NCBI GenBank assembly: GCA_016787295.1
Contig: JAEUUX010000150.1
Location: 1 to 39,012 of the forward strand
Length of the DNA stretch: 39,012 nt
Direction: 5' to 3'
DNA from: Chitinophagales bacterium
Lineage (GTDB): Bacteria; Bacteroidota; Bacteroidia; Chitinophagales; UBA2359
How positions within the stretch are numbered: the stretch's first letter is position 1; every line of letters begins with the position of its first letter. The notes beneath the pieces were generated by a model. That model saw nothing but the letters and a program-made list of their open reading frames with translations. It had not been told where the DNA came from and ran no database searches. The position numbers and the translations under genes are program-made. Shown one piece after another: positions 1 through 39,012 of this stretch.

Positions 1-9
1 GACAAATTT

Positions 10-80
10 CACCCCGTCGGGGTTTATACCTTTTTTTGCTCCGTTTTTTTGCTATAAACCTATCACCCTTTCAGGGTTTA
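10..80. repeat. Two short hairpins with a shared CACCC...GGGTTTAT pattern
   Basis: ACCCC-gtc-GGGGT (11-23) and ACCC-tttca-GGGT (65-77) are each preceded by TTTC or TATC and followed by TTAT. Between them GGTTTATA (21-28) pairs with TATAAACC (53-60). The arrangement looks like a short dispersed palindromic repeat, or the remains of a terminator of a gene outside the window. The rest of 1-245 shows no gene. Confidence 0.35.
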
Positions 81-245
81 TTTGAATACTTTCTTATCGT
101 TGCTATTTTCAGAAATACCACTTAATAATGTCGTTATCAAAATTAGCAAAAGCTTTCATTATTGGCTTGACCTTGCTCTTCATTTTTCTCGAAAAACAAT
201 AAAAACACCTCCACACATCTAAAAATTCTTCCAAAATAAACCCAA

Positions 246-1016
246 ATGTTTGCACCCCAATTATTTCAAAACAAAATTGCATTGGTAACAGGTGGCGGTA
301 GTGGCATCGGCAAAGCCATTGCCTGTCAACTGCTGCAATACGGCGCAACTGTTTATATTGCAGGCAGAAAAATCGAAAAATTGAGCGCTGCCCAAACCGA
401 ATTGTCCCAATATGGTCTCTGCTACACCCTTTGTTTGGACATTAGGCAGCCCGAAATGCTCACCGAAGCCGCCCAAACCATCAAAACACAAAGCGGTCGC
501 TTAGACATCTTGGTCAATAATGCCGGTGGGCAATTCCCTGCCGCTGCCGAAACCATTTCTACCAACGGCTGGAATGCTGTTATCAACACCAACCTCAACG
601 GAACGTTCTATGCTACCCGCGAAATGGCAAACACTTTCTTTATCCCCCAGAAAAGTGGCGCTATTGTCAATATTATTGCCAATATGTTTAGAGGCTTTCC
701 GGGCATGGCACACACAGGAGCCGCCCGCGCAGGTGTAGACAACCTCACTAAAACACTTGCCGTAGAATGGTCGCGCTTTAATGTCCGCATCAACGCCGTT
801 GCACCGGGCATTATTTTCTCATCAGGTTTGGAGAACTATCCACCCGAACTGCTGCAAAACATAGAAAGCAAAATCCCACTCAAACGCCTCGGCACGATGG
901 ACGAAGTAGCTCAATTATCTTTGTTTTTGGCAAGTGATATGGCAACTTTCATAACAGGCGAAACGGTGTATATCGACGGTGGTCAAAGACTTTGGGGTGA
1001 TGTGTGGGAAATGTAA
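246..1016 (+). CDS. SDR-family oxidoreductase, enoyl-CoA reductase-like
   Basis: This 256-residue protein is a short-chain dehydrogenase/reductase. The nucleotide-binding TGGGSGIG lies at residues 15-22, the NNAGG motif at 91-95, and the C-terminal GETVYIDGG near 238-246. The segment after beta-5 (HTGAARAGVDNLTK, 156-169) resembles peroxisomal trans-2-enoyl-CoA reductase (PECR) and 2,4-dienoyl-CoA reductases more than classical SDRs. The classical YxxxK positions carry Thr157 and Arg161, so the usual catalytic Tyr is missing. The likely role is NADPH-dependent reduction of an unsaturated acyl-CoA, which would suit the carboxylase downstream, but the substrate is inferred. The ATG at 246 gives a normal SDR N-terminus. 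I see no clear -7 box upstream. Confidence 0.85.
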   Translation: MFAPQLFQNKIALVTGGGSGIGKAIACQLLQYGATVYIAGRKIEKLSAAQTELSQYGLCYTLCLDIRQPEMLTEAAQTIKTQSGRLDILVNNAGGQFPAAAETISTNGWNAVINTNLNGTFYATREMANTFFIPQKSGAIVNIIANMFRGFPGMAHTGAARAGVDNLTKTLAVEWSRFNVRINAVAPGIIFSSGLENYPPELLQNIESKIPLKRLGTMDEVAQLSLFLASDMATFITGETVYIDGGQRLWGDVWEM

Positions 1017-1110
1017 TGCGTCTTCTGTTTTTTTTGCACAATGCCCTTCCACCTATCTCCTACGCTACTGTCTTATACCATTTTTTTGCAAAAACATACC
1101 ATAAAAACAA

Positions 1111-1145
1111 AACGCCCTTTCATGGATAAGCCCTGAAAAGGCGTT
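1111..1145 (+). terminator. Hairpin terminator after the SDR gene
   Basis: AACGCCcTTTCA (1111-1122) pairs with TGAAAAGGCGTT (1134-1145) around a short loop. The T-run is weak on the + strand, while the reverse strand reads into TTTTGTTTTT, so it could work in both directions. Confidence 0.55.
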
Positions 1146-1236
1146 TGTCAATTTATTGCTAAAACAATTCCAACAATGTCCATGCTTTCAAACACTCATG
1201 GCTCATTTTTTTTCATCTTCAAAATACCATATAGCA

Positions 1237-1557
1237 ATGAACATTTTCCAACTACCTACATCTTTACCAATAGCCACAGCTCCCGAAGTTTTTGAAACTC
1301 TACACGATTCAAAAAACATAAAAATAGAACGAATCATCTCTACGGGACAAGTCAGTGAATCGTGGTATGACCAAGAACAAGACGAATGGGTGTGTCTCTT
1401 GCAAGGCAAGGCACGCCTATTGTTTGACCATGACCAAGGCGAAACAATAAAACTTTCGGCAGGCGATACGCTATTTATCCCCAAACACCGCTTGCATCGT
1501 GTTGTTTATACCTCAGTTCAACCGGCATGTATTTGGTTAGCTATTTTTTGGCAATAG
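1237..1557 (+). CDS. Small cupin-domain protein
   Basis: The ATG at 1237 gives a 106-residue single-domain cupin. An upstream TTG at 1156 would add 27 unconserved residues, so the ATG is preferred. The core SESWYDQEQDEWVCLLQGKA followed by AGDTLFIPKHRLHRV contains the two cupin motifs, including the acidic and His residues expected at the metal site. Proteins of this size and sequence (WYDQ.EDEWV.LLQG) are common in bacteria, but the reaction is not established. The terminator-like hairpin lies between it and the SDR gene, so it is probably transcribed separately, though no TAnnTTTG box is evident. Confidence 0.8.
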   Translation: MNIFQLPTSLPIATAPEVFETLHDSKNIKIERIISTGQVSESWYDQEQDEWVCLLQGKARLLFDHDQGETIKLSAGDTLFIPKHRLHRVVYTSVQPACIWLAIFWQ

Positions 1558-1709
1558 AAACGCTAGCATTTAGTTTTGTCCCTCTTTTTTTTGCGACAAA
1601 CCGCAAAGTTTATGCACTTATTTTTTTTGTGTAATGGCAACAATAGGTGCTGAAACAAGGCTTACTCATATTTTTTTCACAAAACACCCTCCCTTTCGCA
1701 CAATTTTAT

Positions 1710-1717
1710 TATATTTG
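1710..1717 (+). promoter_or_regulatory. -7 box TATATTTG for the carboxylase gene
   Basis: TATATTTG followed by CACC matches the Bacteroidota housekeeping consensus TAnnTTTG. It lies 24 bases before the start codon at 1742. Confidence 0.6.
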
Positions 1718-1741
1718 CACCAAAAATAAAAAACAAATTTC

Positions 1742-3286
1742 ATGCAAAACAAAATACAAATACTGCAAGACAAAATTACTCAAGCACAAGCCGGCGGCGG
1801 TGCCGAACGCATAGCTAAACAACATAAAAATGGCAAACTAAGCGCCCGCGAACGCATTATACTATTGTTGGACGAAGGTAGTTTTGAAGAAATAGGTATG
1901 TTTGTCACCCACCGCTCTCGCGACTTCGGTATGGAAAAGCAACAATTCCTTGGCGATGGCGTAGTGACAGGCTATGGAACGGTTAATGGACGTTTGGTTT
2001 ATGTCTATTCACAAGACTTTACCGTTTTTGGTGGGTCATTATCAGAAACACATGCCGAAAAGATTTGCAAAATCATGGACTTGGCAATGAAAAATGGTGC
2101 GCCTATTATTGGTCTTAATGACTCAGGCGGCGCTCGCATACAAGAGGGCGTGCAGTCATTGGGAGGTTATGCCGACATCTTTTATCGCAACACTATGGCT
2201 TCGGGCGTAGTACCACAAATTTCGGCAATCATGGGTCCTTGCGCAGGTGGTGCGGTCTATTCGCCTGCTATCACCGATTTTATTTTGATGGTCGAAAACA
2301 CTTCCTATATGTACGTAACAGGTCCCAATGTGGTTAAAACCGTTACGCACGAAGTAGTGACACACGACGAATTGGGCGGAGCCAATACTCATGCTGCCAA
2401 ATCAGGCGTAACACATTTTGCTTGTGCCAACGAAATAACCTGCATTCAAAACATCAAACAATTGTTGAGCTATATGCCCCAAAATTGCGAAGAAGATGCT
2501 CCCATCTATGCTTATCAAAGCACCAAGGACGAATTGCGCCCCGAATTGGCTACTATTATGCCCGAAAATCCCAATCAGCCCTATAATATGCACCAAGTTA
2601 TTGCGGGCATCATAGACACCGATTCTTTTTTGGAAGTACATCGCGATTTTGCCGAAAATATTGTTGTCGGCTTTGCTCGTCTGGGTGGGCGCAGCATTGG
2701 TATTGTTGCCAATCAACCAGCCTATTTAGCAGGTGTGTTGGACATCAAAGCCTCGCAAAAAGGCGCGCGGTTTGTGCGTTTTTGTGATGCGTTCAATATC
2801 CCTCTGTTGGTCTTGGTGGACGTACCCGGCTTTTTGCCCGGCACCGACCAAGAGTGGCACGGCATCATTACCAACGGAGCCAAATTGCTCTATGCTTTTT
2901 GCGAAGCCACCGTTCCCAAAGTGACCCTCATCACCCGCAAAGCGTATGGCGGTGCCTACGATGTGATGAACTCCAAACACATCGGAGCAGATATGAACTA
3001 TGCTTGGCACACTGCCGAAATTGCCGTGATGGGAGCCAAAGGTGCAGCCGAAATTATTTTTAAACGCGAAATAGATGCCGCCAACGATAAAGCAGCTATG
3101 CTACAGGAAAAAACCGACGAATACACCGAGGCTTTTGCTAATCCCTATCAAGCTGCCGCACGCGGGTTTGTAGACGAGGTAATCCTGCCCGAACATACAC
3201 GCCAAAAGCTCCTCAAAGCCTTTGCTATGTTGCAAAACAAAGTGGCACGCCTGCCACAAAAAAAACATGGCAACATTCCACTGTAA
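1742..3286 (+). CDS. pccB: Propionyl-CoA carboxylase, beta (carboxyltransferase) subunit
   Basis: This 514-residue protein belongs to the biotin-dependent carboxyltransferase family and has normal length. Hallmarks are [12 protein letters not shown], the oxyanion-loop [25 protein letters not shown] and [11 protein letters not shown]. It should move the carboxyl group from carboxybiotin to propionyl-CoA, giving methylmalonyl-CoA, in complex with a biotin-carrying alpha subunit. No alpha subunit, biotin carrier or decarboxylase gene is in the window, so this is a solitary beta gene. A methylmalonyl-CoA decarboxylase alpha subunit would look similar, but the overall sequence fits PccB best. It has its own -7 box and no Shine-Dalgarno sequence. 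Confidence 0.92.
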
Positions 3287-3355
3287 TGAGGCTTGAAAAC
3301 TAAAGAAGTCATTTATAGGTGCAACATCAGGTAATAATTAACTCCTCTACCAACC

Positions 3356-4225
3356 ATGATACAAAATTACTATTTGGGCGGTCCTGTTTGGGCAAACAAA
3401 GACTGGATTGGACACGTTTTTCCGAGCCGCACCAACCCCAGCCATTTGCTGTATGAATATGCCAAATTGTTCAATACCGTCGAAGGAAGTACCACTTTCT
3501 ACCACCAGCCCACACCACACTCAATAGTGCGGTGGTACGAAGACACGCCCGACCATTTTCGGTTTAGCTTTAAGTTCCCGCGCCAAATCACCCACGACAA
3601 CCACCTGCGAAATAGCCAGAGGGATACGACCGTTTTTTTGCGGACAATAGAACAACTACTGCCCAAAATAGGTAATTTGTTTCTGCAACTGCCACCAAAT
3701 TTTGACCGTCATGGTTTGGCTACACTGAAAAACTACCTTCTTACACTGCCCAATGATTTTGTGTATGCTGTGGAAGTACGCCATTTGGACTACTACCATG
3801 ATTCTGATGCCTGCCATCGCCTCAATGACCTTTTGCAAGAATTGGGCATTAACCGAGCTCTGTTTGACACCAGCGAATTGCACCAAATCAAATCCAACGA
3901 CCCCGACATCCTAACAGCACAACGCAAAAAACCTACTATGCCCGAATACTTTGTGGCTACTGCCCAACAGCCGTTTTTGCGCTATGTAGGTCACAAAACC
4001 GTCGAACCCAACCGCCAACGCCTACAACTGATTGCTCAAAAGGTGGCTGAATGGATAAACAAAGGCTATCGCCCCTTTGTCTATTTCCACACACCCAACG
4101 ACTTAGAAGCACTGCATTTGGCACGTTTTTTTCACCATATATTGCAAACCCACACCACCACAACCGTTGGAACAATACCGCCCTTTGCCTCCGACCAACA
4201 AGAAACACCCACTTTGTTTGGTTGA
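3356..4225 (+). CDS. DUF72 family protein (YecE-like)
   Basis: This 289-residue protein begins YYLGGPVWANKDWIGHVFP and continues with NTVEGSTTFYHQPTP, FRFSFKFPRQITHD and the late YVGHKTVEPNRQRL. These are conserved in DUF72, a TIM-barrel family related to YecE/YunF whose activity is unknown. Length is close to the family norm. It starts 70 bases after pccB without a visible terminator, so read-through from pccB is possible. Confidence 0.88.
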   Translation: MIQNYYLGGPVWANKDWIGHVFPSRTNPSHLLYEYAKLFNTVEGSTTFYHQPTPHSIVRWYEDTPDHFRFSFKFPRQITHDNHLRNSQRDTTVFLRTIEQLLPKIGNLFLQLPPNFDRHGLATLKNYLLTLPNDFVYAVEVRHLDYYHDSDACHRLNDLLQELGINRALFDTSELHQIKSNDPDILTAQRKKPTMPEYFVATAQQPFLRYVGHKTVEPNRQRLQLIAQKVAEWINKGYRPFVYFHTPNDLEALHLARFFHHILQTHTTTTVGTIPPFASDQQETPTLFG

Positions 4226-4273
4226 GAATAAAAAAAATGTATTACACAAGAGTCACAATATAGGTATTTTGTT

Positions 4274-4281
4274 TACCTTTG
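4274..4281 (+). promoter_or_regulatory. -7 box TACCTTTG for the TM2/DUF2752 pair
   Basis: TACCTTTG followed by CAGTC is a perfect TAnnTTTG match, 43 bases before the TM2 start codon. Confidence 0.65.
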
Positions 4282-4324
4282 CAGTCAAAATCATTTATCA
4301 ATAATTTCACAAAAATTTAAGCAG

Positions 4325-4840
4325 ATGAAAAAATTGCTATTATTTCTGTTATTGAGCCTCTTACAAGTCTCTTTTGTAGCCGTAGCCTCCACCAGCGATT
4401 TAACGCCTACGCACAGCAAAGAGCTGATTGCAGTACCTAATGTAGTTATGCCAACCCCCGAAGCACAACTACACACTACCATTACCACCGCACCAAACTT
4501 TAGTGAAAGTTTGAAACAACAGATGAATGTTAGCGGAATCAAAGTAACTCAAAAAGCGGGAGTTTTTGCCAAGTTGAAAATGGCAAAAGCCATCAAAAAA
4601 GCTATCAAACAGCAGCCCGACACAGCAGCAGGTGGTGGTAAAAGTCAAATTATTGCTTTGATTTTAGTTCTTGTGGTAGGAACATTAGGTATACACCGTT
4701 TTTACTTAGGCTATATAGGTATTGGTATCGCTCAATTACTAACTTTAGGTGGTTGCGGTATTTGGACTTTAATAGACCTTATTAGAATTATTACTGGTGA
4801 CTTACAGCCTAAAGATGACAGATATACAGAAACACTATAG
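4325..4840 (+). CDS. TM2-domain membrane protein with signal peptide
   Basis: This 171-residue protein starts with a likely signal peptide (MKKLLLFLLLSLLQVSFVAVAS). A 90-residue hydrophilic, Thr/Lys/Gln-rich stretch follows, and then a C-terminal TM2 domain (about 113-158). The domain has two hydrophobic helices around GTLGIHRFYLGYIGIGIAQ and ends in GCGIWTLIDLIRIITGD. TM2 proteins sit in the cytoplasmic membrane and their function is unknown. The next gene starts inside this one, so the two are probably translationally coupled. Confidence 0.85.
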   Translation: MKKLLLFLLLSLLQVSFVAVASTSDLTPTHSKELIAVPNVVMPTPEAQLHTTITTAPNFSESLKQQMNVSGIKVTQKAGVFAKLKMAKAIKKAIKQQPDTAAGGGKSQIIALILVLVVGTLGIHRFYLGYIGIGIAQLLTLGGCGIWTLIDLIRIITGDLQPKDDRYTETL

Positions 4841-5132
4841 CAAAACGCAATTAGTTCAAATAGTATTATTGTTACTGATACCAACAATACTATTATTACT
4901 CCCTGCCGATTATTTTGATTCAGGCAAAAGTATCTGCGTTTCCAAATTGTTACTCGATATGGAATGCTATGGTTGTGGTATAACAAGAGCCTTCCAGCAT
5001 TTTTTGCACTTAGATTTTGCAGTAGCCTATCAATACAATAAACTTATTGTTATCGTATTTCCTCTGTTGGCATTACTTTGGCTCAAACAACTATTGGCAC
5101 AATTTGGCATTGTTATAGTAAAATGGTTATAA
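4815..5132 (+). CDS. DUF2752 membrane protein
   Basis: The ATG at 4815 gives 105 residues and overlaps the TM2 gene by 26 bases; an in-frame GTG at 4797 would overlap by 44. The motif MECYGCGITRAFQHFLHLDF is the DUF2752 signature (C..CG.TRA). It lies between two hydrophobic helices, one near the N-terminus (VQIVLLLLIPTILLLLP) and one near the C-terminus (LIVIVFPLLALLWLKQLL). DUF2752 genes often sit beside TM2 genes in this phylum. The function is unknown; the paired cysteines could bind a metal or form a disulfide. Confidence 0.82.
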   Translation: MTDIQKHYSKTQLVQIVLLLLIPTILLLLPADYFDSGKSICVSKLLLDMECYGCGITRAFQHFLHLDFAVAYQYNKLIVIVFPLLALLWLKQLLAQFGIVIVKWL

Positions 5133-5170
5133 TAAAGCGGCTACCTATTTGAATAGGTAGCCGCTTTATT
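5131..5170 (+). terminator. Perfect 19-bp hairpin terminator
   Basis: AATAAAGCGGCTACCTATT (5131-5149) pairs perfectly with 5152-5170 around two bases. It overlaps the DUF2752 stop codon. Symmetric A/T ends mean it can serve both strands, and it lies between converging genes. Confidence 0.85.
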
Positions 5171-5182
5171 GTGTTATCTATT

Positions 5183-5290
5183 TTTTTGGGCGTTTCCCTG
5201 CGGGTCGGGCTTTACAGGGCTACGGTGCTTCGTTGCTCTCCGCACTGGCTAACGCCACCCTTACAATCCCTAACGCGCTTCGCCACTCGC
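5183..5290 (+). repeat. Dispersed ~110-bp repeat, copy 1
   Basis: It starts TTTTGGGCGTTTCCCTGCGG and ends CCCTTACAATCCCTAACGCG followed by CTTCGCCACTCG. The ends are shared with copies at 9216-9324 and 31177-31285. The middle (after CTTTACAGGGC) varies most. It sits between converging genes. Confidence 0.85.
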
Positions 5291-5316
5291 AAAGATGGTG
5301 GTTGTTGACCGTATTC

Positions 5317-6975
5317 CTATTTTTTATATTCCAAAATAGCTTTGGTCAGTTTTTCGTCCCAGCGATATAGGTCTTCTCTAAAATTGAGTTCGTTGTTTTC
5401 CATATCTACAAAAGCCGTCCAATAAAGGAGGTGAATAGGAATAGGTCTGGGCAAGTTAACTTGTGTTTGTTTTTGGCTAAACAACACTTTTTTGATGCGT
5501 GTTGAGTCCCAAGTAGCATCGCCTTCTAACAAAAAAGACGCAAATTTGACAGGATCTTTCACCCGCACACAACCATGACTATAGGAACGACGGCTGTTGT
5601 CAAACAGTTCGCGTGTGGGTGTGTCATGTATGTAAATATCATGCGGATTAGGAAACATAAACTTCACCACTCCCATAGGGTTATAGGCACTGGCTGCTTG
5701 CGCAAAGGTGTAGTCATCGGCATTAGCTTTTGCCCAATCTACCTTTTGAGGGTCTATGCGCTGTCCGTTTTTAAACACACGAATATCGCGGTTAATAAAC
5801 AAATTTTTGTCATATTCCAATTCGGGTAGCAATTCATTTTTTGCAATGCTTTTGGGCAGATACCACAAAGGATTGAAAATGATATATTGCAACGAATCGG
5901 AAAACGAAGGTGTCTGGTAGGCTTCGCGTCCCACAATAACAGCTTCTTTGTATTTCAATTCGCCTTTATCAAAAACATAAAGGTTAAATTCAGGCACATT
6001 GACAATAACAAAAGAACTACCCAAGTTGTCGGGCATCCACCGCCAACGTTCCAAATTCGCTATTAGTTGATTAACCCGCTCTTGGCGCGACACATTCATT
6101 GCAGTAATGGTAGTACCACGCGTAATACCGTCGTAATGCAAACCATGACGGCGCTGAAAACTCATGACCGCCGTTTCAACTGCTCGGTCATAGATAGACG
6201 CATCTAACGATTCGGTAGTGGTTAAATCACCTGTTGCGGTTAATACACTTCGGATAGAAGGTACTAATGGGTCACGATAACCACGTTGTACCATTGTACT
6301 CCAGTTATAGGGAATACTACTATCCCAATCGTTGGTTTGGCGATAGGCTTTCAAAGCTTTTCTCAAGGCATCATAAGCCGGATTCTGGGGCAACAGTTTA
6401 TTGAGCGAGCTTGCGGGCGACGTATTGCTATCCAAAGTTCGGTTTAGATAGATTACTGGATTAAACATTTTTTTGGTCAAATGCCAAGCAATGCCAATGC
6501 TTTTGGGGTCAACCTTACCTTTGGCATAGTGTTGCGACAATAGCAAATAGGCATCGGTGAGCAACAAATCCAAATCGACCAAATCGGTGACAGCTGTGGT
6601 TTCGGCATTAAAAGTATTGATGAGTTGTTGAATAGCGCTATAATGATACTCTTCTGGCACCAATCCGTTGTCATCGGCTTGTTGAATAGCCTGCACCATT
6701 TCTTTGGTATTTGGCGGAATGTATAAACCCAATATCCACGCAGGACGATAGCCGCGTTGTTCATAGAATTGTTGGACAGCAGCCAAACTGCGTAGTTGTT
6801 CTTTTTCGTTGGCAACCAATGGGGTTTGAACCGTGTCGCGAAAAGCCCACAAACGTTGGCGCAATTGCTCTTGTATATCAGCATTCTGGGCAACGGCTTG
6901 GTTCATACCACCACCCAAACCTACCAACATACTCCAAAGTATGCCTAAAAAAGCTACTGAACGTATTATTTTCAT
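5317..6975 (-). CDS. L,D-transpeptidase (YcbB/LdtD-like) with peptidoglycan-binding domain
   Basis: The ATG at 6975 gives 552 residues with a clear signal peptide (MKIIRSVAFLGILWSMLVGL...AVAQ). A TTG at 7044 would bury this behind 23 residues, so the ATG is chosen. The order is exported N-terminus, scaffold domain, a peptidoglycan-binding helix pair (AVMSFQRRHGLHYDGITRGTT), then a YkuD catalytic domain with IHDTP and SYSHGCVRV. The Cys of SHGCVRV is the catalytic nucleophile. The enzyme should form 3-3 peptidoglycan cross-links or attach substrates to the wall in the periplasm. Size and order match the YcbB group. The DUF697 gene lies 59 bases upstream on the same strand, so they are probably co-transcribed. 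Confidence 0.9.
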   Translation of the reverse strand: MKIIRSVAFLGILWSMLVGLGGGMNQAVAQNADIQEQLRQRLWAFRDTVQTPLVANEKEQLRSLAAVQQFYEQRGYRPAWILGLYIPPNTKEMVQAIQQADDNGLVPEEYHYSAIQQLINTFNAETTAVTDLVDLDLLLTDAYLLLSQHYAKGKVDPKSIGIAWHLTKKMFNPVIYLNRTLDSNTSPASSLNKLLPQNPAYDALRKALKAYRQTNDWDSSIPYNWSTMVQRGYRDPLVPSIRSVLTATGDLTTTESLDASIYDRAVETAVMSFQRRHGLHYDGITRGTTITAMNVSRQERVNQLIANLERWRWMPDNLGSSFVIVNVPEFNLYVFDKGELKYKEAVIVGREAYQTPSFSDSLQYIIFNPLWYLPKSIAKNELLPELEYDKNLFINRDIRVFKNGQRIDPQKVDWAKANADDYTFAQAASAYNPMGVVKFMFPNPHDIYIHDTPTRELFDNSRRSYSHGCVRVKDPVKFASFLLEGDATWDSTRIKKVLFSQKQTQVNLPRPIPIHLLYWTAFVDMENNELNFREDLYRWDEKLTKAILEYKK

Positions 6976-7034
6976 AGTAGAAAAAAAAGGATTAAACGCA
7001 CAAAAAGGCTTGCAAAAACTTTTTTGACTCGATA

Positions 7035-7541
7035 TTATTGCCAAGTTATGTCTTCTGCAACCAAAATGTCTTTATTTTTTTTATGTTTCAAACGTGCTAA
7101 TTGTTCTTGTACCACTTTCTTACCTTCTTGTAGTGATTCGGCATAAAAACCGCGAGCGGCTTCCATATTGAAAGTAAGCGTTTTGCCTCCTTCTTCAAAA
7201 TGGCGCAACAAAACTTGCCCCATAGAATAAGTAGAAAGGGCAGACATAAATGGCATGGATACTTTACTTACGATACCAACAATAGGAATAAATTTGATGA
7301 CATTCGAAACCACACGCGGTGCCGAACCACCAACCAAAGCCATGAAACGAGAAGTTAGCTCTTTTTCGTTAAAAGGCACATCATACAATTTACAAAGGTC
7401 GCGCATCATCTCCATCTGTATCATGGACACACTACCAAGGTCGAGAAAAGGAATTGGAATAGCTCCAACCGCCAAACTCCACCAAACACTATTGCGAATA
7501 ACTTTTTCGGCTTCGGGACGTTTATGGGTGTATGTTTTCAT
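7035..7541 (-). CDS. DUF697 (YcjF-type) membrane-associated protein
   Basis: This 168-residue protein has the DUF697 core WWSLAVGAIPIPFLDLGSVS followed by IQMEMMRDLCKLYDVPF and a second hydrophobic segment, FIPIVGIVSKVSMPFMSALS. The C-terminus is a charged helix rich in Lys and Gln. Family members are inner-membrane or membrane-associated proteins of unknown function, some fused to GTPases. It is first in a probable two-gene unit with the transpeptidase. Confidence 0.8.
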   Translation of the reverse strand: MKTYTHKRPEAEKVIRNSVWWSLAVGAIPIPFLDLGSVSMIQMEMMRDLCKLYDVPFNEKELTSRFMALVGGSAPRVVSNVIKFIPIVGIVSKVSMPFMSALSTYSMGQVLLRHFEEGGKTLTFNMEAARGFYAESLQEGKKVVQEQLARLKHKKNKDILVAEDITWQ

Positions 7542-7562
7542 GGAAAATTGTTTTTAAGATTT

Positions 7563-7570
7563 CAAACATA
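7563..7570 (-). promoter_or_regulatory. -7 box TATGTTTG for the DUF697/transpeptidase unit
   Basis: On the minus strand TATGTTTG is preceded 21 bases upstream by TTG, matching the TTG-N(17-23)-TAnnTTTG layout. It lies 21 bases before the DUF697 ATG. Confidence 0.6.
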
Positions 7571-7663
7571 TTTAGTGATAAGTTTTCGCTACAACCAACC
7601 AAATATGCAATAAACATCACAACATGGTTTTTGTTCGAAAACTACAAAAAAATTAAGTTTTTT

Positions 7664-7694
7664 TTGGCTATATTGCAAAAAAGGCTTACCTTTG
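7664..7694 (+). promoter_or_regulatory. creD promoter, TTG-N20-TACCTTTG
   Basis: TTG at 7664-7666 is followed after 20 bases by TACCTTTG at 7687-7694. The box contains the TTG codon at 7692 that would otherwise open the creD frame, so translation cannot start there. This decides for the ATG at 7722. Confidence 0.75.
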
Positions 7695-7721
7695 GCACGA
7701 ACTAAACAAAATAAATGGTCT

Positions 7722-9155
7722 ATGACAACAGATAATCAGCGTGACCAACAAGAAGAAGCAACCAAAAGCTATGCCGAACGTTCCAATTGGATTCGGACAT
7801 CAGTAACTTTCAAACTGTTCGCAGTAGGTTTTTTGGCTTTATTGTTGCTTATTCCCGCTTTTATGATTCAGTACGTTATTAGTGACCGCCAGATTCGTTA
7901 TAACGAGGCAGTGCGCGAAGTGAGTAGTGCATGGGGTTTAGAGCAAATTGTTGGGGGACCCATTCTCACCGTTCCCTACAATACCAAAGTAAAAGACGAA
8001 CAAGGCAAGGAAAGTACGGTAACACAATATGCGTACTTTCTGCCCGAAAAATTGTCTACCAACGGGGCTGTCACCACAAACGAGCGCTATCGAGGTATCT
8101 ACAAAGCAGTAGTTTATGGCAGCAAAATTCAAGTAAAAGGCGAATTTTTGTACCCCAATTTTGCCGAATGGGACATACCCGCAAAAGATATTTTGTGGGA
8201 CAGGGCATTTTTGGCAGTCAATATTCCTGATATGCGCGGCATTCAAGAGAATATAGAACTGACATGGAACAACCAAAAAATGTTGTTTGAGCCGGGCATC
8301 GAGTCGGGTTTCTACATCAATCCCGCCGCCGCCGCCAACGACTATTACCAATACGACCAACCTGCTGCACAAGCTACTTCGGGCAGTTCAGGTATTAGTG
8401 TAGGTGTGCCGCTACAACTCAACGGAACAGACAAAACTTTTCAATTTGCCTTTGACCTCAACCTAAATGGTAGCGGACGTTTAAGTTTCCTGCCCTTGGG
8501 CAAAGTCACTGATGTAACACTTAGTTCGTCGTGGAAAGACCCCAGCTTCGAAGGCGCTTTTCTGCCCGACGAACGCACCACCAATAAAGATGGTTTTACG
8601 GCTCATTGGAAAATCTTGCACCTCAACCGCAGTTTCCCCCAACAATGGCGCGGCGATGCCCAAAACCTCCAATCTTCGGTCTTTGGTGTACGTTTTTTAG
8701 TACCCGTCACCGAATATCAGAAAAACGAGCGTTCCTCAAAATACGCCGTTATGTTCATTTTTCTCACCTTTTTGGGTTTCTTTTTTGTAGAAGTACTGAA
8801 CAAAATGCGTATCCACCCACTACAATATCTCTTAGTAGGAGCGGCTTTGTGCGTATTTTATTTGCTGTTGCTGTCCTTATCCGAACACATAGGTTTTAAT
8901 CCTGCTTATTTGGTGTCGGCAATAGCGACTATTGGGTTAATTACGTTTTATTGCGCAGCCATATTCAAAAACCGTAAGTTGACCATTGCTATTTGTATGG
9001 GTTTAATTGCCCTATATGGTTTTTTATATTCCTTGCTCCAATTACAAGATTATGCCTTATTATTGGGCAGTTTGGGTTTGTTTGCTGTATTGGCAGGCAT
9101 GATGTATTATTCACGCAACATAGATTGGTACAATTTGAGCAAAAAAGAAGATTAA
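7722..9155 (+). CDS. creD: CreD-family inner membrane protein
   Basis: From the ATG at 7722 the protein has 477 residues, close to the ~450 of E. coli CreD. One N-terminal membrane helix (LFAVGFLALLLLIPAFMIQYVI) is followed by a large extracytoplasmic domain. Its family motifs are SDRQIRYNEAVREVSSAWG, GGPILTVPY, YFLPEKL and the later RWRGDAQNLQSSVFGVRFLVPVTEY-type segment. About five C-terminal helices follow. CreD is controlled by CreBC in enterobacteria and affects envelope stability and colicin E2 tolerance; the molecular function is unknown. No two-component genes lie nearby. It diverges from the DUF697/transpeptidase unit, so both sides of this promoter region serve envelope genes. Confidence 0.9.
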   Translation: MTTDNQRDQQEEATKSYAERSNWIRTSVTFKLFAVGFLALLLLIPAFMIQYVISDRQIRYNEAVREVSSAWGLEQIVGGPILTVPYNTKVKDEQGKESTVTQYAYFLPEKLSTNGAVTTNERYRGIYKAVVYGSKIQVKGEFLYPNFAEWDIPAKDILWDRAFLAVNIPDMRGIQENIELTWNNQKMLFEPGIESGFYINPAAAANDYYQYDQPAAQATSGSSGISVGVPLQLNGTDKTFQFAFDLNLNGSGRLSFLPLGKVTDVTLSSSWKDPSFEGAFLPDERTTNKDGFTAHWKILHLNRSFPQQWRGDAQNLQSSVFGVRFLVPVTEYQKNERSSKYAVMFIFLTFLGFFFVEVLNKMRIHPLQYLLVGAALCVFYLLLLSLSEHIGFNPAYLVSAIATIGLITFYCAAIFKNRKLTIAICMGLIALYGFLYSLLQLQDYALLLGSLGLFAVLAGMMYYSRNIDWYNLSKKED

Positions 9156-9215
9156 ACAAATTCTGTTGTTCAATTTCCACTATAATTGCCTTTTTCACAT
9201 ACCGCAGCAATGATA

Positions 9216-9324
9216 TTTTTTGGGCGTTTCCCTGCGGGTCGGGCTTTACAGGGCTTCGCTTTGCTTCGGTGCAAGCACCAGCCTAACGGCTGCCCTTACA
9301 ATCCCTAACGCGCTTCGCCACTCG
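9216..9324 (+). repeat. Dispersed ~110-bp repeat, copy 2
   Basis: It has the same ends as copy 1 (GGGCGTTTCCCTGCGGGTCG at the left, CCCTTACAATCCCTAACGCG at the right). Its middle, with GGTGCAAGCACCAGCCTAACG, is shared with copy 3. It sits 61 bases past the creD stop, between converging genes. Confidence 0.85.
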
Positions 9325-9383
9325 GTAAAGTTGGACATCACACAAAAACAATGCAAATCGAACGCTTAAACGAAGCATAGCAA

Positions 9384-9426
9384 AAATGGTGAATGGCAAG
9401 TGAGTCATTCACCATTTCGTTTTTTG
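9384..9426. terminator. Bidirectional hairpin terminator between creD and the SCO gene
   Basis: AAATGGTGAATG (9384-9395) pairs with CATTCACCATTT (9406-9417) around ten bases. CGTTTTTT follows on the + strand and TTTGC on the - strand. It sits between converging genes. Confidence 0.8.
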
Positions 9427-9453
9427 GGGTAGCTTGCGTGACCATCGTTTTGG

Positions 9454-10107
9454 CTATTCTTTTTCCTGCAACAAACGCTCCATTGCCACCAACAATTTGT
9501 CAACCTCTACGGCACTTGTACCCTGAAAAGCTCCACGCACCCTGCCTTTGGTATCAACCAACACTATCAAGCCGCTATGGTTAAACCCACCGGGAGCTGC
9601 CACATCTGCTTCGGGACGTGGTGTAAAATAGGCTTGTGCCAAGTTATAAATCGTGTCACGGTTGCCCCAAACAAAATTCCATTGTTCAGGTCGGGCAGAT
9701 AGACGTTGTGCATACTCTTTTAGCACAGGAATAGTGTCATGTTCGGGGTCTACGGTATGTGATAAAATGCCCACTTTGGGATTATTTTTATACCGTTCAG
9801 CAACCCTCAGTAGTTGCGATTTCATCAAAGGACAGATGGAGGGGCAGGTAGTAAAGAAAAAATCTGCCACATAAATTTTGCCTTTAAAGGTAGCATTATC
9901 CACCCAGATGCTATCTTGGTTCAGAAGGCGAAAAGGCGGAATGCTATGATAAATGGTGTCCACGACTTGTTGTCCGTTCACCATTTTTGTGGTCGTTTCG
10001 CGTTCGCCAAAGATGGGTAAACGCGTATTGGTATCAGTCCGTTGACAAGCAATAACGCCCAACAGCAGCCCAGCAACCACCAATATATGACTATATTTAA
10101 GAAACAT
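9454..10107 (-). CDS. SCO1/SenC-family copper chaperone lipoprotein
   Basis: This 217-residue protein has a lipoprotein signal ending in GVIAC (Cys21). The thioredoxin-like SCO domain carries FFTTCPSICPLMKSQLL, which provides the CxxxC copper ligands. The third ligand is the His of GGFNHSGLIVLVD. The segment HTVDPEHDTIPVLKEYAQRL is also typical. It should deliver copper to, or act as thiol reductase for, the CuA site of cytochrome c oxidase on the periplasmic side. It is third in a minus-strand run after the YHS and helical lipoproteins, a context that supports a role in copper handling. No oxidase genes are in the window. Confidence 0.92.
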   Translation of the reverse strand: MFLKYSHILVVAGLLLGVIACQRTDTNTRLPIFGERETTTKMVNGQQVVDTIYHSIPPFRLLNQDSIWVDNATFKGKIYVADFFFTTCPSICPLMKSQLLRVAERYKNNPKVGILSHTVDPEHDTIPVLKEYAQRLSARPEQWNFVWGNRDTIYNLAQAYFTPRPEADVAAPGGFNHSGLIVLVDTKGRVRGAFQGTSAVEVDKLLVAMERLLQEKE

Positions 10108-10160
10108 CGATGAAATTATGAAAGTATTGTTTTAAAACAGCTCTAATAACAAATGTGAAA

Positions 10161-10643
10161 TTATTGAGGTAATTGCTGTTTAGCCAATTCCAAAGCATGT
10201 TTTGTTTGGTTCGCTATGCGATCCATGCTATTTTTTCGCTCTTTGAGATAGGCAATAGAATCTTCGGGATTTCGTGGGATTTTGAAACTACGCATCCAGT
10301 CTATCATAGCTTTATCGGCGTTTTTTAGGCTATCAATCAGGTTTTGCAGTTCTTTTTGCTTTGGATTTTCCTTGAGCAACTGTTCAGCCTTTTGGCGCAA
10401 CTGGTTGATTTTCCCTGTTTCTGCCATTACTTTATCGTGCAATGCAATAGCTTCGCGCTGTAGGGTAATGCCCTCGCCATTAAGCCCGAGGGCATTGAGC
10501 GTTCCTTTATCGGTTTGTGCCACAGTATTAGAGTCGGCAGGGGTAGTGTTGGCAGCATGGGCAGTATCTCTTGTATCAGTATTTTGTGTTTGGCAAGCCA
10601 CCAAACAAGTAATGCTACATAGAACAAAAATTATTTTTTTCAT
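10161..10643 (-). CDS. Small helical lipoprotein, function unknown
   Basis: This 160-residue protein has a lipobox (CLVAC, Cys17) and a Thr/Asp-rich linker. A long helical, probably coiled-coil segment follows, from EAIALHDKVMAETGKINQLR to the C-terminus. The patch AMIDWMRSFKIP recurs in Bacteroidota proteins sometimes labelled 'viral A-type inclusion protein', a name without functional meaning. It lies 39 bases after the YHS gene and 53 before the SCO gene, so the three are probably one operon. Confidence 0.75.
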   Translation of the reverse strand: MKKIIFVLCSITCLVACQTQNTDTRDTAHAANTTPADSNTVAQTDKGTLNALGLNGEGITLQREAIALHDKVMAETGKINQLRQKAEQLLKENPKQKELQNLIDSLKNADKAMIDWMRSFKIPRNPEDSIAYLKERKNSMDRIANQTKHALELAKQQLPQ

Positions 10644-10682
10644 TAAAAATTCTGTGTTATTTGTGCGTATGGTACGTGTTTG

Positions 10683-10997
10683 TTATTTGTGTGAGAGGTG
10701 TTTTTCGGGATTTTCCACAAAACTCGCTTTACAACTTTTAGAACAAAAACCATACAATTTGCCTTGATAGCTGGCGGTATCTGCCAATGCATCAGCTTTG
10801 ATATCCATGTCGCAAATCGGGTCTTTGAGCATCGCCAATTTTTCGGCAGGAACAGCAATTGTGCTTGTCTCAGATTCGGCAGGCATTTCTTTTGCTTCGC
10901 CAACAGGTTGAATATTCGCACCAGATTTTGAATTACTTTGGCAACTGTTCATTGCCAACAATACTACTGTCGATAAAATAAATAATACTTTTTTCAT
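10683..10997 (-). CDS. YHS-domain lipoprotein, probable metal binding
   Basis: This 104-residue protein has a lipoprotein signal (LAMNSC, Cys19) and an acidic linker. A C-terminal YHS/TRASH-like domain follows: KDPICDMDI, then YGFCSKSCKASFVENPEKHL. The three cysteines and the surrounding pattern fit binding of copper or another soft metal. It is the first gene of the run leading to SCO. No TAnnTTTG box stands out in the 60 bases upstream. Confidence 0.85.
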   Translation of the reverse strand: MKKVLFILSTVVLLAMNSCQSNSKSGANIQPVGEAKEMPAESETSTIAVPAEKLAMLKDPICDMDIKADALADTASYQGKLYGFCSKSCKASFVENPEKHLSHK

Positions 10998-11058
10998 GGT
11001 AGAAATGATTTTGTTGTTTTAAATGTTTATTAAAAAAGTTGCTTGCTATCATTGATTA

Positions 11059-12102
11059 TCATTCTTCAATAAGTCGTTCTGTTGTCAATATCTGCTGAAC
11101 TGCTTCGGGACTTTTACCAAACAACTCGGCTATAGTTTTAATAGGTAGTTGTAAGGTCTTATAGGAATAGATGATTTGCGATATTTCTTTCAAGCGAGCT
11201 TGCTGTTCTGTTTCCAATCGCGCTGCCTCCGCTTTGCGTTCCGCTTCAAGACGCGCCGCCTCCGCTTCAAGACGTGCCGCCTCCGACATTTTTAGCGCCT
11301 CTAAAGTAGAAACGCCACGTGCCGCTTTAAAAAGCACTTCGACGATTTCTATCGTATCTTGACTATATTCGAACATAGTAGTATTTTTGGGTTGGTTTTG
11401 AACTATATAATTTTTGAACTCCTCTGCCAAAGGCAAAGAAAGTTTCATCAAATCGCCGATGAAATACACCAAACAACTTGCTTTTTCATGCGAATAGCCG
11501 CGTTGTCTTGCCAAATCATACAAATGTTCTTTGGCAGTCAAACGTTCCCGCAATTTTTGGCGTGTTCTTATGACTTTCAAATTTGCCAGCACCACCAATG
11601 CGAAAGGATTTGGGTTTTGCTCTAATATATCGGCATCTTGAACAGCCACATGATAGGTTTTGAATCGATATACCAAACTTGTTGAGTACGCTTCTTCTTT
11701 GTAGTGATCATAAATTTTGGGTTTTCGTAAACCCGTATAAATCACAAAAGAAGTGACACGTTGGTTATATTTCGACCTGATAATTTGATAATAGTGGAAC
11801 ATGCGAGCGGTAAAATCATTTTCGGGTTTGGTTTGAAACTCCAAATGCACCAAAATCCAGCGCGACTCACCTGTTTTTAACTCCACTTGTACCAATTTAT
11901 CTACTATTTTATCTTTGTCTTCTTCTCGGATAAGGTCACGCAACTCTTTATCCAAAAAACTGATAGGTTGATTAAAATCCACATCAACATAGATTTCGGG
12001 GAGAAAGAATGCAAGAAATTCCTCAAACATTGCTTCCACCACTATTTTCCAATTGTTGTCGTAGTCTATAACCAAATCTATATCGCGTTTTTTATTGCCC
12101 AT
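11059..12102 (-). CDS. Rpn-type PD-(D/E)XK nuclease with repeat linker
   Basis: This 347-residue protein resembles the Rpn/'cytosolic protein' nucleases of transposase_31-like families. The core has Asp68 in KIVDKLVQVEL and HLEFQ with Glu88 and Gln90, the ExQ form of the motif, followed by MFHYYQIIRSKY. Residues 283-307 are short tandem repeats of the EAARLEAE type, encoded by near-identical 18-base units. The last 35 residues (PIKTIAELFGKSPEAVQQIL) look like a helix-turn-helix. Related Rpn proteins of E. coli cleave DNA and promote recombination; the same activity here is inferred. The gene is isolated from the flanking genes and may be mobile. Confidence 0.78.
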   Translation of the reverse strand: MGNKKRDIDLVIDYDNNWKIVVEAMFEEFLAFFLPEIYVDVDFNQPISFLDKELRDLIREEDKDKIVDKLVQVELKTGESRWILVHLEFQTKPENDFTARMFHYYQIIRSKYNQRVTSFVIYTGLRKPKIYDHYKEEAYSTSLVYRFKTYHVAVQDADILEQNPNPFALVVLANLKVIRTRQKLRERLTAKEHLYDLARQRGYSHEKASCLVYFIGDLMKLSLPLAEEFKNYIVQNQPKNTTMFEYSQDTIEIVEVLFKAARGVSTLEALKMSEAARLEAEAARLEAERKAEAARLETEQQARLKEISQIIYSYKTLQLPIKTIAELFGKSPEAVQQILTTERLIEE

Positions 12103-12113
12103 AAAGTGAAATG

Positions 12114-12599
12114 CTACGAAAGTAATGGGTTTTGTTGCGAAATGATTTTCTTTAGCAGCACTACTTGTCCCAAATGATAGTGAGCGTGTTCAATAATGCC
12201 ATGCAAATTGCGGTAATAATTGCCATATTTTTCGTCCCGAAAAGCCTTTGTCAATTGTTCATCGGGTAGTTTTTCGACAAATGTAGCCAAGTCTTCGGCA
12301 CACTGCCATGTGGTATCGAGCAATTTTTGCCAATCTTCTGCCGACTCTATGGGTGGAACGGCAAAACTGTATTTGTCATGATAGTTAAAAGTTTCGTTTC
12401 GAAAAACACTCAAAGCTGCATGTAAATAATAGTTGGTATGAAAAACTAATGCCGCAATTGTGTTACAAGAATGGGTTGATGTGATAGCTTGTTGCCAAGT
12501 AACATCAGACAAATGTTCGCGAAAAGAAGCTACAGTCCAGTTTCCACCAAAGTAAATTTCTCTCAAATGTTTGGCAATTAAGGGAGCGATTAGATTCAT
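12114..12599 (-). CDS. DinB-superfamily protein
   Basis: The ATG at 12599 gives 161 residues. The longer frame to 12656 would begin at the -7 box and is rejected. DinB-fold features are HTNYYLHAALSVF near the middle and HGIIEHAHYHLGQVVLLKK at the end, placing His residues for a three-His metal site. The family includes bacillithiol-dependent transferases and DNA-damage-inducible proteins of unclear activity. The substrate cannot be read from sequence. A TAACTTTG box and a leader hairpin (12624-12653, CAGCAATT/AATTGCTG) lie just upstream. Confidence 0.78.
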   Translation of the reverse strand: MNLIAPLIAKHLREIYFGGNWTVASFREHLSDVTWQQAITSTHSCNTIAALVFHTNYYLHAALSVFRNETFNYHDKYSFAVPPIESAEDWQKLLDTTWQCAEDLATFVEKLPDEQLTKAFRDEKYGNYYRNLHGIIEHAHYHLGQVVLLKKIISQQNPLLS

Positions 12600-12653
12600 T
12601 TTATATGAATTAGGTACAAAAAACAGCAATTCTCCTATAGCGGAAAATTGCTG

Positions 12654-12661
12654 CAAAGTTA
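12654..12661 (-). promoter_or_regulatory. -7 box TAACTTTG for the DinB gene
   Basis: A minus-strand TAnnTTTG match followed by CAGC, 54 bases before the ATG at 12599. The predicted leader carries the 8-bp hairpin at 12624-12653. Confidence 0.6.
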
Positions 12662-12686
12662 CGAAAAATTGTTGATATTTCGATAA

Positions 12687-13776
12687 TTAGTTCATATTAC
12701 TTTGATACATCAACAAGGATTTGATGAAACCATTGAGGTCGCCGTCCATAACAGCCTGCACATTGCCTGTTTCGTAGCCTGACCGCAAATCTTTCACCAA
12801 TTTGTAGGGCTGCATAACATAGTTGCGGACTTGTGACCCCCATTCTATGCGTCTTTTACCGCTTTCCACTTTGGCGCGCTCCTCGTTTTGTCGTTCCAAT
12901 TCCATTTGATATAGGCGCGACTTAAGCATTTGGAGCGCTTTGTCTCTGTTCATGTGTTGGGAGCGTTCTTGTTGGCATTCGACGATAATTCCGCTTGGTA
13001 AGTGTCGCAGGCGAACAGCAGTTTCCACTTTATTGACATTTTGTCCGCCTTTTCCGCCTGCTCTAAACGTATCCCATTCAATATCGGCTGGGTTTATTTC
13101 GACACTGATGGTATCATCTACCAAAGGGTAGACAAATACGGAGGCAAAAGAGGTTTGTCGCTTGCCTTGCGCATTAAATGGGCTAATGCGCACCAAACGA
13201 TGCACACCGCTCTCGCTTTTTAGGTAGCCATAAGCAAAGGTTCCTTCAAATTCTAAGGAAACAGACCGAATACCTGCTACATCATCGGGCTGAAGGTCGA
13301 CTTCTGTCACGCGATAACCATTTTTTTCGCCCCACATGATGTACATTCGCATTAGCATGGCTGCCCAATCGCAACTTTCTGTGCCTCCTGCTCCCGAATT
13401 AATAGTCAAAATAGCGGTCATATTATCTTCTTCACCTGTTAAAGTTGACTGTACTTCAAGTTCGGTTACTGCTTCTTGGGCAAGTAGATAATGTTCGTCC
13501 ACTTCTTGTTCGCTTGCCTCGCCAATGGCTGCAAAATCTTGGAACACTTGCAAATCATCGAACGTTTGCTGGGTTTTTCGAAAATACGCTACCCAATATT
13601 TGTGTTCTTTGAGTGATTTTAGCACTATTTCTGCTTGTTGTGGGTCGTCCCAAAAGTCGGGAGCGATGCTTTGTTGCTCAATAGCAAGCATTTTTTCTAT
13701 GCGTTGGTCGATGTCAAAGATACCTCCTTAACATTGCCAAACGTTCAACTAATCGATTAAATTGATCGGCGGTCAT
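12687..13776 (-). CDS. prfB: Peptide chain release factor 2, made by programmed +1 frameshift
   Basis: Translation starts at the ATG at 13776 and runs 20 codons to an in-frame UGA at 13716-13714. A +1 shift on CUU-U continues into the long frame, giving about 362 residues against 365 in E. coli. RF2 hallmarks are the stop-codon reading motif SPF (about 198-200, in [17 protein letters not shown]) and the catalytic GGQ (about 243-245, in [13 protein letters not shown]). The factor releases peptides at UGA and UAA. Its own level sets frameshifting, because low RF2 makes the ribosome pause at UGA. Reading only the frame from 13691 would wrongly lose the first 28 residues. Confidence 0.95.
13713..13728 (-). 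promoter_or_regulatory. prfB: prfB +1 frameshift signal
   Basis: The minus strand reads AGGAGG-TAT-CTT-TGA-C. This matches the E. coli prfB site in spacing and slip codon, with AGGAGG in place of AGGGGG. AGGAGG acts as an internal Shine-Dalgarno sequence pushing the ribosome forward, CUU is the slip codon and UGAC the slow stop. Confidence 0.95.
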
Positions 13777-13836
13777 TTATGGGTTTTAATGATGATGGAA
13801 TATAAAAGAGCGGAATGAAATAGTGATTTTGGGGCG

Positions 13837-13844
13837 CAAAGGTA
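13837..13844 (-). promoter_or_regulatory. -7 box TACCTTTG for prfB
   Basis: A minus-strand TACCTTTG followed by CGCCCC, about 60 bases before the prfB ATG. Confidence 0.65.
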
Positions 13845-13884
13845 AGGAGATTTCAGTAAAAAACGAAAAATAACTCCTTTTCCC

Positions 13885-15135
13885 TTATCTTCCCACCACC
13901 ACCTCGCCATCGAGCAACACCTTCTCCACCAATCGACTACCGAACGAATAAGGAAGGTATGCCAACGAAGGAAGTGACAGCAGTTGCAAGTTAGCGCGTT
14001 TGCCGCGAGCTATAGTACCAAGTTCTCGCTCCAAGCCCATAGCATAAGCACCGTTGATAGTGGCAGCATGAACACTTTCTTCGGGTAACATCTTCATTTG
14101 TGTACATGCCAAAGAAAGTATCAAGGGCATATTGCCTGATGGACTTGACCCAGGATTATAATCTGTTGCCAACGCCACAGGTAGACCTGCATCTATCATT
14201 TTTCGCGCGGGGGCATAGGTTAGATTCAAGAAAAAAGCCGTTGAAGGCAACAGCGTTGGCATGGTTTCAGAGGCTAAAAGGCAGGAAATTTCGGCATCAC
14301 CCACACATTCGAGGTGGTCAACCGATAAAGCACCATATTCCACCCCAACTTGGATACCACCCGAATAAGCTAATTCGTTGGCGTGTATTTTTGGACGCAA
14401 ATTGTACTTAGCTCCCGCCGCCAAGATGGTTGCTGTTTCTTCTACTGTGAAAAAACCTCGATCACAAAACACGTCTATAAAATCGGCTAAACCTTCTTCG
14501 GCAATTTGCGGCAATAGCGTGTCCGTCAAGAGGCGAATATATGCGGCTCGGTCTTGTTTATATGCTAATGGCAAGGCATGTGCGCCCAAAAAATTAGCAC
14601 GAATCGGCACTTTTACCTTGCTTTTCAACTGTTGAATCACACGAAGCATCTTTAACTCGCCTTCTACACTCAAACCATAGCCGCTTTTTATTTCGATAGC
14701 TCCTGTTCCCATAGCTATCATCTCTTGAACGCGCCCAAAGGCTTGCTCAAACAGCACTTCCTCGGGCGTTTCGGCTAACAGTTTGGCAGAATTAAGAATG
14801 CCACCGCCTGCTGCTGCAATTTCTTCATACGTTGCGCCTTTTATTCGCAAAACAAATTCTTTTTCGCGGCTTCCTGCATACACAATATGCGTATGTGAAT
14901 CGCACCACGTAGGAAGTGCCGACAAACCCTGCGCATTTATGACACATTCCACCTGCGAAAAATAGGCTTCAGGCAAATCTGACATTGCTCCAAAGTCGGT
15001 AATCAAACCGTTTTCGATGTATAGATAAGCATTATCTATTGTTGTCAAGGTCTGCATAGCTGCTCCTTTAACATAACAGATTTGTTCGGTGTGTTCTACC
15101 TGAAATAAGTGTTTGATATTGATGATCAAAGTCAT
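13885..15135 (-). CDS. hutI: Imidazolonepropionase
   Basis: This 416-residue amidohydrolase has the zinc-binding WCDSHTHIVYAGSREKEF, then GGGILNSAKLLAETPEEVLF, IKSGYGLSVEGELKML, PKIHANELAYSGGIQV and ATDYNPGSSPSGNMPL. These are specific to HutI. It converts 4-imidazolone-5-propanoate to N-formimino-glutamate in histidine breakdown. The other hut genes are not next to it, so here it is a single gene. It diverges from serA across an AT-rich spacer. Confidence 0.95.
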   Translation of the reverse strand: MTLIINIKHLFQVEHTEQICYVKGAAMQTLTTIDNAYLYIENGLITDFGAMSDLPEAYFSQVECVINAQGLSALPTWCDSHTHIVYAGSREKEFVLRIKGATYEEIAAAGGGILNSAKLLAETPEEVLFEQAFGRVQEMIAMGTGAIEIKSGYGLSVEGELKMLRVIQQLKSKVKVPIRANFLGAHALPLAYKQDRAAYIRLLTDTLLPQIAEEGLADFIDVFCDRGFFTVEETATILAAGAKYNLRPKIHANELAYSGGIQVGVEYGALSVDHLECVGDAEISCLLASETMPTLLPSTAFFLNLTYAPARKMIDAGLPVALATDYNPGSSPSGNMPLILSLACTQMKMLPEESVHAATINGAYAMGLERELGTIARGKRANLQLLSLPSLAYLPYSFGSRLVEKVLLDGEVVVGR

Positions 15136-15561
15136 GGTATAGAAAGTTTACTTTTTATGTTATGGTATTTTTCTGTTTTTTTTCAAAAATGCAATAAAAA
15201 GTTCTTTTCTTTTTTTCTAAAAAAATAAAAGAACTTTTTTTGACGAAAATTTATTTAAAAAGTATTTTAAAGCACTTTTTCTGAAAAAAAAAGTATTTTT
15301 TAGTTAAAATTCATTTATTATAATGCTTTTAAGCGCTTTTAGTAAAAATAAAAGAACTTTTTTTGACGAAAATTTATTTAAAAAGTATTTTTAAAGTACT
15401 TTTTCTAAAAATAAAAAGTAATTCTCAAAAAAAAACGCCTAAATAGTATTTTTAAGCATTTTTTTAAAAAAATAAAAAACTTTTTTTAGCAAAATATTTC
15501 CCAAAAACACTTTTTATACACTTTTTAAAAAATAAAAAGTTTTTGCAAAACACTTCTAACA
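15136..15561. repeat. AT-rich spacer with two 123-bp-spaced repeats and many small hairpins
   Basis: Almost only A and T, this spacer separates hutI and serA. A block from 15221 to about 15285 recurs from 15344 to about 15409, nearly identical (AATAAAAGAACTTTTTTTGA, then CGAAAATTTATTTAAAAAGT). Small inverted repeats of the AAAAAGT/ACTTTTT type fill the rest, such as AAAAAGTTCTTTT (15196-15208) against AAAAGAACTTTTT (15227-15239). I see no gene in it. Confidence 0.8.
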
Positions 15562-15629
15562 ATGACAAGAATATGCAATACCATAGAATCCAATAACTTT
15601 GGTCATTATGTTTTTATCCAAATTGTTAC

Positions 15630-15637
15630 TACCTTTG
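15630..15637 (+). promoter_or_regulatory. -7 box TACCTTTG for serA
   Basis: TACCTTTG followed by CACC lies 14 bases before the ATG at 15652. It falls inside the longer open frame from 15562, so the upstream 30 codons are not translated and the leader is very short. Confidence 0.7.
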
Positions 15638-15651
15638 CACCAAAATTTTGT

Positions 15652-16881
15652 ATGAAAACTTCTTATCCTAAAGAAAACATTAAAATTCTATTATTAGAAG
15701 GAGTTAGCCCTACTGCTACTGCTCTATTCGAAAAAGCGGGTTATAGTGACATCGAAAGCCTTCCCAAAGCCATTTCAGAGGAAGCATTGATAGAACGTTT
15801 GCAAGATGGTGTGCATCTTTTGGGCATTCGGTCAAAAACACAACTGACTGCCAAAGTTTTGTCAAACGCTCCACATCTTTGGGCAGTTGGTTGCTTTTGC
15901 ATTGGCACAAATCAGGTCGATTTACGGTATGCATCCCAAAAAGGTATCGCTGTTTTCAACTCTCCTTACAGCAATACAAGGTCTGTTGCCGAACTCACTA
16001 TTGGCGAAATGATTATGTTGTTGCGACATATTCCCGAAAAAAATGCAGCCGCACATCAAGGAGCATGGCTTAAAGATGCAGCAAATTGTTATGAATTGCG
16101 CGGCAAAGCTCTTGGGATTATTGGCTATGGACACATTGGCTCGCAAGTCTCTGTTATGGCAGAAGCCTTGGGAATGCGCGTGTTGTACTACGATATTGTA
16201 CCGAAACTGCCAATGGGAAATGCCATTGCAACCAATTCTTTAGACGAACTGTTAAGTCTTGCTGATGTGGTGTCGTTACATGTGCCTGCTGATGCCTCAA
16301 CAAAAAATATGTTCGACAAACAAATCATCGGACAAATGAAACAAGGTAGCATCTTACTCAATCTTAGCCGCGGGAGTGTGGTCGATATTGATGCACTGGC
16401 AGATGCTTTGGAGAATGGACACCTACAAGGGGCTGGAATCGATGTTTTTCCACACGAACCTGCTGGAAAACACGAACAGTTCGTGTCGCGCCTACAAAAT
16501 CTCCCCAATGTTATCCTAACACCACACATTGGTGGTTCAACCATCGAGGCACAAGACAACATCGGGCGCGATGCGGCAACGAAAATGATACAATATATGG
16601 ACAAAGGCGTGAGTGTTGGCTCGCATAGCATTCCAGAACTTAGCCTGCCTGTTCATCAATCCGCACAACGCATTCTACACATTCACCAAAATGTACCGGG
16701 AGTGCTTTCAGCAATCAATCAGATTATCTCACAACAACAACTCAACATTGTGGGGCAGTATCTCAACACCAAAGGAGATGTAGGTTATGTGGTGTTAGAT
16801 GTAGAGTCGCAAGAAAAAGGTTTAGATATCGGTGCTTTGCGACAACTTCCACAAACCATTAAAGTTCGTTGGTTGTATTAA
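15652..16881 (+). CDS. serA: D-3-phosphoglycerate dehydrogenase with ACT domain
   Basis: From the ATG at 15652 the protein has 409 residues, like the 410-residue E. coli enzyme. The substrate domain (ILLLEGVSPTATALFEKAGY) and the NAD-binding GIIGYGHIGSQVSV come first. They are followed by the active-site Arg of NLSRGSVVD, Glu in DVFPHEP and His in LTPHIGGST. The C-terminal ACT domain (RILHIHQNVPGVLSAINQII) suggests feedback control by serine. It starts serine synthesis by oxidising 3-phosphoglycerate. No other ser genes adjoin it. Translation starts just after the -7 box with no Shine-Dalgarno sequence. Confidence 0.95.
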   Translation: MKTSYPKENIKILLLEGVSPTATALFEKAGYSDIESLPKAISEEALIERLQDGVHLLGIRSKTQLTAKVLSNAPHLWAVGCFCIGTNQVDLRYASQKGIAVFNSPYSNTRSVAELTIGEMIMLLRHIPEKNAAAHQGAWLKDAANCYELRGKALGIIGYGHIGSQVSVMAEALGMRVLYYDIVPKLPMGNAIATNSLDELLSLADVVSLHVPADASTKNMFDKQIIGQMKQGSILLNLSRGSVVDIDALADALENGHLQGAGIDVFPHEPAGKHEQFVSRLQNLPNVILTPHIGGSTIEAQDNIGRDAATKMIQYMDKGVSVGSHSIPELSLPVHQSAQRILHIHQNVPGVLSAINQIISQQQLNIVGQYLNTKGDVGYVVLDVESQEKGLDIGALRQLPQTIKVRWLY

Positions 16882-16982
16882 TTCGGATTTGTTGTTTTTG
16901 TGTATCTATTTTTTTTAACAAAAAAGAAAAAACTGTTTTCCTCTCATTTTTATTATTATTGCAAAATACAGAAAGAACAATT

Positions 16983-17012
16983 TTGTATTTTGCAGTTTTT
17001 TTTGTATCTTTG
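16983..17012 (+). promoter_or_regulatory. Promoter of a short free-standing unit, TTG-N19-TATCTTTG
   Basis: TTG at 16983-16985 is followed after 19 bases by TATCTTTG at 17005-17012 and CACC. This is one of the best promoter matches in the window. It is followed only by a 28-codon frame and a terminator. Confidence 0.7.
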
Positions 17013-17031
17013 CACCATAAAAAAAAGCATT

Positions 17032-17118
17032 ATGGCAATTGTTACCATCAATAACCAGCAGTTATGCGCACGTATCAAACTATTTGCGCGGATGAAAACG
17101 ATTAAACAAAAAGCGTAG
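17032..17118 (+). CDS. 28-residue basic peptide, or a small RNA at the same place
   Basis: ATG at 17032 opens 28 codons (MAIVTINNQQLCARIKLF, then ARMKTIKQKA). The stop codon lies inside the terminator stem. The peptide is strongly basic, with Lys and Arg crowding the second half. It starts about 20 bases after the -7 box. I do not recognise it. It may be a true small protein, a leader left behind by a lost gene, or a chance frame within a ~130-base small RNA. Confidence 0.4.
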   Translation: MAIVTINNQQLCARIKLFARMKTIKQKA

Positions 17119-17142
17119 GGTTGGTTTAACCCTACGTTTTTT
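17106..17142 (+). terminator. Strong terminator closing the short unit
   Basis: CGTAGGGTT (17114-17122) pairs with AACCCTACG (17128-17136) around five bases. An A-run precedes the stem and TTTTTT follows it. Confidence 0.85.
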
Positions 17143-17178
17143 GCATTCAAAAAAATAATGTTGACTAAACCATTTATA

Positions 17179-19284
17179 CTACGAAACAGTACTCCCGTCG
17201 GCAATATCACCCTGTGAGGCAACGAACAACAATTGTTCGCCGTCGCCTGCCATCAGTATCATACCATTGCTTTCTATTCCACGCAACTTTCGGGGTGCTA
17301 AATTGGCTAATAACAAAACTTTTTGTCCGATAATTTGTTCAGGTGCATAGTGAGCAGCAATACCCGACACCACTGTGCGTTGTTCAAAGCCCAAATCGAC
17401 GGTGAGTTGCAACAATTTATCTGCTTTTGGAACGCGCTCGGCAGCGATGATAGTGGCGGTGCGAATGTCCAATTTAGCAAAATCGTCATAGCTAATAGCT
17501 TCTTTCAAAGGTGCAGCATTAATACTTGTTTCTGAATTTGATGTGTTATCTGTTACAGTTTGTTGTGCTGTTTGCAATATAGCCCTTTTATGCCGTAAGT
17601 CGGCAACAAAAGGAGCAATGGTGCTATCTTCTATTTTGTGGAACAACAATTCGGCAGGAGCAAGCTCGCGTCCTACTTCGGCTACAAACTTATTGGTTTT
17701 GACAGCAGCTACATCGTCATCGCTCAAATGAAGCATTTTACGCATTTTTTCGGCAGTAAATGGCAAAAATGGCTCGATATAAACTGCCAAATATGCCATC
17801 ACCTCCACACCAATGGTCAAAACAGCACCCGCTTGGTCGGGATTGGTTTTGATGAGTTTCCATGGTTCCGTGTCGGTCAAAAATTTATTGGCTGCTCGCG
17901 CCAGATTCATCACTTCCTGCAAACCCGCTCTAAATTCATATTGTTGCAAAAATTGGTCTACATTATAATGAAGGTTGCGTTGGTATTGGCGCAACTCAAA
18001 AGCCGCCTCTTCGATAATGGTGCGTGGTTCGGGAAAAACTTCGGGTATGGTGCCGCCAAAGTTTTTGTGCAACAATACCATGATTCTATTCACCAAATTG
18101 CCCAAAATACTCACTAATTCGCTATTATTTTTGGTTTGCAGGTCTTCCCACGAAAAATCACTATCTTTTTTTTCGGGCATATTGCTCGTCAAAGTATAGC
18201 GCAAAACGTCTTGTTGTTCTGGAAAATCGCGCAGATAATCCAACAGCCACACGGCATAGTTGCGCGAAGTAGAGAGTTTTTCTCCGTCTAAATTGAGGAA
18301 CTGATTGGCAGGCACGTTTGTTGGCAAAACATAGTTGCCATGTGCATGAAGCATTATCGGAAAAATAATACAGTGGAACACAATATTGTCTTTACCAATA
18401 AAATGCACCAATTTTGTGTCTTGGTCTTGCCAATACTTACGCCACAAATCGGGCGTGCCGCGCTCTTCAAACAAGGCTTTGGTGGCAGAGATATAGCCAA
18501 TTGGTGCATCGAGCCACACATACAGTACTTTACCTTCGGCGTTGGGCAATGGTACAGGCACTCCCCAATCTAAGTCGCGCGTCATAGCTCGGTCATCTAA
18601 ACCTTGTTTTAGCCACGATTGGCAACTACCATAAACATGCGCTTTCCATCTTTCGACGGTTTGTTGGTCTTCTATCCATTGTCCTACCCATTGCTCATAG
18701 TTGCCCAAGCGCAAATACCAATGTTTGGTGGTTCGCAGTATCGGTGTTTCGTTACTAAGCGTTGACACAGGATTTATGAGGTCGTTGGGACTTAGGGTAG
18801 AACCACATTTTTCGCATTGGTCGCCATACGCCGCCTCATAACCACAGTTTGGACAAGTGCCTTTAACATAGCGGTCGGCTAAAAATTGTTGGAATTTTTC
18901 GTCATATAGCTGCTCCGATTCTTTTTCGATGAAAGCTCCATTGTTATACAAAACCTTAAAAAATTCTTGAGCGGTTTGGTGGTGCAAAGGGTCGGAAGTG
19001 CGATGATAGATATCAAAAGAAATACCCAACTGTTCGGCACCTGTTTTCAGTTGTTCGTGGTATTTATCGACAATGGCTTTGGGGCTTGTGTTTTCGCGCT
19101 TCGCTTGAATGGTGATTGCCGCTCCATTTTCGTCGGAGCCACACACAAAAACTACATCTTCGCCACACAAGCGCAACCAGCGAACATAGATATCAGCAGG
19201 AATATATGCACCTGCAATATGTCCGATATGAAAAGGACCATTGGCATATGGTAAAGCAGCCGTTACTAAATATCTTTGAGGCAT
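17179..19284 (-). CDS. metG: Methionyl-tRNA synthetase with C-terminal tRNA-binding domain
   Basis: This 701-residue class I synthetase has HIGH at 19-22 and the KMSKS-type KLSTS at 336-340. A zinc knuckle with four cysteines (CPNC at 144-147 and CEKC at 157-160) follows E. coli-type MetG. After the helical anticodon-binding region, residues from about 590 form an EMAP-II/Trbp111-like tRNA-binding domain (DFAKLDIRTATIIAAERVPK). It charges initiator and elongator tRNA-Met in the cytoplasm. It is a single gene with its own -7 box, converging on the short unit at 17.0 kb. Confidence 0.97.
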   Translation of the reverse strand: MPQRYLVTAALPYANGPFHIGHIAGAYIPADIYVRWLRLCGEDVVFVCGSDENGAAITIQAKRENTSPKAIVDKYHEQLKTGAEQLGISFDIYHRTSDPLHHQTAQEFFKVLYNNGAFIEKESEQLYDEKFQQFLADRYVKGTCPNCGYEAAYGDQCEKCGSTLSPNDLINPVSTLSNETPILRTTKHWYLRLGNYEQWVGQWIEDQQTVERWKAHVYGSCQSWLKQGLDDRAMTRDLDWGVPVPLPNAEGKVLYVWLDAPIGYISATKALFEERGTPDLWRKYWQDQDTKLVHFIGKDNIVFHCIIFPIMLHAHGNYVLPTNVPANQFLNLDGEKLSTSRNYAVWLLDYLRDFPEQQDVLRYTLTSNMPEKKDSDFSWEDLQTKNNSELVSILGNLVNRIMVLLHKNFGGTIPEVFPEPRTIIEEAAFELRQYQRNLHYNVDQFLQQYEFRAGLQEVMNLARAANKFLTDTEPWKLIKTNPDQAGAVLTIGVEVMAYLAVYIEPFLPFTAEKMRKMLHLSDDDVAAVKTNKFVAEVGRELAPAELLFHKIEDSTIAPFVADLRHKRAILQTAQQTVTDNTSNSETSINAAPLKEAISYDDFAKLDIRTATIIAAERVPKADKLLQLTVDLGFEQRTVVSGIAAHYAPEQIIGQKVLLLANLAPRKLRGIESNGMILMAGDGEQLLFVASQGDIADGSTVS

Positions 19285-19356
19285 TTTTCGTAAGTATGTA
19301 TTATGTTTTTAGAATATAGAAAAAAAGAATTTCGCCCTGAATAGCTAATAATGCGG

Positions 19357-19364
19357 CAAAATTA
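19357..19364 (-). promoter_or_regulatory. -7 box TAATTTTG for metG
   Basis: A minus-strand TAnnTTTG match followed by CCGCA, 72 bases before the metG ATG. Confidence 0.55.
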
Positions 19365-19490
19365 GGCTTTTTTGGGCTAGTAAAAAAGTATACAAAGCCT
19401 ATTATGCACAAAAAAAGCACTTTAGTTTTTTATTTCTTAATAAAAGGCACAAAAAAATGAAAACAACATAAAAAAGCGATTTGATTTTCT

Positions 19491-19498
19491 TAATTTTG
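19491..19498 (+). promoter_or_regulatory. -7 box TAATTTTG for mreB
   Basis: TAATTTTG followed by CACCGC, 78 bases before the mreB ATG. The leader of about 70 bases contains CAGCTATGTAGGCTG, a short imperfect hairpin. Confidence 0.55.
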
Positions 19499-19576
19499 CA
19501 CCGCTAAAAGACACCAGCTATGTAGGCTGATGTAATTTAGTATATTTATTAGCAAAAAATATAACTTACCATATAA

Positions 19577-20626
19577 ATGGGACTATTTAATGTGTTTGAC
19601 CTAACGCATGACATAGCCATAGACTTAGGAACAGCCAACACCCTGATTGTGTACAAAGATCAAGTGGTGGTAGATGAACCTTCGATTGTGGCTATTGACC
19701 GTGTAACGAATAAAGTTATTGCTGTGGGTAGACGGGCAATGCAAATGCACGAAAAAACTCACGAAAACATTCGCACCATTCGTCCGCTGAAAGATGGCGT
19801 TATTGCCGACTTCGAAGCTGCCGAAAACATGATTCGCAAGATGATAGAACTCTTGTATGGCGGTCGGAAACATTGGTTTACGCCTTCCTACAAGATGATT
19901 ATCTGCATTCCATCGGGCATTACAGAGGTAGAGAAAAAAGCTGTGTTCAATTCTGCCGAAGCTGCGGGTGCAAAAGAACGCTACCTGATTCATGAACCGA
20001 TGGCAGCCGCTTTGGGTATTGGTATCGACGTGCGCGAGCCTATTGGCAACATGATTATCGATATTGGTGGCGGAACAACCGAAATCGCCGTTATTGCTTT
20101 GATGGGTATTGTGTGCGACCAATCTATCCGTGTGGCAGGCGACGAATTTACACAAGGCATCATGGATTATATGCGTCGCGAACACAATTTGTTGATTGGC
20201 GAACGAACAGCCGAAAACATCAAAATCAATGTGGGCGCTGCTATCACCGATTTAGACAACCCACCAGAAGACTATCCCGTAAATGGACGCGACCTTATTT
20301 CGGGTATTCCGAAACAAGTGATGGTTCACTACCGCGAAATCGCCGATTGTTTAGACAAATCCGTAGCCAAAATAGAAGAAGCTGTTTTGAAAACTCTCGA
20401 AATTACACCACCCGAATTGGCAGCCGATATTTACAAAACAGGCATCTATTTGACTGGTGGAGGTGCTTTGTTGCGAGGTTTAGACAAACGTATTTCGGAC
20501 AAAACGCAACTGAAAGTACACGTAGCAGATGATCCCCTGCGAGCTGTTGTACGTGGTACGGGTATTGCACTAAAAAATACCACGCTGCCTAATGACCAAC
20601 GTTTTCCGTTTTTGATGTCGCGCTAA
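19577..20626 (+). CDS. mreB: Rod-shape determining actin-like protein MreB
   Basis: This 349-residue protein has the actin-fold signatures DIAIDLGTANTLIVY (phosphate 1), IDIGGGTTEIAVIAL (phosphate 2) and YLTGGGALLRGLD (adenosine). NTLI, HEPMAAALGIGIDV and the N-terminal FDLTHDIAI membrane-binding patch are as in MreB. It polymerises with ATP under the membrane and guides the wall-elongation complex with MreC and MreD, encoded next. This implies a rod-shaped or filamentous cell. Confidence 0.97.
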   Translation: MGLFNVFDLTHDIAIDLGTANTLIVYKDQVVVDEPSIVAIDRVTNKVIAVGRRAMQMHEKTHENIRTIRPLKDGVIADFEAAENMIRKMIELLYGGRKHWFTPSYKMIICIPSGITEVEKKAVFNSAEAAGAKERYLIHEPMAAALGIGIDVREPIGNMIIDIGGGTTEIAVIALMGIVCDQSIRVAGDEFTQGIMDYMRREHNLLIGERTAENIKINVGAAITDLDNPPEDYPVNGRDLISGIPKQVMVHYREIADCLDKSVAKIEEAVLKTLEITPPELAADIYKTGIYLTGGGALLRGLDKRISDKTQLKVHVADDPLRAVVRGTGIALKNTTLPNDQRFPFLMSR

Positions 20627-20647
20627 AATACTTTTCCTATTTCCTGC

Positions 20648-20708
20648 CGAAATGTTAACTTCTTTCTTTCCACAAATACAATGACGTTGGACAGAAGTTA
20701 ACATTTCG
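20648..20708 (+). promoter_or_regulatory. 16-bp perfect stem-loop between mreB and mreC
   Basis: CGAAATGTTAACTTCT (20648-20663) pairs perfectly with AGAAGTTAACATTTCG (20693-20708) across a 29-base loop. There is no T-run, so it is unlikely to be a simple terminator. It may stabilise or process the mreB message, or lower mreC expression. Confidence 0.55.
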
Positions 20709-20722
20709 CTATGTAGACCTAT

Positions 20723-21610
20723 ATGCTAAATATATTGTTGTTTTTGGCAGAACGCTATGGTTTTCTGCTATTTGTATTCCTCGAAATTGTATGTGTGTGG
20801 CTAATAGTGCAAAGTAGTAATTATCAAGGTGCCAAAATACTGAATGCGTCTAATCAAGTTAGTGGTAGTATGTTGGCACAAACCGATAAGGTAAAACGCT
20901 ACTTCCATTTGCGAGCCGAAAACGATAGTTTGGTGAAAGCCAACGCCCGTTTGATGGAGCAATTAGCCAGTTTGCATGGTGATTTGTTTGGTTTGGAAAC
21001 ACCCGATTTTTGTGAAGACACGGCTTTGGTGCTTCGCAATGTGTTGTTGTTCGATACAATGTATACTAAACGCCAACAACAACCGCTCTACTACTTTACG
21101 GCAGCGCGCGTCTTAGGTAATTCTACCCTCAAACTCACCAATTATATCACCATAGACAAAGGAACAAAAGATGGCATTCACCCCGAAATGGGTGTAATTG
21201 ACCACAACGGCGTGGTGGGGGTTGTCAAAGATGTATCAGACAACTACGCCATCATCATCTCTTTGCTCCACAAAAATATGCGCCTAAGTGCCAAATTGAA
21301 GCAAGACAATTTGGTAGGTTCTTTGCGCTGGGACATGAAATCACCGCAATATGTCATTCTCGACGATATTCCCAAATATGAAAAAGTGTATGTTGGTGAT
21401 ACCGTTTTGACGAGCGGTTACTCTTCCTTTTTTCCGCCCGATGTGATGATAGGCACAGTGGAATCGTGGGTTTTGGCAGAAGGTAGCAATTTCTACCAGC
21501 TCAGAGTCAAGTTGGCTTCCAACTTTACAACCCTAAAACATGTCTATGTCATAGAAGATAACCGAAGAAAAGAACTCAAAGATTTGCAACAAAAAGCCCA
21601 AAATGACTAA
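20723..21610 (+). CDS. mreC: Rod-shape determining protein MreC
   Basis: This 295-residue protein has one N-terminal membrane helix (FLLFVFLEIVCVWLIVQ), a coiled-coil stretch (RYFHLRAENDSLVKANARLMEQL) and a periplasmic beta domain. The MreC motifs include TIDKGTKDGIHPEMGVIDHNG, VGVVKDVSDNYAIIISLLH and GDTVLTSGYSSFFPPDVMIG. It links MreB and MreD to the wall synthases. It follows mreB by 96 bases, a gap filled by the stem-loop, and overlaps mreD by 8. Confidence 0.95.
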   Translation: MLNILLFLAERYGFLLFVFLEIVCVWLIVQSSNYQGAKILNASNQVSGSMLAQTDKVKRYFHLRAENDSLVKANARLMEQLASLHGDLFGLETPDFCEDTALVLRNVLLFDTMYTKRQQQPLYYFTAARVLGNSTLKLTNYITIDKGTKDGIHPEMGVIDHNGVVGVVKDVSDNYAIIISLLHKNMRLSAKLKQDNLVGSLRWDMKSPQYVILDDIPKYEKVYVGDTVLTSGYSSFFPPDVMIGTVESWVLAEGSNFYQLRVKLASNFTTLKHVYVIEDNRRKELKDLQQKAQND

Positions 21611-22112
21611 TACCATTATCTTACACCTATTGAGGTTGATAGGGCTGTTGCTCCTGCAAGTATTGGTACTTAACCACATCGAATTGCATGGCTTTTTGAG
21701 CCTCTATATCTACCATTTCTTTATTCTATTTTTGCCTTTCGAAACACCCATTTGGGTATTACTCTTGTCAGCTTTTGGTTCGGGCTTGTGTGTCGATGTG
21801 TTTGACAACACCTTGGGCATACATGCCGCCGCCTTAGTCCTGACGGCTTATTTGCGCCAATATGTTATCACTTTGCTAACTCCTGTTATTGGTTATCAAA
21901 GCATCGATAAACCACAATTGGGCATTATGGGCATGAATTGGTTTCTAAAATACACCATCTTACTCACTTTTATCCATCACTTTAGCGTGACTTTTTTAGA
22001 ACTATTTAGCCTCCAATTTTTGCCCTATACTTTGTTAAAATCTGCCTTAGATACGGTAGTATCGGTGGTGTTGGTGCTAATATACCAATACTTGTTTATA
22101 CCAAGAGAATAA
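21603..22112 (+). CDS. mreD: Rod-shape determining membrane protein MreD
   Basis: This 169-residue protein is very hydrophobic, with about five membrane helices. It is recognised mainly by position after mreC, by size, and by GFLSLYIYHFFILFLPFETP and the GSGLCVDVFDNTLGIHAAAL segment typical of Bacteroidota MreD. Its start overlaps the mreC stop by 8 bases, which implies translational coupling. The penicillin-binding protein 2 and RodA genes that often follow are absent here. Confidence 0.88.
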   Translation: MTNTIILHLLRLIGLLLLQVLVLNHIELHGFLSLYIYHFFILFLPFETPIWVLLLSAFGSGLCVDVFDNTLGIHAAALVLTAYLRQYVITLLTPVIGYQSIDKPQLGIMGMNWFLKYTILLTFIHHFSVTFLELFSLQFLPYTLLKSALDTVVSVVLVLIYQYLFIPRE

Positions 22113-22121
22113 ACACGTGCC

Positions 22122-23402
22122 ATGACCGAAGATTTTTTGCTCTATGTGTGGCGGCTGCGCCAATTTGACCACACCCAATTGCGAACAGATAACACCAGCG
22201 AATCCATCGAAATTTTGCATGTCGGCGAACGGAACGAACAATCGGGACCCGATTTTTTTAATGCCCGAATCCGTATTGGCGAAACCATTTGGGCGGGCAA
22301 TGTGGAAATACATGTCAAATCGTCAGACTGGAGTAAGCATTCGCATAGTCAAGATCCTGCCTATCAGAACGTTATTCTGCACGTAGTATACGAAAATGAC
22401 CTACCTTTGCAACGTGCTGACGGCTCACCTTTGCCGGTCTTGGAATTGCAGCAACGCATTTCGCCCGTTTTGTTCAAAAATTATCAACAATTGTTCTTTG
22501 CCCAACATTGGATACCTTGCTCCAAACTGATTGGCGAAGTAGATAGTTTTGTGGTGGAACATTGTTTGGAACGAATTTTGATAGAACGCCTACAGCAAAA
22601 AATTGCGCCTATCTTGGCGCTGCTCACCCAAAACCATCATAGCTGGGAAGAAACATTGTATCAAAGTTTGGGCAAAGCCTTTGGAACAAAAGTGAATGCA
22701 GAACCGTTTGGCTGGCTCACTCAAAAAACACCTTTATCTGTTTTAGCCAAACACAAAGACCAGTTGCTACAGATAGAGGCATTGTTGTTTGGTCAAGCAG
22801 GTTTTTTGGAAGGTTATTTTGCTGATGATTATCCGCGCTTGTTGCAGCGCGAATACCAATTTTTGCGTAACAAATTTCAGTTACAACCCATTTTGGGGCA
22901 TAGTTGGAAAACAGGAGGTTTGCGTCCGCCTAATTTCCCAACGATTCGGTTAGCACAATTTGCGGCACTTATTCATCAGTCGTCTGCCTTGTTTTCGAAG
23001 TTCATTGCCACCGAAAAAGTGCGCGATATTGATGCTTTTTTCGACATTACGCCATCGGAGTATTGGACAACGCACTATGTTTTTGACAAAGCCGCGAAAG
23101 CAAGCAGCAAAAAAATTGGCAAAAACACGATAGATTTGTTCATTATCAACACCTTAGTACCCTTGCTGTTTGTATATGGACAGGAGCGCGATATGCCCGA
23201 TTTGCAAGACCGCGCCTTAGAATGGCTACAACAATTGGCTGCCGAAGATAATGCCATTATTGACGAATGGCGAAAAATTTTGCCGCTACCTATCAACAAT
23301 GCCGCGCAAACCCAAGCGTTATTGCACCTAAAACCCCGTTATTGCGATGCCAAACGTTGCCTTTCTTGTCCGATTGGGAATAAGATTGTGCAGGGGAGGT
23401 AG
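22122..23402 (+). CDS. DUF2851 family protein
   Basis: This 426-residue protein begins EDFLLYVWRLRQFD. It contains VGERNEQSGPDFFNARIRIG, WAGNVEIHVKSSDWSKH and the later GFLEGYFADDYPRLLQREYQFLRNKF. It ends with a cysteine cluster, YCDAKRCLSCPIG. All fit DUF2851, common in Bacteroidota and without known function. The N-terminal segment (GNVEIHVKSSDW) has the look of a PD-(D/E)XK core, but I am unsure. It starts 9 bases after mreD and is probably part of the mre transcript. Confidence 0.85.
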   Translation: MTEDFLLYVWRLRQFDHTQLRTDNTSESIEILHVGERNEQSGPDFFNARIRIGETIWAGNVEIHVKSSDWSKHSHSQDPAYQNVILHVVYENDLPLQRADGSPLPVLELQQRISPVLFKNYQQLFFAQHWIPCSKLIGEVDSFVVEHCLERILIERLQQKIAPILALLTQNHHSWEETLYQSLGKAFGTKVNAEPFGWLTQKTPLSVLAKHKDQLLQIEALLFGQAGFLEGYFADDYPRLLQREYQFLRNKFQLQPILGHSWKTGGLRPPNFPTIRLAQFAALIHQSSALFSKFIATEKVRDIDAFFDITPSEYWTTHYVFDKAAKASSKKIGKNTIDLFIINTLVPLLFVYGQERDMPDLQDRALEWLQQLAAEDNAIIDEWRKILPLPINNAAQTQALLHLKPRYCDAKRCLSCPIGNKIVQGR

Positions 23403-23479
23403 GTGTGTTTTTTTTGTTAAAATTTTTAGCAAAATATTTTTTCTACCTAAAAAAAACTAAACTTACAAAAAAAAAGCAG

Positions 23480-23487
23480 TAACTTTG
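23480..23487 (+). promoter_or_regulatory. -7 box TAACTTTG for the methylase/nuclease module
   Basis: TAACTTTG followed by CCACC, 43 bases before the methylase ATG, in the spacer after DUF2851. Confidence 0.6.
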
Positions 23488-23530
23488 CCACCAATTTTAG
23501 GATTTAATAAAAATACTACATCTATAGGCT

Positions 23531-26458
23531 ATGGAAAATTTACTTAAAGAAGGGCTAAAATTGGTTGATATATCACCCGAATTGTCGATCGATAAACAAC
23601 CTTTTATATGGGTAGGTGAAAATTACGATAATATTTCGCGAAAAGAAGAATATTTTGCAGTCCAAAAAGCTAAGGCTTTGGGGGCTGTAGGTGTCTATTT
23701 TCGACGATTTCCTAATAACCGTTCTTCTGTGCCTCAAATATATATTTATGACTATACACAAAAAAAATTCGATGATGTTGCACGTGAGCAGATAAACAAA
23801 ACAGTTTGGAGTAGCAATACTGTTCCGTTGTGTTACATATTTACACAAACAGACATTAAGATAATTAACACTACAAAACCTTTTGATAAAAAAGTTGAAA
23901 ATGTCACTCCCTTTGATAATGTATTATCTAATTTGTCACAAGCGGCAGAGGCAAAACAACAACTTAAAGAACGCTATTCTGCTAAATTATTAGCATACGG
24001 AACTTTTTGGGATTTGCCAAGTCATAAAACAAGTTTTAATGCACAAGATATTGTTTCCGAAAAACTAATCATACAACTTCGAAAATCGCGCGAAAAATTT
24101 CTGCATGAAATAGGATTATCTAAAGAACTGGCTAATCATTTGCTTATTCTTTCTATATTGGTCAAATACTTAGAGGAACGCACAGGTTTAGATGGTGCAA
24201 AAGTTTTTCCTGAAAGTTTTTTTCATCAATATGATGGCGCTACTAATTTTTGCGAAACAGTAGAAAACGGAAAAATTATTGCATTATTTGATTACCTGAA
24301 TAGCGAAGATAAATTTAATGGCAAAATTTTTGAACTTTCGCAAGAAGAAAAAAACGAACTAAATTCTCAAAACAACTTATCTGCATTGGTCAACTTTTTA
24401 AAAGGTGATAATGAAGATGGGCAGTATGTTTTATGGAGATTATATTCGTTTAATCACCTACCTGTAGAACTGATTAGTCGCATTTATGAAGAATTTATAC
24501 CTAATCAAAAAAAATCTGACGGAGTTGTGTATACACCTGCCCATTTAGCAGCATTTTTAACAGATGTTGCTATGCCTGTTAGCGATTATGCTAAAGTAAA
24601 CCGTTGTGCAGTGCTTGACCCTGCCTGCGGTTCAGGTGTGTTTTTGGTATTGGCTTTTAAACGAATAATAGAATGGTGGATAATTAATAATATGGAAAAT
24701 GACAATACCGATTCGGAAATAACTCCTATTATATTGAAAGAATTGCTTAAACAAAATATATTTGGTACTGACATTAATAAAACAGCCACGCAACTAACTA
24801 ATTTTAGTTTAATGCTTGCTGTATGCGACCATTTAAGCCCTACTGTTATATGGAATGAGCTTAAATTTGAAGATTTAAGTCAAAATAATGTATTGCACCA
24901 AGATTTTTTTACTTTTGTTAATAATACCAACAAAAAATTTGATGTTATTATCGGAAACCCACCTTTTGTTAGAAAAAAAGACTTAAATACACTAATAAAA
25001 ACCTTAAATAATAAACCTAAAGAAAATATACCTCAAAAACAATTAGCTTTTTTATTTTTAGACCAAGCAATTAATTTGTTGAAAGATACTGATAGTGGAC
25101 TTTGTCTCCTGTTGCCTGTAGTTACTTTAGTTTATAGTGACGAAAAAAATGAACTTGCTTTTAGAAAACACCTATTTGCTAATAACCATGTAATGCAAAT
25201 TATTGATTTCACTCCATTAAAAGAAAGTTTATTTAAAAATGCAAATGTTGCAGTAGCAGCAATATGTTTAACTAAACAAATTACTGCTACTATCCCAACA
25301 TTGCATATAGTTGTGCGCAGTTATCAAATATCTGAGGGAAGAATCTATTTTGAATTAGATACATATGATTTTCATCCTGTTGACAAAGAAACTTTGCTAA
25401 ACAATCCTTATGTTTGGAAAGCAAACTTAATGGGTGGCGGTCGTTTGCCTATGATCATCGAACATTTTAGCCCAAAAAGAACCTTGGGAGCATACTTAGA
25501 AGAAAAAGAAAAATATCATGGTTGGTACTTTAGGGAAGGATACTTTATAGGTAATAAAAAACAGGTTGCTGAACATATTACCAATAAACCTACTATTCTT
25601 GCTAAATACTTTACTGAAGAAGGCATTGATTTTGCTAAAATACAAAATATTGTAGAAACAGAAACGCTATTTGAAGCACCTCGCATTCCTGAAATTTTTG
25701 ATGGGACAAGACTCTTAATAAAAGAAAATTTAGGTAAAAACACAATTCCAATAGCATTAATTAGTGAATATAGAACTTTTAAAAACGACATTATTGCTAT
25801 TCGCCCCTCAATAACAGAGCTAGCTGACATACATTATTTGCATGATACTATAAAAAAAAATAATGACATATATCGTCTTTTAATCGCTTGCAAAAGTTCA
25901 AAACTCTTTATCCATAAAGCAACAGTTTGCTTGAAAAAAGATATCGAGTATCTACCTTATCCTGAAAATGCTGAAGAACTAGAATTATCCAATAGCGAAA
26001 CTATCATTCAAAATGATGTACTAAACTATATGATTGACTGGATAAATCGAGGTTTAAATTCAATCATACACAAAAAAACCACACCCGAAGAATTACAAGC
26101 TTTTGGTGAGGTATTTTGTATTGCCCTCAATTCGGTATACCAAGAGGGTGACAAATGTTTTCGACAAGGTGCTATATTGCGAACAACAAACTTTATCCTT
26201 AACTCTTTTGTGTATACCAATGAAGAACAACATTGGGATATAACCGACGTAAAAGACGATAAGTTGGAGGCAACTTTGCAACAATTATTACAAAATGATA
26301 ATATTGCCAATTTGTTAATTAACCGTCGCTTGATTTTTTATAGTAATGACAATACAATTTATTTGTTAAAACCACAGGCGATTCGCTTTTGGTTAAAATC
26401 CATCGCGCTGCGCGATGTCGATGAAGTTTTTGCAGACCTAATTGAAAAAGGATACTAA
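23531..26458 (+). CDS. N6-adenine DNA methylase, Eco57I/TaqI-like, with specificity region
   Basis: This 975-residue protein has an N-terminal domain (1-160) containing VGVYFRRFPNNRSSVPQIYIYDYT and YGTFWDLP. A helical region follows, then a methylase core: GVVYTPAHLAAFL (331 on), motif I DPACGSG at 363-369, FGTDINKTATQL and motif IV NPPF at 476-479. After the core, the part with FREGYFIGNKKQV and RIPEIFDGTRLLIKENLG resembles a TaqI/Eco57I-type target-recognition domain. It should methylate adenine in a specific DNA site. I see no nuclease motif I trust in its N-terminus. The downstream gene, 3 bases away, supplies a PD-(D/E)XK core. The gene is much richer in A/T than mreD or nrdA, which suggests horizontal transfer. 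Confidence 0.85.
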   Translation: MENLLKEGLKLVDISPELSIDKQPFIWVGENYDNISRKEEYFAVQKAKALGAVGVYFRRFPNNRSSVPQIYIYDYTQKKFDDVAREQINKTVWSSNTVPLCYIFTQTDIKIINTTKPFDKKVENVTPFDNVLSNLSQAAEAKQQLKERYSAKLLAYGTFWDLPSHKTSFNAQDIVSEKLIIQLRKSREKFLHEIGLSKELANHLLILSILVKYLEERTGLDGAKVFPESFFHQYDGATNFCETVENGKIIALFDYLNSEDKFNGKIFELSQEEKNELNSQNNLSALVNFLKGDNEDGQYVLWRLYSFNHLPVELISRIYEEFIPNQKKSDGVVYTPAHLAAFLTDVAMPVSDYAKVNRCAVLDPACGSGVFLVLAFKRIIEWWIINNMENDNTDSEITPIILKELLKQNIFGTDINKTATQLTNFSLMLAVCDHLSPTVIWNELKFEDLSQNNVLHQDFFTFVNNTNKKFDVIIGNPPFVRKKDLNTLIKTLNNKPKENIPQKQLAFLFLDQAINLLKDTDSGLCLLLPVVTLVYSDEKNELAFRKHLFANNHVMQIIDFTPLKESLFKNANVAVAAICLTKQITATIPTLHIVVRSYQISEGRIYFELDTYDFHPVDKETLLNNPYVWKANLMGGGRLPMIIEHFSPKRTLGAYLEEKEKYHGWYFREGYFIGNKKQVAEHITNKPTILAKYFTEEGIDFAKIQNIVETETLFEAPRIPEIFDGTRLLIKENLGKNTIPIALISEYRTFKNDIIAIRPSITELADIHYLHDTIKKNNDIYRLLIACKSSKLFIHKATVCLKKDIEYLPYPENAEELELSNSETIIQNDVLNYMIDWINRGLNSIIHKKTTPEELQAFGEVFCIALNSVYQEGDKCFRQGAILRTTNFILNSFVYTNEEQHWDITDVKDDKLEATLQQLLQNDNIANLLINRRLIFYSNDNTIYLLKPQAIRFWLKSIALRDVDEVFADLIEKGY

Positions 26459-26461
26459 AAT

Positions 26462-27175
26462 ATGCAACAATTATTACCACCACAAAAAATACAAGGCGTT
26501 CTGCCATTAACACTTGGCGCAAGTATCAACGCTGTTCTCAAGTTTTTAGAACGTATTTTGCCACTTTTTGCCCAAGAGTATGGCAGTAAGACAAAGAACG
26601 AAGCAGATCTTAATGAAGATTTGTGCCATATAATACAAGACCAAAAAAGAGAAAACGATTTTTTCTATTTTATTCCGGAAAAGTACCAAGGAGGAAACAG
26701 ACGAGTAGATTTTGGCGTTTTTATGGAACAAAAAAGTGAAGATTTGCTAGCGTTTAAAGTACGTGATGGAAATGGTAGAAAAATACAGTTTTTTGCTATG
26801 GAAGGCAAACGACTACCAACCCCTAAAAAAAACGATAAACGAGACCTTAGAGAATATGTATGTAGTAATGGTGGTGCTATGCAGCGTTTTAAAGTAAATC
26901 AACATGGTGTAGGGCTTTCCCAATCCGCCATTATTGCCTACGTTCAAGAAGAAGATTTTGTTTATTGGTATCAACAAATCAATGAATGGATTTCTGACCT
27001 TGCCGAACAAAATACTGATGTAAATATTGTTTGGACTACCGATGAGATACTAAAAGAGTATTCACCACCATTTGACCATACGCCAGTATTAGCACGATAC
27101 TACTCTGATAATACCAAAACAGGAGATAACATTAATTCGACTATCAAACTCCACCACTTTTGGGTAATGATGTAG
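26462..27175 (+). CDS. Putative PD-(D/E)XK nuclease partner of the methylase
   Basis: This 237-residue protein starts 3 bases after the methylase stop, so the two are translated together. It has the layout of a PD-(D/E)XK nuclease: Glu52 in a helix ([13 protein letters not shown]), Asp83 in RRVDFGVF, then a strand with Glu114 and Lys116 ([10 protein letters not shown]). A conserved-looking helix follows ([21 protein letters not shown]). I do not recognise the family. With the methylase it could be a restriction enzyme, or an effector that uses the methylation state differently. It is as AT-rich as the methylase. Confidence 0.6.
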
Positions 27176-27212
27176 CCCAAATATACCTTTATTCATAACC
27201 CCATTTCCGCCC

Positions 27213-29579
27213 ATGTATGTCATCAAACGCGACGGCAAACGCGAAGCCGTTTCTTTCGATAAAATTCTTATCCGAATCAGAAACCTCTGCAAAGGATTAG
27301 ATGTTCAGTATGTAGACCCTGTTCGAGTGGCACAGTCGGTTGTGCAAGGGTTATACGATGGTGTCTCGACCACCGAACTCGATAATCTGGCTGCCGAAAC
27401 AGCCGCAAGTATGTCTGCCACTCACCCCGACTTTGGGATTTTGGCAGCCCGTATCGCCGTGTCTAACCTGCACAAGAACACCAAAACGTCTTTTGCAGAA
27501 ACCATTAGCGATTTGTACCACTATGTCGACCCCAAAACGGGTAAAGCCTCGCTTATTGCAGAGGAAGTGTATAATATTGTACAGGCAAACAAAGAACGCT
27601 TGGACAACGCCATTCACCATGAGCGTGATTTTGATTTCGATTTTTTCGGCTTCAAAACCTTAGAACGTTCTTATTTGTTGAAACGATACGGCAAAATTTC
27701 GGAACGTCCGCAACACCTCTGGATGCGTGTCGCCATTGGGATTCATCAACAAGATATAGAGGCTGCCCTCGAAACGTATAACTTGATGTCTCAAAAATGG
27801 TTCACGCACGCCACACCCACTTTGTTCAATGCTGGCACGCCCAAACCACAGATGTCGAGCTGTTTCTTGCTCCAAATGCAGGCAGATAGCATCGAAGGTA
27901 TCTATAACACCTTGTCGCAATGCGCCAAAATATCCCAATCGGCGGGCGGTGTTGGCTTGAGTATTCACAACATTAGGGCAAAAAATAGCTATATCAAAGG
28001 CACCAATGGCGTGTCGAATGGTTTGGTGCCAATGTTGCAGGTGTTCAATGCCACAGCGCGCTATGTCGACCAAGGTGGTAACAAAAGGCGCGGCGCTTTT
28101 GCCATTTATCTCGAACCATGGCACGACGATGTGTTAGATTTCTTAGACCTTAAGAAAAATCATGGTAAAGAGGAACTGCGCGCACGCGATTTGTTTTATG
28201 CACTTTGGATACCTGATTTGTTTATGCAGCGCGTCCAGAACGATGAAATGTGGTCGCTATTCTGTCCCAACGAAGCGCCCGATTTGCACGAATGTTACGG
28301 CGAAGCGTTTGAGCAGCTATACCTGCGGTACGAAAAAGAAGGACGCGCACGCCGCCAAATTAAGGCACAAGAGTTGTGGTTCAAGATTTTGGATTCACAA
28401 ATAGAAACAGGTACGCCATATATGTTGTTCAAAGATGCTGCTAATAAAAAATCGAACCAACAAAATTTGGGAACGATTAAATCGAGCAACCTTTGCACCG
28501 AAATCATGGAATATACAGCGCCCGACGAAGTGGCAGTGTGTAATTTGGCGAGCATCAATTTGAGCAAATTTGTCAAAAATGGCGAATTTGACCACAAAAA
28601 GTTGTTCGATATCACCAAAATTGTGACCCGAAACCTCAATAAAGTGATAGACGTGAATTACTATCCAGTGGAGGAGGCTCGCCGTTCCAATATGCGGCAC
28701 CGTCCTATCGGCTTAGGTGTGCAGGGTTTAGCTGATGCGTTTTTGTTGCTACGGCTACCTTTCGAAAGCGAAGCTGCTCGCCAACTCAATCGCGAAATCT
28801 TTGAAACCATTTACTTTGGTGCGCTGACTGCCTCCAACGAATTGGCACAAAAACATGGTGCGTATGAAACGTTTGCAGGTTCGCCCGCCTCGAAAGGTTT
28901 TTTGCAATTTGACATGTGGAATGTAGAACCCTCAATGCGCTGGGATTGGTATCGCCTCAAAGCGAATATTGTCAAACATGGTCTGCGCAATAGCCTTTTG
29001 CTCGCTCCCATGCCAACCGCCTCGACTTCACAAATCTTGGGTAACAATGAATGTTTTGAGCCTTATACCACCAATATCTATACGCGCCGTGTGTTGAGTG
29101 GCGAGTTTATTGTGGTCAACAAACACCTACTAAAAGATTTAATTGCTTTAGGCTTGTGGAACGAAACGCTCAAAAACGTGTTGATAGCCAACAATGGCTC
29201 CGTGCAATCTATTGGCGGACTACCCGAAGACCTGAAAGAACGCTACAAAACAGCCTGGGAAATCAAACAGCGTACAATTATCGATTTGGCTGCCGACCGT
29301 GGGGCTTTTATCTGTCAAAGTCAGAGCCTCAATGTTTTTATGGAAGAGCCTAACTACAAAAAACTGTCAAGCCTACATTTTTATGCTTGGCAAAAGGGTT
29401 TAAAAACCGGCATGTATTATCTCCGCACGCGCCCCGCTGCCGATGCCATTAAGTTTACGGTGGACACCCAACAATTGCAACAACAACAGCAGGAACAACA
29501 AAGCCTGTTGGACGAGAGTGTTATTGTAGGCAAAACTTGTAGTTTGGACGACCCTGATTGTGTAAGTTGTAGTGCTTAG
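27213..29579 (+). CDS. nrdA: Class Ia ribonucleoside-diphosphate reductase, alpha subunit
   Basis: This 788-residue protein begins with an ATP-cone ([20 protein letters not shown]), the allosteric activity site. Active-site residues include Cys217 in SSCFLLQM, the SSNLCTEI motif with the radical-carrying Cys, and the [18 protein letters not shown] region. The C-terminal [10 protein letters not shown] has the redox pair Cys783/Cys786. It reduces ribonucleoside diphosphates with the NrdB radical subunit, whose gene is not in the window. Before the C-terminus a Gln-rich run ([15 protein letters not shown]) forms a flexible tail. No strong promoter is seen; TACCTTTA at 27184-27191 is a near match. 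Confidence 0.95.
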
Positions 29580-30143
29580 GAGACGCAAATAGGATCCTAA
29601 CTTAGATACCCAATAGTGTTAGCCATCACCCAAAAGCATGGTGCAAAACATGGTCAAATAGCAAAGCTCCTACACAAACAGCAACCTTTGTCTTTAATAC
29701 AATACCACTAAGTTGCGGACAGCCTTATTATTGTATCAAAATTTTCAATAAAAGCTCGAAACTGTCATGGTATTTCAAAGACAATATACCTAATTTTTAG
29801 CGACCATTTGAAACACGATAGGAGAAAAATCGTTGTTGTATTTGTTTTATGCCATAATAACACAGATTTTTCCCTATTTTCATCATCATAATTCACCATA
29901 ATCATCTTGGAGCAGGAGATAAGTAAAAAACAATACACAGTATTTGTTTTTACTTATCTCCTGTTTTTTTTCTAATTGCCAATAGCTGCCTTTATTTATT
30001 CCATTCCTCATTGCTAATTACAAATAGAGATGAGGAATTTGCTATATTATAACGTATCACCCCTTATTTCTAAACAAAAACACAATCTAAGCAGCTAACA
30101 ACAGCATATTTCTTTGTTGCTTCTTTTAATTTGTTTGTGCAGA
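29580..30143. other. Non-coding stretch after nrdA
   Basis: No gene is supported in these 560 bases. Apart from the terminator at 29913-29971 there is a 9-bp inverted repeat, ATTCCTCAT (30003-30011) with ATGAGGAAT (30030-30038). The first 330 bases before the terminator are either a long nrdA 3' untranslated region or an unrecognised RNA. Confidence 0.5.
29913..29971 (+). terminator. Strong 17-bp terminator, far downstream of nrdA
   Basis: CAGGAGATAAGTAAAAA (29913-29929) pairs with TTTTTACTTATCTCCTG (29947-29963), followed by TTTTTTTT. It lies 333 bases after the nrdA stop. Confidence 0.85.
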
Positions 30144-30331
30144 TTAGCTCCAGTATAGTGCTACAGGCAATATGCACCTGCAAAGTAGCTCCAGCATTGT
30201 GCTACAGCCAATATGCACCTGCAAAGTAGCTCCAGCATTGTGCTACAGCCAATATGCACCTGCAAACTAACGCTGGCGCTGCGCCAGAACCAATATGCAC
30301 CTGCAAACTAACGCTGGCGCTGCGCCAGAAC
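30144..30331. repeat. 41-bp tandem repeat, four and a half units, each with a hairpin
   Basis: Units start at 30144, 30185, 30226, 30267 and 30308 (partial). The second half, CCAATATGCACCTGCAAA, is nearly constant. In units 1-3 the first half is (G/T)TAGCTCCAGCATTGTGCTAC or a close variant, with TAGC/GCTA stems. In units 4-5 it becomes CTGGCGCTGCGCCAG, a different perfect hairpin. The 41-base period does not fit a reading frame. Confidence 0.9.
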
Positions 30332-30335
30332 ACAC

Positions 30336-30379
30336 AAAAAATCGGCTTACTATCCCCTACAAGGACAGCAAACCGATTT
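30336..30379 (-). terminator. Terminator of rsmG
   Basis: On the minus strand AAATCGGTTTGCTGTCC pairs, with some G-U and mismatched positions, with GGGGATAGTAAGCCGATTT. T-residues follow. It lies 40 bases past the rsmG stop and adjoins the 41-bp repeats. Confidence 0.7.
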
Positions 30380-30418
30380 GACACATTCATAATAGTCCAT
30401 ATACCTCACCTTGCAAGG

Positions 30419-31054
30419 CTATACCCGCACATGAAGCAGATATTTTTCAGCAAAATACTCTTCCTCGAAATAATCGCCTAAAAAATATTGCTGTACTTTC
30501 TTGTTGACCGCTACAATTTCCTCCCGCAAATTCCCACCTTTGAGCAGTAGCACCCCATTGGGCAATTTATTATATTTTTCGCCCGATTTGCTCGGAATAA
30601 CCATGCGTTGAGCAAAATGGAATAGCTCCGCCAGCGGCAAAGTAGCTCGCGAAATCACATAATCATAGGTCTTTTGGTGCAACTGCTCGGCGCGCAACTG
30701 TTCGGCGCGGGCATTCGTCAAACCCAATGCCTCAATAACTGCTTTACATACCATTATTTTTTTACCCGTTCCATCAATCAAATGAAAACGGCATTCGGGC
30801 AGCAAAATTGCCAAAGGAATACCCGGAAAACCACCTCCCGTTCCGATGTCTAAGAACTGCGTAAAGGGTTTAAAACGGCACAACTTAGCAATAGCCAAAG
30901 AATGCAAAACATGATGCAAATACAGATTGTCGATATCCTTTCGCGAAATAACATTGATTTTGGCGTTCCAGTCGCTATATAAAGGCAACAATTGTTCGAA
31001 TTGTGCGCGTTGTGTGGCACTCAAATCGGGAAAATACTTACTAATGATTTCCAT
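30419..31054 (-). CDS. rsmG: 16S rRNA (guanine-N7) methyltransferase
   Basis: From the ATG at 31054 the protein has 211 residues, near the 207 of E. coli RsmG (GidB). The frame extends upstream to 31132 with a hydrophobic stretch absent from the family, so the shorter start is chosen. Family motifs are LYSDWNAKINVISRKDIDNLYLHHVLHSL, the SAM-binding FLDIGTGGGFPGIPLAILLP, and YDYVISRATLPL. It makes m7G527 in the 530 loop of 16S rRNA; loss gives low-level streptomycin resistance in many bacteria. It is a single gene with its own terminator. Confidence 0.95.
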   Translation of the reverse strand: MEIISKYFPDLSATQRAQFEQLLPLYSDWNAKINVISRKDIDNLYLHHVLHSLAIAKLCRFKPFTQFLDIGTGGGFPGIPLAILLPECRFHLIDGTGKKIMVCKAVIEALGLTNARAEQLRAEQLHQKTYDYVISRATLPLAELFHFAQRMVIPSKSGEKYNKLPNGVLLLKGGNLREEIVAVNKKVQQYFLGDYFEEEYFAEKYLLHVRV

Positions 31055-31176
31055 AAACGTAATAAAATAAAGAATAAAAAAACCGCCAATAAGCAGTAAC
31101 AAAGGCATTCCATTAAGCCATAAAGCTGCCATCGAAACCGATTACATAGCCAAATTCATAAAAATAAAACTATCTA

Positions 31177-31285
31177 TTTGGGCGTTTCCCCGTTGGGGTC
31201 GGGCTTTACAGGGCTTCGCTAACGCTACGGTGCAAGCACCAGCCTAACGGCAGCCCTTACAATCCCTAACGCGCTTCGCCACTCG
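31177..31285 (+). repeat. Dispersed ~110-bp repeat, copy 3
   Basis: It has the same ends as the copies at 5183 and 9216. The first hairpin changes on both sides, TTTCCCCGTTGGGG against TTTCCCTGCGGG in copies 1-2, which keeps the pairing. It lies between two minus-strand genes, rsmG and the porin. Confidence 0.85.
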
Positions 31286-31409
31286 CACAAGTGGTCATAA
31301 TACATTAACAAATTGGCAGCGGCTTCGCCTTGACTGCCTTTCTCCTGCTACCAAACCTTGCCCCACAAAACCCCAAACGGACTTTTGTACCTCAAAAGGG
31401 AAGATTTCG

Positions 31410-33389
31410 TTAGTCAAAAAACATCCACGACACACCAAAGCGCAACGCGCGGTCGGCAGCAGGATATTGGTAAGCCGAAAAATAGCTTTTTTGACGAAAT
31501 AGCCCCTGATTGACGTGATGCACATTCACAAACAAACGCAAACGCTTCACCTTTGCCGCCAAAAATACATCTATAACGGGATAAAAACGCAATTGTTCCG
31601 TGTTTTGTACCACAAATTGTCCCATATCGGGCATAAAACCGGGTGCATAATAGTTGCTATTATAGCCCACATCAAGCCCCAAACGCACCCGCGCTGCTCG
31701 GCTAAACAATACTTTCTCCCAGTAGAGACTATGCCTGCCATAGAGCAAGGGTAGCGGCACTTGGCTACTGCTTGATACCTGCAATGCTAACAAATTATCT
31801 GCATGGAAGTCACCGAAACGAAAATGTTTGCTACCCCAAACCTGACTGATATTCACCAACACATCACTCAATTGCATGGGCGTACCATCGCTTTGCCACA
31901 CCACATAATTGTCGAACGTGTGATTAGCATAGCCAAGTTGTAACTGCAAAAAAGGCTGATAGAAAGTAGCAGATAACTGCACGGCATTGATTTTTTGCCA
32001 ACTGTCATGCTGCCAGTTCCGATAAGTCGACACATACCGCATCACAATATAGTCGGGTGTGACGCTTTGTAGCACCGCTTTACCCGCTAACCAGCCTATT
32101 TTGTTGCTGATATTCCATCGCAACCTGCCCTGTAGAGACAAGTCGGCGGCATTAAATCCCCACAAAGCATATTGAGCATCACCCCAGAAGCTCATTTTGG
32201 CTTGGCTTTGGTTTTCTAAGTGTAGCACGAGCAACATACTTTGCAGTTTGCGCAGTTGGTTTTCACCCACAAACGTACTATCTACATCGTTGTAAATAGT
32301 ATCGGTAATCGCCACTTGGTCGAGCCAAATATATTGATGTTTGACCCCAGCGCGGAGGCTAAACGTATGCTGAAACCCCAAAGAGTCGGTGCGCATTCGT
32401 CGTCCATATATCGCCAAAAAACCTTCGTTATCCAACACCCGCGCCGTCAAAGAGTCTTTTACTTGCGTGGTATTGAATAAGTTGGTGGGATAAAAATCAG
32501 TAGTCGGCGAAGTATCTGTATAGTCATAGCGCTGTCGTTCATAGCTCGCCCGATAACCCAATCGGTAAGTCGAAAATTGAGGGGCTAAAGTGTCATTGAC
32601 ATAGCGCGGAAAGTCATACAACTTACCAATACTATAAGTTTGTTGTGCAAAAAAGCGGCGTTGGGACAAGGTGCTTTTGGCAGTTGTCAGGTGCGGTTCT
32701 ATGATGGTGCGTGGCGTGGCGAGAGTGTCTGTAATCAGATTCAGCCATTCGTTCCGAAAATACACCTCACTTTGGTAGCCACCGCTATGGCTATTGTCTG
32801 CCTTGTTCGCCAAGTAGTAGGCTAACAACTGGTAGCGATTATTGGGCGTAAAATAGCGAAAACTGCCCGAAAAAGTGTGTATATTGGCATTTTGTTGCAG
32901 AAAAACGCCGGGAGCAATAACGCGCCGATAATCGGCTGTGACATTGATTTGGCGCGACAAAGGCACCGAAAACAACACACTTGCCTGTTGCTCGCTCGAA
33001 GGTCCAATCATGTAACGCAAATCGGAAGCAGGATATTGGGTATAAAAATATCGCACCGAATCGGCTTGAATCTGGTAGCGCTGATATTGTTTCCAACCCA
33101 ATTGAAAACCCAATGGGCGCTCATATTCAAACACCCGATAACCATGCGCTTGACCGGGATTTCCGCCCAATGAAAATTGCTCAAAAAGTCCACGATGCGC
33201 GGGATTAAACCGTTGAAACTGGTGAAGACTCGTGTCCAATAGTTGCAATTCTTGTGTATAGAGGTCAGTAAACGACCAAATTTTGTCATAGCGCAAATCG
33301 GCACGGATAGAGTCACTTGCACGGATTTGTGCAGCAACTTCCTGCCCGATAAGCGCTATGCAAACAATAAAGAATACAATATAACGCAT
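31410..33389 (-). CDS. Putative porin (Porin_10 type outer-membrane barrel)
   Basis: This 659-residue protein has a signal peptide (MRYIVFFIVCIALIGQEVAAQ), a short periplasmic N-terminus, and many alternating aromatic/polar strands. It ends with WMFFD, fitting the aromatic end seen in barrels assembled by BAM. The opening region (DLYTQELQLLDTSLHQFQRFNPAHRG, then SLGGNPGQAHGYRVFE) matches the putative-porin family seen in Bacteroidota. It should sit in the outer membrane; the substrate is unknown. It lies 9 bases after the lipoprotein gene and is probably co-transcribed with it. Confidence 0.85.
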   Translation of the reverse strand: MRYIVFFIVCIALIGQEVAAQIRASDSIRADLRYDKIWSFTDLYTQELQLLDTSLHQFQRFNPAHRGLFEQFSLGGNPGQAHGYRVFEYERPLGFQLGWKQYQRYQIQADSVRYFYTQYPASDLRYMIGPSSEQQASVLFSVPLSRQINVTADYRRVIAPGVFLQQNANIHTFSGSFRYFTPNNRYQLLAYYLANKADNSHSGGYQSEVYFRNEWLNLITDTLATPRTIIEPHLTTAKSTLSQRRFFAQQTYSIGKLYDFPRYVNDTLAPQFSTYRLGYRASYERQRYDYTDTSPTTDFYPTNLFNTTQVKDSLTARVLDNEGFLAIYGRRMRTDSLGFQHTFSLRAGVKHQYIWLDQVAITDTIYNDVDSTFVGENQLRKLQSMLLVLHLENQSQAKMSFWGDAQYALWGFNAADLSLQGRLRWNISNKIGWLAGKAVLQSVTPDYIVMRYVSTYRNWQHDSWQKINAVQLSATFYQPFLQLQLGYANHTFDNYVVWQSDGTPMQLSDVLVNISQVWGSKHFRFGDFHADNLLALQVSSSSQVPLPLLYGRHSLYWEKVLFSRAARVRLGLDVGYNSNYYAPGFMPDMGQFVVQNTEQLRFYPVIDVFLAAKVKRLRLFVNVHHVNQGLFRQKSYFSAYQYPAADRALRFGVSWMFFD

Positions 33390-33398
33390 GGCAATAGA

Positions 33399-33959
33399 TT
33401 AGTGTCCTTGTGGAGGTGCTGCTTGACCTTGTGCGCCCTCTATAACAGATTGGCGACGATTAATGATTTGCTCAAAGAATTTCAGTCCTGTTGGCGTGAA
33501 TTGACAAGTATATTTTTCGTTGTCAATAGTAAAGAAGGCACGGTTACAAGGCGGCACGATATTGATTTCCATCGCTATGGCAATATCCCCTTTTTTGTTC
33601 TTAAACACCGCTGCACCATCGTATTTGCCTGCTTTACATGGGGCTTCGTTGGCGCGCTTGTTTTCGATATACTGAAAATAAGACATGACTTGGTTGGCAT
33701 CAACCGTCTCAAAAGATATACCATAGTCATACAGTTGGAACTCGACTTTATTACACTCTTGCATGATGGCTCCCAACTTGGGCAGTGGGCTTGGTTCGTA
33801 GGGTTTGCCGGCATCTGCCGAAACCGCAGACGGAGCGGCTGCAATAGGTTCAGTAGTAGCCGTATTATTATTGCTTGTTTCAGACGTTTTGGGCTGACAA
33901 GCCATCAACACACCCAAGAAGCAATAACACAGAATAAAGGATAATTTTTGTGTTTTCAT
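33399..33959 (-). CDS. Lipoprotein of unknown function
   Basis: The ATG at 33959 gives 186 residues with a lipoprotein signal (CFLGVLMAC). A Thr/Ala-rich linker and a globular domain with four spaced cysteines follow (QECNK, EAPCKAG, VPPCNRA, KYTCQF), probably two disulfides in the periplasm. The segment VMSYFQYIENKRANEAPC might be diagnostic, but I do not recognise the family. A TTG at 33965 would add two residues. It is first in a two-gene unit with the porin. Confidence 0.7.
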   Translation of the reverse strand: MKTQKLSFILCYCFLGVLMACQPKTSETSNNNTATTEPIAAAPSAVSADAGKPYEPSPLPKLGAIMQECNKVEFQLYDYGISFETVDANQVMSYFQYIENKRANEAPCKAGKYDGAAVFKNKKGDIAIAMEINIVPPCNRAFFTIDNEKYTCQFTPTGLKFFEQIINRRQSVIEGAQGQAAPPQGH

Positions 33960-34075
33960 GGACAATAAAATAGAAAAATGGTAAGCGCCGCAAAGGTACG
34001 CAATTTAACTGATTGAATGTTATAGTCGAGGGAATTTTCGTTGCACAACAAAAGAATAGATAGGCAAGTTGGCAG

Positions 34076-34542
34076 TATACTGAATTGAAAATACTTTTCG
34101 GATTTGATAATAGACGATGTTACGCACTTGCCCCAAAATGCCACATCAATTAACGGCAATTTGCCATTCCTCGAAATACTATTATCGTAAATGACAAATG
34201 GTGATTCTGCTTTTTTGCTCACCCAAAAAAGCAGCAAAAAAGGGTGTTCTTTTTTCGAGTGGATTCGTCCGGCGTGCTGTGGTCTTTGCTTAATTTTGTG
34301 GTAGCAAGCGAAATCGTAGGCATTTTGTCTGTTTCTCCACATTAGCTACCACAAAATGTAGGCAATCGTTGAGGCAGTTTATCGTTTTTTGTCTGTTTAG
34401 CAGTGACTTTCATGCCTCAACGACCGAAACAGCACTATTTCGGAGAACGAAAATAATGTAGGCAGATGTGCGTTTTTTGTGACCGCAATTATTCGCCTGA
34501 CAACATTTTACAAAATCCGAAGACTGTATTCAATTTAGTATA
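34076..34542 (+). mobile_element. MITE-like element, copy A (467 bp)
   Basis: It begins TATACTGAATTGAAAATAC and ends with the reverse complement of TATACTAAATTGAATACAG. Both ends lead to TTCGGATTT, making imperfect terminal inverted repeats of about 31 bases. A second copy, roughly 85-90% identical by eye, lies at 37287-37760. Inside are hairpins CTGCTTTTTTG/CAAAAAAGCAG (34207-34234), ATTTTGTGGTAGC/GCTACCACAAAAT (34293-34357) and CGTTGAGGCA/TGCCTCAACG (34367-34422). There is no transposase frame. The TATA ends would fit a TA target duplication. The rest of 33966-34598 shows no gene. Confidence 0.85.
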
Positions 34543-34613
34543 GTATAATTCTCGAATTTCGGCGAGTCAATAGATTAATTGAGCAAAAATGGCAAAATAT
34601 GCGTTTTTTTCCG

Positions 34614-34621
34614 TACCTTTG
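34614..34621 (+). promoter_or_regulatory. -7 box TACCTTTG for the DUF445 gene
   Basis: TACCTTTG followed by CTG lies inside the frame that opens at 34599 and 29 bases before the ATG at 34650. This rules out the upstream start. Confidence 0.65.
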
Positions 34622-34649
34622 CTGTTCAAAAAATCATTTTTTTTCAGAC

Positions 34650-35882
34650 ATGGCAAAAAAAGGTGACATTCGCTATGCTGCCACTGGTATGTTATTGGTA
34701 GCAATGGTGGTGTTTATTATTGCTCGGATTTTGGAGCATAGCTATCCCGCAATGGGCTATATTCGCGCTTTTGCAGAAGCCGCTATGGTGGGCGGGCTTG
34801 CCGACTGGTTTGCGGTGGTGGCGCTATTTCAGCATCCTTTGGGTATTCCTATCCCACATACCAACCTTATCAAGCTCAAACAAGCCGATTTTGCAGCAGG
34901 TTTGGGGCATTTTGTAGTAGAAAACTTCCTCAACGAACAATCCATCATGGTGCATTTGGATAAGGTGCGGTTCAGCGACGAAATTGTAGAATTTATTACC
35001 AAACAACAAAGTCCGCGCAAATTGGCACGACAGTTGGCACAACACGTCCCTTCGGTATTGGATAATCTCGACGACGAAGAAACCAACAAATTCATAGAAA
35101 GCAATTTGCGTGGGGTCATCGAAAACATAGATTCTGCCAATATCTTGTCCAAAATGTTGGAATACTTGATAGAAAAAGATTTGCACCAACATCTTTTGGC
35201 AGATATTTTGGACATTGCAGACCAATATGTGCATCAAGAAGTGGTTGAAACACGCATTTTGGAAGAAATTCGCAAACAACGCGAATGGTATTGGCCCCCT
35301 TCACAGATGATTACCGAAAAAATTGTGGACGTGTTGCGCACCCAAATTTCAGACATACAAGGCAATCCCGACCACGAAATGCGCTACAAACTAAACGGTT
35401 TCATAGAAAACTTTATCGACCAGCTCAAGAACTCACCCGACTATCAAAAAGCCGCCGAAAATATCAAATTGTCTTTGCTCAACAATACAGCTTTTGCAAC
35501 TTATTCGCAACAAGTGTGGAGTGATGTCAAAAAAGTTATTGAACGCGACATTGCCTCCGAAGGCTCACGCATAGAGCGCAGTTTGGAAAAAGCCCTCACC
35601 TACATGACCGACAAACTGCAAACCGACACACGCCTACAAGACCTCATTAACCAAACCCTCAAGCGTGAGGCGCTATATGCTATTTGCGATATGCGCGAAG
35701 AAATTGCAGGACACATCAGCCAAACAGTAGCTGGCTGGACCGACATCGCCGACCGCATCAACCAAGAAGTAGGCAACGACCTACAGTTTATCCGTATCAA
35801 TGGTACGTTGGTGGGCGGGAGTATTGGTTTGTTGCTCTACACCATTTTTGAGAAATTATTGCCTTATTTGGGAGTGTTGTAG
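34650..35882 (+). CDS. DUF445 family membrane protein
   Basis: From the ATG at 34650 the protein has 410 residues. It has an N-terminal helix (AATGMLLVAMVVFIIARI), the family signature AEAAMVGGLADWFAVVALFQHPLGIPIPHT, and a long helical middle rich in charged residues. It ends with a glycine-rich membrane segment (GTLVGGSIGLLLYTIFEKLLPYLG). DUF445 proteins (YjiN/YheB-like) are membrane proteins of unknown role. The gene is single, bounded by the MITE copy and its own terminator. Confidence 0.9.
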   Translation: MAKKGDIRYAATGMLLVAMVVFIIARILEHSYPAMGYIRAFAEAAMVGGLADWFAVVALFQHPLGIPIPHTNLIKLKQADFAAGLGHFVVENFLNEQSIMVHLDKVRFSDEIVEFITKQQSPRKLARQLAQHVPSVLDNLDDEETNKFIESNLRGVIENIDSANILSKMLEYLIEKDLHQHLLADILDIADQYVHQEVVETRILEEIRKQREWYWPPSQMITEKIVDVLRTQISDIQGNPDHEMRYKLNGFIENFIDQLKNSPDYQKAAENIKLSLLNNTAFATYSQQVWSDVKKVIERDIASEGSRIERSLEKALTYMTDKLQTDTRLQDLINQTLKREALYAICDMREEIAGHISQTVAGWTDIADRINQEVGNDLQFIRINGTLVGGSIGLLLYTIFEKLLPYLGVL

Positions 35883-35897
35883 CTTTTATCGAATAGG

Positions 35898-35938
35898 AAA
35901 AGGGCATTATCCATTTGCTTGGATAATGCCCTTTTTAT
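35898..35938 (+). terminator. Terminator of the DUF445 gene
   Basis: AAAAGGGCATTATCCA (35898-35913) pairs with TGGATAATGCCCTTTT (35920-35935), then T residues. It may also serve the minus-strand nuclease gene. Confidence 0.85.
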
Positions 35939-35948
35939 TGTATTTGGG

Positions 35949-36022
35949 GATATTGGTTTTTTATTTCGGCTGTGTTTAATATTTTTACGCCAAATTTTGC
36001 AATATTTCGCAAAATTTGGCGT
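35949..36022. repeat. 74-bp direct repeat, left copy, with hairpin
   Basis: It runs from GATATTGG to GGCGT and differs from 37031-37104 at about four positions. It ends in a perfect 14-bp hairpin, ACGCCAAATTTTGC/GCAAAATTTGGCGT, with an eight-base loop. The two copies flank the nuclease gene. Confidence 0.85.
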
Positions 36023-36044
36023 AGAATTTTTGGTTTTGGGTGGT

Positions 36045-36971
36045 TTACTTTTTATTCTTTGCGATGATTTGTTGGATTTCTTCTACTGTTTTTCGAGTAG
36101 ATATCGCGATAAGTTCAAAGTTTACACCGTTTTGATAGAAGTTTAAAATCGTCTGCTCTTCTTTTGCTTCCGCCTCTTTGCGCAATTGTTCTTCCTTTGC
36201 TTCCGCCTCTTTGCGCAATTGCTCTTTCTCCACTTCGGCTTTAGCTTCGGCTTCGGCTTTTCCCTCATCTCTCGCAAGCTCAATTTCACCTTTTTGGTCT
36301 TGTTCGCGCATACCTGCGTTCTGGTAAGCGATAAGATCCTCTTTTTTCCAAGAGTGTTTATCGGCTTCTTGATACGCTGTTTTTAAGCCTTCATCTTCTA
36401 TATCTTCGGGGATAACGTCCAAATTTCCCGCATTTTTGATGAAAAATGTCCACTTGTCTACCAAAGAAGCCAATTCATGGCGTTTTTTCTTGAACTTTGT
36501 CAATTGAATAAAACGATGTTGAATGTCACTCAAAACGCATTGACCTGTTTCTTCTTCGATACTGTAATGTTTAGAAAGGTAGTTTTTACCAAAGCCAATA
36601 CTAAAATTTAAAATACCGATAAAATAAGTTGGTTTTAGTTTCGGGTAGTCTTCGCCCCGATCTATTTGCATCGAATAGTCGCGGGAAGTGTAAAACTGCA
36701 CCCGTTTGTCAAAGCCTTTTTTATCCGCAACTTGCATCTCCACAATAAACTGTCGTCCGCGCTGGTCAGTTGCCCGCACGTCGAGGATGCTCGCTTTTTC
36801 ACCTTTGAGGCGTGGCAACAAATATGGGTCAATAATGGTGACTTTTGAAATGCGATTGCTGCCTTCCAAATCCAAAACGGCATTTAGAAAGGATATTAAA
36901 ACAATGCTCTTTTTTGAGTTGCCAAATATTTTTCGAAAGGCAACATCATTTTTTACGTCTACAAATTTCAT
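36045..36971 (-). CDS. PD-(D/E)XK nuclease-family 'transposase' (Rpn-like)
   Basis: The ATG at 36971 gives 308 residues. The start KFVDVKNDVAFRKIFGNSK fits the PD-(D/E)XK nuclease-transposase family (PF12784-like). The core has Asp64 (SILDVRATDQRG) and Glu78-Met-Gln80 (FIVEMQ). The middle contains YPKLKPTYFIGILNFSI, and residues 239-260 repeat EQLRKEAEAKE. A C-terminal helix pair, ELIAISTRKTVEEIQQII, resembles the tail of the Rpn protein at 11059-12102. Activity is inferred as DNA cleavage. The gene is bracketed by 74-bp direct repeats and lies between two MITE copies, which suggests a mobile cassette. Confidence 0.85.
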   Translation of the reverse strand: MKFVDVKNDVAFRKIFGNSKKSIVLISFLNAVLDLEGSNRISKVTIIDPYLLPRLKGEKASILDVRATDQRGRQFIVEMQVADKKGFDKRVQFYTSRDYSMQIDRGEDYPKLKPTYFIGILNFSIGFGKNYLSKHYSIEEETGQCVLSDIQHRFIQLTKFKKKRHELASLVDKWTFFIKNAGNLDVIPEDIEDEGLKTAYQEADKHSWKKEDLIAYQNAGMREQDQKGEIELARDEGKAEAEAKAEVEKEQLRKEAEAKEEQLRKEAEAKEEQTILNFYQNGVNFELIAISTRKTVEEIQQIIAKNKK

Positions 36972-36997
36972 CACGGAATAGGTTTAGTTTGAGAATG

Positions 36998-37005
36998 CAA
37001 AGATA
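36998..37005 (-). promoter_or_regulatory. -7 box TATCTTTG for the nuclease gene
   Basis: A minus-strand TATCTTTG followed by CATTC, 26 bases before the ATG at 36971. Confidence 0.6.
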
Positions 37006-37030
37006 CGGTTTTTTTGTGAATTTACTGCCC

Positions 37031-37104
37031 GATATTGGATTTTTGTCTCGGCTGTGTTTAATATTTTTACGCCAAATTTTGCAATATTTCGCAAAATTTG
37101 GCGT
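37031..37104. repeat. 74-bp direct repeat, right copy, with hairpin
   Basis: This is the second copy of the repeat at 35949-36022, with the same orientation and the same perfect 14-bp hairpin. It lies just upstream of the nuclease promoter. Confidence 0.85.
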
Positions 37105-37286
37105 TTGGTGTTTGTTTTTTGGGGGGATAAATTTGGTTGAACAAATATCCGATTTTTTTTACTTTTGTTTATGAACTTGGTTTTGTCGCTTCGGAGCTTT
37201 TTTAATTTCGTTGAACGGTTGGCATACACGCAGAGCGATAGCCTTGTCGTGTTGTGCAGTGTTGGACGATTTTTGTTTTTATTTGT

Positions 37287-37760
37287 TATACTGAATTGAA
37301 AATACTTTTCGGATTTGATAATGAACGATGTTACGTACTCGCCTCAAAATGCCACATCAATTAACGACCATTTGCCGTTCCTCCAAATGCTATTATCGTA
37401 AGTGACAAATGGTGATTCTGCTTTTTTGTTCACCCAAAAAAGCAGCAAAAAAGGGTGTTCTTTTTCAAGTGGATTCGTCCGGCGTGCTGTGGTCTTTGCT
37501 TAATTTTGTGGTAGCAAGCAGAATCGTAGGCATTTTGGCTGTTTTTCCTCATTAGCTACCACAAAATGTAGGCAATCGTTGAGGCAATTTATCATTCTTT
37601 GTCTGTTTAACCATGACTTTCATGCCTCAACGACCGAAACAGCACTATTTAGGGTGACGAAAATAGTGTAAGCAGATGTGCGTTTTTCGTGACCGCAATT
37701 ATTTGTCTCAAACACTGTCAACATTTTACAAAATCCGAAGACTGTATTCAATTTAGTATA
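37287..37760 (+). mobile_element. MITE-like element, copy B (474 bp)
   Basis: It has the same orientation and ends as copy A. The 13-bp and 10-bp internal inverted repeats are conserved although other positions differ. No coding frame is present. The spacer before it (37105-37286) holds an imperfect palindrome, GCATACACG (37222-37230) against CGTGTTGTGC (37248-37257). The spacer after it (37761-37916) shows no gene. Confidence 0.85.
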
Positions 37761-37916
37761 TATTCTTTGCCATGTTCTCTTGTTTTGTGTAAAGGTGAAA
37801 AATAAAGTTAAATTTTCATCAACTTTGTTTTTTTGTTATTGTTGTTTTTGTTCTTAAAATATCAGGTAGCGGCTACATGGACGACGTGGCGGCGTTTAGG
37901 AGTGCTGTGCGTAGAT

Positions 37917-38933
37917 TCATTGCCTGCTGTTGTTCACGCTTCCATTCAATGACTTGTTTTGTAACCGTTTATTTCTTATTAGAATCCTAAAATACGGGCA
38001 TTTTCCTCCTATTGATAAGTCTTTATCATCGCTCCCTTTTCTGAATTTAATTATTTCAAATTGGTCAGGATTAAATTTATGTAGAAATGTTATAGGCACT
38101 CCCATATATCCGTCATAGTCTAATGGTATGTACTCGGTTTTATCAACGTTTATACCGTCATAATTATCATATTTCGGATATTCAGCTTCGTTCCCAAAAT
38201 ATTTTTTTGTGAGTTCTATATCTTCGTGCCTTTTGAAGTTATCTATGTTTGTCAACCATAAGCAATTGTTTGGCGAGACTATTCTATTTCCGCTGCTATC
38301 TATTCTCGCCTCTGTGCCATAAAGTTCGTAATGCTCAGGCACTATAAACCCTGAAACACCTCTGCCAAGATTAATCCCTAACCATGCTTTATTTTCTTTA
38401 ATTAATTTAAATATTTCTTTATAGGTTATTGCATTTATATTACCAATAATCAAATATTTCTTATCGTATTTAACCAATTGACCTACAAATTCTCTGAACA
38501 ATGAAAATGGTGGATTAGTAACGACAATGTCAGACTGTTTCAACAGTTCAACACTCTCTGGGCTGCGAAAATCTCCATCTCCATTAAAGTAAACAATATC
38601 AGTTGAACCTGGGTGCTTTATCTCGCCTTCTGTTCCTGTATATTCATAAAAAAACCCATTTTCACCATTTTCGGTGTTAAATAACTCTTTTTTTTGTTCT
38701 TGATAGCAAGCCGCAATCAATTTTTTTAGTCCTAATTCCTTAAAATTAGATGAAAAATATTTAAAAAAGTTGCTAATGCGAGCATCATCACAATTACAAA
38801 AAACCACCTTGTCCTTAAAGTGATTTTTATAGTATTGTAATTCACTCTCTATGTCACAAAGTTGCGTGTAGAATTCGTCACTCTTTGACTTTTTTGCTTT
38901 TTGCAATAATTTATTCGTTGCATTTCTTGCCAT
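37917..38933 (-). CDS. EcoRI-family adenine-specific DNA methyltransferase
   Basis: This 338-residue protein begins MARNATNKLLQKAKKSKSDE, essentially the start of M.EcoRI. It contains CNCDDARISNFFKYF, the catalytic TNPPFSLFREF (NPPF at 140-143), GRGVSGFIVPEHYELYGTEA and PITFLHKFNPDQFEIIKFRK, all as I remember them from M.EcoRI (326 residues). It should methylate the inner adenine of GAATTC and protect host DNA. The last 12 residues, after RILIRNKRLQ, go beyond M.EcoRI and may be read-through into a foreign junction. The gene is very AT-rich compared with the household genes, pointing to horizontal transfer. It begins 9 bases after the stop of the endonuclease frame. Confidence 0.95.
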   Translation of the reverse strand: MARNATNKLLQKAKKSKSDEFYTQLCDIESELQYYKNHFKDKVVFCNCDDARISNFFKYFSSNFKELGLKKLIAACYQEQKKELFNTENGENGFFYEYTGTEGEIKHPGSTDIVYFNGDGDFRSPESVELLKQSDIVVTNPPFSLFREFVGQLVKYDKKYLIIGNINAITYKEIFKLIKENKAWLGINLGRGVSGFIVPEHYELYGTEARIDSSGNRIVSPNNCLWLTNIDNFKRHEDIELTKKYFGNEAEYPKYDNYDGINVDKTEYIPLDYDGYMGVPITFLHKFNPDQFEIIKFRKGSDDKDLSIGGKCPYFRILIRNKRLQNKSLNGSVNNSRQ

Positions 38934-38942
38934 AATTGCCCT

Positions 38943-39011
38943 CTATTTAGTCTTAGTTATTTGATTAAACAAATCACTTCCCAACACTTTAAGAGAAGTT
39001 TTTGAAATTTC
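38943..39011 (-). CDS. EcoRI-like restriction endonuclease, last 22 residues only
   Basis: An open frame enters from the window edge and ends at the stop at 38945-38943. It reads EISKTSLKVLGSDLFNQITK, then TK. The R.EcoRI C-terminus, from memory, ends TSLRVLGRDLFEQLTSK, so nearly every position matches or is conservative. The order (R then M, same strand) is that of the EcoRI operon. The rest, including the catalytic PD-(D/E)XK core, lies outside the window, so integrity cannot be judged. Confidence 0.85.
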   Translation of the reverse strand, partial: EISKTSLKVLGSDLFNQITKTK

Positions 39012-39012
39012 A

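What the first reader, a model, noticed from the sequence alone, without database searches (positions are those of the whole stretch)
34076..37760. A pair of ~470-bp MITE-like elements with several internal hairpins
Two same-direction copies (34076-34542, 37287-37760) share imperfect ~31-bp terminal inverted repeats and no coding frame. TATA ends fit a TA target, as used by IS630/mariner-type transposases, though that link is inference. Internal inverted repeats of 13 and 10 bp are intact in both copies while other positions differ. That suggests selected structure rather than simple decay; the element may make a structured RNA. The copies bracket DUF445 and the nuclease gene, so they could move or delete the 2.7 kb between them.
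Basis: partly seen in the sequence, partly recalled or inferred. Interest (0 to 1): 0.62.

Follow-up and report, generated by a model that had tools for sequence, protein, structure and literature searches.

The report
Jumping DNA family with conserved hairpins
The two repeats belong to a family of about 70 small non-coding jumping elements found only in this species; they insert at TA, freely swap pieces with one another, and keep internal hairpins as strictly as their ends, which suggests the hairpins help the element spread rather than help the host.

Summary
The genome holds roughly 65-75 insertions of this element (142 ends; none in close or order-level relatives). Paralogous empty sites at three loci prove a 2-bp TA duplication, so the mobile unit is 34078-34540 and 37289-37758. 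It is a TA-target MITE family; no autonomous element with these ends exists in the assembly, and the multi-copy IS630 present has different ends. Internal structure is real: besides hairpins it forms a three-way-junction core. Changes private to one copy fall evenly on ends, stems and loops. Changes shared by three or more copies avoid ends and stems and crowd the loops (stems 2, loops 56; p=1e-7). So the structure is held only while the element propagates; resident copies decay neutrally. Paired double changes occur in four helices, but loop inversions show arm-to-arm copying could also cause them, and there is no strand bias favouring RNA. Unexpectedly, copies are free recombinants: linkage falls to background within 40-80 bp, more completely than in a second repeat family of the same assembly. 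Composite movement of the genes between the pair is unsupported. Verdict: new MITE family with an unusual constrained core and extreme mosaicism; mobilising enzyme unknown.

The parts
34076..34077 (.). TA target duplication, left, copy 1
   Evidence: TA duplication shown at three paralogous filled/empty sites of the family
34078..34540 (+). MITE copy 1, mobile unit TACTGAA...TTTAGTA
34541..34542 (.). TA target duplication, right, copy 1
34076..34110 (+). left terminal inverted repeat, copy 1 (includes TA)
   Evidence: 35-nt arms, 80% complementary
34508..34542 (-). right terminal inverted repeat, copy 1 (includes TA)
34207..34234 (+). hairpin 1 CTGCTTTTTT/AAAAAAGCAG; stem covaries among copies, loop inverted in three copies
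34259..34308 (+). conserved core block almost free of changes shared by 3 or more copies
34274..34284 (+). outer helix of the three-way junction, 5' strand GTGCTGTGGTC
34293..34305 (+). stem 2 left arm ATTTTGTGGTAGC
34345..34357 (+). stem 2 right arm GCTACCACAAAAT
34366..34376 (+). stem 3 left arm TCGTTGAGGCA
34413..34423 (+). stem 3 right arm TGCCTCAACGA
34429..34435 (+). outer helix of the three-way junction, 3' strand ACAGCAC
34433..34458 (+). hairpin 4 (CACTATTT.../...AAATAATG in copy 1)
37289..37758 (+). MITE copy 2, mobile unit (TA at 37287-37288 and 37759-37760)
37287..37321 (+). left terminal inverted repeat, copy 2
37726..37760 (-). right terminal inverted repeat, copy 2
37418..37445 (+). 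hairpin 1, copy 2
37469..37518 (+). conserved core block, copy 2
37503..37567 (+). stem 2 arms (37503-37515, 37555-37567) with variable loop, copy 2
37576..37633 (+). stem 3 arms (37576-37586, 37623-37633) with variable loop, copy 2
37643..37668 (+). hairpin 4, copy 2 (CACTATTT/AAATAGTG)

Best explanation
These are two independent insertions of a non-autonomous transposable element (a MITE, about 465 bp) that inserts at TA and duplicates it. It was most likely cut and pasted by a Tc1/mariner/IS630-type transposase acting in trans on the terminal inverted repeats (shown: ends, TA duplication, copy number; inferred: enzyme). The interior carries a hairpin and three-way-junction core whose stems were kept as strictly as the ends in the lineages that propagated, while loops drifted and were reshuffled between copies (shown by shared versus private changes and linkage decay). 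The core is therefore probably needed for efficient propagation, as a DNA structure or protein-binding array such as a transpososome or host-factor site (inferred). Once inserted, a copy shows no further constraint and decays like neutral intergenic DNA (shown). The mosaicism probably arises from template exchange between copies during propagation, for example gap repair after excision using another copy as template (inferred).
For: 142 ends against 0 in the backwards control, and at least 40 long copies. Three paralogous filled/empty comparisons with a single TA in the empty site: L019 against L075/L136, L014 and L004; L008 against L114, L120 and L004; L128 against its own paralog. Private changes even (TIR 20 in 60 columns, stems 22 in 69, loops 25 in 80, rest 83 in 257) but alleles in 3 or more copies at TIR 4, stems 2, loops 56, rest 81; Fisher stems against loops p=1.3e-7, TIR against loops p=9e-6; same contrast with 74 copies. 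Paired double changes in 7 pairs and 26 cells, reached in 0 of 500 shuffles, including single-copy double changes in three core helices. Linkage falls to the permuted level within 40-80 bp and segment distances are uncorrelated. Copies are intergenic with no orientation bias.
Against: No autonomous partner was found: TIR searches return only this family and its derivatives in the own genome, and the two 3-mismatch hits in 395 order genomes equal the control level. The one IS630-type transposase found belongs to an element with different ends. A DDE transposase normally needs only the ends, so constraint on the interior is not explained by that model alone. The assembly is fragmented (296 contigs) and many copies end at contig breaks.
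Confidence: 0.7

Rival explanations
1. Ordinary MITE whose internal palindromes are incidental leftovers of a progenitor and not selected.
For: Neutral decay of resident copies. TA target and ends are all a Tc1/mariner-type transposase is known to need.
Against: Shared changes avoid the stems and the core block 181-230 by more than tenfold while private changes do not. Paired double changes exceed every shuffle.
Confidence: 0.15
2. The element encodes a structured RNA (regulatory or mobility-related) made from the + strand, and the RNA is what is selected.
For: Strong fold of the consensus with a three-way junction; paired changes; variable loops with constant stems.
Against: Unbiased strand test neutral: 19 G-U against 15 A-C shared alleles in pairs chosen without G-U. 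No Rfam match. No orientation bias towards genes. Inverted hairpin loops in three copies show that arm-to-arm copying can mimic covariation.
Confidence: 0.1
3. The stems persist because of a mutational process (template switching between hairpin arms) rather than selection.
For: Loop GCTCACCC is inverted to GGGTGAGC in L031, L088 and L101, with different stem letters in L101.
Against: The process would make arms evolve together, yet stems 2-4 keep the same letters in nearly all copies. Private changes in stems are as frequent as elsewhere, so correction is slow. Unpaired parts of the core are equally constrained.
Confidence: 0.1
4. The mosaicism is an artefact of metagenome assembly across repeats.
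For: Fragmented genome of 296 contigs; many contigs end inside copies.
Against: Contigs ending in the element share words of exactly 141 nt (140 in two pairs), implying k=141, while linkage is already lost at 41-80 bp, inside one word. A second repeat family of the same assembly retains linkage about twice the floor.
Confidence: 0.07
5. The two window copies form a composite transposon or a directed deletion unit for the DUF445 and nuclease genes.
For: Two same-direction copies 3.2 kb apart, with intact outer ends.
Against: The copies are 92.5% identical and each has closer relatives elsewhere: copy 1 with L002 94.6% and pL027 96.9%, copy 2 with pL112 98.6%. A second copy of the 2.7-kb cargo bracketed by the element was not looked for specifically.
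Confidence: 0.03

Closest known systems
RUP of Streptococcus pneumoniae (107 bp, thought to be mobilised by IS630-Spn1)
   Same: Non-coding, over 100 copies, TA target, terminal inverted repeats, intergenic (PMC2229807).
   Different: RUP shares its ends with a resident IS630 and has no reported internal functional motif; here no IS with these ends is found, the element is four times longer and has a constrained internal hairpin core.
Correia/NEMIS elements of Neisseria
   Same: High-copy non-coding element with inverted repeats and a net insertion 2 bp shorter than the repeat (107 against 105 bp; PMC2229807); one size class carries an internal IHF site suggested to help transposition.
   Different: No sequence relation was tested; length 107-155 bp against 465 bp; no multi-hairpin core described there.
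ERIC/IRU repeats of enterobacteria
   Same: Palindromic repeat grouped with MITEs, effects discussed at RNA level, no functional DNA motif beyond the ends (PMC2229807).
   Different: 127 bp; here about 465 bp with several internal hairpins around a junction.
REPINs (RAYT-associated hairpin doublets)
   Same: Within-genome family in which paired parts are conserved, spacer is variable and compensatory changes occur (PMC3116915); constraint is read as a requirement of the replicating unit.
   Different: Much shorter, built from REP doublets; the present element has long terminal inverted repeats and duplicates TA.
Porphyromonas gingivalis MITEs (BrickBuilt, MITE239, MITE464, MITE700)
   Same: Bacteroidota MITEs of several hundred bp with predicted stem-loops, 10-20 copies (PMC4596501).
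   Different: Their ends match IS5-family elements and BrickBuilt and MITE464 carry tandem repeats; these ends do not match and no tandem repeat was seen here.

Membership tests
MITE (non-autonomous miniature inverted-repeat element) | short, non-coding, with terminal inverted repeats | tested here: met
   467/474 bp, 35-nt arms 80% complementary; longest internal frame 25-89 aa and in different frames in different copies
MITE (non-autonomous miniature inverted-repeat element) | many dispersed copies with sharp edges at the inverted repeats | tested here: met
MITE (non-autonomous miniature inverted-repeat element) | target site duplication shown by filled and empty sites | tested here: met
   single TA in paralogous empty sites at three loci
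MITE (non-autonomous miniature inverted-repeat element) | an autonomous element with the same ends supplies the transposase | tested here: inconclusive
   none found in own genome, in 395 order genomes or in an exact scan of GTDB species contigs; the assembly is incomplete, so absence is not final
IS630/Tc1/mariner group | insertion at TA with duplication of TA | tested here: met
IS630/Tc1/mariner group | ends shared with a DDE_3 transposase element | tested here: not met
   the only DDE_3 match is an IS630-type element with ends TA|TAGTCAAAACAAATC, about 13 of 25 positions alike by eye, weak similarity at most
REPIN/RAYT elements | short REP doublet forming one hairpin, mobilised by a Y1 (RAYT) transposase | tested here: not met
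   465-bp unit with long TIRs and TA duplication; a RAYT gene was not searched for
structured non-coding RNA gene | known family or strand-specific conservation of pairing | tested here: inconclusive
   no Rfam match; pairs covary, but no G-U strand bias; expression not testable

The most novel reading that the evidence does not exclude
A mobile element whose spread depends on a folded internal core and in which every new copy is assembled by template switching between several resident copies (through gap repair, or an RNA or single-stranded intermediate), so that the family behaves like a sexually recombining population inside one bacterial genome.
Probability: 0.15. Interest if true: 0.8.

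Novelty: new variant of a known kind. Interest (0 to 1): 0.45.

Why it matters
Bacterial MITEs are usually taken to need only their ends. Here the split between private and shared changes indicates that an internal folded core is as constrained as the ends, but only in the lineages that spread. That makes the role of the core in mobility directly testable. The near-complete shuffling among about 70 copies is also unexpected for a bacterial repeat; if confirmed with long reads it would show that copies of a small transposon can exchange short segments faster than they diverge, which affects how such families are dated and classified.

Tried and rejected
Autonomous partner by ends and by transposase family PF13358 and PF01609: none; the ISAs1-type transposase next to one copy turned out to be an IS inserted inside a MITE (L103). 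Rfam, both thresholds: nothing (sub-threshold hits are chance). Exact TIR scans: one chance hit in Candidatus Heimdallarchaeum, none in viral contigs. Strand-specific RNA: an apparent G-U excess in the RNAalifold structure was circular, because that method prefers G-U; with pairs chosen without G-U it vanished. Transcription-terminator or promoter role: no orientation bias. Family 2 as control: four old divergent copies inflated its segment correlation (0.32 with them, 0.10 without), so I rely on the matched linkage comparison. Rpn nuclease palindromes as a nuclease-linked element: the other palindromes lie beside other genes.
Full report
Observation. The two copies exist at the stated coordinates, run the same way and end in imperfect inverted repeats. 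The stems are intact in both. A search of the window's own genome (5.42 Mb, 296 contigs) lists 42 matches, 40 of them covering most or all of the element. With up to 3 mismatches there are 65 right ends and 72 left ends, and 142 ends with a degenerate pattern, against none for the backwards control. Because many contigs end inside a copy, I estimate 65-75 insertions. None occur in 59 relatives, in the 19 other family genomes held, or, beyond chance, in 395 genomes of the order (two hits at 3 mismatches, two in the control). An exact scan of GTDB species contigs gave one chance hit and viral contigs none. Records of the window's own genome may be left out of those two scans.

Edges and target. 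All but a few of 40 aligned copies begin TATACTGA and end TTAGTATA. Joining the flanks of each insertion around a single TA and searching the fetched loci gave empty sites at three loci. L019 sits in a second repeat family whose empty copies read GGGTTTATT-TA-AATACTTT (97.8% over 137 bp in L075/L136; also L014 and L004). L008 sits in another repeat (L114, L120 and L004, about 80%, TTTAAACC). L128 has a paralog about 240 bp away with TTTAACAT; that insertion has one extra A at its left end. The net insertion is therefore two bases shorter than the TATA-to-TATA repeat and TA is duplicated. An ISAs1-type IS has itself landed in one copy (L103; transposase domains).

Interior. RNAalifold on 40 copies gives terminal pairing plus a three-way junction: outer helix GTGCTGTGGTC with GACC...ACAGCAC, enclosing a 20-bp stem 2 and a 9-11-bp stem 3, followed by hairpin 4. 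On a named structure of 80 pairs, 97.8% of cells pair, and 7 pairs or 26 cells show changes on both sides, which no shuffle of 500 reached. Most come from hairpin 1 (for example G-C 16, A-U 13, U-A 4 at one pair). The core helices contribute three single-copy double changes, in L093, L079 and L006 (sequences). By my own arithmetic, about 0.04 such events are expected if private changes (0.8% per site) fell independently. These may reflect selection for pairing, or copying of one hairpin arm onto the other; the latter does happen, since the hairpin-1 loop GCTCACCC is inverted to GGGTGAGC in three copies.

Where the constraint acts. Private changes (present in one of 40 copies) are evenly spread: TIR 0.33, stems 0.32, loops 0.31 and rest 0.32 per column. 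Alleles shared by three or more copies are not: TIR 4, stems 2, loops 56, rest 81 (stems against loops p=1.3e-7, stems against rest p=1e-4). Unpaired parts of the core are constrained too (1 shared allele in 53 columns). With 34 contig-end copies added the contrast holds (stems 3, loops 67). I read this as follows: after insertion a copy is free to decay, so the host is not using it in a sequence-specific way, but changes in ends, stems or core are not passed on to new copies. That points to a role in propagation. The evidence does not separate a DNA role from an RNA role: in pairs chosen without allowing G-U, shared alleles give 19 G-U and 15 A-C, so no strand is favoured. The core itself varies too little to inform this test.

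Shuffling. Nearby shared alleles are linked (r2 0.3-0.4 within 5 bp) but the correlation falls to 0.03-0.04 at 41-80 bp, where permutation gives 0.025-0.03. Pairwise distances in different segments of the element are uncorrelated (-0.10 to 0.08), and all 40 copies have distinct combinations at nine short blocks. Contigs that end in the element share words of exactly 141 nt, so the assembly probably used k=141 (inference) and the loss of linkage happens within one word. A bias remains: near-identical copies break the assembly, so they are under-represented among complete copies. As a control, a second repeat family of about 400 bp in the same assembly (17 copies after removing four old ones) keeps r2 of 0.12-0.15 beyond 40 bp, against a permuted level of 0.06-0.07. 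MITE subsets of 17 give 0.066-0.070, with maxima of 0.082-0.097. The MITE is thus shuffled more completely than a comparable family, although that family also shows some exchange.

Mobilising enzyme. The only DDE_3 (IS630) match lies near a contig end. Its ends, TA|TAGTCAAAACAAATCATA, recur at six contig starts, so that IS is multi-copy and inserts at TA, but its ends do not match the MITE. Six DDE_Tnp_1 loci have no matching ends, apart from the IS inside a MITE copy and a small TIR-bounded element beside one transposase. Part of the neighbouring sequence at that last locus is withheld (N) and was not pursued. The mobiliser is therefore lost, missing from the assembly, or has diverged ends.

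The genes in between. 34599-35882 is DUF445 (PF04286) and 36045-36974 is a PD-(D/E)XK nuclease of the PF12784 'transposase' family. The two MITEs are independent insertions with closer relatives elsewhere. Recombination between them could delete 3.2 kb; nothing indicates more.

Comparison with the known. In what it works like, the element is nearest to TA-target MITEs such as RUP and Correia (PMC2229807), and in its pattern of constant paired parts with a variable spacer it resembles REPINs (PMC3116915). As to membership, it meets the tested anatomical criteria of a MITE; the link to an autonomous IS630-type element was tested and not found.

Limits. There is one genome of the genus and no expression data. 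Gene context was judged from open frames only. Taxonomy of the genome was not determined. Literature support is from the open-access library only (PMC2229807, PMC3116915, PMC4596501, PMC10969869).

Noticed in passing
window 1-144; L136:1112-1514: Second high-copy repeat family of about 400 bp with ends TTTGATARCGACATTA and internal CACCCC/GGGGTTTAT hairpins, at least 40 places in the genome, sometimes nested with the MITE.
   Followed up: partly
window 35949-36052 and 37031-37134: 104-bp direct repeats, each with the palindrome ACGCCAAATTTTGC-N8-GCAAAATTTGGCGT, bracket the PD-(D/E)XK nuclease gene (36045-36974). Seven such palindromes exist in the genome; the others lie beside other genes.
   Followed up: partly
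L103/L140 (C85): An ISAs1-type insertion sequence (DDE_Tnp_1 plus DDE_Tnp_1_assoc) sits inside a MITE copy.
   Followed up: partly
L031, L088, L101, hairpin 1: The hairpin loop GCTCACCC is inverted to GGGTGAGC in three copies, with a different stem in L101, a sign of intra-hairpin strand switching.
   Followed up: partly
L084 (84 bp), L127/L145 (173 bp), L122, L123, L125: Elements or solo ends with the same left inverted repeat but other interiors, several with a terminator-like hairpin just inside the end.
   Followed up: no
L082, L107, L111, L126: Divergent relatives in which parts of the interior run in the opposite direction relative to the ends or are rearranged.
   Followed up: no
L082, L124, L126: GC-rich repeat GGGCGTTTCCCTGCGGGTCGGGCTGCTACGGGCTTCGC next to or inside MITE-related sequence.
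   Followed up: no
C41:44055 and starts of C23, C52, C135, C290, C292, C41: Multi-copy IS630-type element with ends TA|TAGTCAAAACAAATC, collapsed at contig ends.
   Followed up: partly
window 37917-38933: EcoRI-type adenine methylase gene (PF13651) next to the second MITE; whether a matching restriction gene is present was not examined.
   Followed up: no
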